The notes: generated from the letters alone by a model not told the origin. A DNA stretch of 64,000 bases from Pirellulales bacterium (GCA_035656635.1 DASRSD010000045.1:1-64000); one strand, 5' to 3'; shown: positions 1 through 64,000, counted from the stretch's first letter. Program-made: numbers and translations.

Positions 1-2
1 TC

Positions 3-194
3 GGACGATGTTACTGTTGCGCCCGCGTCATTTGTAAGCTTTTGCCATCGGTCGAGCAGTCTAATCGCGTTGGTCTTGGTCTGCTCCCTCGTCAAGCGCA
101 AAAGCAAATAGGTCGCAAGTCCGGTCATAGTTCCCATTACGGTGCCCATGATCGTATTTCTGGCGATTTCGAGCTGGTCAGCTTCGAAGTTCAT
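3..194 (-). CDS. Partial small protein, function unknown, runs off left edge
   Basis: An open frame of 64 codons begins with ATG at 194 and is still open at the window edge, so the C-terminus is missing. The N-terminal half has a possible membrane-spanning stretch (around residues 15-33, rich in Met, Gly, Thr and Leu), followed by a charged segment with RLTREQTKT and LLDRWQKL. I do not recognise a family. No convincing ribosome binding site is visible. It lies just left of the tRNA-containing repeat, so it may be the last gene outside the accessory block. Confidence 0.35.
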   Translation of the reverse strand, partial: MNFEADQLEIARNTIMGTVMGTMTGLATYLLLRLTREQTKTNAIRLLDRWQKLTNDAGATVTSS

Positions 195-238
195 GCACTT
201 TCACTTGCCGGCCCGACACACCGACGTGTTAATACATA

Positions 239-405
239 TCATTCGCGTCGATAAGTGGTCGTCAGAATGGTCGTCAGAATCCTTGTAAAACGGTGGAAGA
301 TTTGGGATATTTGGAAGCGTGTTCACTCGATTTTAGCCGGGGATATTGCTGAGAAAAGACTCGCTCACACGGTAGTTGTCCCCGGTTCGAGTCCGGGGCC
401 GCCCA
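239..405 (+). repeat. Direct repeat copy 1 with tRNA 3' end
   Basis: About 167 bp that recur at 5930-6095 with roughly 90 percent identity by eye. Each copy opens with a short reading-frame tail (IRVDKW, then SEWSSESL and a TAA stop; both copies keep the frame and the stop) built on a 12-bp tandem GTCGTCAGAAT-type unit. Each copy ends with a tRNA T-arm and acceptor strand. This fits the end of a gene, possibly an integrase, next to a tRNA attachment site. The integrase reading is inference, because no integrase body is present. Confidence 0.75.
380..404 (+). other. tRNA 3'-end fragment (attachment-site remnant)
   Basis: A 5-bp T-stem CCCGG/CCGGG encloses the loop TTCGAGT and is followed by GCCGCCCA, which looks like the 3' acceptor strand plus discriminator. 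A 5' partner GGGCGGC is not found within a tRNA length upstream, and no D- or anticodon arm can be drawn. It is therefore a fragment, the usual trace left when an element inserts at a tRNA 3' end. Confidence 0.65.
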
Positions 406-941
406 CTCGCAAATTCCCGAGTGATTTCTTCATCTGGAACACTTGCTTATCGAATCGGACGTCAAAGTTCGGTTGACTAACGTGAGTTACTTTTCGCTTT
501 GCAGGCATCCGCCGTTCTTTCGATGTCGCACGGTAGGGGTCACAGGAAAAGTTTCGAAATTGGCTTCGAGATTTACGAATTGAAACTCCTTCGAAAACTT
601 CGCATTGACCCAGCAATTCGGCGATGCATAAAGCAGCTCATTGGAAGACACGCGAATACCATTCCAAAAACGGTCCGTTGTTGATAAGTCTCAAGCGCTG
701 ATGAACTGTTGGGACTTCTATGTGGCTAGCCTTCTTGGGTCGGGCAGGTGCAGGCGCATAAATAACCATTTGCCAAGTCCTTGCTGGCGGCCCAGAATGT
801 ACAACGTATCTTGTTCCGGCATAACGATCAGTAGCATTTCGCTTTGCGAAAAACAGTGGCAGAACGTAGGTATCTAACATTGCTGCATGGTCTGGCAGGA
901 ATGTGAAGGTAATGCTCTCTTGAACAGTCGAGAATTCGCAA
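406..941. other. Intergenic stretch with diverged repeat tail
   Basis: No credible gene. Positions 526-690 resemble 6172-6345: both hold CGCACGGTAGGGGTCA, then AAGTTTCGAAATTG, then CATTCCAAAAACGG or its variant CGTTCCAAAAATGG. The duplicated unit was therefore longer than the well-kept 166-bp part. The open frames here encode tRNA-antisense nonsense such as GGPGLEPGT. Confidence 0.55.
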
Positions 942-2273
942 CTACTTCAGCGTGACGATTTGTTTCTCGAGGAGCGTCTTTATGGCCTCGGGCTGTTCGA
1001 TCGACAAAGAATCAAATGCCTTGGCGCAATCTTGCGCAAAAGTGAATGCCGGTTTGTAGCCGGTGCATCGGTACATTTGCCTGCCTGAGGAATCGGCAAA
1101 AATCAGCGTCGGGTAGGCGCCGCCTCCATATTTTTTTTCGACGTCTTTATCTTCGCAAGCTTTGACGATCACGAAGCGCGACAGAAACGATCGAATCCAG
1201 GGATCGTTAAGCGTTTCTTTCTCCAGCATTTTACAGGGACCGCACCAAGTGGCGGTCATCATTACCATCAGTGGCTTGTGCTCCGCCTCGGCCCGCTTTA
1301 AGGCGGAGCTATAATCACTCTCCCAATTAAGCTCCCCTTCCGGGGCAGCTTTGCCCACGTAGAAACCTAGATCGGATTTCATTAAACGCAGCTCGCCCAT
1401 GTCTGTGGGATGATCGGACGACAGCATCACTATTTTTTTATACTGATTGACGTGGTCCGGTGCGGTGGCGAACACCGTGACTTCACTGGGATTGAGCCCT
1501 TCAACCGTGAACTCACCCGCTTCGGACACGGGTACTGTGATGGGTTTTGGCCAGCTCGCCCGTGGAGAGTATCCGCCACTGGGAGTGTTCAGTGGTCCCA
1601 TTGCCGTATCTACATAGAGCTGGACAGACTTAAAGTCGGATGATCCGTCCAATGCAACGGTTCCTTTGAGCGTGACCCGCTCTTCGGGCGGCAGTGGCCG
1701 AAGGACGACCTTGTCGACATTCGCCAAGCTGTGTTTGTAACTTGAAAGCTGCACGTCTAGATCGCGATAGCCCCGTGCACGAAAACAAATCGGCAGATCA
1801 ATGCTTTTGATCTCGTCCGCAAAATAGCCTTCCTGCAGAATGGGCATTTGCGCCTGCACCATTTCCGGCTCGATTTTCCCATCTTCGACCACCAATTGCC
1901 CGATAACAATGCGTCCCCAATCGCCTGCCGCCAGTTGAGCTCGTCCAACGCGCAAGAAGAGTTGCGCCGCTAGTCGCTCTTTTTTTTGATCCACGATCGC
2001 GTGGATGTATTTATTAACTTCCGGGTGTCGTTCGATTTGGTCCAGCGAGCCGAGAAGTTCGCCGGCCAATTGATCAGCCTCGGGTCCGGGCTTGGAGAGC
2101 TGCTGGTCCAGCTTGTCAATCAGTCCGTAAATTTGTTGCATTTGGCCGACGGCGGTGACCAACTCTTTAACCAGTGAAGGCGCTGGTTTCGGATCTTCCG
2201 CCACTGCGTTTGCGGCAATCGCAAAACTAAGCCCCAAAATAGTAAACGTCGTCATCAAATTCTTGGCGTTCAT
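942..2273 (-). CDS. Secreted thioredoxin-domain protein
   Basis: 443 residues with an N-terminal signal peptide (hydrophobic residues about 7-24, AANAVAED cleavage region), so it acts outside the cytoplasm. Residues about 200-300 form a beta-rich segment resembling carboxypeptidase-regulatory or Ig-like modules. The C-terminal domain (about 310-430) is thioredoxin-like with TATWCGPCK; the redox pair is C344/C347, and a cis-Pro is suggested in GGGAYPTLIFAD. The family reduces, oxidises or isomerises disulfides; the substrate is unknown. It is the last gene downstream of the sigma factor/kinase cassette, separated by 375 bp, so co-transcription is uncertain. Start chosen at the ATG that gives the signal peptide. 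Confidence 0.8.
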   Translation of the reverse strand: MNAKNLMTTFTILGLSFAIAANAVAEDPKPAPSLVKELVTAVGQMQQIYGLIDKLDQQLSKPGPEADQLAGELLGSLDQIERHPEVNKYIHAIVDQKKERLAAQLFLRVGRAQLAAGDWGRIVIGQLVVEDGKIEPEMVQAQMPILQEGYFADEIKSIDLPICFRARGYRDLDVQLSSYKHSLANVDKVVLRPLPPEERVTLKGTVALDGSSDFKSVQLYVDTAMGPLNTPSGGYSPRASWPKPITVPVSEAGEFTVEGLNPSEVTVFATAPDHVNQYKKIVMLSSDHPTDMGELRLMKSDLGFYVGKAAPEGELNWESDYSSALKRAEAEHKPLMVMMTATWCGPCKMLEKETLNDPWIRSFLSRFVIVKACEDKDVEKKYGGGAYPTLIFADSSGRQMYRCTGYKPAFTFAQDCAKAFDSLSIEQPEAIKTLLEKQIVTLK

Positions 2274-2648
2274 GCTTTACTCCTCGCGAAGTTTTGCCAC
2301 TGCAATGGATGCATGACAAGGAAAGATATGGTAGGTGTTGCACTGCTTACATCAACACACGCCAAGACAGGCCATTCTTTCTCATGGTTGTAATAATTCT
2401 TCGATTTGCTTCTCCGCGGGGTGGTGATTGATCATAGATAACTTCCTAAAGCCAGTTTCAAGACCTCGTTTGCCAGCAATGCCTGCATCGAGTTTCGTTG
2501 AAACAACTTTGATTGTTCGGAAGGCAGGTAGGTTTTGAAATCCGCTCTAGAGCATTGGCGAATCGTTTCAGTAACGCTTCGATCAATCGCGCCTGCGCGC
2601 GTCAGAGGAGACTTTCGCTTCACGATTGAACAGGAAGTACTAGCCAGT
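2274..2648. other. Intergenic stretch, no clear gene
   Basis: A 63-codon minus-strand frame (2432-2623) starts with GTG, but it has no clear ribosome binding site and no recognisable motif. I see no strong hairpin terminator. Confidence 0.4.
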
Positions 2649-3242
2649 TCACCGGGCCGGCAAAGAGGGAGCCACAGGCGTTGCCCGATTTACAACCTCG
2701 CGCGCCTTATCAGCGGGCGGATTATGGTCATCCAGCAGCGACGCGCCCGAGAACCCGAGGCCATCGGCGTCGTTGATCAGCACCTTAGTTTGGAGTTGTG
2801 TGATGTCACCTTTGGCCTTGCGCCGGCGTTCCAACTGGCTGCGAAGATTAGTAACGCGCGCTTCCAGTTTCGATAATTGAGATTCGCGGATTTTCAGGTC
2901 TTCATCGAAATACTTCGAGACCGCGGTTTCCAATTGCTTGGCAAGATCGGCTTTCGTCGGCTCGTCGACGGCCTGACGGAGTTGGTCTGTCAATTGTTTG
3001 ATTTCCGAGCGAATGGCGGCGATGGCTGGGTCGCCGCCAGTGCTAGTGGAATTCCCATTCGACGAATTACTGGCGCCAGAAACGCCTGATACGCTCACGC
3101 TGGCGGAGTTCTGCCGGCTTGGCAACCGTGGCGCGCTTGACGTATTGGTGCTGACGCCAGAGTCTTGACTTCGGCCTGAATTGATCGCCATCGCTCCGCT
3201 GGCAATGCCGATCGCGATCAGGGCAGTCATTGGCTTGTTCAT
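2649..3242 (-). CDS. Secreted coiled-coil protein of a sigma factor/kinase operon
   Basis: 197 residues. An N-terminal signal-like helix (about residues 5-20) is followed by a Ser/Asn/Gly-rich linker, then a charged helical region (about 75-150, with SKLEARVTNLRSQLERRRKA) predicted as coiled coil by its heptad pattern. The C-terminus is Pro/Ala-rich. No enzyme motif is seen. Its ATG overlaps the kinase stop by four bases (3239-3242), indicating translational coupling with the kinase. It may be a partner or target of the kinase extracytoplasmic part; that is inference. Function unknown. Confidence 0.7.
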   Translation of the reverse strand: MNKPMTALIAIGIASGAMAINSGRSQDSGVSTNTSSAPRLPSRQNSASVSVSGVSGASNSSNGNSTSTGGDPAIAAIRSEIKQLTDQLRQAVDEPTKADLAKQLETAVSKYFDEDLKIRESQLSKLEARVTNLRSQLERRRKAKGDITQLQTKVLINDADGLGFSGASLLDDHNPPADKAREVVNRATPVAPSLPAR

Positions 3243-4813
3243 GGTTTTTCTCCTGTGAAGGATTTAAGAGGTAAAGCGTCGTTCGATTCATGTGTCCAGC
3301 GTTCCTCCAAACGGGCGGCTTCCGCAGCAGCGGCCTTCAGCCCCAACTGCCACGATTCGCCCAACGATAGAACTGATAGCGATTCTTCAGATGCACTGCT
3401 TTCAATCTGTTGCACTGATCGGTTAATCGCTGTCAGCTCGTCCGCAATGCGGGCCATATCGGCTTGATCGGCGCGGAACCGACCGGCGAGGACTTCATTC
3501 GCCACGGCCAACTCTTGGATTTCAAGTGGTTTGCCCGCGCGCCCAGCATCAGCCTTTGGACTCAGCCAGCCTGCAAGCCAGCCGACGGCGACAACGGAAA
3601 GCAACACACTGGCGGCGGCCAAAAGCTGCCAACGCCTGCGGTTTAGTCTTCGTAGCCAGCGGCGCCCACGCCAAGGCGATGGCTGTTGGATGGCGGCCAA
3701 AGCCCGCGCAAGCGACTGCTGCACTTCGTCGGCCGCGGCATAGCGACGACCTGGCTTCTTTTCGAGCAGCCGATCGATCACGTCAGCTAGTTCGTCGGGA
3801 ACTCTCGGGTTGATGTTTTGCACGTTTCGATGCCGATCGTGGCAAATCCGGTGCAGCGTAGCCATTGCCTGCTCGGCCCGAAAGGGCGGATGCCCGGTGC
3901 TCATGAAGTAGAGCACGGCTCCCAGACTAAACAGATCGGACCGGGCGTCAACGGATCCCCCGCGCGCTTGCTCGGGTGACATGTAGTCTGGGGTGCCGGC
4001 AATGATTCCACTGTGCGTAAGCGTAGCATCGTCGGCTGCGCGCGCTAGACCGAAGTCGGTCAGCATCGCGCGTTCCACGCCGTTCTCCAGCAGAATATTC
4101 GCGGGTTTCACATCCCGATGAATCACGCCTTGATCGTGAGCCGCCGCGAGGCCGGCTGCTGCTTGCAAACCGATCCGCAGAATCTCTACGGCAGCCAATG
4201 GTCCTTCCTGATCCACGCGTTGTTGCAGTGAGCGGCCAGCGATGTATTGCATTACGAGATAGGGCGCCACGTGCTCGGATTTGACATCGTGAATTGCGAC
4301 TACGTGCTCGTGGACAATCGAGGCAGCCGAGCGCGCCTCGCGAGCAAAGCGTTGCCGCGCCGGACCACTGTGCGCCAAATGTGGCGCCAACACTTTAATG
4401 GCCACTGGGCGGTTCAATTCTGTGTCAAAGCCTTTGAATACAATGCCCATGCCACCGGCGCCAATCAGTTGCGCGATCTCATAGCGACCAAGCCGGCCGA
4501 GCATTTCCGGGTGTGATGGAGGCGCTAAGAAGTCGAGCTTCATGGGCCGAGTGGATGCGGGGGGTTCGCAATCGGAATCGCTCCGTTCGCCGGTCGTTTT
4601 CGGCATGGTCTCTTGCTTATTGCGGCGAAGCATCGTGCGCACGTTTGCCCAGTCGCCTTCCTCGGCCGCCAATTCCGCAAGCCTCTCTTGGCAGTGTCGG
4701 CACGATTCGACATGGCTTGCGGAGTCTTGGTATTCGGCGCTTTGTTCATCGCCGAACAGCAGCACTTCAAGCTGCACATCCTGACATGTAGGCTGATTTC
4801 TAGAATCGTTCAT
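3239..4813 (-). CDS. Transmembrane Ser/Thr protein kinase with N-terminal anti-sigma-like zinc motif
   Basis: 524 residues. An N-terminal HVESCRHC (H34, C38, C41) matches the H-x3-C-x2-C pattern of zinc-binding anti-sigma domains. The Hanks-type kinase domain (about 110-375) has a Gly loop GAGGMG (118-123), Lys140, catalytic HRDVKPAN (D234), DFGLA (about 253) and an APE-equivalent SPEQ. A membrane helix spans about 396-417, and the last ~100 residues lie outside. The kinase would phosphorylate Ser/Thr on cytoplasmic proteins. It follows the ECF sigma gene by 21 bp in the same operon, so control of that sigma factor by zinc-domain binding or phosphorylation is likely, as in planctomycete ECF/kinase pairs. 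It is coupled to the downstream secreted coiled-coil gene. Confidence 0.9.
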   Translation of the reverse strand: MNDSRNQPTCQDVQLEVLLFGDEQSAEYQDSASHVESCRHCQERLAELAAEEGDWANVRTMLRRNKQETMPKTTGERSDSDCEPPASTRPMKLDFLAPPSHPEMLGRLGRYEIAQLIGAGGMGIVFKGFDTELNRPVAIKVLAPHLAHSGPARQRFAREARSAASIVHEHVVAIHDVKSEHVAPYLVMQYIAGRSLQQRVDQEGPLAAVEILRIGLQAAAGLAAAHDQGVIHRDVKPANILLENGVERAMLTDFGLARAADDATLTHSGIIAGTPDYMSPEQARGGSVDARSDLFSLGAVLYFMSTGHPPFRAEQAMATLHRICHDRHRNVQNINPRVPDELADVIDRLLEKKPGRRYAAADEVQQSLARALAAIQQPSPWRGRRWLRRLNRRRWQLLAAASVLLSVVAVGWLAGWLSPKADAGRAGKPLEIQELAVANEVLAGRFRADQADMARIADELTAINRSVQQIESSASEESLSVLSLGESWQLGLKAAAAEAARLEERWTHESNDALPLKSFTGEKP

Positions 4814-4834
4814 GGCCGCCGATTTTGCAGAAGT

Positions 4835-5455
4835 CTAATTTGCCGCATCTTCAATTCGCCGAACCTCGATCCGCAAGCGCGCGATCACGCGGTTACGAGC
4901 AATGTAAACCGCGCCGATAGAGAGGTCCAACCGCCGGGCGACCTCGGCCATCGGCTCGTCTCCAATAGTGCTCAGCCAGAACGCCTGCCAAGTTTTTTCC
5001 TTCACTTCATTCTGCACATGCTTCGCCGCACATTGAAACACAGCACGCTGGTATTCAAGCTCGAAGAACTGCGACAAAGCCTCTTTCCGATTGCATTGCT
5101 CGTCAAACAGTGATTGCATTCCTGAATTCCCGGTGCCCCACACTTGGTGCTTGCGACGGCTCCGAAAATTTACTGAGAGGTTCCTGGCAATCCGAAACAA
5201 CCAATTGCGAAAGCGGCCACGCTGGGGATCGGGCGCCCAGCGCTCAACGGCCCGGGCAACCGCCAACATGGCCTCTTGCGCCAGTTCCTCTGCGTCCGCG
5301 TGTTGGAAACCCTGACGGCAAGCCAAGTGATAGATTGCCGGCTGATATACGCGCACGAACTCATCCCAGGCCTGGGCATCGCCGCGGTTGGCGATTCTCA
5401 GGATGAGACTGGCTCTGGTCTCGGGGAAATTCGTCATAGAGCGAGTCGTTGCCAT
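4835..5455 (-). CDS. ECF-type RNA polymerase sigma factor
   Basis: 206 residues. Region 2 (about 25-100) includes DAEELAQEAMLAVARAV and FRNWLFRIARNLSVNF. Region 4 (about 140-195) has MAEVARRLDLSIGAVY, the helix-turn-helix that reads the -35 element. It lacks the long C-terminal extension of some planctomycete ECF groups. It is the first gene of the minus-strand run with the kinase and coiled-coil gene, which suggests a three-gene signalling operon. Targets cannot be told from the sequence. The ATG at 5455 gives a normal ECF length. Confidence 0.9.
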   Translation of the reverse strand: MATTRSMTNFPETRASLILRIANRGDAQAWDEFVRVYQPAIYHLACRQGFQHADAEELAQEAMLAVARAVERWAPDPQRGRFRNWLFRIARNLSVNFRSRRKHQVWGTGNSGMQSLFDEQCNRKEALSQFFELEYQRAVFQCAAKHVQNEVKEKTWQAFWLSTIGDEPMAEVARRLDLSIGAVYIARNRVIARLRIEVRRIEDAAN

Positions 5456-5929
5456 CAGCTACTAATATAAACACACGGACCAAGACCTGATCTTTCTCGC
5501 ATAAAAAATCGCGCTCGCAGAAAACAAGAAATGACTGAACATGGTCGTGTAATCGCCAATATTGCAAGAATTTGCCACAATAAACGAGAGAGTGTGGCAG
5601 GCGTGCTTTAAGACCGCTGAAGTCATCGGCTTACTTAGATGACAGTGGGTGGTGCTCGTGTGTCACCGCCTCCACGCTGCCTTTGCGTTGAACCAGGCGG
5701 ATTTGCTTGCGATTACGTTCCGATCGGGTTAATGGGGCCGCTGGATTTGACTTTGTTCCGGAAAGACTTGGTTTGACGACCGTCGACGCCAGACGTCGCG
5801 TTGGCCACCAATCGTCGGGCGATCGAGTGTCCAAATTCGTGTTGGAATTCAAAGTGCCAACAAACGTCAAACGCGAGATTGTTGACATTCCGTTCCGCCG
5901 AGGGGGACCGCCGTCTTAGTCCATGCATT
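5456..5929. other. Promoter-side region of the sigma operon; worn sequence
   Basis: No convincing gene. A 70-codon plus-strand frame (5707-5919) lies in the same frame as the short tail inside repeat copy 2, separated by one TAG. It could be the decayed end of a gene that once ran into the repeat, but no family is recognisable. Confidence 0.35.
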
Positions 5930-6095
5930 TCATTCGCGTCGATAAGTGGCCGTCAGAATGGTCGTCAGAATCCTTGTAAAACAGTGGAAGATTTGGAAGA
6001 ATTGGAAGGATCTTGATTCGATTTTAGCCGGGATATCGCTGAGACAAGACTCGCTCACACGGTAGTTGTCCCCGGTTCGAGTCCGGGGCCGCCCA
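5930..6095 (+). repeat. Direct repeat copy 2 with tRNA 3' end
   Basis: Second copy of the 239-405 repeat, 5691 bp away and in the same orientation. It again has the short coding tail (IRVDKW, then PSEWSSESL, stop) and ends in the T-arm and acceptor strand CCCGGTTCGAGTCCGGGG plus CCGCCCA. Substitutions and small indels are spread through the middle, while the last ~45 bp are identical, which is what selection for an attachment site, or a recent recombination there, would leave. Confidence 0.75.
6070..6094 (+). other. tRNA 3'-end fragment (second attachment-site remnant)
   Basis: The same T-arm and acceptor strand as at 380-404, base for base. No 5' half is present upstream, so it is not a functional tRNA gene. 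Confidence 0.65.
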
Positions 6096-6171
6096 CTTAC
6101 AAATCGCAAAACCTTTCCAGGTGAAGGTTTATGTTTTTCTCGGTGGCAATTCCAACCGAGTCTGTGCGTTT

Positions 6172-6345
6172 CGCACGGTAGGGGTCATAGGACAAAAGTT
6201 TCGAAATTGACTCGTACCTACGGACTGAATTCCTTCAAAAACGTCTCATCGTCCCAGCGCTTCTGGGCGATGCGCCCGACGCGCACAAGGTAGCCCATCA
6301 GAAGGTTAGCAGACGATCGTTCCAAAAATGGTGGTTTGATGAACG
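6172..6345 (+). repeat. Diverged extension of the direct repeat
   Basis: Resembles 526-690 in the same order and spacing relative to the tRNA fragment: CGCACGGTAGGGGTCA, AAGTTTCGAAATTGAC, and CGTTCCAAAAATGG. Identity is lower than in the 166-bp part. It shows that the duplicated block was at least ~430 bp. Confidence 0.55.
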
Positions 6346-6403
6346 GTTCGGAGAAATTCACTTGCCTACTACCTTTAGTGCGCCGACGTTCGCGCAATTG
6401 TAA

Positions 6404-6743
6404 TTACAGTAAATCGCTGTCGAGGCCAGCAAATACTTCATCGCTTACGGCCGAGATATCGTTGTCCGTCCACAGGTCGGTCATTGGCGAAGGGTCGACA
6501 AACGAATCCCGCCGCGACTGTGCGACTTACGCTTCCCGCTCCAGCATTGGGGATACGTTCGATCCATTGCGCAGTACCAGCACCTGATGTTACTGTAGGA
6601 GAAACCACTGCTGCCTTCGTTGAGGCTGCGAACAATTCATCTAGGCCCAGCGCGATAGACGGGGTTGAATTTATGGTCGAGGCCGAGGCAGTTTGATTCA
6701 ATACAACCGCCATTCCGGCAGGAGCAGTACTCACGACGCCCAT
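6404..6743 (-). pseudogene. Relic reading frame, frameshifted, origin unknown
   Basis: On the minus strand a 101-codon frame rich in Ser/Thr/Ala (with PSIALGLDELFAAS) gives way near 6527 to another frame that ends AVSDEVFAGLDSDLL and a TAA at 6404-6406. The second piece looks like a real protein C-terminus, acidic and Leu-rich, and has no start of its own. A frameshifted relic of a secreted or large surface protein is my reading; the family is not identified. Confidence 0.35.
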
Positions 6744-7042
6744 GTTGGATTACACCAAGATACGCATTCACTTGCAAAAGTGACCATCGGGAACCGGTCG
6801 TATTCCGTAAGCTCCATCGGCTTGTTAGAAATGTTGAAATCAATTCCCAACGGTGCAACGGAGGGGCCGTCGAAGAAGTCTTATCAATGAGAATCAAGCA
6901 GCCGGGCGGGGCGACAAAAACATGATTCGACGCCCCAAATTAAAGACGGAGAATCAAATGCCGGCACAGCCACAACCGGTTCATGCCCCGCCGCCACGGC
7001 CGATCAAGCCGTCGATCCCGCCGCGATAAAATTCGCGCGGTA
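6744..7042. other. Non-coding or worn stretch
   Basis: Only short overlapping frames on both strands. A 65-codon plus-strand frame (6693-6890) has a protein-like stretch (TIGNRSYSVSSIGLLEML) but no ribosome binding site and no known family. I see nothing else. Confidence 0.3.
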
Positions 7043-7207
7043 TTATTCTCGCGTGGCATCCTGCAGCGAGCGGATTTGCACGACACGTTCGCGGAGTTTT
7101 GCAATCTGAATCTTGCAAGTCTCAATTAGCCGCTCGGCCGTTTCGATTTGCCCTTCCATTTGAGCGATCATCAATTCCAACTCGGCTACTTGTTCATTGT
7201 TACTCAT
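7043..7207 (-). CDS. 54-aa coiled-coil protein
   Basis: ATG at 7207, TAA at 7043-7045. The product is almost entirely one charged helix (for example AELELMIAQMEGQIETAERL, then KIQIAKLRERVVQIRSLQ) with a clear heptad pattern of I, L and V, so it likely forms a coiled-coil dimer. Its ATG overlaps the stop of the PEP-CTERM stump by four bases, a translational-coupling arrangement kept even though the upstream gene is broken. Function unknown. It may be a genuine small gene or the last surviving member of a decayed operon. Confidence 0.5.
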   Translation of the reverse strand: MSNNEQVAELELMIAQMEGQIETAERLIETCKIQIAKLRERVVQIRSLQDATRE

Positions 7208-7632
7208 GGGTGGATTATAGCCGAAATGCGAAGTCGCCGCCGCCCTCTTATCACCACCACGCCCAGCACGAACGCACTAGGCTCGGGGACGGGAGTAGTT
7301 GATCCGCCCCCAGAGAGGAGAAGATTTAACAGCGATTGCAAATCGGCGTTCGTGAATTTGCCATCGCCATCGAGATCACCGATGAGCAGTAGTTGCGTAT
7401 CGCTAAGATCAGGGGCATAAATCGCCTTGTAACTGTTGAGGTTTGTCAGCGCCTGCTCCATCGGCAGAATGTCGGCAGCGTCGATGTGGCCATCCCGATT
7501 AAAATCACCGGCCAAATAGGTAGCCGTCACGCTTATCGTGCCCGATGTGTAAAGCTGCGAAGTGTCCCATACGATGCGGCCGCCTAACGTGGGCAAGTTT
7601 AGAGTGGTAAATGTGGTTGCGGTGAGGGTACC
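7204..7632 (-). pseudogene. C-terminal stump of a dockerin-like/PEP-CTERM secreted protein
   Basis: The frame is open from just after an in-frame TAG (7633-7635) and has no proper ATG. It encodes the tail typical of planctomycete autotransporter-like proteins: TLGGRIVWDTSQLYTSGTI, two EF-hand-like loops (DFNRDGHIDAADI and DLDGDGKFTNADL), then PVPEPSAFVLGVVVI and a basic RGRRRLR end. The same order is seen complete in the 1206-aa protein at 15271-18891. The membrane segment after PEP is only about nine residues, shorter than normal. The N-terminal passenger is missing, so this is a truncated remnant. Confidence 0.75.
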
Positions 7633-7653
7633 CTAATCGAATTCATGATTGCT

Positions 7654-7703
7654 AAAAAAAGCCCCCTGACCCGCCCCCGCAAGGCGGCCCCAGTGAGGGC
7701 TTT
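7654..7703 (-). terminator. Rho-independent terminator after the ThiF-like gene
   Basis: Arms AAAGCCC (7658-7664) and GGGCTTT (7697-7703) pair, with an inner stem CCGCC/GGCGG (7671-7675 with 7683-7687) and a GC-rich loop. Read on the minus strand the hairpin ends in seven U residues (complement of 7654-7660). It lies 21 bp past the stop at 7725 of the ThiF-like gene. Confidence 0.75.
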
Positions 7704-7724
7704 AAAGTACAACGATGCAAACTT

Positions 7725-8375
7725 TCACAAAACCGACCATTCGCCTGCCAACAGATTCACTGACACGTCTCGATCCACGGCGATTCCACGCAACCAGCGT
7801 GTAAACTGATGAATCATCAACCCCGCGACGATGCTAGCGGCGTACAGCGTGCTTTGCACTGTGCAATTGCCCGTTTGGGCCTCGGTCGCCGAGAACAATG
7901 TGCTCGGATAATGACGCCGTCCCTCGAGGTCCGCGGCCACCAGGATCCTAAGCACTTCTCCCAGCATCCGGCCGTCGGCCCAGAAGCGACAACGGCTTTG
8001 AACGGACCGCCAAATGGCAGCCCTCGTATTGATGGAATCGACGCAACAAAAGACCACTGCGCCAATTTCAAGCTTCGGTCGATATCGATCCCGCATCGGG
8101 GTGATGCAAATTCCAGGATCAATTCGGTTAATCGCCGCAGCCGTCGCCAGCACCTTCGATTGGCCGATGTCTCTGGCGGCATAGCCCTGGGTGGTAATAT
8201 TAGTCAGCTCGACCGTGTCAAAATCCACTAACCCCCAGCCGCCGCACGCCGAGGGCCGCCAGTTGCAAGCCCACTTGCCGTCCGATAGCGCCAGCCGCAG
8301 CCGGCGTTCGCGCAGTAAGGCAACGGCTAACACGGCGGTTGCTAACGATAGGACCAAGACGACGCTTGCATTCAA
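7725..8375 (-). pseudogene. ThiF/E1-like adenylyltransferase, frameshifted
   Basis: The long frame contains the ThiF/MoeB/E1 core: [12 protein letters not shown] (ribose-binding Asp), [30 protein letters not shown], and later [20 protein letters not shown] with a family Cys. In this frame the residues before GLVDF make no sense. In the neighbouring frame they read [20 protein letters not shown], the expected nucleotide-binding Gly motif and helix. The switch falls in a run of five C on the plus strand (8232-8236); four would restore one frame. The far N-terminus is also poor. The family adenylates a C-terminal Gly of a ubiquitin-like or sulfur-carrier protein. A disabled gene, a sequencing error or a programmed slip all remain possible. 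Confidence 0.7.
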
Positions 8376-9199
8376 GGTGGGCCTCCTTTTGGAATCAAAT
8401 TTGGATGGGCTGATGACTCGAAGGAATCAATCAATTTCGACTGTCGTGAGAGCCTCGGGCGGAACTGAACGACGATGAGTGCAGTTCGTACTCATGGCCA
8501 TAATGGGGTACTGCGCAGCGGACATGGATTAGACCGCCATGCACATTCCACTGCAGCTCGTGTCGTTGAGGTAGGCCAAGAGCTATGGGTCTTCCCACTT
8601 AATATGCCAGCAAAACCGGCCTGAATTTAGATGGCAGGTTTTTAGGATCACCTATATCGAGCGCCGCACTGAAATGCTTCGGAAATGAAGAGAGAGCCGA
8701 CAGGGATTCGGGCCAGGTGATTTCTGGGGCGCTTCCATTTGCCAGGTGAAACACCCGCGGCTAAGATAATTGGCTGTCCCTCCCTGTGAGGAGGCTAACT
8801 CAAAACTCAATGAAGGAATCCCTGACGGCCCGATAGCGGCCAAACTGACAATTTGAACGACGCGCGAGCGTCAAGAAACTGCTTTCCTCAAAACCGCCAA
8901 TCAGGGGTGAATAACCTCTGGATCTACAGAAGCAGTGCTTGGACCGCGCTCCCGCAAGGGAGCGACAGCCCGTCGGACGCAATGTGCGAACACGCTAAAA
9001 CAGATTGTCTTAGGGAGCCTGCTTGACGCAGGACTTCGTCAAATCTAACTATAATGTGGCATTATCAGATTTGGTAATCTGTTGATTGCGCCGCGGCTTT
9101 GCAACGCAATTGCCGCGAAGTAAACGATGCAAACGATTTCTTCGGGGTAAAGCGGAAGCAAAGACGATCGATCATTTAATCAATACAGACCCGACTTGC
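8376..9199. other. 824-bp stretch without a supported gene
   Basis: Only short frames on both strands, none with a motif. A perfect hairpin CGCTCCC-GCAA-GGGAGCG sits at 8947-8964 without a following T run. A 52-codon plus-strand frame begins near 8474, but nothing supports it. Confidence 0.4.
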
Positions 9200-10450
9200 T
9201 TATTGTTTCTCTACCGGCGGTAAACCTACGGCTCCCACGTCGGTATGCGTTAATGTTTCCCAGGCCATCAGATGATTGACGCCCGTCGGTCGATTTTTGG
9301 CAATCACCGCCGCGATCTTTGGTAGTTCAAAGCCCATGCGATTGTGGAAATGATTATAGGCAATTTTCCAAGTTGGGTGCTCGTGAAAGCTTAAGTTTTC
9401 CGGCGTCGGCGCATGGTTTGGCGGCAAGAACTGTGCTTGGTATTCTAGCGCCGCCATGATGCGCTTGCCCTGTTCTTTGTACAAATCGATTCCTTGCTGC
9501 CGAGCGGTCTCGGCGGCATTTACCATTGCAGCAAGTCCCAGATTGGCATGCTGCGAATCACGTACGCTTTCCTGCAACAGTCCGTCGACCAGAGGGGTCG
9601 TCTTTCCTTTATTTCCCCAAATGGGCATTTCGTCGTGATTGGCCGCTTTGAGGGGCGTGGGACCATCCGTGGTTAAGTAGATGTATGCTGGCGCTCGGCC
9701 GCGCCACATTTTGATGCCGGCATCAAACGTGGCGCGGTCGTCATTGAATACGCCAATGTTAATCAGCGCTTCGCTCATGGCCAGTTCTTTATTTCCGTTT
9801 TCACCGCTCCCATTGACGATGGAAGGCAAGTATTGCTTGACTAGCATATCTTGAAACTGCGCAACGTCGTCCGCACTCCAGCCACCAGAGGTATATCGAA
9901 TGATCTCCGCCGCGCGCGGCCATTGCTCGGCACACCATGCCGCTTGGATCGGTCCGTTAGAATTCGTGTGCCCGCCGTGCAGATTCCCAGACCAGGCGTT
10001 CATAATCGCGATGGCGTTTCGGGCGTACGTTTCGTTTCCGGAAATGAACCATAACAGCGCTTGAGTGTACGCGGCTTCGCTGTCGTGCTGTTCATCCTTG
10101 CAGCCCAAATCAGGGCGCGAATACGAACCGCATTCACAGGTTTTCCAAGCATGAGGCATATATTGAAGCGAGCCCAATTCGCTCGCTTTGGCTGCTTCAA
10201 ATGCGGATTTCCATGGTTCTGCCTGTGCGGCAACTTTCGCTTTAATGAATTCCAATTGCTGCAGGTTGACCAAAACGCCAGGATGAAAAAAACCTTCCGC
10301 CGATTTTTTGGCGCCCATCGTTGAAGTGGGTTGAGCCGCCGGTGGATTCTCCGCATATGCGAACGACATGCCGATTGATGTAAGCAGCGCGGCCGCCAAT
10401 CTACGAACTACGCGATGAGAGATACGGCGCTCATAGCAATTTGAATTCAT
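9200..10450 (-). CDS. Alginate lyase family protein (secreted)
   Basis: 416 residues with a signal peptide (hydrophobic about 17-33, FAYAEN cleavage region). The body matches the alginate lyase (PL5-type, alpha/alpha barrel) family: HPGVLVNLQQLEFIKAKV at the front, a segment containing YTQALLWFISGN, and the substrate-groove signature HGGHTNSNGPIQAAWCAEQW followed by PRAAEIIRY. The family cleaves uronate-containing polysaccharides by beta-elimination; the substrate here is not proven to be alginate. It is the last gene of a four-gene operon, 36 bp after the PQQ-propeller gene, with a plausible AAGGTG ribosome site before ATG 10450. Confidence 0.8.
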   Translation of the reverse strand: MNSNCYERRISHRVVRRLAAALLTSIGMSFAYAENPPAAQPTSTMGAKKSAEGFFHPGVLVNLQQLEFIKAKVAAQAEPWKSAFEAAKASELGSLQYMPHAWKTCECGSYSRPDLGCKDEQHDSEAAYTQALLWFISGNETYARNAIAIMNAWSGNLHGGHTNSNGPIQAAWCAEQWPRAAEIIRYTSGGWSADDVAQFQDMLVKQYLPSIVNGSGENGNKELAMSEALINIGVFNDDRATFDAGIKMWRGRAPAYIYLTTDGPTPLKAANHDEMPIWGNKGKTTPLVDGLLQESVRDSQHANLGLAAMVNAAETARQQGIDLYKEQGKRIMAALEYQAQFLPPNHAPTPENLSFHEHPTWKIAYNHFHNRMGFELPKIAAVIAKNRPTGVNHLMAWETLTHTDVGAVGLPPVEKQ

Positions 10451-10486
10451 CGGTCACCTTTTCCATCCGTCAAATTTGGGTTGCCT

Positions 10487-11893
10487 TCAATGCTCTTTAA
10501 TTGCATACAAATGCTTGTCGCCCCGCAAAAATAACTGCTTGCCCGCCAAGGCGAGCGAGGCATTGATTTGCTCATCGAGTTTATTCGTGGCGCGTATTTC
10601 GCCTTGGGCGCCGGCGCCCAGAACAAGGGTTGTGCCTTCCCGGCCCGTGAGATATATTTTTCCGGCAGCCCCCACGGGAGAACTGTAAATGGTGCCCAAA
10701 TCTGGCAGCCGCCGGTCGCCATAAACCACGGCTCCCGTATCGGCGTCGAGACAATAAAGGATTGCGTTTTCAGCTTTCGTGAAATACAGCAAGTTGTCGC
10801 AAAGCAATGGGGAAGCAATGTAAGGAGAGGCCTTTTCAAAATGCCATGCAATCTGGTCCGATTTCGTGAGATCACCGTGGGCGGTTAATGGAATTGCATT
10901 GACGATGTAGCCCAAGTACCCGGAAGTGCAATAGACAATTCCGTTGCGCGCAACAGGCGACGGAATAGGGTTTTGCACCTGCCCGCCGCATTCCCAAATT
11001 TGCTGACCGTTTGTCAAATCATAGGATCGAGTACGGTTGGTGGCATTGATAATGACTTGGACCGCGCCGCCGCCTTCGACAATGAGAGGCGTGTTCCACG
11101 TTGTCCCCTCGCTGCGCGGCGTACGCCATTTTTCGTTCCCCATTTGCGTGTCGAAGCAAACGATGAACGATTCCCCCTCATGGTCCCAATTTACGACTAG
11201 TGAAGATCTATATAACGCCGGCGATGCTCCTTCTCCGAACCCGCGCTTGGTTTGCATGTGCCCTAGGCTGCGCTTCCACCGAAAATTTCCGTCCAGATCG
11301 TAGCAATAAAGACCTCGTGAACCGAACGACACATATAATTGTTGGCCGTCTGTAATAGGAGACGCCGACGCGTAGTCATGCGATGGGTGATGTCCTTCTT
11401 GCGGAACTTCCTCCGCAGCCGTCTTGCGCCATAGCAATTGGCCATTGTTGCGGTCCAGGCATAAAATGTCGAACTGGTAAACCGTGTTCGGCGTTGGAGT
11501 AGTAACGGGCTCGACGCCAGGCCCTTTTTTTCCACCACGGCGCGGGGCGGGCATTGCCGGCCGATCATTTACCGTAGAGTCGATTGCTGGGTCCGGCATC
11601 CGGTCGGTGTCTATGGCGGTCAAAATAAAAATCCTGTCACCCCAAACAATCGGCGTAGAACTGCCGGAACCAGGAATGTCTACTTTCCACTGGATATTCG
11701 TCGATTCATCCCAGTGAAGGGGTGGATCGGCATGCGGTGCAAACCCATCCGCATTTGGTCCGCGCCATTGGTGCCAGTTATCAAATCGCTCGGCAGTAAA
11801 ACTGTCGGCTTGAGCGTGCGCGATCCACGCCAAGCACAGAAGCAAACTACTTAACGATCGCAAAGTCTGGAATTGCTGCAGCGAATTCGCCAT
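10487..11893 (-). CDS. Secreted PQQ-like beta-propeller protein
   Basis: 468 residues from ATG 11893, which gives a clean signal peptide ending AHAQADS. An upstream TTG at 11944, overlapping the previous stop, is the alternative. After it come the planctomycete propeller signature HQWRGPNADGFAPHADPPLHW, then NIQWKVDIPGSGSSTPIVWGD and repeated W-x-[TS]-P or GQ-x-W blades (GNEKWRTP, NGQQIWECGG, NGQLLWRKTA). PQQ-like propellers outside dehydrogenases mostly act as binding or scaffold domains. No dehydrogenase catalytic residues were recognised. It lies between a DUF1080 protein and the alginate lyase in one operon. Confidence 0.85.
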   Translation of the reverse strand: MANSLQQFQTLRSLSSLLLCLAWIAHAQADSFTAERFDNWHQWRGPNADGFAPHADPPLHWDESTNIQWKVDIPGSGSSTPIVWGDRIFILTAIDTDRMPDPAIDSTVNDRPAMPAPRRGGKKGPGVEPVTTPTPNTVYQFDILCLDRNNGQLLWRKTAAEEVPQEGHHPSHDYASASPITDGQQLYVSFGSRGLYCYDLDGNFRWKRSLGHMQTKRGFGEGASPALYRSSLVVNWDHEGESFIVCFDTQMGNEKWRTPRSEGTTWNTPLIVEGGGAVQVIINATNRTRSYDLTNGQQIWECGGQVQNPIPSPVARNGIVYCTSGYLGYIVNAIPLTAHGDLTKSDQIAWHFEKASPYIASPLLCDNLLYFTKAENAILYCLDADTGAVVYGDRRLPDLGTIYSSPVGAAGKIYLTGREGTTLVLGAGAQGEIRATNKLDEQINASLALAGKQLFLRGDKHLYAIKEH

Positions 11894-11940
11894 GGAGGAG
11901 TGCTTGCAGTGGGCCGATTTGAAACGCAGAGATTGGAGAG

Positions 11941-12654
11941 TCAATTGTTCTGCTCGACAATCCAGATATTGCGGAATTGATATGCCGTGCCATGTTCTTG
12001 CAGCATGAGGGGGGCAGAGGTGACATCGGGCAGCCTTTTGGAAGCGCCTTTGCGCTCGCCCAGTTCAACATTGTCATGAATCAAAATGCCATTGAACTTG
12101 ACCGTGGCACGAGCATTTTCTGTGGTCTTTCCGTCCGCGCCCAATCGCGGCGCGCGAAAATCGACATCGAATGTTTGCCATTGCTCAGGCGGCAGCGCGG
12201 CAATCTTGCTTGGCTTGATTGCCGGCACAACATTCTCGAATGTGCCGCAGGGAGTTCCTTCGGCGTCTCCAAATTTCTCGTTGATGCCCAGTTCGTAGCG
12301 CGTCATTAGAAAAATGCCGCCATTGGTTTTGGGACCAAGTAAGCGGAATTCAATGTGCAGCTTGAAGTCGCTGAACTTCTTCTTCGTGATAATGCAATTC
12401 ATCCCAGGAACCACTTCCAGCACCCCGTCGGAAAGTATTTTCCAAGCGGCCGGTCCATCGCTTGCTTCCCAGTCTTTAGTTTTTTGCTTGGCCCAAGCGT
12501 CAAGATTACTGCCATCGAATAGCACGATGGCATTTTTTGGCGGCTGCACATTTAACGTGGACGATTCGACGGGCGTAGCGGCATCAGCGGGGCGACCAAC
12601 CGCGGGCCGCATGAGCATCAAGCCAACACAGAATACAAAGCATGCCCGCTGCAT
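11941..12654 (-). CDS. DUF1080 (3-keto-disaccharide hydrolase) family protein
   Basis: 237 residues from ATG 12654, preceded by GGAG nine bases upstream; an ATG at 12690 would overlap the previous gene. A signal peptide precedes the concanavalin-like fold: NAIVLFDGSNLDAWAKQKT, FSDFKLHIEFRLLGPKTNGG (lectin-like beta strands, NGGIFL), GTFENVVPAIKPSK and a C-terminal PLMLQEHGTAYQFRNIWI, all standard for DUF1080. Some members hydrolyse 3-keto-glycosides; others only bind sugars. The gap or overlap to the next gene depends on the start chosen there. The sugar context supports a role in glycan breakdown. Confidence 0.85.
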   Translation of the reverse strand: MQRACFVFCVGLMLMRPAVGRPADAATPVESSTLNVQPPKNAIVLFDGSNLDAWAKQKTKDWEASDGPAAWKILSDGVLEVVPGMNCIITKKKFSDFKLHIEFRLLGPKTNGGIFLMTRYELGINEKFGDAEGTPCGTFENVVPAIKPSKIAALPPEQWQTFDVDFRAPRLGADGKTTENARATVKFNGILIHDNVELGERKGASKRLPDVTSAPLMLQEHGTAYQFRNIWIVEQNN

Positions 12655-12676
12655 CGTCGCGCGCTCCAAAGGATGT

Positions 12677-13693
12677 TTACTCAATGGCATTGCCTAAGGG
12701 ATAAGAGTCGTTAATACCCAGCAGCGCCTCCCAAGGGCTGTCGACAGTATCCGTAATGGTTTGCTGATTTGTGCCGAAATCGCCCTGGATGCTGTTAGAA
12801 ATGAAATGGACGCCGCCGTCCACCAAAAGAAAATGACAGCCTTCTGTGTGTCGGCTGGAAAAAGCGCGCTGCGCGTATGAATTGGCCTTTGGATCGACAG
12901 CGAGCGGAGTTGAGTAGTTCATTTGGTATTTGCCGCAACCTAGCACATCAGCCAAGCCAATTTCGGATGCCTCCCGTACACCGCGCACTCCAAAAACTAC
13001 CGCCGCGTTGCCGGGAACAATACCGTCCCCGAGTGGTACTTCCCAGGACCTTTCCCCAACCATGGCCGTTTTACTGGTGCCGTCAATAATATCTTTGATG
13101 CGAAAGGCTTTATTGCAGATGAAAATGCCATTGGCGTTGTTGCCAGGAGGGCCGGGATCGCGCCGCAGCTCGGAACTGCTGTTAACGCCGACATAGCTTG
13201 ATGTTGCCAGCGCATTGCCAATTCCGGAGGTGTTTTGAATTAATCGCTGATTGTTTTGCTGTGGAACTGTGCCATCGGATGGACAACGAAATCCGGGCAT
13301 GTCTTGCTGCATATTAGCCAAGCGATCAGACGCATTCAGCGAGGTGGCCAAATCCATCGTTTTCACGTTTATGGCATTGTACGTTTGCTGAAATTCGACA
13401 AATGGCAAGATTTGCGCGGCCCAGCCCCAATTCCCCAAGTTGGTATCGGGCTTGACTGCCGGCGGCGTGGGGTTGGCCTGGATGATACCAGCCGGAAAAT
13501 GTTTGTAAACGCCCTCATAATTTAGCAACGCCAGCCCCAACTGTTTGAGATTGTTCTTGCACTGCGCTCGCCGAGCCGCCTCCCGTGCGGCCTGAATTGC
13601 TGGCAGCAACAGTGCGATTAGCACGCCGATAATCGCAATCACCACGAGCAACTCGACCAGTGTAAATGCTCGAGATGTTCGGACCGTTCCCAT
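12677..13693 (-). CDS. DUF1559 type IV pilin-like protein
   Basis: 338 residues from ATG 13693 (GGAAGG ribosome site); the longer frame from 13726 lacks one. The N-terminus carries a prepilin cleavage and methylation motif, [17 protein letters not shown], running into a long hydrophobic helix and AREAARRAQCKNNLKQLGLA. The C-terminus has the family H-x9-DG motif (HTEGCHFLLVDG). DUF1559 proteins are abundant in planctomycetes and are presumed pseudopilins of a type II secretion-like system. It is the first gene of the operon that ends with the alginate lyase, which suggests a surface or secretion partner for that enzyme set. Confidence 0.9.
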   Translation of the reverse strand: MGTVRTSRAFTLVELLVVIAIIGVLIALLLPAIQAAREAARRAQCKNNLKQLGLALLNYEGVYKHFPAGIIQANPTPPAVKPDTNLGNWGWAAQILPFVEFQQTYNAINVKTMDLATSLNASDRLANMQQDMPGFRCPSDGTVPQQNNQRLIQNTSGIGNALATSSYVGVNSSSELRRDPGPPGNNANGIFICNKAFRIKDIIDGTSKTAMVGERSWEVPLGDGIVPGNAAVVFGVRGVREASEIGLADVLGCGKYQMNYSTPLAVDPKANSYAQRAFSSRHTEGCHFLLVDGGVHFISNSIQGDFGTNQQTITDTVDSPWEALLGINDSYPLGNAIE

Positions 13694-14079
13694 GATGCGC
13701 CTTCCGTAATGGCGGGTTAGCCGCAACCAGCAAGTATGTTTTCCGTATCGCCCCTAGAGTCTGAGCGACGTATTCTCCCTGGCTTCGCATGAACCAATTG
13801 ATGCGATCTGACGTTCCCTCAACCGCGGGCAGGATATTGCCGCATGAGACGACTAGATTCGCCCCTAACTATCGTAGAAATAGCACTTTCTGAGATGATT
13901 GGGACTTGCTCCAATGCCAAGGAGGAATCTGCCCATTATATTGCGGTCCATTTCCTGTCCTAAACCAAGGCCAATGAGCTATTGTAAATGCTGGAACAGG
14001 CCATTCGGGACAGAGCGGGGGCTTTGTGGGAGTTGTTTTGGTCGTTTCCACCGCATTGCATCTTTTGAAAGCGCATCGA
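13694..14079. promoter_or_regulatory. Divergent intergenic region between the polysaccharide operon and PEP-CTERM genes
   Basis: No gene is seen. The position between two operons read outward means that both promoters should lie here. No confident -35/-10 pair or palindrome could be picked by eye. Confidence 0.4.
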
Positions 14080-15039
14080 ATGTCCTTTCCGCACTGCGCT
14101 GCTGCGCTTCGGTTGCTGATCGCGTTTTGCTCGTGGCGAAGTCTTATCGGAACGGCAGCATTGATCGCTGTTTTGCAGATAGCAGGATCAAATCTGGTTG
14201 AGGCCGGACCCATAGTCATTTCTGGCTATTTGGCCGACACGGCTGGAAATGACAATCCATTTGAATATGTCCAATTGAAAGCCACGCAATCAATTGATTT
14301 TTCCGTGACGCCGTATAGTGTCGTGTGGGCCAGCAACGGTACCGCCTCGACCAATGGATGGGTGGAAGGGTTTGCCAGCAGCACGAGTTTTACCTACGGA
14401 TTCGATCTTTCGTCGGGAACCGTCGCACCGGGTGGTGTTTTTTACGTCGGTGGCTCTGGAAAGACGATTGACGGAAGCGGCTCGACTGATATTTCTGGCC
14501 AAAATTGGATTCGTGCCATAAATACCAGCACCACCGGGGGCGATGGAGGCTTAGGAAATGCTTCCACGGCTGCGGGTGGAGTGATGGGAAATGGAGCGAC
14601 CGCTGACGGACTTGCTGTCTTCGGCGGTCCGATTTCATCGTTAACTGCGACCACAATCCCCGTTGATGCCCTCTTCTATGGAACCATGGTTAATACTGCG
14701 TTGCCGCCGACGCCTCCGGGGGGCGGTTACACTGTATCAGATAACGACCATTATTCGTCGTCAGCGGTATTTGGAAATCCGTCATCGCCCAATAACACAT
14801 TTCTTTTCCCAGACACTCCTACCAACGGCTATACGCAGCTAACCGGCACATACGACTTGGCGAACAATACCTGGGACGTGCCTCGTACGGGAAGTATTAT
14901 CACGTTGAGTAAAACCAGTTCCCTGTCGTCCATTGATTCGCAAATTACGTTGGCGGTTCCAGAACCATCGGCGTTTGCACTGGGTGGCGCCTGTTTGCTA
15001 AGCCTCCTTAATGTAAGGTGGCATAAGAACTTGCTCTGA
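14080..15039 (+). CDS. PEP-CTERM sorted secreted protein
   Basis: 319 residues from ATG 14080, which places a signal peptide (hydrophobic, ending NLVEAGP) at the start; the frame is open from 14026. The body is Gly/Ser/Thr-rich and beta-strand-like without an enzyme motif (VISGYLADTAGNDNPFEYVQ near the N-terminus). The C-terminus is a PEP-CTERM signal: VPEPSAFAL, a hydrophobic stretch ending LLSLLN, then basic RWHK. Such tails are recognised by an exosortase (EpsH) system, not seen in this window. It is divergent from the pseudopilin operon and precedes the large PEP-CTERM protein. Confidence 0.85.
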   Translation: MSFPHCAAALRLLIAFCSWRSLIGTAALIAVLQIAGSNLVEAGPIVISGYLADTAGNDNPFEYVQLKATQSIDFSVTPYSVVWASNGTASTNGWVEGFASSTSFTYGFDLSSGTVAPGGVFYVGGSGKTIDGSGSTDISGQNWIRAINTSTTGGDGGLGNASTAAGGVMGNGATADGLAVFGGPISSLTATTIPVDALFYGTMVNTALPPTPPGGGYTVSDNDHYSSSAVFGNPSSPNNTFLFPDTPTNGYTQLTGTYDLANNTWDVPRTGSIITLSKTSSLSSIDSQITLAVPEPSAFALGGACLLSLLNVRWHKNLL

Positions 15040-15270
15040 AAGTGGGCGTTATGTAGCTGCAGACCTGCCCGCTTCAGTATCCGAGCCTTTGAGCAATATG
15101 CCAGGATTGTCCGAATCCAGCAGCCTCAGGCTATTAAGAAGGGTCGGCTTATCTTTGCGCTGGCCAGCCAATTCGTATCGTTGCAAGCTCTAAAGTGCGT
15201 TCATACGCGTGCGGAGGAGCGGAGTTTGCAGAAAACACGCTGACTAAGGCACCGTTGGGGGAGAAAATCG

Positions 15271-18200
15271 ATGCAGAATCAACAACTTATATGGTTATTC
15301 TGCGGTTCATCGACCAGAATTCGTATGGTATGCCGATTCGTGTGGGTGATCGCGGCCTTTGGCGCGGCATTGTTTTGTGGAAGCCGCTTCCTCATTGCCC
15401 AAACGCTTACTTGGGATGCAAGCGGTGCAAATCCGACCGCTCCGACCGATGGCGATGGATTTTGGGATACAACGAGCCATGCCAACTGGACTGACGGAAC
15501 TACTTCTCAAGCGTGGACGAACGGTGACACTGCGGTCATCGGCAACAACAATGGCAGCGCCGGCACGATTACAATCGATGAATCCGGGATCACAGCGAGT
15601 GGGATTTCATTTAATTCTGCAACGAGCGGCGACTACACCGTCGCTGCGATGGGCGCCAATACCCTAATCCTTTCTGGCGCGGCTGCCATCAATGTTGTTA
15701 GTGGAAGCCCCACAATTAGCGCACCGATTGACGGAACTGTGGGATTGAATTTTACCGGTCCGGGCACGCTCAACCTGGCCGGTGCCAATATTTTTTCCGG
15801 CAATATTGCCGTGAATAGTGGCACCTTGGCGGTCGGGGTCGGAAGCAATCTGGGCGCCACGACCAACATATTGACGCTTGGTACGACCGCCAATAGCCTT
15901 GCCGCGACTCCTGTCGGAAACCTTACAATTGCATCCGGCCTAAGCACCACAATCGGCGGCTTTATTTCCGCGACGCACTCAACGTCTCCGTCTAGCGTCA
16001 ATACGGTCACCATCAACTCCGGGGCCATCCTGAATATCAATAGCAGTGTGCCAGCTACTGGATTGAACGCAGTATTTTTAATGGGCGATGCAACGAATCA
16101 GGCGCCTACCCTTGCCAACACCAATTTAGTGACGATCAGCGGCAGCGGCACGCTCAATGTTAGCGGCGGTGCGAGTAATTCCAGCTTCATTTTAGGTGTT
16201 GGTTATACCGCTGCAAGCGGAGTAGTTAACTCGCCCACGCTCGACATGAGCGGCTTGGCGAACTTCACTTTCACCACGGGCACCGGACCGGCTCCGGGCT
16301 CTGCAGGGCCTGGCGGCAATGAGTTCGCCATTGGCGTCGGCTCGACGGTAGCCGCCACCTTGTCGCTGGCTCAGAATTGTACAATCACGGCGGGAACTAT
16401 CGATATTGGAGATAGTACGGTCACCACGCCGGGATCCACAGTGGGCTCCCCCTTCACTCCCGCTGCTGGCACAGCGAAAACGACGGTGAACTTCGGCACG
16501 GGAACGAACATCCTCAACACAAATTTGCTTCAAATTGCCGCTGGGAAATCTACTGCCAGCGTGGGTTGGGCCTCAAGTTCCGGTCCTGGCACGCTGCTCA
16601 TTGACGGAGCGGCTGGCGGGGCCAGTAAAGCTACAATTATCTTCGGCACCGCAGCCAGCTCAGGCTCAAACGGTTCTAACAGCGCCTTCGATCTGAGCGG
16701 GCACAGCGTCACGGTCCAGGCCAGTACCGTTACCGTAGGGCAATTGCTATCCGGCTCTGCCGCTACGGGCGGCTCGGGTGGAATTCTCACATTCGACACC
16801 GGTACCTTTAACGCCGATACTGTGCAGTTGGCAATCATCCCCAGCACATCTAGCGGCACAATTGCAAATGGAAGAAATTTGACTGGCACCTTTAATCTGG
16901 GCAAAGGTTCCAGTGCCACGGGTACCTTGAATGCTTCGAATTTTATCATTGCTAATAATGCCAGCGCGGTCGGTCCGGCAGCCGGATCGTTCAATATTAA
17001 GGGAAGCACGGCGAACATCGGCAACAATATAGTTGACGTCAGTTCAGGCGCGGGAACCTCTTCCACCACTTTGGCACTGACCGGCGGCACGTTGAACATG
17101 GAAGGCTTCGCCATTGGGCCTGTCGGCAACGGCGGCGTGGCTGGCGGCGCCGTTGGTACTCGGCACATTGCGACCGTTACGTTGCCCAGTCTTGGCAGCT
17201 CAGCGGTGCTTGAAAACCTGGGCGGGACGGGCATCAACGATGCCGGGCTTACCATGAATGGCACCGGCGTTTTGATTCTCGATGGCAACAACACCTTTAC
17301 CACGCCGACAAAAATCACTGCCGGCATCCTACAGGTTGGGCAGGCAAGCGATACCGTCTCTCCGACGGGTGCATTACCCTCCGCGGTCACAAATAACGCT
17401 ACACTGGCCTACGGGAGCAGCCAGGCATTAACAATCACGAGCGCAATTAGCGGTACCGGAGGTGTGATACAAAACGGTACGGGCACAACCACCGTCAGCG
17501 CAAATGAAAGCTACGCCGGACCAACCTCCATTGCCGCTGGCGTTCTTTCCGTCGCCAGTATTCCTGCCGGTGGCAATAACAGCCCCTTGGGAACCTCGAG
17601 CAATGCTGCCTCGAACCTGGTACTCACTGGCGGAACGCTCCAATATACCGGCCCAGCAACGAATGTGAGCCGGCAATTCACCATCGAGCCGACAGGCGGG
17701 GCGATCGATGCCTCGGGAACGGGAGCGGTTAATTTCAACGGTGGAAGTGTTGTCTCTGCCGATGCCGCCTCACGCTCGGCGACGCTCAGTCTGACGAGCA
17801 ACCGAGTGACATTGCCAAACGTTTACGATTTGGTTGCGGGGATGACTGTCACTGACGTGACAAACCCCAGCTTTATTCCCGCAGGCACGGTGATTCAATC
17901 GATCAATCCCGCTGCCAGTAGTATTACTCTGAGCAATCTGCCAGCTGGCGCCAGTACCGACGCACTAAGCTTTGGCGCTCAGGCTCGTACATTTACCCTT
18001 ACCGGTAGCAATACGGGAGCAAACACCATTGACGGTTTGCTTCCCAACTCCACCGGCGGAGGAGCGCTTTCGCTGGTGAAGTCCGGTACTGGCAATTGGA
18101 CTCTTGGTGTCGTGAACAGTTATACCGGCTCGACGACGATCAACGGGGGAACTCTGAGCTTGGGTGTTCCCCATGCCATCAATGGGACCACTCATTCGAA

Positions 18201-18891
18201 TTTGATTTTGAACGGCGGTACATTTGCAACGAGTGGGTTCGATCAAACCCTGGGCACGCTTCAAGTGCTCGGCAATTCGACGATTAATGTTGGGGGCGGC
18301 TCCAATGCGCTGCACTTCGACAACAGCGGGTTGGTTCCTTGGAATGCGAACAAGCTTCTGACCATTTCCAACTGGATGGGTAACGCGACCGACCCCACCC
18401 TGGGCAGCGGCCCTGATCAGGTTTTCGTCGGCTCCGACAACACAGGCCTACTCGGACAATTAAGCCAAATCAAATTTGACAACTATAAAACGGGCGCCTC
18501 AATTCTTTCCAACGGCGAAATTGTGCCGGTGTCCGCAACGCTCATTTTACCGGGCGATTTCAATTTCAACGGTCACGTCGACGCGGCCGATATTTTGCCA
18601 ATGGAGAGTGCCCTGACCAATCTGACTGGCTTTGAGACGACGAACAGTCTGTCGAATTTCGATATGGTCTCGCTGGGCGATTTCAACAGCGACGGCAAAG
18701 TAACCAATGCCGATCTTCAAGGTTTTCTTAATTTCCTACAAAGCGGCGGCGGCAGTGTGAATGCCGTCCCGGAGCCAACCGCGCTGGTATTGCTGCTTTT
18801 AGGCTCTCCTGTAATTTGGTTGTTGCGAATTTTTCGCAAACTGAATGTGCGCACTTATTCATTAACCCCCAAACCGATTGTAAGCGTATGA
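15271..18891 (+). CDS. Large autotransporter-repeat protein with dockerin-like loops and PEP-CTERM
   Basis: 1206 residues; a strong ribosome site GGGGGAGAA precedes ATG 15271. An N-terminal signal segment (about 22-43, ending FLIAQ) leads to LTWDASGANPT and GFWDTTSHANW, typical of autotransporter-associated beta-strand proteins. Many repeats of the form G-x-G-[TS]-[LT]-x-[LV]-x-G follow (for example GPGTLNLAGANIFSG, LVKSGTGNWTLG, YTGSTTINGGTL). Near 1095-1170 two EF-hand-like loops appear (GDFNFNGHVDAADI and GDFNSDGKVTNADL), then PEP-CTERM: AVPEPTALVLLLLG, hydrophobic residues and RIFRK. It is a likely cell-surface beta-helix. Its TGA overlaps the ATG of the next gene by four bases. Confidence 0.85.
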   Translation: MQNQQLIWLFCGSSTRIRMVCRFVWVIAAFGAALFCGSRFLIAQTLTWDASGANPTAPTDGDGFWDTTSHANWTDGTTSQAWTNGDTAVIGNNNGSAGTITIDESGITASGISFNSATSGDYTVAAMGANTLILSGAAAINVVSGSPTISAPIDGTVGLNFTGPGTLNLAGANIFSGNIAVNSGTLAVGVGSNLGATTNILTLGTTANSLAATPVGNLTIASGLSTTIGGFISATHSTSPSSVNTVTINSGAILNINSSVPATGLNAVFLMGDATNQAPTLANTNLVTISGSGTLNVSGGASNSSFILGVGYTAASGVVNSPTLDMSGLANFTFTTGTGPAPGSAGPGGNEFAIGVGSTVAATLSLAQNCTITAGTIDIGDSTVTTPGSTVGSPFTPAAGTAKTTVNFGTGTNILNTNLLQIAAGKSTASVGWASSSGPGTLLIDGAAGGASKATIIFGTAASSGSNGSNSAFDLSGHSVTVQASTVTVGQLLSGSAATGGSGGILTFDTGTFNADTVQLAIIPSTSSGTIANGRNLTGTFNLGKGSSATGTLNASNFIIANNASAVGPAAGSFNIKGSTANIGNNIVDVSSGAGTSSTTLALTGGTLNMEGFAIGPVGNGGVAGGAVGTRHIATVTLPSLGSSAVLENLGGTGINDAGLTMNGTGVLILDGNNTFTTPTKITAGILQVGQASDTVSPTGALPSAVTNNATLAYGSSQALTITSAISGTGGVIQNGTGTTTVSANESYAGPTSIAAGVLSVASIPAGGNNSPLGTSSNAASNLVLTGGTLQYTGPATNVSRQFTIEPTGGAIDASGTGAVNFNGGSVVSADAASRSATLSLTSNRVTLPNVYDLVAGMTVTDVTNPSFIPAGTVIQSINPAASSITLSNLPAGASTDALSFGAQARTFTLTGSNTGANTIDGLLPNSTGGGALSLVKSGTGNWTLGVVNSYTGSTTINGGTLSLGVPHAINGTTHSNLILNGGTFATSGFDQTLGTLQVLGNSTINVGGGSNALHFDNSGLVPWNANKLLTISNWMGNATDPTLGSGPDQVFVGSDNTGLLGQLSQIKFDNYKTGASILSNGEIVPVSATLILPGDFNFNGHVDAADILPMESALTNLTGFETTNSLSNFDMVSLGDFNSDGKVTNADLQGFLNFLQSGGGSVNAVPEPTALVLLLLGSPVIWLLRIFRKLNVRTYSLTPKPIVSV

Positions 18892-19868
18892 TCACCAACA
18901 TAAGTCGACGGGATTTTTTCAAAAGCACTTCGGCATTTTCGCTCGTCGCCTTGGCCACGACTGGACTAAATGGAATCACGGCTTTGGCCGAGGAAAGTGC
19001 CAAGGCCAACGCCGAACAACTCAAAGTTGCGTTGAACGCCTATTCTTTCAGCAAGCTGTTGAACGATTCGATCAAGAATCGTGGCGGCGGCGTTACGCTG
19101 CTCGAAGTGCTGGACTTTGCCGCCAAGCAAAAGTGCGAAGGCTTTGATCCAACCGGCTACTTTTTCCCGGGTTACCCAAAAGTCCCCTCGGACGAATATC
19201 TAAATGAATTTAAGCGCCGCGCTGCCGAATTGGGAATGGGAATAAGCGGTACCGGCGTGCGCAACAATTTTACCACATCGGATAAGAGCATTCGCGCCGA
19301 GTCCGTCAAACACATTAAGGAATGGGTGGAGGTTGCCGCCCGCCTGGGCGCTCCCGTCATTCGCGTATTTGCTGACACGCAAATGAGAGCCAGCTCCTGG
19401 GAGCAAGTCGCGCCGGGCGCCAGCCGGAACGACGTTCAGGCTTGGATCGCCGCCGATCTGCAAGAATGTGCCGAGCAAGGAAAGAAATTCGGCGTCCGCA
19501 TCGGCGTGCAAAACCACGGCGATTTTCTCCAAACCGGCGAGCAATTGCTGGCGCTGATTAAGGCGGTCGGATCGCAGTGGTGTGGCCCTATCGTGGATAC
19601 CGGTTACTTTAAGACGGATGATCCGTACCAAGATATTGCCCTAGTCGCCCCGCACGCCCTCAATTGGCAAATTAAGCAAAGCCCGTTCGGGCAGGATAGC
19701 GATGTCCCAATCGATTTAGTCAAGCTGGTGCAAATTGCCAGAAAATCGGGCTATCATGGGTATTTGCCGGTCGAAACGCTTTCTCCCAAAGGCAAAGACT
19801 ATGATCCCTACACGGTGGTTCCTAGCTTCTTGAGCCAGTTGCGTGAAGCAATTAAGCAAACTGCATGA
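18888..19868 (+). CDS. Tat-exported sugar phosphate isomerase/epimerase (TIM barrel)
   Basis: 326 residues. The start at ATG 18888 overlaps the previous TGA and places the twin-arginine signal SRRDFFKS at residues 6-13. The rest is an AP-endonuclease-2/xylose-isomerase-like TIM barrel: TLLEVLDFAAKQKCEGFDPT, VRNNFTTS, VGVQNHGDF-like RIGVQNHGDFLQ (metal His), IVDTGYF (Asp) and YLPVETL (Glu), in the usual order of metal ligands. Members isomerise or epimerise sugars and their oxidised forms. Export and coupling to a surface protein suggest a role in processing sugars released outside the cell. The exact substrate is unknown. Confidence 0.85.
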   Translation: MITNISRRDFFKSTSAFSLVALATTGLNGITALAEESAKANAEQLKVALNAYSFSKLLNDSIKNRGGGVTLLEVLDFAAKQKCEGFDPTGYFFPGYPKVPSDEYLNEFKRRAAELGMGISGTGVRNNFTTSDKSIRAESVKHIKEWVEVAARLGAPVIRVFADTQMRASSWEQVAPGASRNDVQAWIAADLQECAEQGKKFGVRIGVQNHGDFLQTGEQLLALIKAVGSQWCGPIVDTGYFKTDDPYQDIALVAPHALNWQIKQSPFGQDSDVPIDLVKLVQIARKSGYHGYLPVETLSPKGKDYDPYTVVPSFLSQLREAIKQTA

Positions 19869-19872
19869 AGTT

Positions 19873-20574
19873 ATGTGGTCCCGTAAGCTACGCTGCTCTT
19901 TGATGCAAAGCACGAATCAACGTTTAAGGCGGGGTTGGCATTTTTGTGCGGGGAGCTGCTGCGCTTTGGCTGCTTTTTTAGTAATCGCTTTGCCGAAAAC
20001 TCCGGCGACCGCGCAAGATGCCAAGAGCGGAAAACATCCGCCGGTTGCTGTGACGTTTTTTATTCAGCAAATCGATAGCGCGGACGAACGGGAGGCACTC
20101 CGTGCAGCACTGCAGAAGATTAAATCCGTCACGGCTGCCACATTTGGCTCGCATGGCGAATATGTGACCGTGCAATTCGATTCTCACGTCGTAAGCTACC
20201 ATCAAATCGCTCAGGCCATCGCGGATGCGGGCACAGCGGCACGCAAAAAATACGATCCGCAACTCAAGATCGAAATTCCCGAATATGCGACGGCCGATCA
20301 TGCCGCCAAAATTGATGTGCTGTTCAGCGGCAAGCGATTGAACCAACGGGTCCGAATCGAGCCGCTTGACAAGGCCAAGGGTGAGTTCGCCGTTCACTTT
20401 CTTTCGCTTGAGCTCGATCCAAACACGACAGGCCCACAAGGATTTAATGGCGGACACTTACACCATCCGATTCACGACCCGCCGCCACGTGGACTGGGAC
20501 TGGAAATGAATTACCTGTCGGGACAAGACAGCATGACAACAAACACCGCGCACAGCGAACATTCATCCAATTGA
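19873..20574 (+). CDS. Secreted protein with HMA-like ferredoxin fold
   Basis: Up to 243 residues; I prefer the ATG at 19873, just after the previous stop, but GTG 19843 and ATG 19903 are possible. A signal helix (ALAAFLVIALP region) is followed by PVAVTFFIQQIDSADEREAL and later VTVQFDSHVVSYHQIAQAIA, the beta-alpha-beta pattern of heavy-metal-associated domains, but without the CxxC metal site. The C-terminus is His/Pro-rich (GGHLHHPIHDPPP). The role is unknown; metal or ligand binding is a guess. It is the last gene of the plus-strand run and converges on the chitosanase. Confidence 0.65.
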   Translation: MWSRKLRCSLMQSTNQRLRRGWHFCAGSCCALAAFLVIALPKTPATAQDAKSGKHPPVAVTFFIQQIDSADEREALRAALQKIKSVTAATFGSHGEYVTVQFDSHVVSYHQIAQAIADAGTAARKKYDPQLKIEIPEYATADHAAKIDVLFSGKRLNQRVRIEPLDKAKGEFAVHFLSLELDPNTTGPQGFNGGHLHHPIHDPPPRGLGLEMNYLSGQDSMTTNTAHSEHSSN

Positions 20575-20598
20575 TCAAAGTTTCGTTTCTGCGCGAAA

Positions 20599-21447
20599 TT
20601 AGTTGTTGCCGCTAGGGCCATCAATGCGGTAATCGTCTCCATAGACTTTGAAGGTCAATGGCGGGGCAAGAGATAAGTTGCCTTCGTTCAAGAATTTCCG
20701 CTGCAGGGTGTCGACGCGAGAAGTATCCTGGTGCCCTTGCTCTTTTTTCATCGCAGCTCTTCGGACATCGAGAAAAGCATTCAAATAGGCTTTGTCGTCG
20801 CCACCTTGCGCCGGCACTTTTACTTTGGCGATGGCTTGGTTGCGAATGCCTCCGAAGCTGTCGCGAGAATTTCCTGGGCCATGCATGACGATTGCATCCT
20901 AATAGATGAATTGTCCTAATTCATGCAAGCCATCGTAAATTGCCTGATCGACGGCAGGATTAAAGTAGACGCGATCACGTTCGTGATCTTGGGCTTGTTG
21001 AAATTTTAGATCACCAGCGGCTAACTTCCATGCTTGTTCAAACGGCTTATCGAGTCCATCTTTGGAGGGCGTTCCATCTACCTTTCTCAATGTTGGTAGA
21101 AATGAATCGAGCGGATTATTTGGCGTGAGCTGACTATAGTACTCGACCAGCTCCAGCATGTCGTGTGTTCGGGAGGTGAAGCCAATAATTCCGGCGGTAT
21201 ACCCGCGGTTCTCCTGTGCGTTATGTTCTACATTGTATTCGATATATTTGTACTGAGCCTTCCAGTCGAGCGACGAGTTTTCCGCTGTGGAGACAAGCTG
21301 CATGGCGATGTCTTTCTTCGTCGCGTCATGAAGTCCCTGCGGTGAGTCACCGGCGACTTGGCTGAGCTCGCCTGCGCGGGCAGAAATAGTGCACACTGCC
21401 TGGAGCGAAATGAGGCAGCCGATGCCAATGAAGCGTAGATAGCTCAT
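20599..21447 (-). pseudogene. GH46 chitosanase with an in-frame amber codon
   Basis: A single frame of 283 codons interrupted once, by TAG at 20899-20901. Upstream part (182 aa): signal peptide, DIAMQLVSTAENSSLDWKAQ (catalytic Glu56, equivalent to Glu22 of the Streptomyces N174 enzyme), RGYTAGIIGF, HERDRVYFNPAV, ELGQFIY. Downstream part: DAIVMHGPGNSRDSFGGIR, PAQGGDDKAYLNAFLD, HQDTSRVDTLQR. Family members read YYDAIVMHG here, so TAG sits exactly at a Tyr codon. The second catalytic position (Asp40 in N174, before GRGY) is Glu79 after a five-residue insertion. It would hydrolyse chitosan if read through. It is the last gene of the ECF/FecR operon, 6 bp after the LTxxQ gene. Dead gene, readthrough or base-call error are all open. 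Confidence 0.85.
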
Positions 21448-21453
21448 TAAATT

Positions 21454-22212
21454 CTATCCGCCGTCTGCTGGTTTGGCGCCGTCGGGCGATTTCGTGCCGT
21501 CGCCGGATTTACCTTTTGCACCGTCAGCCGATTTGCCTTTGCCACCAGATTTGCCCCCGGCCGGGGCGGGCTGTGTCAAATCGACATCGATTTTCTCGCC
21601 TTGCATCTGTTCGAATTGCTTGTTTTGCGCCGGCGTTAACACCGAAAGCAGCTTTTGATTGCCTTCGCGATACAGCTCCGCTTCCTTTGTGGTTCGGGCG
21701 GACCCTTCGACTTGGGCCAAGGCATCGCGCCGCGCCTTCGTATTTTCCTTTTGAACTTCCGCCAGTTTTGTCTTTTGGTCGTCTGTTAGATTGAGAGCCT
21801 TTTGGATTTCTTCCTTTTGCAATTCAGCTCCGCCGTTCACTTGGAGTAAAATCTCCTTAAGCCGTTTTTTCTGGCTGTCATCGAGCATTTGTTCAACTTC
21901 GGCGTCTAATTTCTTGTTCAATTCCGCTAATTTCGGCTGCCGTTCCTTACTGTCTTTGGCGTTCTCCGAAAATATTTGCCGCCGCCCTGACGTGAGCGAT
22001 TCGTTAACTTTGGTGGCTTGGCTCTTCTGTTCGTCAGTAAGCTTCAATTCTTTTTGTACGGCTTCGATCTGCAATAATTGAGACGGCGTCGCTTCCCCCG
22101 CTCGCAACCCGCCTTGTCCGCGGCGCTGCGCAAGCACGCGCTGCTGCATTAGGAAGAAGAGAATGAGTCCACCGATTAATGCGGGCAATAGACGAGTTCG
22201 GAACTTTTTCAT
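21454..22212 (-). CDS. Periplasmic LTxxQ (Spy/CpxP-like) helical protein
   Basis: 252 residues. A signal anchor (about 8-28, ending RVLAQRRG) precedes three copies of the motif ELKLTDEQK, LNLTDDQKTKL and LTPAQNKQFEQM, in a long charged helical region. The tail is a Gly/Lys/Ser/Asp low-complexity run (GKSGGKGKSADG and repeats). In proteobacteria the LTxxQ family acts in envelope stress and chaperoning; here that role is inference. It sits 12 bp after the FecR-LamG gene and 6 bp before the chitosanase gene, so all are one operon. Confidence 0.75.
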   Translation of the reverse strand: MKKFRTRLLPALIGGLILFFLMQQRVLAQRRGQGGLRAGEATPSQLLQIEAVQKELKLTDEQKSQATKVNESLTSGRRQIFSENAKDSKERQPKLAELNKKLDAEVEQMLDDSQKKRLKEILLQVNGGAELQKEEIQKALNLTDDQKTKLAEVQKENTKARRDALAQVEGSARTTKEAELYREGNQKLLSVLTPAQNKQFEQMQGEKIDVDLTQPAPAGGKSGGKGKSADGAKGKSGDGTKSPDGAKPADGG

Positions 22213-22224
22213 AAATGGTCGCCT

Positions 22225-23841
22225 TTAATCATCAGGAGTTGACTGAATCATATCTGCGTTTTCCATAAGCTGCACAACTTGCGCGGGCTCCAAGCCACGA
22301 TCGGCGATGAATAATTCATCAATATCGCCACTAAATCGATCTCGCTTAGGCTGGGTTCCACCCAGACGACAGCCTAACCATAGTACATCTGTGCCGGTGC
22401 CATTGTCGACTTGGTTTAGATTGCCGCCAATACTGCGCTTTGGTCCGGGGGTAATCATATTGCTCTCCAACCGACCGTCGACATACTGCTTGACTTGAAC
22501 GGGAGTAGCAGGATCGTCGCCAGGTAAAAAGATAACACAAATATGGTGCCAGCGACCGTCGCGTAGCGACGTCAGGCCAATGGCGTGGCCGCCGCTAAAA
22601 TCGGTACGGACCGCACCCAATGGTCCTTCCGACGGATCGCGGTTCCAAGCGATGTGCACCGGACGTGAATCCAGTTTGCCCTCGTTGGCGCGCCAGGCAA
22701 CCATCGAATATGCGTCCGACAACAGCGAATCTTTAGGAACTTTCACCCAAAAGGCAATCGTGTGTTCCGAATTGCTGGATAGACCTGGGAATTTCGCTTT
22801 GCCAACCAGTTCTCCATCAAAATGTAAGGCGCGGTTGCGCATGCCTTTGATGGAAGCTAATTGCAACGATTCGGGTGATTTAGATTGTAGCGTTAGAGCC
22901 AAATCGCCGCCGGGAAACCCAACAACTTTTGCGGGAAAAGCGCCATTCATTAACTCGTCGAACGACCAGTGTGCAAAGTTCGTTGATTCGGTTAGGCGAT
23001 CCAGCGATATCGGTTCGCTGAATCGTGCTAATAATTCCTCCTCGTCTTGCGCGCGGGACATGCCCGACTCTGCAAAACGACGCGATTCGTTGGCGTGCAA
23101 TACGACGGGCTCTGGATCTTCGTGGCCACGAGGCGATGCCTGCACTTCGCCCTTGAGTACAACGACGTCAGCGCCGCCTTGACCATCGGCGATCATAGAG
23201 AATTCCGTGCCTAAATCGTCAAAATCTACCGCTGACGTGGAAACGCGAAAACCAATGGCTTGATGCGGAACATTCACGTTCACCGCCCCGCGACGGAGCG
23301 TCGACGCCCAGGCTGAATTCACATCGAATGCCGCAGGTCCTTCTAACAAGACAACCGCTCCTGAATCGAAGGTGATTTCGGCAAACCCTTGGGAGATTTC
23401 AATCCGCTGGCCGCGATGCAAAAACGAACCTCGTTTAAACTCGTCGCCAGCCTTCCACACGACTCCATTTTCGCCTGTGATTCTGGCAACATACTCCATG
23501 GGCTCTGCTACCGCCGTCGGATTGATCAGCTTGGGACGCAATTCCCAAACGATGGTTATACCTAGAATTGCCGCCGCTGCCAGTGAAATCCAATGCCAAC
23601 GGGCAAATTGCAAAAACCAAAGCGATCTGCCGGCTGCATCGGGAGCTTCCATTTGCATTTCGGCCGCCCGATGTGCTAAAGCCGCTGACAAATCCATCGT
23701 CTTGATATAATAGGCGCGCGCCTCTTCGGACGTAGCGAGCCAACTTTCCAACCGTTGCCGCTGTGCTTCGGTCAGATTGCTGTCGACCACCGCATTGCAG
23801 AGTTCGTTCAGTTCCAAGATTTCGCAGTCGCGAAGGCTCAT
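22225..23841 (-). CDS. FecR-domain membrane protein with LamG-like module (putative anti-sigma factor)
   Basis: 538 residues from ATG 23841, overlapping the sigma factor stop by four bases. Cytoplasmic N-terminus (about 1-75, LNELCNAVVDSNLTEAQRQRLE), one membrane helix (about 83-101), then a FecR domain (WKAGDEFKRGSFLHRGQRIE, ITFDSGAVVLLEGPAAFDV, GTEFSM). The C-terminal third is a concanavalin/LamG fold (ALHFDGELVGKAKF, HTIAFWVKVP, GRWHHICVIF). This is the planctomycete/verrucomicrobial pairing in which the membrane protein likely holds the sigma factor until a ligand is sensed outside; the LamG part would be the glycan sensor. That mechanism is inference from family architecture. Confidence 0.85.
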   Translation of the reverse strand: MSLRDCEILELNELCNAVVDSNLTEAQRQRLESWLATSEEARAYYIKTMDLSAALAHRAAEMQMEAPDAAGRSLWFLQFARWHWISLAAAAILGITIVWELRPKLINPTAVAEPMEYVARITGENGVVWKAGDEFKRGSFLHRGQRIEISQGFAEITFDSGAVVLLEGPAAFDVNSAWASTLRRGAVNVNVPHQAIGFRVSTSAVDFDDLGTEFSMIADGQGGADVVVLKGEVQASPRGHEDPEPVVLHANESRRFAESGMSRAQDEEELLARFSEPISLDRLTESTNFAHWSFDELMNGAFPAKVVGFPGGDLALTLQSKSPESLQLASIKGMRNRALHFDGELVGKAKFPGLSSNSEHTIAFWVKVPKDSLLSDAYSMVAWRANEGKLDSRPVHIAWNRDPSEGPLGAVRTDFSGGHAIGLTSLRDGRWHHICVIFLPGDDPATPVQVKQYVDGRLESNMITPGPKRSIGGNLNQVDNGTGTDVLWLGCRLGGTQPKRDRFSGDIDELFIADRGLEPAQVVQLMENADMIQSTPDD

Positions 23842-24380
23842 GTGGCAGCATCGCCAGCTAGTTGATGGGTAACACAATCGAACAGCAATTTGCGAATTCG
23901 CATCAGCGCTTTGTAGGCTGCCGCCATAGTTCGACCTGAACGGCGCGCTGCTTCCTGAACGCCAGAACCCGGTTCGTACCGAGTGAGCAAAAATTCACGA
24001 TCACGAGCGGGCAGCTTTTGCAGGCAATGGGCTAACGCTTCGTACCGCAGATCGAGTTCTACCGTCATCTGATTCGTTGTTTTGGCTACCGCATCGAGTA
24101 CTTCTTGATTGAATAACACCTTTCCACGCGCAAATTTTTGGCGGAAATACCGAACACGCCAATATGCAATCTGGCAAGCCCATGCGACAAAATCGGTACC
24201 GGGTTGGAATTCGTCAAATTTTTCGCAAATTACGAGACTCGTTTCTTGTAATAAATCTTCTGCGTCAGAACGAAAAGGAACCAACGTATAGATGTAGGAA
24301 AATATCCGCCGCTGATGTTGCGTCATCAGCATTAGCAATTGCTTCCGCTTTTCTTCCTCATGGTAGGTAGCCTTCGCCAT
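23838..24380 (-). CDS. ECF-type sigma factor of a FecR-coupled system
   Basis: 180 residues. Region 2: RRIFSYIYTLVPFRSDAEDL and LQETSLVICEKFDEF, then ACQIAYWRVRYFRQKF. Region 4: LPARDREFLLTRYEPGSGVQ with a helix-turn-helix ARRSGRTMAAAYKALMRIRK. This matches the sigma-70 subgroup named after Rhodopirellula/Verrucomicrobium. It is the first gene of a four-gene operon and is coupled to the FecR-LamG gene. It probably transcribes its own operon and glycan-processing genes nearby. Confidence 0.9.
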   Translation of the reverse strand: MAKATYHEEEKRKQLLMLMTQHQRRIFSYIYTLVPFRSDAEDLLQETSLVICEKFDEFQPGTDFVAWACQIAYWRVRYFRQKFARGKVLFNQEVLDAVAKTTNQMTVELDLRYEALAHCLQKLPARDREFLLTRYEPGSGVQEAARRSGRTMAAAYKALMRIRKLLFDCVTHQLAGDAAT

Positions 24381-24946
24381 GGTGTCGGCTCCGTCACTTA
24401 GCCCTACCGCATCACAGGGAATTCGATTAAGTCAAATAATAGGTCCGCGCCTTGCTAGTTGCGTAAGGCGTGCGTAGCTTACCAAGAAGGAATAGCACTT
24501 TCGGAACGGTTCGGGACAAAAGGTTGCAATTTTCGCAGTTTTTCAAGTTTTCCGACAGAGGCAGGGTAATTTTCGTAATCGCATAAGGGCGAAGTATCGA
24601 AATCGCGCGAACCGAGCGGCAAACAGAGAAGAGAGGAAGCGGAAGGTCCAGAATCCCTTAGGGTCTCAGCGGAGCGTGAGATGATTCACGAATTATCCAT
24701 ATAGCTATTCATTTGCTCAATGTGCTGTTCACGGAATGGAACTAGTTCTCGGTGGTCTCGCTACCACCCGAGCGCGACAGTGCCACGACCAAAGCCAGGC
24801 AATACAAATCGCAGATGGTGAAACGGAGACGAATAGGGGATTAGCGCCGCGACCAAAGCGAATACGGCGACGATTCGGCTTTGCGTAATTCTCGCCGCCA
24901 GAGAAATAGGATAATTAAACGACGAAAGAAGCCAGCCTGAGCTAAT
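24381..24946. other. Upstream region of the ECF operon, no gene
   Basis: No supported gene. It should contain the promoter of the ECF operon. The right half, toward the oxidoreductase relic, has many stops in all frames and is probably decayed sequence. Confidence 0.4.
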
Positions 24947-25160
24947 TCACCGGTGCCGTGGGAATGATCACCGAGCCGCGCTAGGCAGAGCAAATCATTG
25001 CCGAAGGGCAGGTCGACGCCGTGCTGCTGGCCCGTGCGATGCTACATGATCCCTATTGGCCGCTGCATGCCGCTGAGGCATTTGGATGCGATGTGAAGTG
25101 GCCCTTACACTATGGACGAGCGCAGACTCGGTCCGCTGGTGAAAAACCTGTTGTTCGGTA
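24947..25160 (+). pseudogene. C-terminal relic of an old-yellow-enzyme (NADH:flavin oxidoreductase)
   Basis: The plus-strand frame reads TGAVGMITEPR, a TAG (at 24983-24985), then AEQIIAEGQVDAVLLARAML, HDPYWPLHAAEAF and WPLHYGRAQ. This is the conserved last segment of the YqjM/OYE TIM-barrel family, where the phosphate-binding loop and the (A/G)R-x-x-(L/I)-x-DP motif lie. The stop replaces a codon that is usually Gln (CAG to TAG is one base). Everything upstream is missing. It is a degraded fragment of a flavin enzyme. Confidence 0.7.
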
Positions 25161-25583
25161 GAGGATGCCAGACAGTTGCTTGTCGGGCGCTTTCATTTGG
25201 GTAAGTGGTCAGGAGTTGGAGAATGCACTGCCCACGGCCCGTAGTCCGTAGCCATTCCTCGGCCGGAGCCAGCAATCGCCTTAGCGACGTTCTGCCGCAC
25301 GCGCGGGTTGGACAACCAAAAAAAAGCACGATCCAAGCGGCGATCGGGCAATGTAGGGCAATGGCGTGGATTTTAACCGTCGCTATTCCGAACGACTGGC
25401 CAGCGGTGTACGGGCGTCACCTGCAAGACGTAAGGCCGTAAACTACGGCTTTATTTTTGGCGATACCGCGATTTGCCGAGAAAAACGGCAATGATGTGCG
25501 AAGGCTTGCTATCGTGATTGGACACGCTAAAATGCTTGTATTCCCCGAAGAAAATAGCGTTTTCAGCAGTGCACGCATGTCCC
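25161..25583. other. Intergenic stretch, no gene seen
   Basis: Short frames only (for example 25205-25441, plus strand), without motif or ribosome site. It lies between the oxidoreductase relic and the tRNA fragment and is probably decayed. Confidence 0.35.
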
Positions 25584-25627
25584 CTTGGGGTGCAAGAGGT
25601 CAGCAGTTCAAATCTGCTCGCCCCGAC
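25584..25627 (+). other. tRNA-Pro 3'-half fragment (attachment-site remnant)
   Basis: Reads from the anticodon loop to the acceptor: CTTGGGGTGCAAGAGGT, T-arm AGCAG-TTCAAAT-CTGCT, acceptor CGCCCCGAC. The GGG in TTGGGGT fits a proline anticodon, and the acceptor strand fits bacterial tRNA-Pro (5' partner CGGGGCG). No 5' half is present upstream, so it is a remnant of the type left by integration at a tRNA anticodon loop or 3' end. Confidence 0.6.
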
Positions 25628-25647
25628 TGAATAGTTTGCCTAGTTTT

Positions 25648-25700
25648 TCCGGACTACTTTTCGCTCAGAACAGACTTGCGTCAACGAAGAGTAGTCCGGA
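25648..25700. repeat. 11-bp perfect inverted repeat
   Basis: TCCGGACTACT (25648-25658) and AGTAGTCCGGA (25690-25700) with a 31-base spacer, 21 bp after the tRNA-Pro fragment. No T run follows on the plus strand, and on the minus strand it lies ~100 bp past the fucosidase stop. It could be a terminator-like stem, or recombinase arm sites beside the tRNA fragment. Confidence 0.6.
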
Positions 25701-25805
25701 GTCGCCGCAGTCATCCGCAGTCCGTGTTGCCACTCAAATTTCTAAGGCTTTCTTGCGACTTTGTGTCGATCCGCAAACCGATAATTGCGCGAGTTTAATC
25801 GACGA

Positions 25806-27494
25806 TCACGCCGGCGAAATCTTTAGGGCGCACGCATATTCGTTCGGGTGCTTGTCGGGCAAAGTAACGGCTAGCGATGTCGTGGTTCGGTCGAATGCCA
25901 ATGGCGCGGCGGCGAGTCCCAGCAATTCGATCCGCCCGATTTTCTGCGGGTAGTTCTCGCTGCCTTCGGCCAGCTTTTTGAGGGTGAGTTTTCCGCTTGC
26001 GGGCCATCCCATGAAGAAGCAATAGAGCGATTCGCCTTTCGAGGTGTAGCGAATGTCTTCGGCGGTGTAGGGGCGAACATCTTTTGCGCCGCCGAATTGT
26101 CCTGTGGCCGGCGGAGCTTCGGTGGAGGGACCTTCGCCATACACTTTCCAAGGGTGGGTGTCGAAAATGGCTTCACCGTGCGGTTCGATCCAGGCGGCCA
26201 ATCCTTCGAGGACTTTCACTTCGTCTTCGTCGATAGTGCCGTCGCCGCGCACGGGAATGTTGAGCATTAAGTTGCCGTTTTTGCTGACAATGTCGATCAG
26301 CATCTGCACCACTTGCTTGGCCGTTTTGTATTTGTGTTGATCGAAGATACGGTGGTCATAATGCCAGGAACCGATGCAGGTGTCGGTTTGCCAGGAAAGC
26401 GTTTCGCTGCCGGTGGTGACGCCGCGTTCCACGTCCAACACCAGGGCGCGGCGCTGGTCGGGCTGAAGGTGCTTGCCGGTGAGCACCGCTTCCAACTTTC
26501 CGCCGTTGCGGGCCAGGTTGGTGTTGTATAAATAGGCAGCGATTCGCAGGCCGATATCGCTAACAGGGTAAAGAGGAAGAATGGTGTCGTCGAAGTAGAG
26601 CAAGTCGGGATGGTATTGGTCGATTAAGTCGATGGTGCGGTTGAAGAATTTTTCGATAAAGGCTGGATCAATTGGCGGTGTGCCGTTTTGCGGCCAATCG
26701 TATTTGCCGACGGTGTGGTATTGGGCGTAAAGATCTTGCGGGTCGAGGCCTTCCCACCACATGCCTTTGCCTTGTGCGGCGGTTGTGCGACCATCGTAAG
26801 GGACGCCGGCCAAGGGGCCGGTTTTATCGGAGCCCTGGGCAGCCTGATACCAACTCCAAGCACGATCTCCATGCGAAGTGATGGCAAAGCGAAGCCCGGC
26901 CTCGCGGGCTGCTTTGGCCCAGCCGCCGACAATGTCTTTCTTGGGGCCGATCGACACGCTATTCCAGGGCTGATATTTGGAATTGAACATGTCGAAGTTG
27001 TCGTGATGATTGGCCATGGCGGCGAAGAACTTGGCGCCGGCTTTTTTGTAGAGAGCGATGAGTTCGGCCGGCTGCCATTGGTCGGCCTTCCATTGATTGA
27101 TGACATCCTTGAAGCCAAACTGCGACGGGTGACCATATTTTTGCACGTGGAATTTGTAAATTGGCCCGTCGGTTTGGTACATGCGCTGTGCGTACCAATC
27201 GCCCATCTGCGGCTGGCATTGCGGACCCCAGTGCGCCCAAATTCCTAGTTTGGCATCGCGATACCAGTCGGGAATTTGGTATTGCGAGAGCGATTGCCAA
27301 GTGGGCTGGAAGGGGCCGCTGGCGACACCGAAACCGGTGCGCGCTGTGATGGGCGTGGGCGCAGGGGGTAAACCGGCTTCGTCTTTAGCGATAGAGGATG
27401 AATCGGTTCCGTCGGCTCCAAACGCTTTGGAAATGCACGCCGATGGAACGACCGCGGCCAAGGTTTTCAATGCCGCGCGTCGGGAGATTTTCAT
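25806..27494 (-). CDS. Tat-exported GH29 alpha-L-fucosidase
   Basis: 562 residues. The N-terminus has a twin-arginine motif SRRAALKT with a hydrophobic stretch ending KAFGAD. The catalytic barrel follows the GH29 pattern: DAKLGIWAHWGPQCQPQMGD, KYGHPSQFGF, AKFFAAMANHHDNFDMF, GLRFAITSHGDRAWSW, and PDLLYFDDTILP, with D302 at the nucleophile position (usually WFDG). The enzyme releases terminal L-fucose from glycans outside the cell or in the periplasm. A beta-sandwich C-terminus (about 480-562) follows. It is divergent from the GH2 gene, so the two may share a regulatory region. ATG 27494 is supported by the Tat signal. Confidence 0.88.
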   Translation of the reverse strand: MKISRRAALKTLAAVVPSACISKAFGADGTDSSSIAKDEAGLPPAPTPITARTGFGVASGPFQPTWQSLSQYQIPDWYRDAKLGIWAHWGPQCQPQMGDWYAQRMYQTDGPIYKFHVQKYGHPSQFGFKDVINQWKADQWQPAELIALYKKAGAKFFAAMANHHDNFDMFNSKYQPWNSVSIGPKKDIVGGWAKAAREAGLRFAITSHGDRAWSWYQAAQGSDKTGPLAGVPYDGRTTAAQGKGMWWEGLDPQDLYAQYHTVGKYDWPQNGTPPIDPAFIEKFFNRTIDLIDQYHPDLLYFDDTILPLYPVSDIGLRIAAYLYNTNLARNGGKLEAVLTGKHLQPDQRRALVLDVERGVTTGSETLSWQTDTCIGSWHYDHRIFDQHKYKTAKQVVQMLIDIVSKNGNLMLNIPVRGDGTIDEDEVKVLEGLAAWIEPHGEAIFDTHPWKVYGEGPSTEAPPATGQFGGAKDVRPYTAEDIRYTSKGESLYCFFMGWPASGKLTLKKLAEGSENYPQKIGRIELLGLAAAPLAFDRTTTSLAVTLPDKHPNEYACALKISPA

Positions 27495-27538
27495 AGCAGA
27501 CCTTTCGCTGGCGATCGTTTAAGTTTAACAGCCCTATC

Positions 27539-27682
27539 ATGGATACTTCAACGCCCAATCAGGCCTGGGAGTGCGATCGCTTAAAGGAGTATTTTGCCGA
27601 GGAAGACACCGCTGTCGGCAAAGCGGAATCCGACTTGATGGCGCGATTTATTGCTGTTGTCCATGGCCGGGCGCCGTCCTGA
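27539..27682 (+). CDS. Possible 47-aa protein, function unknown
   Basis: ATG 27539 to TGA 27680-27682. The product (MDTSTPNQAWECDRLKEYF, then AEEDTAVGKAESDLMARFIA) looks like a soluble alpha-helical peptide with a sensible residue mix, but no family is recognised and no ribosome site is obvious. It lies in the divergent gap between the fucosidase and the GH2 gene. It may be a small gene or chance. Confidence 0.3.
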   Translation: MDTSTPNQAWECDRLKEYFAEEDTAVGKAESDLMARFIAVVHGRAPS

Positions 27683-28085
27683 ATGCGAAATAAAGATCCG
27701 CGACAGCCCGTTGAATCCTCTCAGAAAAGAAAATATTCGAGTCCTAGCCTAATGGAATTATTCCCAGATACAATGGATATTTACATCAGCCGAATGAACA
27801 TTTTTAACCTACTTATTACATCCACCAGAAACCCCTGTGCGTTTCGCAGAAGGCTCTCTGCGTGAGCATGCGCCAGCAAAACACCGCTTCAATCGGAGTG
27901 CGGGTCGCATTGATGAAATGCTAATGCCAAATGAGCTGGCCTGAGTTTGCGTTGACCAAAATGCTCACCGAAGGCTGCCGAGTCGCACTGGTTCGGCTCA
28001 ATCAGCGACCCGAAAACCGCGCAATCGCTTTCAGTAAAATCATTCAATCCGCAGATGAACTTATAACTGGCAACTGAAACCGCGA
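27683..28085. promoter_or_regulatory. Upstream region of the GH2 gene
   Basis: AT-rich middle part (27770-27830) without a gene. Its position suggests that it carries the promoter of the GH2 gene. No clear operator is visible. Confidence 0.35.
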
Positions 28086-30671
28086 ATGTCGATCTTTTCT
28101 CGTTCATCCTGGGTTGTGGCGCTGACTGTCGTGGCAACGTTCTCCACGCAGCTTGTGGCGCAAGACAAATTTTCGCCGCCCGATTCGCCACGGCGGGAGT
28201 ATAACGTCGATCTGGATTGGAAATTCTTCAAAGAAGACAAGGCCAAAGCCGAGGGCGCCGAGGCGCAGGCATTCGACGATTCAGCGTGGGCCACCATCAG
28301 CACGCCACACACGTTTAACGACATCGACAGCTTTCGCACTTTAATCACGCATAGCGGCGGCGATCATGGCGTGTGGAAAGGCACCGCTTGGTATCGCAAG
28401 CACTTCAAGCTGCCGGCCGAAGACCAAGGCAAACGGATTTTCTTAGAGTTTGAAGGGATGCGCCAAGCAGGCGAAATTTTTCTCAACGGCAAGCCGGTCG
28501 GCTTGTCAGAAAATGGCATTACTCCTTACGGCGTCGACATTACCGACGGCGTGAAATTCGGCGACCATGAAAATGTGCTAGCCGTGCATGTCGACAACCG
28601 CGGAGATTACGCCGAGCGAGCAAGCGGCACGCGGTTTGAATGGAATGTAAACGACTTTAACCCATCCTACGGCGGCCTGAACCGTCATGTGCGGCTGCAC
28701 GTGACCGGGCCAACCTACCAAACTCTTCCTTTGTACGACGGATTAAAAACGACGGGTATTTATGTTTATCCCACGAACATTTCGCTTGCTGATCGAACTG
28801 CGGATATTACCGTCGAATCGCAAGTTCATAACGCTTCGGCCGATCGCGCGGCAGTCGATCTTTCCGTGTTGATTGTCGATCATGACGGCCATGTGTGTGC
28901 GAAGTTTTCTGCCGACACGCTCGACATGGTGGCCGGTGAAAAATCTGTAATCGAAGCCACCGGAAGGCTGAAAAATGCAAGCTTTTGGGATACCGATGAG
29001 CCGTACTTGTACGACGTTTACACGCAGCTAACCATCGACGGGAAAGTGGTCGACGTTTGCAAAACCGTCACAGGCTTTCGGAAAACAGAATTCAAAGGAG
29101 GAGCAGGCGCCGGCGGCGTGTTCATCAACGACAAGTTCGTGTACTTGAAGGGCTTTGCCCAACGCTCCAGCGACGAGTGGGCCGGCCTGGGGCAAGCGTA
29201 TCCCGATTGGATGCACGATTTCACCGCCAAATTAATTCGCGATGGCCACGGCAACTACATCCGCTGGATGCACGTAGCGCCGCAAAAGGTCGACGTGGAA
29301 GCACTCGACCGTTTTGGGATTGTCGAAGTGGCCCCGGCCGGCGACAAGGAAAAATCTGCAGAAGGACGACAATGGCAGCAGCGCTTAGAAGTGATGACCG
29401 CCTCAATGATTTATTTCCGCAATAGCCCCAGCATTTTGTTCTGGGAAGCGGGCAACAATGGCATCCCAGCAGATCACATGCAGCAGATGATCGATCTGAA
29501 AAATCAATGGGATCCCCACGGCGGTCGAGCGATGGGTTGCCGAACGCTGGAAGATCCTGCCACGACGCCCATCGCCGAATACTTTGGCGTGATGATTGGC
29601 CAAGACCCAAAAACCGACGCGCTGAAAACGGCAACGCAACTATTTAGGGCCTACAGCGCCGAGCGGCGCGATCGCGCACCGCTGATTGAAACAGAAGATT
29701 TTCGAGATGAAGGGGCCCGGCGTTTTTGGGACGATCAGTCGCCCCCGTACTTCGGTTTTAAGCCCGGCCCCAACGATACGTATCATTGGAATTCAGAAAC
29801 GTTTGCCTTGGCTGCGGTCAAGCGCTATTGGGCATATTGGAGCAATCGCATTTCCAACGCGGATCCAGCTCATTCCAAGTGGTCGGGATATGCCTCGATT
29901 TATTTTTCCGATTCCAACGCCGATGGCCGGCAACAATCGAGCGAAGTCGCCCGCGCCAGTGGAAAAGTTGATGCCGTTCGTCTGCCGAAGGAAATTTATT
30001 TCACGCATCGGGTGATGCAAAACTCACGGCCCGACATTCACATTCTTGGCCATTGGAACTATTCCCCGGAAACACGCAAAACGGTTTACGTGATTGCCAA
30101 CACGGAGTCGGTGGAGTTGGTGTTGAATAGTAATTCGCTCGGCAAAAAAATTGCCCCTGAAGATGGCTACGTATTCGCTTTTCCCGATGTAAAGTGGGAG
30201 CCTGGAACGCTGCAGGCCGTGGGCTCAAATCATGGCCTGCAGGTGTGTCGCCATGAGCTAGCTACGGTTGGATCTGCAAAGCGAATTCAACTAACGCCTA
30301 TGGTGGGCCCCACTGGGTGGCAAGCCGATGGGGAAGACGTGGCGCTGATCGACGTGGAAGTTGTTGACGACCAAGGCCGACGCTGCCCGACGGATGATGC
30401 CCGTATCGATTTCGCTGTCACCGGCCCGGCGATTTGGCGCGGTGGTTACAACAGCGGCAAAACAAACTCCACCAACAATCTGTATTTGAATACAGAGTGC
30501 GGAATCAATCGGGTAGCATTGCGATCTACGTTAACTGCAGGAAAGGTTACCCTCATCGCCACACGCCAGGGAATAGAACCAGGCAAGCTGGAATTAGAAT
30601 CGCAAGCAGTAGCGCTGCACGACGGCCTATTGGACTTGATGCCAGCTCGTCTCTCTCCAGCCGCTAAGTAA
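28086..30671 (+). CDS. Secreted GH2-family glycoside hydrolase, atypical active site
   Basis: 861 residues with a signal peptide (ending STQLVAQD). GH2 layout: jelly-roll sugar-binding domain (about 40-210; GVWKGTAWYRKHFKLP, GEIFLNGKPVG), Ig-like domain (about 225-335), TIM barrel (about 345-660) and C-terminal Ig-like domains. At the acid/base position, where GH2 enzymes have GNE, this protein reads SPSILFWEAGNNG, with Asn458. PLIETEDFRDE is a candidate nucleophile region. It may be a beta-galactosidase-like enzyme using another proton donor, perhaps Glu454 four residues earlier, or it may not be catalytic. It is followed by the kdp operon but unrelated to it. Confidence 0.82.
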   Translation: MSIFSRSSWVVALTVVATFSTQLVAQDKFSPPDSPRREYNVDLDWKFFKEDKAKAEGAEAQAFDDSAWATISTPHTFNDIDSFRTLITHSGGDHGVWKGTAWYRKHFKLPAEDQGKRIFLEFEGMRQAGEIFLNGKPVGLSENGITPYGVDITDGVKFGDHENVLAVHVDNRGDYAERASGTRFEWNVNDFNPSYGGLNRHVRLHVTGPTYQTLPLYDGLKTTGIYVYPTNISLADRTADITVESQVHNASADRAAVDLSVLIVDHDGHVCAKFSADTLDMVAGEKSVIEATGRLKNASFWDTDEPYLYDVYTQLTIDGKVVDVCKTVTGFRKTEFKGGAGAGGVFINDKFVYLKGFAQRSSDEWAGLGQAYPDWMHDFTAKLIRDGHGNYIRWMHVAPQKVDVEALDRFGIVEVAPAGDKEKSAEGRQWQQRLEVMTASMIYFRNSPSILFWEAGNNGIPADHMQQMIDLKNQWDPHGGRAMGCRTLEDPATTPIAEYFGVMIGQDPKTDALKTATQLFRAYSAERRDRAPLIETEDFRDEGARRFWDDQSPPYFGFKPGPNDTYHWNSETFALAAVKRYWAYWSNRISNADPAHSKWSGYASIYFSDSNADGRQQSSEVARASGKVDAVRLPKEIYFTHRVMQNSRPDIHILGHWNYSPETRKTVYVIANTESVELVLNSNSLGKKIAPEDGYVFAFPDVKWEPGTLQAVGSNHGLQVCRHELATVGSAKRIQLTPMVGPTGWQADGEDVALIDVEVVDDQGRRCPTDDARIDFAVTGPAIWRGGYNSGKTNSTNNLYLNTECGINRVALRSTLTAGKVTLIATRQGIEPGKLELESQAVALHDGLLDLMPARLSPAAK

Positions 30672-30969
30672 TCGACAATTCCCTTCGAAGATAAACCTGT
30701 ACTACGAAATCTTACTTTCTCGCAGTACTGTTATTTGGCTGCTTCGCCCAAGGGGATGGACTGGCTGCCTCCCCGCCCAGCAATAACCATGCATGGCAGC
30801 ATCGCGCGTACAGCGAAATGCTCCAAAACTAAATGCTGCTATCAGGCGGCAAATCTTAGCGCAATTTTAGCGCCGATCTTGACCCGTTTTTGATTCGCCA
30901 GCCGCTAGGATTAGCGCGTGGGGCCTGCATGGATAAGTCCACCACGTTTAGGGCAAGAAAGGGTGCGGT

Positions 30970-31068
30970 ATGAGCGACTTCTACATTGTTCTCACTGTTG
31001 CAGCTTGTGGCGTGCTTAGTTGGGGACTGCTCTCTTTGTCCGACTGGCTTCTGGGCGGCGGCCAATAA
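30970..31068 (+). CDS. 32-aa membrane peptide upstream of kdp
   Basis: ATG 30970 to TAA 31066-31068. Sequence starts MSDFYIVLTVAACGVLSWGL and ends SDWLLGGGQ: one hydrophobic helix with short polar ends. It precedes kdpF by 93 bp in the same orientation. KdpF itself is a separate peptide just downstream, so this is a second tiny membrane protein of the operon, possibly a Kdp stabiliser or leader. That role is inference. Confidence 0.55.
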   Translation: MSDFYIVLTVAACGVLSWGLLSLSDWLLGGGQ

Positions 31069-31161
31069 CAGCGACCCCATATAAGCCCGGATTTAATCTG
31101 GCACATTACCGTTCTTCGCCAGGTGGCGAGAGACGAAATCAACGAAAGGCTGAAACCATTT

Positions 31162-31254
31162 ATGCATGGAACTGAACTTTTGGGGTTGATCGTCAGTGTG
31201 GGTCTGTTGGCTTATCTGACCTTTGCGCTGTTGAAGCCGGAGTGGTTCGCATGA
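31162..31254 (+). CDS. kdpF: K(+)-transporting ATPase subunit F
   Basis: 30 residues (MHGTELLGLIVSVGLLAYLT, then FALLKPEWF), with the family pattern of one membrane helix followed by a KPE(R/W/K)F tail. KdpF stabilises the KdpABC potassium pump in the inner membrane. Its TGA overlaps the kdpA ATG (31251-31254). Confidence 0.85.
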   Translation: MHGTELLGLIVSVGLLAYLTFALLKPEWFA

Positions 31255-33026
31255 CCGCCAATGATTGGGTTCAGATCGCAATTTATTTTGGCCTGCTGCT
31301 GGCGCTCACCAAACCGTTGGGAGCTTTCATGGCCCGCGTGTACCAAGGCCAACCGTGCGGATTAGATGGTCTGCTCGGCTGGCTGGAGCGGCTCGTTTAC
31401 CGAGTCGCCGGCGTCGACCCTAAGCAGGAAATGTCGTGGAAAAAATACACGGTCAACGTGCTGCTGTTTAACTTGATCGGGTTCGTCGTCGTTTATTTTT
31501 TGCTGCGGACTCAAGCGGGCCTACCGCTCAATCCGCAAGGCTTTCCGGCCAACAGCCCCGATTCTGCATTCAATACAGCCATTAGTTTCGCCACGAACCC
31601 CAATTGGCAAGGATACGGCGGCGAAACCACGATGAGCTACCTCTCGCAAATGCTCGGCCTGGGCGTGCAGAATTTTGTTTCCGCGGCATCGGGAATGGCG
31701 GTCCTGGTGGCGTTGATACGCGGGCTGGCACGACGAACTACATCCACCATCGGTAATTTTTGGTACGACCTGGTGCGCTCCACCGTCTACATCTTGCTGC
31801 CACTGTCGCTGATTTTGGCACTGGTGCTTGTTTCGCAGGGTGTGATCCAGAATTTCAAGTCGTACGACACCGCAACCCTCGTCCAGCCCGTCAAAGGCGC
31901 CGACGGAAAAACCGTCACCGAAGTCACCATTCCCATGGGTCCGGCCGCCTCGCAAATTGCCATCAAGCAACTCGGCACGAACGGAGGCGGATTTTTTAAC
32001 GTGAATTCGGCACACCCGTTTGAAAATCCAACGGGTTTGACAAACTTTCTGGAATTAATCGCGATCCTCGTGATTTCCAGCGGATTGTGCTACACCTTCG
32101 GCGTCATGGTCGGCGACACGCGGCAAGGCTGGGCCGTGTTGGCCGCCATGTTTGTCATTCTGATTCCACTGACGATTTTCGCCGCTTGGCAAGAACAGGG
32201 TGGCATCCCGGCGTATCGGGCGCTGGGTATCGATCAACAAGCCTCCTCGACGCAGTCCGGCGGCAACATGGAAGGAAAAGATACTCGCTTCGGCATTGTC
32301 AATTCGGTCATTTGGGCATCCGCCACGACCGGCGCGTCCAACGGAAGCGTCAATTCCATGCACGACAGCTACACGCCGCTGGGCGGGGTCGTTCCCCTGT
32401 GGCTAATTCAGCTGGGCGAAATCATTTTCGGCGGTGTCGGCAGCGGCCTGTATGGAATGCTGATGTTCGCCATTGTCGCCGTCTTTGTCGCCGGCCTGAT
32501 GGTTGGCCGCACGCCGGAATATCTCGGCAAAAAAATCGAGGCCTACGAAATGAAAATGGCCTCGCTCGTCATCCTCATCCCGCCGCTGTTGGTGCTGGTC
32601 GGCACGGCAGTGGCCGTAGCAGGGCCTGGGTTGCATTTTGCCGATCCAGCCACGGGCGAGATCAAAAGCCCGCTCAACAATCCCGGCGCGCATAGTTTTT
32701 CGGAAGTCCTGTACGCATTTTCTTCGGTCGGCAACAACAACGGCAGCGCCTTTGCCGGCCTGAATGCCAACATCCCGTTTTACAACGTGGCCTTGGGCGT
32801 GGCGATGTGGATTGCCCGCTACTGGCTGATGATTCCCACCCTGGCCATTGCCGGATCGCTGGCGCGAAAGAAATTCACGCCTCCCAGCGCCGGCACGTTG
32901 CCGACGCACCGGCCACTGTTTGTCGTGATGCTGATCAGCACGATTCTGTTGGTCGGCGCGCTGACCTTCGTGCCGGCATTGGCGTTGGGCCCGGTTGTCG
33001 AACACTTGCAAATGATTGGCCCTTAA
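31251..33026 (+). CDS. kdpA: K(+)-transporting ATPase subunit A (channel-like)
   Basis: 591 residues from ATG 31251, overlapping the kdpF stop; a GTG nine bases earlier is less likely. This is the multi-pass potassium-translocating subunit with the selectivity-loop signatures of the family: NPNWQGYGGETTMSY, LGTNGGGFFNVNSAHPFENP, and SSVGNNNGSAFAGLNANIPF. About ten hydrophobic helices are apparent. It forms the high-affinity uptake path of KdpFABC, made under potassium limitation or osmotic stress. Complete, in operon order F-A-B-C. Confidence 0.97.
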   Translation: MTANDWVQIAIYFGLLLALTKPLGAFMARVYQGQPCGLDGLLGWLERLVYRVAGVDPKQEMSWKKYTVNVLLFNLIGFVVVYFLLRTQAGLPLNPQGFPANSPDSAFNTAISFATNPNWQGYGGETTMSYLSQMLGLGVQNFVSAASGMAVLVALIRGLARRTTSTIGNFWYDLVRSTVYILLPLSLILALVLVSQGVIQNFKSYDTATLVQPVKGADGKTVTEVTIPMGPAASQIAIKQLGTNGGGFFNVNSAHPFENPTGLTNFLELIAILVISSGLCYTFGVMVGDTRQGWAVLAAMFVILIPLTIFAAWQEQGGIPAYRALGIDQQASSTQSGGNMEGKDTRFGIVNSVIWASATTGASNGSVNSMHDSYTPLGGVVPLWLIQLGEIIFGGVGSGLYGMLMFAIVAVFVAGLMVGRTPEYLGKKIEAYEMKMASLVILIPPLLVLVGTAVAVAGPGLHFADPATGEIKSPLNNPGAHSFSEVLYAFSSVGNNNGSAFAGLNANIPFYNVALGVAMWIARYWLMIPTLAIAGSLARKKFTPPSAGTLPTHRPLFVVMLISTILLVGALTFVPALALGPVVEHLQMIGP

Positions 33027-33092
33027 GCTTGGCAACCGCGGTCAAAGCACGCATCCCCCATAAATTTTCGAGATCCTAGACAACAAAAAAAT

Positions 33093-35165
33093 ATGACAAC
33101 GACAACAAAAGCTCGCTCGCTGTTCGATCCGCCGATTGTCCGCCGGGCGGTGGTCGATGCGTTTCTGAAACTCGATCCGCGCCGCCAAGTTCGCAATCCC
33201 GTGATGTTCACGGTATTGGTTGGCAGCATTCTGACCACCGGATTGGGCATCTATGCGCTGACGGGGGGCGGGTCGGAATCCCCGGCCTTTGTTCTGGGAG
33301 TTTCCGCCTGGCTGTGGTTTACCGTTTTATTTGCCAATTTTGCGGAAGCCATGGCTGAAGGGCGCGGCAAGGCCCAAGCCGACGCACTCCGAGCCACTCG
33401 CCGCGATGTCACCGCGAAAGAGCTGGAAGAACCGCATTACGGCGCCAAATTCCATCCGACGCCAGCGTCCCTGCTGCGGAAAGACAACTTTGTGCTTGTC
33501 GAGGCGGGCGAATTCGTTCCCGGCGATGGCGAAGTGGTGGAAGGCGTGGCTTCCGTCGACGAAAGCGCCATCACCGGCGAAAGCGCCCCGGTCATTCGTG
33601 AAAGCGGCGGCGACCGCAGCAGCGTGACCGGCGGCACGCGAGTGCTGTCCGATTGGCTCGTGATCCGCATCACGGCTAATCCCGGCGAAACGTTCATGGA
33701 CCGCATGATTTCTCTTGTCGAAGGCGCCAAGCGGCAGAAAACTCCTAACGAAATTGCCCTCGATATTCTCCTGGCGGCCATGACGATTATTTTCCTGTTC
33801 GTCTGCGCCACGCTTTTGCCGTTTTCCAAATACAGTGTCGAAGCCGCCGGCCAAGGCACGCCCATTACCGTAACCGTGCTGGTGGCCCTGCTCGTTTGCT
33901 TAATTCCCACAACCATTGGCGGATTGCTTTCGGCCATCGGCATTGCCGGCATGGATCGCATGATTCAAGCCAACGTCATCGCCATGTCGGGCCGCGCCGT
34001 CGAGGCAGCGGGCGATGTCGACGTGCTGCTGCTCGATAAGACCGGAACCATTACGCTCGGCAACCGGCAGGCCGTCGAACTAATTCCCGCTCTGGGAGTC
34101 AGCGCAGGAGATTTGGCCGATGCGGCGCAGTTGGCTTCCCTGGCTGATGAAACGCCCGAGGGTCGCAGCGTGGTGGTGCTGGCCAAAGAAAAATACGGAT
34201 TGCGGGGTCGGAACATTCACGAATTGGGCGCCCACTTTATTCCCTTCTCTGCACAAACGCGACTCAGCGGCGTTAACTTCGATGGGCGCCAAATTCGCAA
34301 AGGCGCGGCAGATGCCATCGCTGATTTTGTAAAGCAGCAAGGAGGCAACGGCCAGGCGGATGTCCGCCAAACTGTCGAAGACATCGCCAAACAGGGCGGC
34401 ACTCCGCTGGTGGTGGCCGAAGGGTCCCGCACCCTGGGCACCATTTATCTTAAAGACATCGTAAAAGGCGGAATCAAGGAACGCTTCGCGGAACTGCGGC
34501 GGATGGGAATTAAGACGGTCATGATTACCGGCGATAATCCCCTCACCGCGACCGCCATTGCCGCCGAAGCCGGCGTCGACGATTTTTTGGCCCAGGCCAC
34601 TCCCGAAGCCAAATTGAAAATGATTCGCGAGCAACAGGCGGGCGGTCGCCTGGTGGCCATGACCGGCGACGGCACGAACGATGCGCCGGCGCTGGCTCAA
34701 GCCGACGTGGCCGTGGCCATGAACTCCGGCACGCAAGCCGCGAAGGAAGCTGGCAACATGGTCGATCTGGATTCCAACCCCACCAAGCTCATTGAAATCG
34801 TCGAAATTGGAAAACAACTTTTGATCACCCGCGGCTCGCTCACCACGTTCAGCCTGGCGAACGACGTGGCCAAGTACTTTGCCATCATCCCGGCTGCATT
34901 TGCCACCACTTATCCGGTCCTCGATAAGCTAAACATCATGCGGCTGGCAACGCCGACCAGCGCCATCCTTTCGGCGGTAATTTTCAACGCCTTAATCATC
35001 GTGGCGCTCATTCCACTGGCGCTGCGTGGCATTCGCTATCGCGCCGTAGGAGCGGCCAAACTGCTACGCGACAATTTGCTAATTTACGGCGTCGGCGGTC
35101 TGCTCGTGCCGTTCTTTGGAATTAAGCTGATCGATCTGTCGCTAGTGGTCCTGCATCTAACTTAA
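33093..35165 (+). CDS. kdpB: K(+)-transporting P-type ATPase subunit B
   Basis: 690 residues. Full P-type ATPase set: actuator TGES ([10 protein letters not shown]), phosphorylation site DKTGT with D315, nucleotide-binding KGAADAI region ([11 protein letters not shown]), hinge [12 protein letters not shown], and flanking membrane helices. ATP hydrolysis here drives potassium uptake through KdpA. It follows kdpA by 66 bp and precedes kdpC by 44 bp. No defect seen. Confidence 0.97.
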
Positions 35166-35209
35166 TCACAACAACACTTACTTAAATCCTGCAGTATCAG
35201 AGTCTAACC

Positions 35210-35785
35210 ATGCTCAAAGAATTGAAAGCCGCGATCGTTATCTTCCTGGCGCTGACCTTTGTGACCGGCATCGTCTATCCTCTGCTTGTCACCGCGGTTG
35301 CGCAATTGGTGTTTCCACATCAGGCCAACGGCAGCTTGATTGTGCAGGGAGACAAAATCATCGGTTCCCAACTGCTGGGACAAGGCTTCGACGATCCGAA
35401 ATATTTTTGGGGCCGTCCCTCCGCGACCGCCGCATTTCCTTACGACGCCTCCTCCTCCACCGGCAGCAACTTTGGGCCGACGAATCCCGACCAGCTTAAA
35501 GCGGTGTCCGCTCGACTCGATGCCATTCATAAAGCTCAGCCCGACGATCCGCGTCTGGTGCCGGTGGAGTTGGTGACCGCCTCCGCGAGCGGACTCGACC
35601 CGGAAATCAGCCCCGCCGCGGCAGAATTCCAAATTGCGCGAATTGCCAAAGCGCGCGACGTTAGCGAAGAAAAAATTCGCGCCTTGGTGGCTGCGCAAAC
35701 GCAGGGCCGCACATTGGGCGTCCTTGGCGAACCGTGCGTCAACGTTTTGAAGCTGAACCTTGCCCTGGATGCACCAATCAAATAA
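35210..35785 (+). CDS. kdpC: K(+)-transporting ATPase subunit C
   Basis: 191 residues with one N-terminal membrane helix (AAIVIFLALTFVTGIVYPLL) and family blocks GSQLLGQGFDDPKYFWGRPS, ASGLDPEISPAAAEFQIARI and GVLGEPCVNVLKLN. KdpC is the assembly and affinity subunit between KdpA and KdpB. Normal length, complete. Confidence 0.96.
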   Translation: MLKELKAAIVIFLALTFVTGIVYPLLVTAVAQLVFPHQANGSLIVQGDKIIGSQLLGQGFDDPKYFWGRPSATAAFPYDASSSTGSNFGPTNPDQLKAVSARLDAIHKAQPDDPRLVPVELVTASASGLDPEISPAAAEFQIARIAKARDVSEEKIRALVAAQTQGRTLGVLGEPCVNVLKLNLALDAPIK

Positions 35786-35964
35786 ACCCGTAAATCTCCG
35801 CACTTGAGGCGGCACTGCGCCAACTTGTTCCCTAGAGGCTGCACAATTTCTTCCCGGCGACATTGGCCAGTGTCGCTTTCATTTTCGGGCGATTTCACGC
35901 GTTCATTCCGGGCTGCAAAAGGTAGAATAAATTAGCTAAGAATTCGCTATGCTACTCTTGGTCC

Positions 35965-38703
35965 ATGGATCAAGCACGCCCCAACCCCGATGAACTTCTT
36001 GCCCGCGTTCTGGCGGAAGAGCCAGGCTTGCGCCGCGGCAAGCTCAAAATCTTCTTCGGCTATGCGGCCGGTGTTGGCAAAACCTATGCCATGTTGACTG
36101 CCGCGCGTCGCGAACAAGCCGCCGGAGTTGACGTGATGGTTGGCTATGTCGAACCGCACGGCCGCCTGGAAACCGAATCGCTGCTGCAAGGCTTGCCAGC
36201 GATTGCGCCGCTCCAAGTTTCCTATCGCGGGGTGACATTGCAAGAATTCGATTTAGATGCAGCGCTCGCTCGTCGACCGCGTTTGATTTTGGTGGACGAG
36301 CTGGCCCACACCAACGCCGAAGGGCTGCGCCATGCCAAGCGCTGGCAAGACGTAGAGGAATTGCTGGCCGCCGGCATCGATGTTTGGTCCACGCTCAACG
36401 TCCAGCATATCGAAAGCTTGAACGACATTATCGCACAAATTACGCACGTCGTCGTCCGAGAAACGCTGCCGGATGCCGTGCTGGAGCGCGCCCATGAAAT
36501 CGAGCTGATTGATCTTACGCCGGAAGAACTGATGCTGCGCCTGCAAGCGGGCAAAGTCTATTTACCGTCGCAGGCGGAGCGCGCGCTCACTAGCTTTTTC
36601 CAACGAAGCAACCTGGTGGCGCTGCGCGAGTTGTCGCTGCGACAAACAGCCCACCGCTTGCACCAAGAGGTGGAAGCCGCCCGACAAGCACGTGCCGATT
36701 TCACCCCCTGGGCCACGCGGGAAAAGTTGTTGGTTTGCGTCGGACCTAGCCCGTCGAGCACCAAAATCATCCGCACCGCCAAGCGCATGGCGGTTGCCTT
36801 TGGCGGAGATTGGCTGGCGGTTGCGGTGAATACAGGAACGGGGACCGAACTATCGGCTGCGCATGAATCGAGCGCGCGGAATCTGCAATTTGCGGAGCGA
36901 CTGGGAGCGGAATCGCAAATGCTCATCGGGCAAAATGTGGCCGACACGGTCCTCAAGTTCGCCCGAGACCGGAACGTCACCAAAATTATCGCCGGTAAAA
37001 CCGCCCAACCGAAATGGAAACGCTGGTTCCGGCGCACCGTGGTCGAAGAGCTATTAACACGCAGCGGCGAAATTGACGTGTACGTCATCACCGGCGAAGG
37101 CACCGAGCGGCGGCAAAGGCACCCCAAGCCATTGCCCAAGATGTCAGCACCAACCCGCCATTATTTGGCCACGTTTGTCGTCGTTGCGGTTTGCGCACTG
37201 GTTGGATGGGCAAATCGCGCGCTGCACCTGGCCACTACGTTTGGAGCTGGCGGCGAGGCCAATATTGCGATGGTGTTTCTGGCAGGCGTGGCTTTTGTCG
37301 CCACCTGGTATGGTCGTGGGCCGGCAATTGCCGCATCGATCGTCAGCGTCCTCCTGTTCGATTTCTTTTTCGTGCCGCCGTACGGAACATTCACCGTAAC
37401 CGACACCGAATACTTAATCACCTTTGCGGTGATGCTGGGAATTGCCTTGCTCATCAGCACGCTGGCCGCCCGACAGCGCTCGCAACTCCGCCTGTCGCAG
37501 GAGCAGGAAAACCGAACCGCAAAGCTATTCCGCATGACCCGGCAATTGAGTGAGCTTTCTGGCACTGACTTCCTGCTGCAAGCGGCCGGACAGCAGCTAA
37601 AAGATTTCTTCGGCGGAGAAAGCGTGGTTTACTTGCGTGCAGCCGATGGCGCGCTGGCGCTTCGTTCGGGTCAAGCAACATCCATCGCGGCAAATCCTAT
37701 CAACGACACCGTAGCGCGTTGGGTGGCCGATAATAACCAGATCGCCGGGGTGGAAACCGATACGCTCCCCAACGCCACCGCCCTTTTCATGCCTTTGGTT
37801 GGGTCGCTGCGAACCATTGGCGCACTGGGCGTTCGGCCGGACAATCTCCAATCTTTACGCAATCCGCAACAACGTCGCCTGCTGGAAACTTGCGCGAGCC
37901 TGATCGCCTTGGCCATCGAACGCGACCAATCTGTCTTGGAAGCCCAAGATGCGCAAGTTCAGATGCGGGCGGAGCAACTGCGAAATTCGCTGCTCAGCTC
38001 CGTCTCGCACGACCTGCGAACGCCGCTGACCGCGATTGCTGGAACGGCCGCCAACCTCAAAGCGGAATTGCTCAATCAAACCACGTCCCATCAACAAGAA
38101 ATGTTGCAAACACTGGTCAGCGAGTCGCATCAATTGGTTCGATTGGTCGAAAACTTGCTCGACATGGCGCGACTGGAGTCCGGCTCGCTGGTCTTGAACC
38201 GCCAGTGGCACGTCTTGGAGGAGCTAGTGGGCTCCGCCATTGCTCGGTCGCGCCGAGAGCTTGGCGACCGCCGGGTTCATGTGAGCCTGCCAGAAGCGTT
38301 TCCGTTGATCCTGGTCGATGGGTTTCTCCTGGAGCAAGTGTTTGTTAATTTGCTGGAAAACGCTGCGCGCTACACGCCGCCGGCCAGTGCCCTCGAAATC
38401 TGGGGAAAGTTTTCCGATCGTCAAGCGGAAATTGTCTTCGCCGATGACGGCCCGGGCTTACCCCCCGGTTCCGAGAACCGCCTGTTTGAGAAATTCTATC
38501 GCCCCCACACTGTGCCGGCCGATGGCCGGCGTGGCATTGGCTTGGGGCTGGCCATTTGCCGTGGAATTGTTGAAGCGCATGGCGGGCGAATTTCCGCCTC
38601 CAACCGCGCCACCGGCGGCGCGCAGTTCACCATTACGCTCCCCTGCAAACCGCAACCCGCCGACACAATAGTTACCCCGGCAGGCGCATCGGCCAGTCCA
38701 TAA
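35965..38703 (+). CDS. kdpD: Sensor histidine kinase KdpD
   Basis: 912 residues. N-terminal KdpD sensor domain with a Walker A-like GYAAGVGKT (32-40) and VDELAHTNAEG; USP-like domain (about 250-370, KLLVCVGPSPSSTKII); four membrane helices (about 398-500); GAF-like part; dimerisation box SSVSHDLRTPLT with H682; and ATPase boxes (VFVNLLENAARY, FADDGPGLP, GIGLGLAICRGIVEAHGG). It senses potassium limitation and phosphorylates KdpE. It lies 179 bp after kdpC, so it may have its own promoter, and 38 bp before kdpE. Confidence 0.97.
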   Translation: MDQARPNPDELLARVLAEEPGLRRGKLKIFFGYAAGVGKTYAMLTAARREQAAGVDVMVGYVEPHGRLETESLLQGLPAIAPLQVSYRGVTLQEFDLDAALARRPRLILVDELAHTNAEGLRHAKRWQDVEELLAAGIDVWSTLNVQHIESLNDIIAQITHVVVRETLPDAVLERAHEIELIDLTPEELMLRLQAGKVYLPSQAERALTSFFQRSNLVALRELSLRQTAHRLHQEVEAARQARADFTPWATREKLLVCVGPSPSSTKIIRTAKRMAVAFGGDWLAVAVNTGTGTELSAAHESSARNLQFAERLGAESQMLIGQNVADTVLKFARDRNVTKIIAGKTAQPKWKRWFRRTVVEELLTRSGEIDVYVITGEGTERRQRHPKPLPKMSAPTRHYLATFVVVAVCALVGWANRALHLATTFGAGGEANIAMVFLAGVAFVATWYGRGPAIAASIVSVLLFDFFFVPPYGTFTVTDTEYLITFAVMLGIALLISTLAARQRSQLRLSQEQENRTAKLFRMTRQLSELSGTDFLLQAAGQQLKDFFGGESVVYLRAADGALALRSGQATSIAANPINDTVARWVADNNQIAGVETDTLPNATALFMPLVGSLRTIGALGVRPDNLQSLRNPQQRRLLETCASLIALAIERDQSVLEAQDAQVQMRAEQLRNSLLSSVSHDLRTPLTAIAGTAANLKAELLNQTTSHQQEMLQTLVSESHQLVRLVENLLDMARLESGSLVLNRQWHVLEELVGSAIARSRRELGDRRVHVSLPEAFPLILVDGFLLEQVFVNLLENAARYTPPASALEIWGKFSDRQAEIVFADDGPGLPPGSENRLFEKFYRPHTVPADGRRGIGLGLAICRGIVEAHGGRISASNRATGGAQFTITLPCKPQPADTIVTPAGASASP

Positions 38704-38741
38704 TCACGACAACGCCAAATTCAAAGCCCTTAAATTCAAAG

Positions 38742-39449
38742 ATGTCGCCCTCCACGGAAAGCCCGCGCGTTCTGATTGTCGAAGACGATGCCGCCATTCG
38801 CGACTTTCTGCGCACGGCTCTGGCAGGGGCAGGCTTTCGGCTGATCGAAGCGATTACCGGGGAAGAAGCGCTCGACCGCGCCCAGCGGCAGCCGCCCGAT
38901 CTGGTCATTCTCGACCTGGGTCTTCCAGACATCGACGGCCAGCTCGTGCTGGAAAAGCTTCGCCAGTGGTTAAACGCGCCCATTATTGTCGTCTCTGCGC
39001 GCAATCAAGAATCTCAGAAGGTCGCCGCACTGGATCACGGCGCCGACGATTACTTGACCAAGCCTTTCGGCACGGCCGAATTGTTGGCGCGGATTCGTGT
39101 CGCCCTGCGGCATGCCGACGGCAGCTCGGGAGGAAATTCGCCTGTTTTTGAATCCGGAAATTTAAAAGTCGATTTGGCTGCTCATCGAGTCTTTGTGCGC
39201 GACAGCGAGATTCACCTCACGCCCATCGAGTATAACCTCCTGGTCGCGCTCATCCGCAATGCCGGCAAGGTGATGACGCACCGCCGCTTGCTGACTCAAA
39301 TATGGGGCCCGGAGCGGGCGCAAGATCATCACTATTTGCGCGTCTTCATGACCGGCCTGCGCCGCAAAATTGAAGTTGATCCTGCCCAGCCGCAATATCT
39401 GCTCACAGAACAAGGCATCGGCTACCGCTTTGCAGTTTCGGATGAGTGA
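38742..39449 (+). CDS. kdpE: Response regulator KdpE (OmpR family)
   Basis: 235 residues. Receiver domain with acidic pair EDD (15-17), phospho-acceptor D58 (VILDLGLPD) and the conserved Lys in YLTKPFG. The C-terminal winged helix (about 135-232; LTPIEYNLLVALIRNAGKVM, HHYLRVFMTGLRRKIE, GIGYRF) binds the kdp promoter. It should activate kdpFABC transcription when phosphorylated by KdpD. Directly downstream of kdpD. Confidence 0.96.
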   Translation: MSPSTESPRVLIVEDDAAIRDFLRTALAGAGFRLIEAITGEEALDRAQRQPPDLVILDLGLPDIDGQLVLEKLRQWLNAPIIVVSARNQESQKVAALDHGADDYLTKPFGTAELLARIRVALRHADGSSGGNSPVFESGNLKVDLAAHRVFVRDSEIHLTPIEYNLLVALIRNAGKVMTHRRLLTQIWGPERAQDHHYLRVFMTGLRRKIEVDPAQPQYLLTEQGIGYRFAVSDE

Positions 39450-39525
39450 TCGTTGCATCCCTTCATGCAAAAGCGGCGTCATCCTGGCAAATCGACGGGA
39501 TGGCAACACCGTGCTGCCAAGCAAT

Positions 39526-40143
39526 TTAGCCGGCGCTGGTTCGGGCAGAATCAGGCTGTGGACTATCTGAAGTGCGCCGATTTCGTTCCCGCCACGCCAC
39601 ATGCCAAAAGAGCATGCAAGCGCCTAACACTAACATGCTGTCGGCCAAGTTGAAGACCGGCCAATCGAAATGGATTTTGCGAATTTCGAAATGCAGCCAA
39701 TCGCGCACGGCATAAACCGCTTGGCCGGCGCGCGGATCGGGTGGCTGCCAAATCAACCCGGGCAACCCCAACCGATCGTACAAATTGCCGAAAATGCCCG
39801 CCATCAGCGAGCCGAGCGCCACGGTCAGCCAGGCGTCGTGCCCTGCCCCGGCAAAAAACAGCCAATAAAAAATGCCGATGGCCGCCAACACCGACAAGGC
39901 GGCAAAAGCCCAAGTCATTCCTTGCCCCAGGCCGAATAGCGCTCCTTCGTTCAAACTGGTCGTCAGGCTAAACACGCCGGGCGCCAGCACAATCGAAGGC
40001 CGATCGAACGAGGGCATTCCCAACTTGGTAAATATCCAATGCTTCGTTGCCAAATCGATCGTACAGCCCGCGACAATCAGCACCGCAAATAGGGCCAACC
40101 GCGAGGCTGGAACACGAGTCGCCGATATTGGGGCCGTTGCCAT
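39526..40143 (-). CDS. lspA: Signal peptidase II (lipoprotein signal peptidase)
   Basis: 205 residues. Four membrane helices and the two aspartates of the A8 family, in GIFGNLYDRLGLPG and VFNLADSMLV. The enzyme cuts prolipoproteins after diacylglycerol transfer; a candidate client is the lipoprotein at 56874-57401. Slightly longer than usual because of an insert before the second Asp (about 135-160; RDWLHFEIRKIHFDWP) and a polar C-terminal tail. 38 bp downstream of the DksA-like gene, likely co-transcribed. Confidence 0.93.
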   Translation of the reverse strand: MATAPISATRVPASRLALFAVLIVAGCTIDLATKHWIFTKLGMPSFDRPSIVLAPGVFSLTTSLNEGALFGLGQGMTWAFAALSVLAAIGIFYWLFFAGAGHDAWLTVALGSLMAGIFGNLYDRLGLPGLIWQPPDPRAGQAVYAVRDWLHFEIRKIHFDWPVFNLADSMLVLGACMLFWHVAWRERNRRTSDSPQPDSARTSAG

Positions 40144-40181
40144 CCGTGACCCTTAACAGGAACAAACGCCCGCAACCGCGA

Positions 40182-40556
40182 TCAGCCGCGTGTTTCCATC
40201 TTCGAAGCGCACTTCACACACAGCGATGTGTAAGGAATGGCTTCTAACCGGGTTTTGGGGATTTTGGTGCCGCATTCTTCACAATCGCCATAAGTGCCTG
40301 ATTCAATCCGTTCCAGGGCGGCTTCAATGGCTTCCAACGTTACTTCGTCGTTCTCCATCAGGCTCAGGCTGAATTCCTGCTCGAAATTGTCGCTGCCCAG
40401 GTCGGCCATGTGGATGGGCATGCTCGAGATGCTGCCATTGGCTTCGGACTGATTTTTCTTCAGCGCCGCATCGGCCAGCTGGTTTACGTCTCCCCGCAAA
40501 CGAGCCCGTAAAGCCAGCAGCAAACCTTTGTATTCCTTCGCTTCAGCCTTCTTCAT
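40182..40556 (-). CDS. DksA/TraR-family zinc-finger protein
   Basis: 124 residues: an N-terminal coiled-coil part, then a four-Cys zinc finger CEECG-(x)-CVKC near residues 94-118 (GTYGDCEECGTKIPKTRLEA). DksA-like proteins bind the RNA polymerase secondary channel with or without ppGpp. The pair of acidic residues expected at the coiled-coil tip is not clearly placed here, so the precise activity is uncertain. Upstream neighbour of lspA, a pairing common in planctomycetes and Acidobacteria as far as I recall. Confidence 0.85.
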   Translation of the reverse strand: MKKAEAKEYKGLLLALRARLRGDVNQLADAALKKNQSEANGSISSMPIHMADLGSDNFEQEFSLSLMENDEVTLEAIEAALERIESGTYGDCEECGTKIPKTRLEAIPYTSLCVKCASKMETRG

Positions 40557-40819
40557 CGGTTAGTACTCCCCGCGGTGAAAATCCCTAGTTGGAAGCCTTT
40601 GGATAGTGGCGAAACTGCAATTATAAACTGGGAAATATCGAAGTGTCAAAGGGCCGGTCCCAAGCCATCCCAAGCCAGGAATTACGGAATCCGAATGATG
40701 AGGACCCAAGGAAATGACGAACGACTGAAATGATTGAACCGGTCGCTGGGCCATTCGGCTTTTCCCGCTCGCGGCTCTCATCTACACTGAATAATCTGCC
40801 GCCGTCGCCGATTCGCTCC

Positions 40820-42250
40820 ATGCTAGCTTTCCGAGAGTGTCCCATTAGCGTTGTCACCAAAACCGATGTCGCCTTTCAACGTTGCGTGTCGCCCACTTGC
40901 GGGGCCACGTACGGCATTGAAGAAGTACGCGTGGCTTGCGACTGCGGCCAACTGCTCGACGTGGCTTACGATTGGGACCGCCTCGAGCCCCCCACCGCGC
41001 TTAACTGGTTCGAAAGCAAATGGTCGCGCCGGCACGAACCACTTTCTTTCAGCGGCGTATGGCGCTTCCGCGAATTGCTCCCCTTCGCCCCGCCGGAAAT
41101 GGCCGTCACCATTGGCGAAGGCCAAACCTTGCTTCAACTGGCCTCGTCCGTGGGCAAATACGTCGGCTTAGGACGCGGTCAACTCCATTTGCAGTACGAA
41201 GGGATGAACCCCTCGGGCAGCTTCAAAGATAACGGCATGTCGGCCGCTTTCACGCATGCCCACCTGGTCGGCGCCAAGCGGGCGGCCTGTGCTTCGACAG
41301 GCAACACCAGCGCATCGTTGGCACTGTACTGTGCGGTCACGCGCTTAATGAAGGGAATTATCTTTATCGGTTCGGGAAAAATTTCCTACGGCAAGCTTTC
41401 GCAGGCGCTGGATTACGGCGCGCTCACCGTGCAAATTGCCGGCGACTTTGACGACGCCATGCAGCGCGTCAAGGAAGTTTCCGCGCGCGAAGGCATCTAC
41501 TTGGTGAACAGCGTCAACCCGTTCCGGCTAGAAGGGCAAAAAACCATCATGCTGCGCGTGCTGGAGTCGCTGCAGTGGAAAGTGCCCGATTGGATCGTCG
41601 TTCCCGGCGGGAACTTGGGTAACTCCAGCGCGTTTGGCAAAGCGTTCACTGAATTGAAGGAGTTGGGATTAATCGACCGTGTGCCGCGATTGGCCGTCAT
41701 CAATGCAGCCGGCGCGAATACTTTGTACGAACTGTTTGAGCGCCGTGGCTTGCGCTGGAACGGTGGCCAACCCGATGAAAATATTATCAGCAATTATTAT
41801 GCGGAGCTGGATGCCGCCGGCCGCCGAGCTGACACCATCGCCAGCGCCATCGAAATCAACCGGCCGGTCAATTTGAACAAGTGTCTGCGCGCGCTGGAAG
41901 TTTGCGACGGCGTGGTGCGCGAAGTCACCGAGCAGGAAATGCTCGACGCTAAGGCGCAAGTCGGGGCCGGCGGCTTGGGCTGCGAGCCGGCCAGCGCCGC
42001 CAGTGTCGCCGGCGCGAAAAATTTGATTGCCGAGGGCGTCATCGGGAAGGACGAGCGCGTGGTGTGCATTCTCACCGGCCACCAATTGAAAGACCCCACC
42101 GCCACCGTGGCGTATCACACCACCGATCAGGAAATGTTCAACAAAGTGCTAGGCAGCCGCGGCGTTAAACGGGCTGCCTTTGCCAACCGAGCCGTCACGG
42201 TAAACAACAATTTGGAAGAAATCATCCGCGCCATTCAACTGTATTCATAA
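40820..42250 (+). CDS. thrC: Threonine synthase
   Basis: 476 residues from ATG 40820; the frame is open to ATG 40730, and neither start has a good ribosome site, but similarity to the family starts near TDVAFQRC. A short Cys-containing front ([17 protein letters not shown]) precedes the PLP fold-type II domain: [13 protein letters not shown], with Lys136 as the Schiff base, [11 protein letters not shown], and [14 protein letters not shown] binding the cofactor phosphate. It converts O-phosphohomoserine to threonine in the cytoplasm. Followed 53 bp later by dapB, another aspartate-family enzyme. Confidence 0.93.
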
Positions 42251-42303
42251 AGCCGCGACCGTTGGTCGCACGCCTCTCCCAAAACAACGCCGCTACGCCA
42301 TCC

Positions 42304-43104
42304 ATGCCCAACCCCATTAAAATTGCCGTTCACGGAGCCGCCGGCCGCATGGGGCAGCGCCTTGTGGTGCTTGGCTCCGCCGACGACGAACTGCAAATTG
42401 CCGCCGCGCTCGATTCGCCCAAGCACCCCAAGTTGGGCGAAGATATTGGGCACATCGCGCGCCTGCACAAGCTGAACGTGCCGTTGGCCGCTGAGCTCAC
42501 CGTGCCGGTCGATGTGATCATCGATTTTTCCAATCCTGCCGGCGCCATGTCGATTTTGAAAACGTGCCTGGAGAAAAAGATTGCGCTGGTCGTCGCCACC
42601 ACCGGTTTAGATGCCCAACAGCTGGCGGCTATCGAAGAGGCCTCCAAAAAAATTCCGCTCCTATCGTCTCCCAGCATGAGCCTGACGGTCAACCTGGCGA
42701 TGCGGCTGGCGGAAATTTGCGGCCGCGCGCTGGCCGAGCATCCCAGCGGGGCTGATGTGGAAATTATCGAGCGGCATCATCGCTTCAAGGAAGATGCGCC
42801 CAGCGGCACCGCGCTCAAGTTCGGCCAAATCATCGCCGACGCCATGGGCCTGACCAAGCATCAACATGGCCGCGAAGGCCGGCCCGGCCAGCGGCCGCAC
42901 GAAGAAATCGGCTACCATGCTGTCCGCAGCGGCGATAATCCCGGCGAGCACACCATTATTTTTGGCTTGCTGGGCGAGACGCTGGAAATTAAGGTGCAAG
43001 CCACCAACCGCGATTGCTACGCCCACGGCGCGCTGGCCGCCGCCAAATTCCTGGCCGGCAAACCCGCCGGACTGTACGGCATGAACGACGTGCTGGGATT
43101 GTGA
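42304..43104 (+). CDS. dapB: 4-hydroxy-tetrahydrodipicolinate reductase
   Basis: 266 residues from ATG 42304; the in-frame GTG/ATG at 42262 would add a stretch without similarity. NAD(P)-binding VHGAAGRMGQ at the start, VDVIIDFSNPAGAMS, and the catalytic signature EIIERHHRFKEDAPSGTA with the His pair and Lys. It reduces the cyclic product of DapA in lysine and diaminopimelate synthesis. Typical length. It pairs with thrC in the aspartate pathway. Confidence 0.95.
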   Translation: MPNPIKIAVHGAAGRMGQRLVVLGSADDELQIAAALDSPKHPKLGEDIGHIARLHKLNVPLAAELTVPVDVIIDFSNPAGAMSILKTCLEKKIALVVATTGLDAQQLAAIEEASKKIPLLSSPSMSLTVNLAMRLAEICGRALAEHPSGADVEIIERHHRFKEDAPSGTALKFGQIIADAMGLTKHQHGREGRPGQRPHEEIGYHAVRSGDNPGEHTIIFGLLGETLEIKVQATNRDCYAHGALAAAKFLAGKPAGLYGMNDVLGL

Positions 43105-43106
43105 AA

Positions 43107-43215
43107 GCAGAAGGCAGAAAGCAGAAAACCTCTGTCAAAGTGATCGGTAACATTGGATCGAAATGGGCGCAATCATAAACATGCTGACTTCTGCCGTCTG
43201 CTTTCTGCGTTCTGC
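43107..43215. repeat. 18-bp inverted repeat built of CAGAA units
   Basis: GCAGAAGGCAGAAAGCAG (43107-43124) and CTGCTTTCTGCGTTCTGC (43198-43215) pair with one mismatch over 18 bases, spacer 73 bases. The arms are simple-sequence variants of (G)CAGAA. It begins 3 bases after the dapB stop and ends 11 bases before the next ATG, so it fills the whole gap. Confidence 0.6.
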
Positions 43216-43226
43216 CTTTGCTCATT

Positions 43227-43595
43227 ATGGCTAAATGCGAAGAAGGTTATCTGTGCGATGTGTGCGGTGGTGATGTGGCCGAAATCACCGACAGCGATTT
43301 GTATTTGCGCTACGTCATTGGCGAAATTGATCCCGAAACGCTCCACACCCTGCGGGAGCGCCACATCCGCTGCAACCCGGTGATGGCGCAGTTCATTGTC
43401 GATGATGATTTCGCGCCAGTCACCGTCGACGGCGCTTTCGACAAACGCCGGCTTGATCCGGCTTATGTGCGCGAGCGGCAATCGCTGGTCACCCGCGGCT
43501 GGCGGCGGTTGAAAGAAATTGCCGGCCTCGATTTGCCTATCATCGACTATCCTTTGCCCGAAATCCGCGCCGCGCAGGAACGCAAAACGAACTAA
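43227..43595 (+). CDS. Small conserved-looking CxxC protein, function unknown
   Basis: 122 residues from ATG 43227 (MAKCEEGYLCDVCGGDVAEI); an ATG nine bases earlier is possible. The N-terminus carries CDVCGGDV with another Cys at position 4, a possible metal or redox site, and a second Cys lies in RHIRCNPVMAQF. The rest is acidic and helical with DLPIIDYPLPEI near the end. No family name recalled. It follows dapB in the same orientation, which suggests a housekeeping role. Confidence 0.7.
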   Translation: MAKCEEGYLCDVCGGDVAEITDSDLYLRYVIGEIDPETLHTLRERHIRCNPVMAQFIVDDDFAPVTVDGAFDKRRLDPAYVRERQSLVTRGWRRLKEIAGLDLPIIDYPLPEIRAAQERKTN

Positions 43596-43598
43596 ATC

Positions 43599-44083
43599 CT
43601 CGCGCAGAGACGCAGAAGGCGCAGAGGAAAAATTAGGAATTATTTTATTCCGGCAATTGATTGACCAGGCGCGTAATCCCGTCCTTGAGATATTCTTCGC
43701 CGAAATTGATGAGCAATCCGACATGCTTGTTCATCAAACGAAGGTACGTCAAAGCTTGCTTCTTATGCACCGGGATTGTCTTTTCGACCGATTTCAGTTC
43801 CACAATGACCAGGTTCTCCACCAAAATGTCGATGCAAAACCCTTCTTCAAACCGTAAGCCATCGTACACAATCGGCATCGGCACCTGCCGTTCGCACTTC
43901 AACCCCCGCTTTCTTAGTTCATGTGCCAGCACGACTTCATAGACCGATTCCAATAATCCCGGGCCTAGCGTCTTATGCACTCCAATTGCCGCATCAATCA
44001 CAATTCCGGTAATATCGTTCTCATGAACTTCCGGCATAAATACATCTCCGAGCCGCTTTGCGTTCTCTGCGTCTCTGCGCGAG
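43599..44083. repeat. GxxExxY cassette bounded by perfect 18-bp inverted repeats
   Basis: CTCGCGCAGAGACGCAGA at 43599-43616 and its exact complement TCTGCGTCTCTGCGCGAG at 44066-44083 flank one minus-strand gene. The whole unit is 485 bp. It lies in a gap of only ~500 bp between the CxxC gene and the MFS gene, and the right arm falls at the very start of the MFS frame. This looks like an inserted unit. No transposase is inside. Confidence 0.75.
43645..44037 (-). CDS. GxxExxY family protein
   Basis: 130 residues from ATG 44037 (MPEVHENDITGIVIDAAIGV); the longer frame reads through the inverted repeat and is rejected. It carries the naming motif GPGLLESVYE, followed by FEEGFCIDILVENLVIVELK (a PD-(D/E)xK-like D-x-(V/E)-E-x-K arrangement), which suggests a nuclease-like fold. 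Function is not established for the family as far as I know. It is boxed by 18-bp inverted repeats, which suggests that it moves as a unit. Confidence 0.85.
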   Translation of the reverse strand: MPEVHENDITGIVIDAAIGVHKTLGPGLLESVYEVVLAHELRKRGLKCERQVPMPIVYDGLRFEEGFCIDILVENLVIVELKSVEKTIPVHKKQALTYLRLMNKHVGLLINFGEEYLKDGITRLVNQLPE

Positions 44084-44090
44084 TCATATT

Positions 44091-45557
44091 GTGGCATTGA
44101 AATCATCACCAAAACAAGCATTGGCATCCAAGAAATCATTAGGCGTTCCCGGGGCGCGCGTGGCATTGGTGCTGTTGCTGGCGATCAACTTATTCAACTA
44201 CGTCGATCGATATGTGCTGGCGGCGGTGGAGGATCAGATCCAGCACGATTTTGGTTCAACCGCAGCACAAACGGGATTATTGGCCACCGCCTTTTTGGTC
44301 AGCTACATGTGCTTTGCGCCGTTGTTCGGTTGGCTGGCCGATCGCTACTCGCGGTGGATGTTGGTCGGTGTGGGCGTGTTGCTGTGGAGTGCGGCAAGTG
44401 GCGCCACCGGTTTGGCCACGGGTATCGGCATGATGCTGGCGACACGGGTGTTTGTCGGCATTGGCGAGGCCGCTTACGGCCCTGTGGCGCCAACCATCAT
44501 TTCCGATTTGTATCCCATCGAGCGCCGCGGCCAGGTGCTAGCCTGGTTCTACGTGGCCATGCCGGTGGGAAGCGCGCTGGGTTACATGCTTGGCGGACAA
44601 GTGCTGCACTTAGGATTCACTTGGCACTACGCGTTTTTCATTGTGGTGCCGCCGGGTCTGCTGCTGGGCTTCTGGGCGTTGGCGATGCGCGATTCACGGC
44701 GCGACCAGGTGGCCGCCATGAAACTCTCTCCAAACTCATCGCTTCCGACAGCTAGTCCGAGCAACGAAACAACCAAACCGAAAGCCACCGCGCTGGCCGA
44801 TTACAAACAGCTATTGCGAATTCCCTCGTACCTTTACAACACGGCGGGCATGACGGCGATGACATTCGCCGTGGGTGGACTGGCGTTTTGGATTCCGCGC
44901 TACTTAGTTTGGCGGAAAGTTCACGCCGGGCTACTCGATCCAGCGAACGCGGAGCTTCGCCGGGCTGCCCTGACGGATGCCAACTGGACGTTCGGCGTGA
45001 TTGTAGTCGTCACGGGCCTGGCAGCCACGCTGTCCGGCGGTTGGCTAGGAGATAAATTGCGGAACCGCTGGCCGGGCTCCTATTTTTTGGTTTCGGGTTA
45101 TGGAATGCTCTTCGCGCTGCCTTTTTTTTTGGCGGCACTGGTTGTGCCGTTTCCGGCTGCCTGGGCGCTGATTTTCATCACGTGCTGCGGCCTATTCTTC
45201 AACACGGGGCCCAGCAACACCATTTTGGCCAATGTGACGCATCCTTCGATCCGCGCCGCGGGTTTCGCCTTGAACATATTTATCATCCACACGCTGGGCG
45301 ACGCCATCAGCCCCCCGCTGATCGGCAAAATTAACATGGTTTTTGGCGACCATGCCGCACAGGTTTCTCAAGCGGGAGTTGCGGCGTTGGCTTCGGCCGG
45401 CGGAAAAGCCGATGAGCTAGTCAGCACAAACATGAACGCCGGCTTCGCAACTGTCTCGCTGGCTATTTTTTTAAGCGGCGTGTTTTGGGTGCTGGGCTCT
45501 AAACACTTGGCGCGCGATACCGCCAAAATAACGGCCGCCGAGCAAGCCGCCATTTAG
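44091..45557 (+). CDS. MFS transporter (spinster-like)
   Basis: 488 residues from GTG 44091; the frame is open from ATG 44058, but that start lies inside the inverted repeat. Twelve hydrophobic helices. MFS signature between helices 2 and 3: GWLADRYSRWMLVGVG, with NLFNYVDRYVLAAVE in helix 1 and RVFVGIGEAAYGPVAPTIIS, as in spinster-type sphingolipid/organic-acid exporters. A central cytoplasmic loop is present (about 205-250). Substrate unknown. The insertion of the GxxExxY cassette just upstream may have replaced its native start and ribosome site. Confidence 0.88.
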   Translation: MALKSSPKQALASKKSLGVPGARVALVLLLAINLFNYVDRYVLAAVEDQIQHDFGSTAAQTGLLATAFLVSYMCFAPLFGWLADRYSRWMLVGVGVLLWSAASGATGLATGIGMMLATRVFVGIGEAAYGPVAPTIISDLYPIERRGQVLAWFYVAMPVGSALGYMLGGQVLHLGFTWHYAFFIVVPPGLLLGFWALAMRDSRRDQVAAMKLSPNSSLPTASPSNETTKPKATALADYKQLLRIPSYLYNTAGMTAMTFAVGGLAFWIPRYLVWRKVHAGLLDPANAELRRAALTDANWTFGVIVVVTGLAATLSGGWLGDKLRNRWPGSYFLVSGYGMLFALPFFLAALVVPFPAAWALIFITCCGLFFNTGPSNTILANVTHPSIRAAGFALNIFIIHTLGDAISPPLIGKINMVFGDHAAQVSQAGVAALASAGGKADELVSTNMNAGFATVSLAIFLSGVFWVLGSKHLARDTAKITAAEQAAI

Positions 45558-45593
45558 CCCCCGGCCAATGACTGGAGGTTGAACACCGTGACT

Positions 45594-46775
45594 TCAACTC
45601 AGCCGTAGCTCGGTGTACTCGGCCTGGCATGTGGCAGAATACGCCACGCGCACTTTCCGCTGGCGCGGAAACCATTGCAGCGACGCAGTTGTCGTCCAAT
45701 AGCCGCCGTGTGTGCATAGCGAGTTGTCGCTAGGCCGGCCGCTGGCGCCGTGATCGCTGAGGATGGTGCGCAAGCGATCGGATCCCAATGCCTCGTCGTT
45801 ATCGAGTAACAGCGCCAGCCGGTCGCGCCGACTATCTGCCGATTGCAACACCCGCTTGCCGCGAATGGGCGTGGGCACTCGGTCCGTGAAAATTGCCGCC
45901 GCCGGAACCTGCACGGTGCACATCTCGGGCTGAAAAAAACAGTTCGTGTGAAAAATACAGTCGCCTCCTTGGGCCGGGCGTCGCAATTTTGCCTGCGTAC
46001 TGGAAAGTTCCAGTGATGCCATCTCGCCGCTTTCATCGGCCAACATCAAAATGCCGCCACCCCAGCGCGGCCGAGACGAAATCCAATCGGCCGCTTCTTG
46101 CACGCTGCGGCATTTTGCCAGGGCCTCGGAAATCGCCATCGAAATCATGCCCGAGGGTCGATTGGGCCGATCCAGCGTGAACGCGTAGTTATAAGTGATG
46201 CACAGGCCTGCCTCGTTCACTCCGTCAATGGCGCCGGCCATGGACGCGGTAAAAAATTCCAGCGACCGCATGCCGCCGGCCGGTCGGCTTTCGCGCAGCG
46301 AATAAAGCGGCTGCACGATCGGCAAATAATCGAAATTGCGGGCGATGATGGGCTGGTTGTCGGCGGAGCGTTTGCCGCGCACGGCAATGGCGGTACAAGC
46401 CGCCGAGAGGACTGGAATGCGAATGCGCCCTTCGACGCTGGCCATCAGCGCTTCCAATCCGGTGAACAGGTAGAGTGTACTCAGCGACATGCCAGCCCCG
46501 TCGGCAATGCCCGCCAGTCGCTGGTGTGATTCGGGAAACGACGCCCTCACTCCGGAACGCACCATCGCGGTAACTTTGTGTTCGGCAAACTTCAGAAACA
46601 CCGGATACGGCATCCACCAGGGCTGCTCCATCCGAAATGCCTCCAGTTGGGCAAGCTCCGCGCGTCCCCAGCGAATGCGGTCCTGCAGCGCACGGCCTTG
46701 CGCCAGCCCCATTTCATACGCAGAGCCGGAGCAAACCACATCGAGCTTCGGTGACAGTGATCGAGAATTTTCCAT
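45594..46775 (-). CDS. C45-like peptidase/acyltransferase (Ntn hydrolase)
   Basis: 393 residues from ATG 46775; the longer open frame overlaps the sulfatase gene and has no similarity. N-terminal GSAYEMGLAQGRALQDRI is the usual opening of the C45 (acyl-CoA:6-aminopenicillanate acyltransferase-like) family. The nucleophile is expected at the Cys of SAACTAIAVRGKRSADN, followed by PIIARNFDY. EAGLCITYNYAF and GNSLCTHGG-like DNSLCTHGG also fit. Such enzymes cleave amide bonds after self-processing at Cys; the substrate is unknown. Converges with the MFS gene 36 bp away. Confidence 0.75.
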   Translation of the reverse strand: MENSRSLSPKLDVVCSGSAYEMGLAQGRALQDRIRWGRAELAQLEAFRMEQPWWMPYPVFLKFAEHKVTAMVRSGVRASFPESHQRLAGIADGAGMSLSTLYLFTGLEALMASVEGRIRIPVLSAACTAIAVRGKRSADNQPIIARNFDYLPIVQPLYSLRESRPAGGMRSLEFFTASMAGAIDGVNEAGLCITYNYAFTLDRPNRPSGMISMAISEALAKCRSVQEAADWISSRPRWGGGILMLADESGEMASLELSSTQAKLRRPAQGGDCIFHTNCFFQPEMCTVQVPAAAIFTDRVPTPIRGKRVLQSADSRRDRLALLLDNDEALGSDRLRTILSDHGASGRPSDNSLCTHGGYWTTTASLQWFPRQRKVRVAYSATCQAEYTELRLS

Positions 46776-46831
46776 CTGAGCCAGATTCCGTCGGCGACCG
46801 GAGTCGCCTCCTACCGCATTTCGCAGCACCT

Positions 46832-48463
46832 TCAATCGCCGTCTTTGCGCGCCTCGGCGGCGGGCTTGGGCTCTTTGCGGAGCTTGATGGGCACGTCGTT
46901 TTTCTGCGCTACGCCCGGCGTGCTGCGGCCATCGGCAATGTATTTTGTAAGCAGCGCGGTCAATTCTTTCACCACTTCCGGGTGCTCGGTCGCCACGTTG
47001 CGCTTTTCCCCTTCGTCGCTTTCCATGTCGTACAACTGCTCCGGAGGTAAGTGCTGAGCTACGGCCGCCGCTTCCCGCGGCGCACTCCAGCCGCCGGAGC
47101 CGGCGCACAGTTCCAGCTTCCACTTGCCTTTGCGAATGGCGAAATTGCCGTCGATGGAATGATGCACCACGGCTTCGTGAATGTCAGCATGAATGACGTC
47201 GTCCGCCGCTCCTTTGCCGGCCAGCGATGTTTGCCCGGTGAGAACCGACAGCAAACTTTGCGAATCTTCGGCCGCATTGGCGGGCAACTTCTCGCCGACA
47301 AGGTCCGCACACGTAGCAATCAAATCGGTCAAGCACACCAGTGCATCGGTCTGCGAGCCCGGCTTCACTTTCCCCGGCCAGCGAACAATGAACGGAATGC
47401 GATGCCCGCCATCCCAAATGTCGGCCTTATAGCCGCGAAATTGGGCGCTGGGGTAATGCCCTTGGGCTTCCAATTGATCGACCTTAGCCGCGGGCGAGCA
47501 GCCGTTGTCGCTGGCGAAAATGACCAGCGTGTTGTCGGCCTGCCCGGCCGTGTCGATGGCTTTCAGCACTTCGCCGGCTGCCCAATCGGTTTCCATTACA
47601 AAATCGCCGTATGGTCCCAGCCCGCTTTTTCCTTGCCACTGCGGAGTGGGCACAATCGGCGTATGCGGCGAAGTGAACGCCACGTACAAGAAGAACGGTT
47701 TTGCGTCGGCGGTGTTCTTGCTATCGCCAGCGGTTCTCTTGATGTCGGCGGCGTGTGCGGCGATGTATTTAGTCGCTTTCTCGGTCAGTTTGGGGAGTAC
47801 GTCGATGGCTTCAAAATCTTTCGCCGCGGGGCCGGTGCGAATCCATTTCTTTTCCACGCTCGGCACTTCGGTCACATGGTCATTCTCAATGTACACAAAC
47901 GGCGGCATGTCGAGCGACGCGCTAATGCCGAAGAAATAATCGAACCCGTGTTGCAGCGGGCCGTCTTTCAGCGGATCGGTCCACTGGTTGTCGCCAAATT
48001 TCAAACCCAAATGCCACTTACCGATGGCGCCGGTGGCATAGCCGTGCTTTTGCAGCAGGCTGGCCACGGTTAACTGGCTGTCAGCAATCAGCGGCGGACT
48101 CATTCCCTGCAGCACGCCCAATTGCAGCCGCGTGCGCCAGGCATACCGGCCCGTCAAAATTCCATACCGGGTGGGCGTGCACACCGACGACCCGGAATGG
48201 GCGTCGGTAAACGTCATGCCTTGCGTCGCCAACTTGTCAAAATTCGGCGTGGCAATTTTTCCCCGCGCAGGATTGAGCGCATGCACGTCGCCATAGCCCA
48301 AATCATCGCACAGAATGTAAACGATGTTGGGCCGCGCAGAGTTGCCCGCCGCTGCAGCTGGCGATGATGAATTCGACTCAGCGCACATCGCCCAGCGTAC
48401 GCAACAGAACACGGTGAACAACGAAAACGGCAAGCGACTCAGGCGAAAAAGCATGCCTTTCAT
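46832..48463 (-). CDS. Secreted sulfatase (arylsulfatase family, Cys-type)
   Basis: 543 residues from ATG 48463; the frame is open to 48541 and overlaps thiC. Signal peptide (ending WAMCAESN), metal-binding NIVYILCDDLGYGD, and the formylglycine motif SVCTPTRYGILTGRY, in which the Cys (residue 95) is converted to formylglycine. Further metal and substrate residues lie in GAIGKWHLG, SPHTPI and FASDNGC. It removes sulfate esters from glycans or aryl sulfates. Sulfatases are abundant in planctomycetes and here fit the fucosidase/GH set. It needs an FGE-type maturase encoded elsewhere. Confidence 0.92.
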   Translation of the reverse strand: MKGMLFRLSRLPFSLFTVFCCVRWAMCAESNSSSPAAAAGNSARPNIVYILCDDLGYGDVHALNPARGKIATPNFDKLATQGMTFTDAHSGSSVCTPTRYGILTGRYAWRTRLQLGVLQGMSPPLIADSQLTVASLLQKHGYATGAIGKWHLGLKFGDNQWTDPLKDGPLQHGFDYFFGISASLDMPPFVYIENDHVTEVPSVEKKWIRTGPAAKDFEAIDVLPKLTEKATKYIAAHAADIKRTAGDSKNTADAKPFFLYVAFTSPHTPIVPTPQWQGKSGLGPYGDFVMETDWAAGEVLKAIDTAGQADNTLVIFASDNGCSPAAKVDQLEAQGHYPSAQFRGYKADIWDGGHRIPFIVRWPGKVKPGSQTDALVCLTDLIATCADLVGEKLPANAAEDSQSLLSVLTGQTSLAGKGAADDVIHADIHEAVVHHSIDGNFAIRKGKWKLELCAGSGGWSAPREAAAVAQHLPPEQLYDMESDEGEKRNVATEHPEVVKELTALLTKYIADGRSTPGVAQKNDVPIKLRKEPKPAAEARKDGD

Positions 48464-48515
48464 TGTAATCCGCTCAAATTGCCGGACGATAGCTGTTGCG
48501 TTCCCGCCGGCACAA

Positions 48516-50275
<1,760 letters not shown>

Positions 50276-52468
50276 GTGAACTTTGGCCAATCGCCGTTTC
50301 GCAAGCATCGTTCGCCGCCGCGTGGTTTTCGTTCCATCGCGTCCCAAAACTTGGTTCCCCAGAACCGCACTCGCCGCGCGGCAGTGGAATCGCTGGAGCC
50401 CAAAACGCTGCTGGCTGGCAACGTGGTGCCCAACTATGTCGTCACGCAAAATTGGGACTCTGGTTTCGAGGGGCAAATTACGCTGACTAACCAGCAAACC
50501 GCGGCGGTAAAGAATTGGACGCTGGCCTTCGATTACGGCGCCTCGATCACCGATATTTGGGACGGCGCCATCGTCAGTCACAGCGGTACCCATTACGTCG
50601 TGAGCAATGCCGGCTGGAACAGCACGCTGGCGGCCGGTGGGCAAGTGGAGTTTGGCTTTGTCGCCGCGCCGGGAAGCCCGGCAAGCCCAATCAATTACAC
50701 GCTCAACGGCCAACTACTTTCGGGCACCATCACGCCGCCGCCATCGCCGCCACCCAGTATCAGCATTGCCGATGTGTCGATCAGTGAAGGGAACAGCGGC
50801 ACAAAGAATGCCGTGTTCACCGTCACGCTTTCCGCGCCAGCCACCAGCACCGTCACAGTGAATTATGCTACCCGCGATGGCAGCGCCACGGCCGGCGTGG
50901 CTTCTGTCGGCGGCGATTACACCGCCACTAGCGGCAAGCTCACGTTTAGCGCCGGTCAAACCAGCAAAGCCATTAACGTGGCCATCCTGGGCGATACCAT
51001 TTACGAACCTGACGAAACGTTTTTCGTCGATCTTTCCGCGGCGGTGAATGCCACGATATCGCGCGCCACCGCCGTGGGCACCATCCTCAACGACGACTCG
51101 CTGCCCGGCAACTCGGGCAGCACGCTGCCGGCCACCATCACCTTCAGCAACACGAACGATTGGGGCAACGGCTTCAACGGTGATGTGGCGATCAAAAACA
51201 CCGGCGCGGGAACCATTCACAATTGGAAGCTGCAATTCACGTTTGCCGGAACCATTTCGTCCATTTGGAATGGCACGATCGTCAGCCACACCGGCAACAC
51301 TTACATTGTGCAAGGCGCTAGTTGGAATGCCGATATTGCCGCCGGTCAAAGCACCGATTTCGGCTTTACCGCCAGCCCCGGCGGCGTGGCGGCCATGCTC
51401 TCGAATTATTTATTAACCGGCACTCTCGACAGCGGCGGCGGCTCTGGCGGCAGCGGCGGTTCAGGTGGAACCGGCAGCACCGGCACGTCGAGCCAACCGC
51501 TGGCGACCTCCGCAATTGTGTGGCCCACGCAGTATTACGCTCCGTATGTCGATTCCACCCTCTGGCCGCTGTACGATGTTGTCGGCACGGCCAAATCGTC
51601 AGGCCTGCGGTTCTTCACGCTGGCATTCATCACGGCCGACAGCGCCAACAAGCCGGCCTGGGGAGGCTTCAGCGCGTACGAAGTCGGCAACAGCGATTAC
51701 GACACAAACATGAAAGCCAACCTTACTTCGCTGCGCGCCCTCGGCGGCGATGTCATGGTTTCCTTCGGCGGTGAGGCAGGCCAAGAACTGGCGCAAACCA
51801 TCACCAACGTGCCGGCCCTCACCGCGGCCTATCAATCGGTCATCACCGCTTATGGACTCACGCACATCGATTTCGACATCGAAGGCGCCGCCGTGGCCGA
51901 TCACGCCAGCATCGATCGCCGCTCGCAGGCCATTGCCGCCGTGCAACAGGCGGCCGCCGCCGCGGGCCATCCGCTCAGCGTGTGGTTCACGCTGCCGGTG
52001 CTGCCCACCGGGCTGACAGCTGACGGGCTGTACGTGATTCAATCGGCGCTCAAATACGGCGTGAACGTTGCCGGCGTGAACATCATGACCATGGATTACG
52101 GCGACGGTCCCGCGCCTAATCCGGCCGGCCACATGGGCGATTACGCCGTGCAAGCCGCCAACAGTTTGTTCGCCCAACTGAACACAGCCTACAACGGCAT
52201 GCTCACCTCGGCGCAAATTTGGGCCAAAGTGGGCCTGACGCCGATGATCGGCATGAACGACCTGACCGATGAAGTCTTCACGCCCGCCGACGCCCAGGAA
52301 ATCCTCGCCTTTGCCAAACAACACGGCATCGACCGCATTTCCATTTGGTCACTGAACCGCGACTACGAAAACTCCGCCGGAGCGCTCAGCCACGTCGACA
52401 ATTTCTCCAGCAGCCTGGTGCAAACCCCGCTGCAATTTTCGCTGCTGCTGAATCAGTTGACAGGTTAG
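50276..52468 (+). CDS. GH18-like chitinase with CBM2-like and Calx-beta modules, LEPR-type sorting motif
   Basis: 730 residues from GTG 50276, with AGGAG eight bases upstream. A basic N-terminus contains ESLEPKTLLAG, the planctomycete LEPRxLLA-type motif used in place of a plain signal peptide. Then a CBM2-like domain (VTQNWDSGFEGQITLTNQQ), a Calx-beta domain (about 160-275; NATISRATAVGTILNDD), a second CBM2-like domain (TNDWGNGFNGDVAIKN), a Gly/Ser linker and a GH18 barrel. The barrel has VMVSFGGEAGQEL and LTHIDFDIEG with catalytic Glu; MTMDYGDGPAPN also fits. The first Asp of the DxxDxDxE motif is Thr. It likely binds and cleaves chitin or related beta-glucans outside the cell. Confidence 0.88.
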   Translation: MNFGQSPFRKHRSPPRGFRSIASQNLVPQNRTRRAAVESLEPKTLLAGNVVPNYVVTQNWDSGFEGQITLTNQQTAAVKNWTLAFDYGASITDIWDGAIVSHSGTHYVVSNAGWNSTLAAGGQVEFGFVAAPGSPASPINYTLNGQLLSGTITPPPSPPPSISIADVSISEGNSGTKNAVFTVTLSAPATSTVTVNYATRDGSATAGVASVGGDYTATSGKLTFSAGQTSKAINVAILGDTIYEPDETFFVDLSAAVNATISRATAVGTILNDDSLPGNSGSTLPATITFSNTNDWGNGFNGDVAIKNTGAGTIHNWKLQFTFAGTISSIWNGTIVSHTGNTYIVQGASWNADIAAGQSTDFGFTASPGGVAAMLSNYLLTGTLDSGGGSGGSGGSGGTGSTGTSSQPLATSAIVWPTQYYAPYVDSTLWPLYDVVGTAKSSGLRFFTLAFITADSANKPAWGGFSAYEVGNSDYDTNMKANLTSLRALGGDVMVSFGGEAGQELAQTITNVPALTAAYQSVITAYGLTHIDFDIEGAAVADHASIDRRSQAIAAVQQAAAAAGHPLSVWFTLPVLPTGLTADGLYVIQSALKYGVNVAGVNIMTMDYGDGPAPNPAGHMGDYAVQAANSLFAQLNTAYNGMLTSAQIWAKVGLTPMIGMNDLTDEVFTPADAQEILAFAKQHGIDRISIWSLNRDYENSAGALSHVDNFSSSLVQTPLQFSLLLNQLTG

Positions 52469-52509
52469 TTCGTACGCCGCTTGATGAAGCCGCCGGCGCT
52501 CGGTGCCAA

Positions 52510-52535
52510 CAAAAAAACCCGGCCTAGCGGCCGGG
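52510..52535 (-). terminator. Rho-independent terminator of the DUF1598 gene
   Basis: Perfect 7-bp stem CCCGGCC-TAGC-GGCCGGG (52518-52535) next to eight A residues (52510-52517), which read as U on the minus strand. It lies ~100 bp past the DUF1598 stop and ~40 bp past the chitinase stop, so it may also work in the other direction. Confidence 0.75.
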
Positions 52536-52560
52536 GCTAAACGAAATGGGGTGTCGTATT

Positions 52561-52633
52561 GCTAATTGCTAGTTGCTAGCCGCTAATCGCAACTGCTAAC
52601 TGCAGTTAACCGCTAACAGCTAACTGCTAATCG
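52561..52633. repeat. Degenerate GCTAA(C/T)-type heptamer repeat
   Basis: About 73 bp of near-repeats of (A)GCTAATT, GCTAGTT, GCTAGCC, GCTAATC, GCTAACT, GCTAACA units, with a central palindrome TAACTGCAGTTA (52597-52608). It sits between the terminator and the DUF1598 stop and is therefore probably transcribed as the 3' end of that mRNA. Confidence 0.7.
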
Positions 52634-52635
52634 CT

Positions 52636-54153
52636 TCATCCGTCCCACCACCAGCGGCCGGCGTGGACCAGATCGGTCATGGAGCGACCTTGGGCAGCGG
52701 CCGTGCGAACGGGCGTCAGATCGGGAGTTTTTTGTTGCTTCTGAATGATTTCCCACGGTTGCAATGCGACGCCGCCGGAAACGCTGATCACATAGTTGCT
52801 CCCTTTTTTCAGCAAGCTGACTTTGCTGTCGACCTGCTTGGGAGGATTGTAACCGGTGGCAATCAGCAGCTTATCGTTGAGCAAGTATTGCGGCTGAAAG
52901 CCGACCTTTTCCAGCAAGTTTTCTTTTTGCACCAGCGCCCCGGCCACGGCCAAATCGATGCAGTTGCGCAAATCGCCGAAGATGGAATCTTTTTGCGCCA
53001 GCTCCTCAAAGTGGCTGGTCATGGAATCGGCCCATTTCTGCGCCAGGGGGTTCGGCTTGGCGTTCACTTGGCGCTGACCATTGGCGGCGAAGTAATCTTC
53101 CTCGGCCATGCACTGCACGCCTTGGCCGCGAATTTCCCACGCCAGGCCTTCGCCGTCGGTCGCCAGTGGATCGTACTTCGGCGCCAACCACCACCGCGGA
53201 GTTTGCACGGTGCGCGCCGTGGGGCTGACCATTTCCAAATAGCTGGTCAGGCCTTTCACCGGCGAGTGATCCAAATTCATGCCCAGCCGCTTCATCTGGT
53301 AATCGGCCAGCACCAGCACGTTGGCAAAGCGGCTGGTATCGGGCACGCCGTGCAGGCTGATGTTTTGCGGACCCAGCGCTTCTTCCATGGCGCCGGCAAT
53401 TTTTTCGATGTTATTATTCACCACCGGCTGCTGCGCCAAGAGCGTGTTTAACCGCTGCATGCCCTCGGGCGTGGGATCGATCGAAACATTCACGCCGCCA
53501 TGACGAGCCGCATCAGCACAACGCAGTGCCACGATCAAATCGTCCAACTGCAACACAGGCCGTCCGGTGGTGCTGCCGACCACTTCACCTTGTTCGTTCA
53601 CTTTCCAGCCATCCGCCGGGCCAGCCAGGACGACATCATGCTGTTCAGGAAACACAAAAATGTATTGCACACGCTGCAAGCCGGCCAGGTAGCGCATGTC
53701 GTCGGGAAGCTGCTTGCCGCTTTTTGCACACTGGGCAATGGCTTTGTCCAGCTTTCGGAGCGAAACCATCCGCAGCTTGGCCGCTTGATTCAATTCGCCG
53801 GTGGTTCCCTCCAGCGCTTTGCGACGCGCTTCCAATAATTGATCTCGCTGCGTGGCATCTTGATGTTTGAGCACGCCATCGACATTCACCGACACGCCGC
53901 CCACGACCGAGTTGCCAAAAAATCCGCCGAAGGGCCCCGTGCCGGTGCCGGCGCCGTTGCTGCTGCCGTTGCCGGTGACGTTGATAGTGGGACTGATCGT
54001 GATGTTGTTTTGATTCTGGGGCGTTGTGGTGCCTGTGGTGGTGGTGCCTTGTGCCGCCGCTTCCCGAATGGCGATGACGCCCATGCCGGCGATCACAAGC
54101 CCGGCCAGAACGACCGAAAGTTTTGCGCGATAATTTGTGCCAGCGACGGTCAT
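52636..54153 (-). CDS. DUF1598 secreted protein
   Basis: 505 residues from ATG 54153 (MTVAGTNYRAKLSVVLAGLV), which gives a clean signal peptide ending AAAQGT; the frame is open to 54207. A Thr/Asn/Gly-rich linker (about 35-75) precedes the planctomycete DUF1598 region: ARRKALEGTTGELNQAAKLR, MRYLAGLQRVQYIFVFPEQ, DDLIVALRCADAARHGGVNV, TPRWWLAPKYDPL and a WWWDG C-terminus. The function of this lineage-restricted family is unknown. Single gene with its own terminator. Confidence 0.85.
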   Translation of the reverse strand: MTVAGTNYRAKLSVVLAGLVIAGMGVIAIREAAAQGTTTTGTTTPQNQNNITISPTINVTGNGSSNGAGTGTGPFGGFFGNSVVGGVSVNVDGVLKHQDATQRDQLLEARRKALEGTTGELNQAAKLRMVSLRKLDKAIAQCAKSGKQLPDDMRYLAGLQRVQYIFVFPEQHDVVLAGPADGWKVNEQGEVVGSTTGRPVLQLDDLIVALRCADAARHGGVNVSIDPTPEGMQRLNTLLAQQPVVNNNIEKIAGAMEEALGPQNISLHGVPDTSRFANVLVLADYQMKRLGMNLDHSPVKGLTSYLEMVSPTARTVQTPRWWLAPKYDPLATDGEGLAWEIRGQGVQCMAEEDYFAANGQRQVNAKPNPLAQKWADSMTSHFEELAQKDSIFGDLRNCIDLAVAGALVQKENLLEKVGFQPQYLLNDKLLIATGYNPPKQVDSKVSLLKKGSNYVISVSGGVALQPWEIIQKQQKTPDLTPVRTAAAQGRSMTDLVHAGRWWWDG

Positions 54154-54659
54154 GAGGTTGCTCCTCTGCTCTGGAAAATTACAAGTCGACATGGTGGCGG
54201 CAGACACAGGCCGGCAAACCGGACCATGCCACCGGAAAATAATTTACAGCGGGTCGTCTCAGCCAGCTGTTTCCAAGACACGGAAAAATAAGACGCGATG
54301 CCTGCCAATTTCTGGCGGCACACAGACCGCCAAAATGAGGCCCAAGTGCAGGCCACTTCTTATGTTAATCTCCGCTACGGCCGCTAGCAAACACTCGCTA
54401 GACGGGGACACCGTTTTCTGGAAAGCACCCCGTGTTGAGCCCGATCGGGTCGGCGGAACTGCCGATTGTTTGCGAATTTGTCCAGGCTGCCAAATCAGGC
54501 CAATTTCCCGTGGTGGGATAATTATTTTCCCTAAGCAACCTGCCTAGGTAATTCCTGAAAGTGTTGAAAAATGCAACACTTTGGGTTGCGATTGGTTATA
54601 ATCAATCGTTGCCAAGTCTCTGCCCTGTCGGCATTTAATCCGTAGGGGTCTTTTCTGGA
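54154..54659. promoter_or_regulatory. Divergent regulatory gap with two small palindromes
   Basis: No gene. Just before the sigma-54 activator start are two dyads: GTGTTG/CAACAC (54561-54566 with 54574-54579) and GATTG/CAATC (54590-54594 with 54603-54607) around TTATAAT. The second overlaps a possible -10 element. They could be operators or an early transcript stem. The left part drives the DUF1598 gene in the other direction. Confidence 0.5.
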
Positions 54660-56708
54660 ATGTTAGCGTATCTGGTCATTCGCGAAGGATCGAAGTGGAC
54701 CGATGTTTTCCGGCTTATGCCGGGGCAATCGGTCACCATTGGCCGCGCTCCGACCAACCAAATTGTCGTCAAGGACGAACGCTGCAGCCGCACCCACGCT
54801 GAGATTTTTTACTCGCAGGAGCGCTGGGTGCTACGCGATTTGGAAAGCCGCAACGGCACCCTCATCGGCAGCGAACGGGTCCGCGGCGATTATCTGTTGC
54901 AGCCGGGCGAAATTATTCGCATTGGCCATTCGCAAATGGCGTTCGTTAACGATTTGGCATCGGCGTTCCCCGATTCTACCGGCGGCCCGCACAAAGAAGG
55001 CGGCGTGCGCCCGGACGACACCATTCTGGCCGCCAGCGTGGACGAATCGAACGTGCTTTCCGCGCCGGAATCGGAAGCGACAAAAATTACGCACCGCCGC
55101 GGGCAAACTCGGTTCCTCACTCCCGATACGGAAGCGGACGAGGCCATTCCCAAAGTTGGCCGCGCCGCCGCACAGTTGTGCCGCTTGGCATTTGAAATGG
55201 CCAAAGCGCCCGATTTGCAATCGGTGGCCCGCGTGGCACTGGCCGGCTTGTTTGAAGCCACGCATGCCGATGCCGGCGCGGTGCTGCTGTTGCCGCGGTT
55301 CATGAAGGCCGACGCCACCGCCGCCGATTTGGAAATCATTGCTTCGCGCACCGATTCCGATTTGAATTATCAGCGCGTTTCTAATTTCGTCGCCACTACC
55401 GTGCTGCGCGAAGAGGAAGCGGTGCTGGCCCGCAACGTGATGGGCGACAGTGCGCTTTCGATTCGCGACAGCAAAGGCGAATTTCACGCCACCAGCATTT
55501 TGTGCGCGCCCATCCGCAAAAATGAACGCGCCCTGGGCTTAATTCACTTATACTCCACCCGGCCGGAGCGCATTCCTGATCCCGAAGATTTGGAATTTAC
55601 GCTGGCCGTGGCCGATACGCTGGCCGTGGCGATGGAAAATCTCAGCCGCCGCCTGGAATTGGCCGAAGACCTCACGCAAATCCGCGATGAAAACTTGCAG
55701 CTCCGCGAGCTGTTGGGCGTAGAAAGCGAAATCATCGGCTCCAGCCTCGTCATGAACAAAGTGCAGCGCGAAATTGGCCGCGCTGCCCCCAACCGCGCCA
55801 CCGTGCTCATTCGCGGCGAAAGCGGCGTGGGCAAGGAATTGGTCGCCCGCGCCATTCACTTTTCCAGCCCCCGAAAAAAGGGTCCATTCTGCGTGCTCAA
55901 CTGCGCGGCCTTGTCGGAAAGTTTACTGGAGAGCGAATTGTTCGGCCACGAACGGGGCGCGTTTACCGGCGCCACCGAGCGCAAAATTGGCAAGTTCGAG
56001 GCCGCCGATGACGGCACGCTCATGCTGGATGAAATCGGCGAAATGAGCCCCACCATTCAAGCCAAATTTCTGCGCGTGCTGGAAGGGCATCCGTTCGAGC
56101 GCGTCGGCGGCAGCGATCCCATCCAGTGCGACGTGCGCGTCATCGCCGCCACCAATCGCGATTTGGAACGGGCCGTGGCCGAAGGCGTTTTTCGCCGCGA
56201 TTTATTTTTCCGCCTGCACGTGCTGGAAATTTTTGTTCCCGCGCTGCGCAAGCGCCCCGAGGACATCACCGAGCTGGGACTCCATTTTCTGGCCAAATTC
56301 AATGCCGAAACCGGCCGCAAAATTCGCGGCTTCTCCCCCGAAGCCATGGACCAAATGCTCCGCTACCGCTGGCCGGGCAATGTGCGCGAATTGAAAAATG
56401 TGGTGGAACGGGCCGTGGTGCTGACGCGCGGCGAATTCATTGAAGTGGAAGATTTAACGCTTTCCAAACTGTCCACCGCCGGCGATACCGCCGAGGTGGT
56501 CCCCAATCCGGCCGATGTGTTCGAGCCCATGTCGCTGGAAGAATTGGAGCGCCGCCACATTCATGCCACGCTGAATGCCACCGGTTGGAACAAAAGCCAA
56601 ACCGCCCGCATCTTGGGCATCGAGCGCTCCACGCTGGACCGGAAAATCGACCGTTACGAGCTGGATGCTAATTTACCGCAGCGTGCCCGCTCCGCCCGGC
56701 CTAGTTAG
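54660..56708 (+). CDS. FHA-GAF sigma-54 interaction domain activator
   Basis: 682 residues. FHA domain (about 20-95; [36 protein letters not shown]), which binds phosphothreonine; GAF domain (about 170-330); AAA+ domain (about 360-590) with Walker A GESGVGKE (near 384), GAFTGA at 433-438 contacting sigma-54, and DEIGEMS; Fis-type helix-turn-helix at the end ([20 protein letters not shown]). It remodels sigma-54 polymerase at enhancer-type promoters. The FHA part suggests input from a Ser/Thr kinase, perhaps one like that at 3239-4813 (inference). Confidence 0.94.
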
Positions 56709-56873
56709 TTTTACGCGATTTTGCGTGAGCCATTTCGGCGGCACGCTGGCCACCGCCCGGCAGCTAAAAAAATTCTTGCCGTCGCCTATTTTGACCAAAA
56801 TGCTTGCCGAAATGTTTTCTTCGTGATTAAATAATGTCAACGAAGTAGCAGGGGCCAGCCGGTTCGCTCCCTC

Positions 56874-57401
56874 ATGACATTGGGCAACTGTACATTGCGG
56901 GAAAAACAAGCGGCAACTTCGTTGGGGCTATTATTGGGAGTGATTTTCGCGCTCGGCGGCTGCGGCCAGCGTAATCCTTTGGAACGGCTGCCGGTTTATG
57001 GCGCCGTGGCCCTGGCCAGCGACGAAAAACTCAGTGGTTCCATTACGTTTGTTCCGGCGGAAGGCCGAGCAGGGCCTGCGGCAACCGCCTCAATTGTCGA
57101 CGGGCGATATCAATTCGATGCCGAAAATGGACCAACCCCTGGCCCCAGCCGCGTGTTGGTGAAGCGGAACCTCCCTAAAGGGGCGTTATCGCTGGAGATG
57201 GCAAAAGAGAAAATGTCGAAGGATACTGCGGCCGCTGAAAAAGCCGCCAAAGCCAAAACCGCCGTCGAAAAAGCCGCCATTCAAAATGCTGCCGAAGAGG
57301 AAGACGCCAAGTACGACAAGCAATTCCGATCCGATTGGACTTTTACGCTCGATCTATCGGCCGATAAGCCATACCAACACGATTTCACGCTTGAGCAATA
57401 A
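56874..57401 (+). CDS. Lipoprotein of the planctomycete transthyretin-like group
   Basis: 175 residues. The signal ends in a lipobox FALGGC with Cys30 as the lipidation site, so it is anchored in a membrane after LspA cleavage. The mature part opens with LPVYGAVALASDEKLSGSIT and FVPAEGRAGPAATASIVDG, the beta-sandwich pattern of small planctomycete carboxypeptidase-regulatory/transthyretin-like lipoproteins. A Lys/Ala-rich coiled-coil-like insertion (about 105-145; EKAAKAKTAVEKAAIQNAA) is unusual. It is followed 9 bp later by a DUF1559 gene, a standing pair in this phylum. Confidence 0.75.
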   Translation: MTLGNCTLREKQAATSLGLLLGVIFALGGCGQRNPLERLPVYGAVALASDEKLSGSITFVPAEGRAGPAATASIVDGRYQFDAENGPTPGPSRVLVKRNLPKGALSLEMAKEKMSKDTAAAEKAAKAKTAVEKAAIQNAAEEEDAKYDKQFRSDWTFTLDLSADKPYQHDFTLEQ

Positions 57402-57410
57402 CACCACCAG

Positions 57411-58292
57411 ATGACCTCGACCATGTGGAATAAACGTCGCACATCCGCCGGCTTCACCATTGTCGAGCTGCTGGTCGTCATCGCCATCATCGCGATTTTA
57501 ATTTCGCTGCTGTTGCCTGCGGTGCAGCAAGCCCGCGAAGCGGCTCGCCGCACCCAGTGCCTGAACAACCTCAAGCAATACGGTCTGGCCCTGCACGTTT
57601 ATCACAATGCCAACAAAAGTTTTCCAGTTGGTAATGTTGGATTGACGCCATATCCGTACTACAAATCGTTTTGGGGTTTTCAATCGCATCTGTTGCCGTT
57701 CATCGAAGCGCAAAACGTTTTTCAATACATCGATTACAACTATCCCGGCGATTGTTTCCAGGCCTGCAACGCGCTTCCGCCAGAGCAAGATCCCGGCAAT
57801 CAGGTGCAGCCCTTCGACATGTGCCCGGATGACCTCAATGCCGGACGCATTTGGTACGATTACCCAGGTTACGGCCGCCACGGTTTAACCAATTATTTTG
57901 GCAACATGGGTTCCACAGCCAAAGCCAGCGACGGAGTGCTGTTTGCCGCCACCAACACAAGTATCGCCAAAATTACCGATGGTTTATCCAACACGCTCCT
58001 GATGGGCGAGCGCGGAATGCCGGACGATTTGTTCTACGGCTGGCCCTATTGTGGCTGCGGAAATCTGGCCGAATTACGTGGCAACGGCGACAATTTGCTC
58101 ACAGCCCAATATGGCATTTCCAACGGCAAGCCCGATGGAAACCACAATTTCCACTACTGGAGCTACCACGCCAATGTGGCCATGTTTCTGCTGGCTGACG
58201 GATCCAGCAAGCCACTGAGCTTTGAGACTGATTTCGACGTGTTTCAAGCGCTGGCCACGCGCGCCGGCGGCGAAACTGCCGCGGCGCCGTAG
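57411..58292 (+). CDS. DUF1559 type IV pilin-like protein
   Basis: 293 residues. The N-terminus has a prepilin motif [20 protein letters not shown] with Glu at +5, then [20 protein letters not shown]. The C-terminus has H-x9-DG ([12 protein letters not shown]). A Cys-rich middle ([14 protein letters not shown]) may hold disulfides. It is co-directional with the lipoprotein gene and the sigma-54 activator and may be under its control. Start at 57411 or the ATG 12 bases later. Confidence 0.9.
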
Positions 58293-58326
58293 CCAATCTG
58301 CACTTCTTTAACCGGTCCGCACTAAT

Positions 58327-59199
58327 TTACCCTGTCGGCGTGCCATGTTCTGCGGCGGACGATTGCTGCGTGGTTGCCGGGGTTTTTGCAGCCGGCTGTT
58401 TCGTCGCCACCGGCTGCTTGGCGGTGGCATCTGCTTTCGCCGTTTCCGGCTTCGCCGCATCGGTTGTTGCGGCCACGCCTGGCTTTACGGCGTCCGGCTT
58501 CACGGCCACGTCTTGCGTGGCGGCCGGGCCCAAAAACGCTTCCACGGTTTGCACGCTTTGCCCCCCCACCAGCCGTTTGAGCGTCCAGCCGTCGCCGGCT
58601 TTTTCGTACATCACGACTTGTGGAATGGTGTGCCCGTTCATCAATTTATCGGCCAATTCGCTTTCCGCGTCGGTGTTCACATAGGCCATCGCCACATGCT
58701 GTAATTCGCCCTTGGCGGCCACTTGCGGCATGACGGAGGTTTTCAGCTCTTGGCAATATGGGCACCATGCGGCCCCCAGCACAATCACCATCGGCTTGCC
58801 GCTGTCTTGCATTTCCTGATAAGCGGCCGCGTAGGTTCCGGCCGCCGGATGGCTGGCCGGTTTGCTTGTGGCGGATGGATTCGGACTGCCCGCAGCCGCG
58901 CCGCTGGAGCTCGAATTATTTGTCGCGGCCACCGTGGTAGATGGATTAGTGGCCGACGGATTGGCGGCCGACGGATTGGCAGCCGACGGATGATTGGGCG
59001 AAGTGTTGCTGACGGCCACATTATTGGCAGCCGGATTAGTGGTGGTGGCGGCGGTGGCAGCCGTGGGGTTTCCAGCCATGGGGTTGCTAGCCGCGGGGTT
59101 GCCAGCCGTGGGATTAATCGTGGCGGCATTCGCGGTGGGGTTGCTCAAAACGGCGGCCAGTAGCGCTAGGTGCATCAATGCGGTAAAAACGCTAGTCAC
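58327..59199 (-). CDS. Secreted thioredoxin-like protein with Asn/Pro/Ala repeat linker
   Basis: 290 residues from GTG 59199, preceded by AAGGAGA seven bases upstream; the ATG at 59256 lacks such a site. A signal peptide is followed by about 80 residues of near-repeats of N-P-(T/S/A)-A-(G/A/T) (AGNPAASNPMAGNP, then NPSAANPSATNP), then Ser/Gly. The thioredoxin fold has LGAAWCPYCQEL with C146/C149 and a cis-Pro in HTIPQVVMYE. The tail is Ala/Lys/Pro-rich (KPETAKADATAKQPV). It is likely an extracytoplasmic disulfide enzyme on flexible tethers. Partner unknown. Confidence 0.8.
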   Translation of the reverse strand: MTSVFTALMHLALLAAVLSNPTANAATINPTAGNPAASNPMAGNPTAATAATTTNPAANNVAVSNTSPNHPSAANPSAANPSATNPSTTVAATNNSSSSGAAAGSPNPSATSKPASHPAAGTYAAAYQEMQDSGKPMVIVLGAAWCPYCQELKTSVMPQVAAKGELQHVAMAYVNTDAESELADKLMNGHTIPQVVMYEKAGDGWTLKRLVGGQSVQTVEAFLGPAATQDVAVKPDAVKPGVAATTDAAKPETAKADATAKQPVATKQPAAKTPATTQQSSAAEHGTPTG

Positions 59200-59838
59200 A
59201 GTGCATCTCCTTACAGGCAGGGACCAAGACAAAACACGCAATTCGCTTTTCCCCAAACCATTCGTGGGCCAATCCCTGCCCAGGCAGCCAAGCGATCAAC
59301 CGGCCCACACAGGCCGCTCCATTCGCCAGGCAATGTCCGACATCTCCGTTGGCTTTTCGGGGAACAAGCCATTCCACAAAAGTTGGCGTCGACAAGCCGC
59401 CTTAAGAGTTAGCTCGCCCGCCCTGTTCGGCGCTAGCGGCCAAAGCTTGTCTCGTTGCCTTCCGTCGTGGTCGGCTTCCTTCGTTGTGTCTCCGTTCAGC
59501 CAAGTGCATTTCGGACGTGGGGAAAGGTCGTAGTGTAAGTGGGTAAAATGAACTTACAACCCACGACTGGGGGAATTTTTCTGAATAAATAAAATTTAAC
59601 GACACGCCGACCCAAATCCCACATTTTCCCAATCGATTTTCCTCTGCCCCTTGCGATTCAAACGGGCAATAAGTCGCAACTCAAGACTGGAAAAAATCTT
59701 CCGCGCTGGCGGTGATTGTGTTTGCCAGCGTGGGACCGATATAATCGCCCATTGCGCCAAAAAGTGTCTGGTGACTGGTTGTCTTGCGTGAGCTTCAGTT
59801 TCGAAATCGCCCCGTTTCGAGATAACCCGGTTCCGAAA

Positions 59839-59887
59839 TAGCCGGACGGCCACGCCGTCCGGTCCGGGTGCTGTGAGCACCCGGCTA
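59839..59887. repeat. Twin perfect hairpins forming one palindromic element
   Basis: Two adjacent 9-bp stems with 3-base loops: CCGGACGGC-CAC-GCCGTCCGG (59842-59862) and CCGGGTGCT-GTG-AGCACCCGG (59864-59884). The outer edges TAGCCGG and CCGGCTA also pair, so the 49-bp unit can fold into two side-by-side stems or one closed arm. It resembles a REP/BIME-type element. Confidence 0.75.
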
Positions 59888-59913
59888 AATCCCAAAACAC
59901 AAGGCCACTAGAC

Positions 59914-59985
59914 ACCAGACACCAGGCCACCAGACCACCACACACCGTCGCCCGATACCTCACCCTAAACCACCAGACACCAGGC
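59914..59985. repeat. CCAGACACCAGG direct repeats
   Basis: The 14-mer ACCAGACACCAGGC occurs at 59914-59927 and 59972-59985, inside a ~100-bp stretch made of CCACC, CCAGA and CACCAGG words up to the next start. It is a simple-sequence expansion upstream of the oxidoreductase gene. Confidence 0.65.
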
Positions 59986-60004
59986 TACCAGGCACCTTCC
60001 GCAC

Positions 60005-61024
60005 ATGAAGCTTCGCGTCGGACTTGTTGGACTGGGACGAGCTTGGGAGGTCCGACACCGGCCTGCACTGCGCGCCTTGGCCGATCGCTTTGAAGTTCGC
60101 GCCGTTTGCGAGCAAGTGGGGATTCGCGCCGAACAGGCTGCCCGCGAATTTAATGCCACGCCGGTCGACGGTTTCCGTGCGCTGGCGGCCCGGGAAGATA
60201 TTGACGCCATTCTGATGCTGGCCGAGCAATGGTGGGGCTGGCTGCCGATTCTGGCCGCCTGCGATTACGGCAAGGCCATTTACTGCGCGGCGCCCTTGCA
60301 GCTTAGTCTGGAAGAAGCCAAGCAAATTAAAGAACGGGTCGATGCGGCGGGCGTGGCCTTCATGGCCGAATTTGCGCGCCGGCAAAATCCCGCTACGCTC
60401 CGGTTGAAGGAGCTCATCGCCACGCACTTGGGAAAGCCGCGGCTCATCTTTTGTCATCGCCGCATCGGCGTGGGCGAAAAACCCTCCAAGCCTGAGGGCC
60501 CCAAAGATCGCGGCTTCGGCACCAGCGATTTGGTGGAGCTGGTCGATTGGTGCCGCTACGTTGTCGGGGCCGAACCAACTTCCGTGCTGGGCCTCATGCA
60601 CAACGTCTCGTCGGCATCGAAGGACGAAGATTACCGCATGATGAGTCTCGATTTTTCTCCGCCCGGCGAGCATGCGGGCACGGGCGTGATTGCGCAAATC
60701 AGCTCCGGTTACTACATGCCGCAAGGTTGGGAGGAAGCCGTTGCGTTCCGTCCGCCGCCGGCCTTGCAAGTGGCTTGCGAACACGGCATCGCCTTCATCG
60801 ATTTGCCTGCGCAAGTGTTGTGGTTCGACAAGGCGGGCCGGCATCAGGAATCGTTGGAAAGCGAACGGGCCGTGGGCGAAATGCTGCTGTCTTACTTTCA
60901 CCGCAGCGTGACCAGCCTGGTCCGCAACCCCGCCGGCCTGGAAGACGCCTACCGTGCATTAGTGGTCGTGTTGGCCGCTCGCCGCAGTCACGAAGAAGGC
61001 CGGCGCATTACGCTGTCGTTTTGA
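60005..61024 (+). CDS. Gfo/Idh/MocA-family oxidoreductase
   Basis: 339 residues. N-terminal Rossmann fold with VGLVGLGRAWEVRHRPAL (in place of the usual G-x-G-x-x-G) and later AIYCAAPLQLSLEEAKQI, which replaces the usual EKP cofactor motif with AAP. C-terminal part: GTSDLVELVDWCRYVVGAEP, in place of the family G-x-H-x-x-D. The family oxidises or reduces sugars and inositols with NAD(P). Loss of the standard Lys and His makes activity uncertain; it may use another donor or be a binding protein. Confidence 0.82.
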   Translation: MKLRVGLVGLGRAWEVRHRPALRALADRFEVRAVCEQVGIRAEQAAREFNATPVDGFRALAAREDIDAILMLAEQWWGWLPILAACDYGKAIYCAAPLQLSLEEAKQIKERVDAAGVAFMAEFARRQNPATLRLKELIATHLGKPRLIFCHRRIGVGEKPSKPEGPKDRGFGTSDLVELVDWCRYVVGAEPTSVLGLMHNVSSASKDEDYRMMSLDFSPPGEHAGTGVIAQISSGYYMPQGWEEAVAFRPPPALQVACEHGIAFIDLPAQVLWFDKAGRHQESLESERAVGEMLLSYFHRSVTSLVRNPAGLEDAYRALVVVLAARRSHEEGRRITLSF

Positions 61025-61078
61025 TGGTCCGAAGTCCTGCCGCGTGCTAAAATTAAGCGCTTGCAGAATCAGCTATCT

Positions 61079-61345
61079 ATGAGCATTTCATTCGAACTAC
61101 CTGCCGGCATCGAACAGCACCTTCGCCAAGAGTTTGGCGATTTGAACCAAGCTGCCAAAGAAGCGGCGCTGGTGGAACTCTATCGCCACGAAAAGTTGAC
61201 GCACCATCAACTGGCGGTCGCTTTGGGATTGGACCGCTTCAAAACCGAGGCCCTGCTCAAGCGCCACAACGTGACCGAAGATTGCCTCTCGTCAGCGGCA
61301 CTGCAAGAGCAAGTGGATTCTCTCCGTAAACTGATCGGCGCATGA
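61079..61345 (+). CDS. UPF0175 family antitoxin-like protein
   Basis: 88 residues from ATG 61079. N-terminal ISFELPAGIEQHLRQEFG, then AALVELYRHEKLTHHQLAVA and LGLDRFKTEALLKRHNV, the UPF0175 layout of a short beta strand plus a helix-turn-helix-like region. Many members are antitoxins next to a PIN-domain (DUF3368) toxin. Here the next frame in the usual place (61342, ATGA overlap) ends after 33 codons and shows no PIN motif, so the partner is missing or lost. Confidence 0.75.
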   Translation: MSISFELPAGIEQHLRQEFGDLNQAAKEAALVELYRHEKLTHHQLAVALGLDRFKTEALLKRHNVTEDCLSSAALQEQVDSLRKLIGA

Positions 61346-61375
61346 ATTTTCGTTGCGGAACCAATCCTGTTGGGC

Positions 61376-61984
61376 ATGATGTCGCCGCAAACGCCAACTC
61401 CGAGTTATCTCTCAAGTTATTTGCAGAAATGGGAGTAACTTGAGAACTACCAGCTCCAAGAAGAATCGCTGTCGCTGCTGTTCCAGAATTTTTGCCCTGG
61501 CAATTCAGTGCTCGAGCACGTACTCCTAAAAGTTAGTGCACTGAACGATTTCTACAGCACAAATATTTTTGATACATACACCGTTGCTAAACACATTCAA
61601 AGGGCTAACATAGATAATCGCCTTAGAATCGGCGATCTTTCACTCGTTAATGAGTTGGCGCAGATAACAATCCGGGACAAGCCTAAGAATTTCTATTCGT
61701 TCGCAACGAAGTATTGCAACCATCATTATCCGGATAACTTTCCAATATATGATTACTATGTTGAGAAAATGCTGACACACTATGGTAAGGTTGACGCATT
61801 CTCAGCTTTTCATAAGACAGATTTGAAGTGCTACGATAAGTTTGTGAAGACAATAAGAGAATTCAGCAGGCATTATAAGCTTGAGCAGTTTTCTCTGAGG
61901 GAAATTGATATTTTTCTTTGGCTTGCCGGTAGGGAGAGTTTTCCCCGGAACTATAAGCGTGGCGCTCAACCGAATTTCATCTAG
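61376..61984 (+). pseudogene. AT-rich gene interrupted by one in-frame stop, function unknown
   Basis: ATG 61376 opens QTPTPSYLSSYLQKWE, then TAA at 61436-61438, and the same frame continues LENYQLQEESLSLLFQNF into a 158-codon stretch ending AQPNFI. The part after the stop could restart at a GTG or TTG near 61508, so a shorter protein is possible. Its base composition is clearly more AT-rich than that of its neighbours, suggesting recent transfer. The block NFYSFATKYCNHHYPDNFPI resembles a helix-rich family found beside mobile DNA, but I cannot name it. Confidence 0.6.
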
Positions 61985-62019
61985 CAACTTTCGGCGAGTT
62001 TTCTTGCTATAATTTCAAC

Positions 62020-62250
62020 ATGACCTCCGAAAATTTCGACAAAGCGTTGCGGGCTTATCAAAAACGCAAGCCGTTTCGTTCGTATCGGGTGCGGTTTGTC
62101 AGCGGCGAGCATATCGACGTTGAACATCCCGAAGCGCTGGTCACGCGTGCCGGCACAGCAATCTTTTTCGATTCCAAAGGCGTGCCCACGCTGTTCGATC
62201 ACGAAAGCGTCAGCGAATTCATCGGCGAAACCAAACGCCGCTCAGCATAA
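62020..62250 (+). CDS. Small protein, function unknown
   Basis: 76 residues: SENFDKALRAYQKRKPFRSY, then VRFVSGEHIDVEHPEALVTR and a short acidic end. The pattern of a small basic helix plus beta strands ending in a DNA/RNA- or ligand-binding-like barrel has been seen in many unannotated planctomycete genes, but I have no family name. 35 bp after the interrupted gene and 23 bp before the membrane gene. Confidence 0.6.
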   Translation: MTSENFDKALRAYQKRKPFRSYRVRFVSGEHIDVEHPEALVTRAGTAIFFDSKGVPTLFDHESVSEFIGETKRRSA

Positions 62251-62273
62251 ATCCACGCTTCAAACAATTAACC

Positions 62274-62543
62274 GTGGATGATCCCGCTTTCCAATCTGGC
62301 TTTCGGCTGTTTTGCAACATCTTCCGCATCAGCCGGCGGCTGGAGATGCTTTGGGCTTGCGTGTTTATCATTCTGGTGCTGGGCACGGTTACGCTGGGCG
62401 TTCCCGCTTGGCCGGTGACCGTTAGCAGTTGCTTAGCCGTGACGGTCGTTGTCGTCACCATCGAAATGCGGAAGCCATCCTATCACGGCGTTTTGTGGCA
62501 ACGGATTAATCCCGAGTTGCCGAACTGGTGGGCTGCACAGTAA
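62274..62543 (+). CDS. Small membrane protein, function unknown
   Basis: 89 residues with two hydrophobic helices (about 27-44, MLWACVFIILVLGTVTLG, and 47-63) and short polar ends containing SYHGVLWQRINPELPNWWA. No motif is recognised. It follows the 76-aa gene closely and in the same direction, so the two may be one transcript. Confidence 0.5.
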   Translation: MDDPAFQSGFRLFCNIFRISRRLEMLWACVFIILVLGTVTLGVPAWPVTVSSCLAVTVVVVTIEMRKPSYHGVLWQRINPELPNWWAAQ

Positions 62544-63034
62544 CGCACGAGTGCCACGGCTGGCCTGTGCGGCAGTGCTTGAAGAACGCGCGACATTTCA
62601 CGCCGGGCAGCAAATTCACACGGATCAAAAATTTTTCGCCGTTTTTGGGCCACCCGTTTGCTATATTGCGCCCACGCCACGGCACGGCGATAGCGGCTGC
62701 CCAACCAGGCATGCCGCAGTGCGGCGGCTCGTAGTTCGTTGATCGTTGTTCATTACGAGTTGTACATTACCGACGGCTGGTTATTACTTGTGGCTTACTT
62801 CCAAAAATCGCCAAAAATGCACGCCATGGAACGTAAACTCAACTACTTTTGTCGCGCCGGACTTCGCAAATCGCTGCGAGTTTTCCGAACATGTGCCGCG
62901 ACGACGGAGACAAATTCAACCCCTTCTGTCACGAAAATAAAAACGGATTGCCTGACTCACAATCGGCGGAAGCAAGCAAACGATCAGTTCCTAATTCACT
63001 TGGATCAACACGTTTTTAACTGCGGAGGATTACG
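62544..63034. other. Intergenic stretch upstream of the esterase
   Basis: No supported gene on either strand; short frames with Cys-rich nonsense only. A good ribosome site GGAGG lies at 63023-63027, just before the esterase ATG. Confidence 0.45.
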
Positions 63035-64000
63035 ATGAAACGCCTGTGGGGATTGCCGTGCTTGATATTGATCGGGGTTTGGATTCGTGCCGTGCAGGCT
63101 GACGATTCGACAGCGCAACCCGCACCGGCCGTGGCATCACAGCCTACGCCAGACGTGAATGGCGACTTCGTGATTTCGCCGCCGTATCAAAATGCGCCGG
63201 AGTTGACCGTGGCTGACGACGTGCCCAAGGGAACCGTGCACGAGCTGACGATGAAATCGGAGGACAGCAAAATTTACCCCGGGTTGAAAGGCACGTATTC
63301 GCGCAAGCTCTGGGTTTACGTTCCCGCCAACTATAAGCCCGGCACGGCGGTTCCATTCATGGTGGTGCAGGATGGGCATAGCTACGTGAAGCGGTTGACG
63401 CCGGTGTTGGATAACTTGATTCACCAGAAAAAGCTGCCGGCGATGGTGGCGGTGATGCTCGATTCCGGCGGCGGCGATGGCAAAGGAAGCGAGCGCGGCC
63501 TGGAATACGACACCGTTTCCGATAAATACACAACATTCATCGAAGACGAAGTGCTGCCCAAGGTGGAACAGGAATGCAATGTCAAGCTCACCAAAGATCC
63601 CGAAGGCCGTGCGAGCATGGGAGGCAGCTCTGGCGCTGCCTGCGCTTTTACCATGGCCTGGTTTCACCCGGAGTTGTATCACAAAGTGCTGAGTTACTCC
63701 GGCACGTTTGTGGCGCAGCAATCGCCGGATAATCCCGAATCGCCGCACGGGGCGTGGGAATATCACGAGCACCTCATCCCACAGTCCGACCGCAAGCCGA
63801 TCCGCATTTGGATGGAAGTGGGCGAGCACGACAACGGTTACCAGCGCGACGAATCCTCGTATCACAACTGGGTCATGGCCAATCAGCGCATGGCCGCTGC
63901 GTTGAAAGACAAGGGCTACCCGTACCAATATGTGTTCGCCAATGGCGCCGGCCACGTGGATGGCAAAGTGGTTGCGCAAACTTTGCCAGAGGCGCTGTTG
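63035..64000 (+). CDS. Secreted alpha/beta-hydrolase esterase, cut by the window edge
   Basis: 322 codons from ATG 63035 (GGAGG site) still open at the end, so the C-terminus is outside the window. Signal peptide (ending RAVQADDS), then an enterochelin-esterase-like core: YSRKLWVYVPANYKPG, VPFMVVQDGHSY, DEVLPKVEQECNV and the nucleophile elbow SMGGSSGAACAF with Ser198 in G-x-S-x-G. VGEHDNGY may carry the acidic triad residue and NGAGHVDGKV the His. Such esterases remove acetyl or feruloyl groups from polysaccharides or open cyclic esters. The long minus-strand frame opposite it is a shadow. Confidence 0.85.
   Translation, partial: MKRLWGLPCLILIGVWIRAVQADDSTAQPAPAVASQPTPDVNGDFVISPPYQNAPELTVADDVPKGTVHELTMKSEDSKIYPGLKGTYSRKLWVYVPANYKPGTAVPFMVVQDGHSYVKRLTPVLDNLIHQKKLPAMVAVMLDSGGGDGKGSERGLEYDTVSDKYTTFIEDEVLPKVEQECNVKLTKDPEGRASMGGSSGAACAFTMAWFHPELYHKVLSYSGTFVAQQSPDNPESPHGAWEYHEHLIPQSDRKPIRIWMEVGEHDNGYQRDESSYHNWVMANQRMAAALKDKGYPYQYVFANGAGHVDGKVVAQTLPEALL

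Follow-up and report, generated by a model that had tools for sequence, protein, structure and literature searches.

A probable integrase-less element carrying an ECF sigma factor-kinase operon in a tandem array of tRNA-Val(CAC)-targeting elements of a Pirellulales bacterium

Introduction

Cis-mobilizable elements (CIMEs), as found among the relatives of ICESt1 and ICESt3 of Streptococcus thermophilus, are flanked by attL and attR sites of the same specificity, possess no integration or transfer genes and accrete in tandem at hybrid att sites (PMC5704250). The genomic islands at ssrA of Dehalococcoides, 15 of which are devoid of integration modules, also stand in tandem, separated by direct repeats of the 3' end of the RNA gene; the 3' end of the integrase gene overlaps attL (PMC3146451). 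For islands in tRNA genes, the Islander catalogue requires an integrase gene and an intact tRNA on the same replicon, and a tRNA fragment that starts in the anticodon loop is the pattern of a tyrosine recombinase crossover at this place, termed site A (PMC4383910). Planctomycetes, in turn, possess operons in which the gene of an ECF sigma factor is followed by that of a Ser/Thr kinase.

Here we analyse a window of 64,000 nucleotides, which corresponds to contig C45 of the 4.9-Mb genome of a Pirellulales bacterium (G000, assembled in 190 contigs); the gene content, too, points to a planctomycete order. Positions 364-6053 (5.69 kb), further referred to as the block, are probably an integrase-less, CIME-like integrated element within a tandem array of tRNA-Val elements, with an ECF/kinase operon as its cargo. 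The block resembles CIMEs in being flanked by att sites of one specificity (right end, core and left end on both sides, with identical cores), in having four cargo genes only, with none for integration or transfer, and in its stacking through hybrid att junctions, seen at both borders, at the 3' end of a target gene (PMC5704250). It differs from the CIMEs of S. thermophilus in its planctomycete-like host and ECF-kinase cargo; descent from a conjugative element (ICE or IME) and mobilisation in cis would be conjecture for the block.

The ssrA islands of Dehalococcoides are similar in their tandem arrangement between direct repeats of an RNA-gene 3' end and in the lack of an integration module in some of them (PMC3146451). 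As in the anticodon-centred islands of Islander, fragments of correct extent, from the anticodon loop to the 3' end of the tRNA, lie in the same orientation at the island ends, which is true for both cores (PMC4383910). Unlike Islander islands, the block 364-6053 contains no integrase gene as judged from ORFs, Pfam and tblastn. The intact tRNA-Val of this genome is located on C89, a contig not joined to C45 in the assembly, whereas in G001 the left end follows the tRNA across a contig overlap. The target and enzyme also differ from those of Dehalococcoides, where tmRNA is used by a CcrB-homologue recombinase, whereas the window has tRNA-Val(CAC), at which tyrosine recombinases are found in relatives. 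CcrB homologues are serine recombinases. Altogether, this is an element of a known kind, and only its cargo and host group are somewhat unusual.

Results

Direct repeats and tRNA-Val cores

Comparison of the window with itself identified direct repeats at 220-414 and 5907-6104 (88.4% identity, E=6e-67); the repeats of ~166 bp reported in a preliminary description are thus real, and longer than the limits drawn there. Beyond a diverged spacer, a second homologous stretch follows (526-627 and 6171-6273, 79% identical). Identity is complete over a run of 52 nt (356-407 and 6046-6097), inside which sits a 42-nt 3' half of tRNA-Val(CAC), identical in the two copies, in line with the shared tRNA fragment noted earlier. 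Core 1 (364-405, plus strand; CTCACAC...GCCGCCCA) starts with the anticodon loop, at its first base, and ends with the discriminator A. It is 85.7% identical to the intact tRNA-Val(CAC) of G000 (G000:C89:985-1058), a tRNA with a similar 3' half, for which a search had been suggested earlier. Core 2 (6054-6095, plus strand) was assigned by the match of a 26-nt T-arm/acceptor string and by the identity comparison. This string has exactly two matches in the window with 0.00 expected by chance, which, together with the E value, excludes a chance origin of the repeats. The repeat occurs at three places in the genome of G000, one of them being the tRNA itself, so that only two copies exist in 4.9 Mb; the wide dispersal unconnected to tRNA genes, which would have spoken against integration, was not observed.

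The order is the same in each copy, namely right end, core and left end, the right end holding the motif GTCGTCAGAAT twice in direct orientation. The right end upstream of the block (R1, 220-363, plus strand) is 88% identical to 5907-6053 and has arm-like motifs at 258-268 and 270-280; it would belong to another element. Its counterpart in the 5.7-kb element (R2, 5907-6053, plus strand) has them at 5949-5959 (one mismatch) and 5961-5971. The left end of the 5.7-kb element (L1, 406-684, plus strand) is homologous both to 6096-6334 (L2, plus strand), assigned to a further downstream element, and to the left end that follows the intact tRNA-Val in the sister species G001. An 82% identical copy of R1, comprising right end and core, is present in G001 (G001:C149:10616-10770), where the two motifs before the core, 11-12 nt apart, are also kept. 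Paired in this way, they are suggestive of integrase arm sites. Elsewhere among the loci examined the motif gave only chance matches; within 297 genomes of the order the right-end motif was confined to G000, G001 and a microsatellite-like array in G138, and among GTDB genome contigs there was a single match, in an unrelated member of Mycobacteriaceae.

A second tRNA-Val fragment, which the preliminary description did not mention, is present in each repeat (527-546 and 6172-6191). The former, on the plus strand, comprises the 3' stem of the anticodon arm, the variable loop and the 5' arm of the T-stem, followed by AAAAGTTTCGAAATTGG, and also occurs in G001:C45.

The tRNA similarity of the cores begins exactly at the anticodon loop CTCACAC; the preceding sequence is not tRNA-like, and the 5' half of the tRNA has no match in either repeat copy. 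A functional tRNA or another known RNA in the repeats was rejected, as the window has no intact tRNA gene and the repeats have no Rfam match. The T-stem reads CCCGG/CCGGG in the window cores, ACAGG/CCTGT in the resident tRNA-Val and ACTGG/CCAGT in the G001 copy. Pairing is complete in each of the four sequences compared in spite of the substitutions, which argues that the fragments have been preserved as 3' halves able to function in a tRNA: outside a tRNA gene, compensatory changes are to be expected only where the piece now and then completes a working tRNA. In a search for the donor tRNA through 397 genomes, the CCCGG/CCGGG version was found only in the two cores of the window.

Sister species and genome context

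In G001, the contig with the intact tRNA-Val ends with ..GCCGCCCAATGGTAAATTCCCGAGTGATTTTACGTTTTTC, and another contig begins with GTGATTTTACGTTTTTC.., the two overlapping by 17 nt. The latter continues with an inverted pair of the GTCGTCAGAAT motif and then with the same left end as in the window (406-627). The window copies and G001:C149 align across this junction, though the overlap is short and bridges two contigs. The cargo behind the G001 left end differs from that of the window and, by names read from translations, includes a K+ channel-like protein, a cation antiporter, an HdeD-like protein and others. The right end and core in G001:C149 lie 3' of a SulP gene, and downstream of the core there is no synteny between this contig and the window. 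Collinearity of the window with G001 and G002 starts only at about 39.5 kb; everything to the left of this point is therefore variable. No relative was found to have the operon at this position but lack the repeats, a constellation that would have contradicted the earlier proposal of an integrated module.

A number of observations weigh against an integrated element. Contig C89, with the tRNA-Val of G000, continues into C75 (141-nt overlap), and neither carries the repeat ends. Contig C45 itself starts 219 nt before repeat 1 at a fork of the assembly, its first 141 nt being the end of C136. Two genomes with the repeat ends, G000 and G001, were available for comparison; no empty site was found, collections of phage, plasmid and viral contigs gave no match, and the GC profile of the block is not distinctive.

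Integrases at tRNA-Val and a tail-like frame

Neither an integrase nor a recognisable relic was detected in 364-6053 by analysis of ORFs, Pfam and tblastn with local integrases, nor was a catalytic domain (Pfam, tblastn); the lack of an integrase in or beside the block is likewise an argument against the preferred reading. An open frame on the minus strand (365-616) ends inside the core as ..KKSLGNLRVGGPGLEPGTTTV and looks like the C-terminal tail (..GGTGLEPVTSTV) of integrases that target tRNA-Val, with no catalytic domain and no Pfam match. Read in the minus-strand frame, the left ends of the window end as ..SLGNLRVGGPGLEPGTTTV and ..VGGPGLEPGTTTV, and that of G001 as ..SLGNLPLGGTGLEPVTPTV. 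The last dozen residues of these frames are plain tRNA sequence and prove nothing alone; in position and orientation the frame matches an integrase tail.

We inspected 26 tRNA-Val(CAC) loci of the order, selected by tRNA similarity alone. In seven of them, from other families of the order, an integrase or its relic abuts the 3' end of the tRNA; two of these seven have full-length integrases, 47% and 50% identical to the one at tRNA-Val(GAC) of G002. The C-termini of the tRNA-Val(CAC) integrases run antisense into the tRNA as ..GGTGLEPVTSTV. At one locus (L032, G040:C10), which lacks an intact tRNA, an integrase relic follows a 3' fragment of the tRNA; its junction anatomy is that of the window. 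The search for a cognate integrase gave 47 tyrosine recombinase matches in G000-G002, and none of the 30 loci examined had the paired arm motif or lay beside tRNA-Val(CAC). The earlier suggestion that the integrase has been lost stands as far as its absence from the block is concerned; the loss itself is probable, with the tail-like frame as the only apparent remnant of the enzyme.

Cargo operon

Four genes on the minus strand lie between the repeats in the order ECF sigma factor, Ser/Thr kinase, coiled-coil protein and thioredoxin protein, as previously described. The first gene of the operon (4835-5455) encodes an ECF sigma factor with regions 2 and 4 (TIGR02937 1.8e-19; Sigma70_r2 1.6e-14). 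After a short gap it is followed by the gene of a Ser/Thr protein kinase (3239-4813; Pkinase 1.8e-48) with an N-terminal anti-sigma-like zinc-finger motif HVESCRHC (HxxxCxxC) and one transmembrane segment at about 395-419; both domains were found. The gene of a putative secreted coiled-coil protein of 197 aa (2649-3242) overlaps that of the kinase by 4 nt, and a thioredoxin-like protein of 443 aa with an N-terminal hydrophobic segment is encoded at 942-2273 (Pfam Thioredoxin_7 1.8e-13).

ECF-kinase operons are common chromosomal modules in the order. The two genes are adjacent in all comparison loci (in G037 the kinase is cut by the contig end), and some pairs have a coiled-coil protein behind the kinase: distant homologues of that of the window occur in the same order in G006, G021 and G032. 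The HxxxCxxC motif is present in an equivalent form in all ECF-linked kinases compared (that of the window and 14 others). In the two closest genomes, the best match of the window's ECF sigma factor is 42% identical (G001), and G002 has weak matches only. In the flanks of 15 ECF-kinase loci, a tRNA gene (tRNA-Pro) was found once and an integrase match never. The window operon thus agrees with planctomycete ECF/kinase operons in gene order and conserved zinc-finger motif, and differs from those elsewhere in its placement between attachment sites. The operon being widespread and elsewhere not bound to mobile ends, the cargo, earlier called unusual, is so for an island, but not in itself.

The kinase is probably a membrane-anchored anti-sigma-kinase of the ECF sigma factor. 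Its zinc-finger domain may bind the sigma factor as an anti-sigma, and kinase activity or a transmembrane signal would then release it. In sigma factors of the EcfP/ECF43 type, the acidic DAED motif of region 2 is replaced by uncharged residues, and phosphorylation supplies the missing acidic charge for activation (PMC8103513). The window ECF retains an acidic DAEE at this place and is therefore unlike the EcfP-type sigmas activated by phosphorylation.

Discussion

The assignment of the repeats to attachment-site structures of tRNA-Val(CAC)-targeting elements is supported by features that were observed directly: their anatomy, with arm-like motifs before a core that is recognisable as tRNA-Val and starts at the anticodon loop, the left end that follows the intact tRNA-Val in G001, and the integrases that abut this tRNA in other families. 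The extent of the cores and the G001 left end agree with the proposed integration at a tRNA 3' end. A lone island, with a tRNA on one side and its fragment on the other, does not fit: since both repeats consist of right end, core and left end, the block belongs to a tandem array comprising at least two or three elements. Each junction joins the right end of one element to the left end of another, with another element ending before 364 and a third beginning after 6095; these neighbours are incomplete.

We infer integration, tandem accretion, loss of the integrase and a regulatory role of the cargo. Crossover by a tyrosine recombinase would take place within the 7-nt anticodon loop CTCACAC, with the incoming element providing a new 3' half of the tRNA. 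Repeated integration at successive cores would stack elements head to tail and produce the order right end, core, left end at each junction. The integrase would have been lost, its remnant in the left end being the apparent C-terminal tail, antisense into the core.

The two repeats could also be solo attachment scars of separate, since deleted elements around an operon that is ordinary chromosome and never moved. This scenario, which we consider unlikely, agrees with the unremarkable positions of homologous ECF-kinase(-coiled-coil) operons in many genomes of the order and with the normal GC, and a left and a right end with no cargo between them would indeed look like a junction. However, two independent scars that share orientation, right-left order and identical 52-nt cores at a distance of 5.7 kb require more events than one element between two junctions would; moreover, G001 and G002, the two nearest genomes, lack a close counterpart of the operon, and neither is collinear with the window to the left of about 39.5 kb.

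Spread of a tRNA-derived repeat or of a small non-autonomous transposable unit (about 400 nt), with no site-specific integration, is very improbable. One G001 copy does lie between the SulP gene and a beta-galactosidase gene, and the G000 copies are not at the tRNA, but two copies in 4.9 Mb hardly constitute dispersal, and other sampled genomes of the order have the right-end motif pair only in G001 and in the G138 array. The exact start of the tRNA part at the anticodon loop, the preserved T-stem pairing and the left end directly behind the intact tRNA in G001 also contradict it. A segmental tandem duplication around a degenerate tRNA gene, with no mobile element involved, would give a block flanked by two direct copies; still, it would have copied the block too, it leaves the 5' half of the tRNA missing from both copies, and the same ends with other cargo in G001 make it scarcely conceivable.

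If the block is an integrated element, as we prefer, a complete sigma/anti-sigma-kinase operon is its only recognisable cargo, which would offer a route for the spread of the many ECF-kinase paralogues of the order. In addition, tRNA-Val(CAC) emerges as a target at which integration recurs within the order. A more tentative and rather doubtful extension would be a family of elements devoid of an integrase, conserved at their ends and exchangeable in their cargo, moved in trans by the tRNA-Val integrases of other elements; if true, it would amount to cassette-like regulatory islands in this planctomycete group. The ends of such a family would be made up of the paired arm motifs, the tRNA-Val core and the second left-end tRNA fragment, and its cargo would be the signalling operon in the window and ion-transport and stress genes in G001.

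Probable integration at tRNA genes

The left ends of both repeat copies in the window, together with the same left end on contig C45 of the sister species (G001), contain a second tRNA-Val fragment (window 527-546 and 6172-6191; about 146-165 of G001:C45, on the reverse strand). In all three it breaks off at the T loop and is followed by the conserved AAAAGTTTCGAAATTGG.

Among the 30 loci with tyrosine recombinases extracted from G000 (the genome of the window) and its two nearest genomes, G001 and G002 (L063-L092), 13 contain a tRNA; the tRNA genes adjoining the recombinases are those for Ser, His, Arg, Cys, Met, Leu and Val. The 3' half of a tRNA-Val(GAC), beginning at the anticodon loop, lies at 3942-3988 of locus L040 (G001:C120) and is a further island end. 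The intact tRNA-Val(GAC) of G002:C96 (L041) is directly adjoined by a tyrosine recombinase.

Genomic context of the window

Collinearity with the nearest genomes is absent over window 1-39500, which is a variable region. It contains kdp genes and a GH2 gene, both with relatives on separate contigs in the nearest genomes, as well as a fucosidase. The end of G000:C136 matches window 1-141 with no differences over 141 nt, and a 141-nt overlap likewise exists between C89 and C75 of G000. Both matches look like assembly-graph overlaps, and the start of the window contig is therefore a repeat fork.

Immediately 3' of the second repeat lies a degenerate gene piece (6356-6738), a copy of which, with 86% identity, occupies G000:C135:36416-36796 (minus strand). 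The stretch at 13490-13670 is dispersed and highly abundant, with dozens of matches across G000, G001 and G002, and probably represents the conserved start of genes for DUF1559-type proteins.
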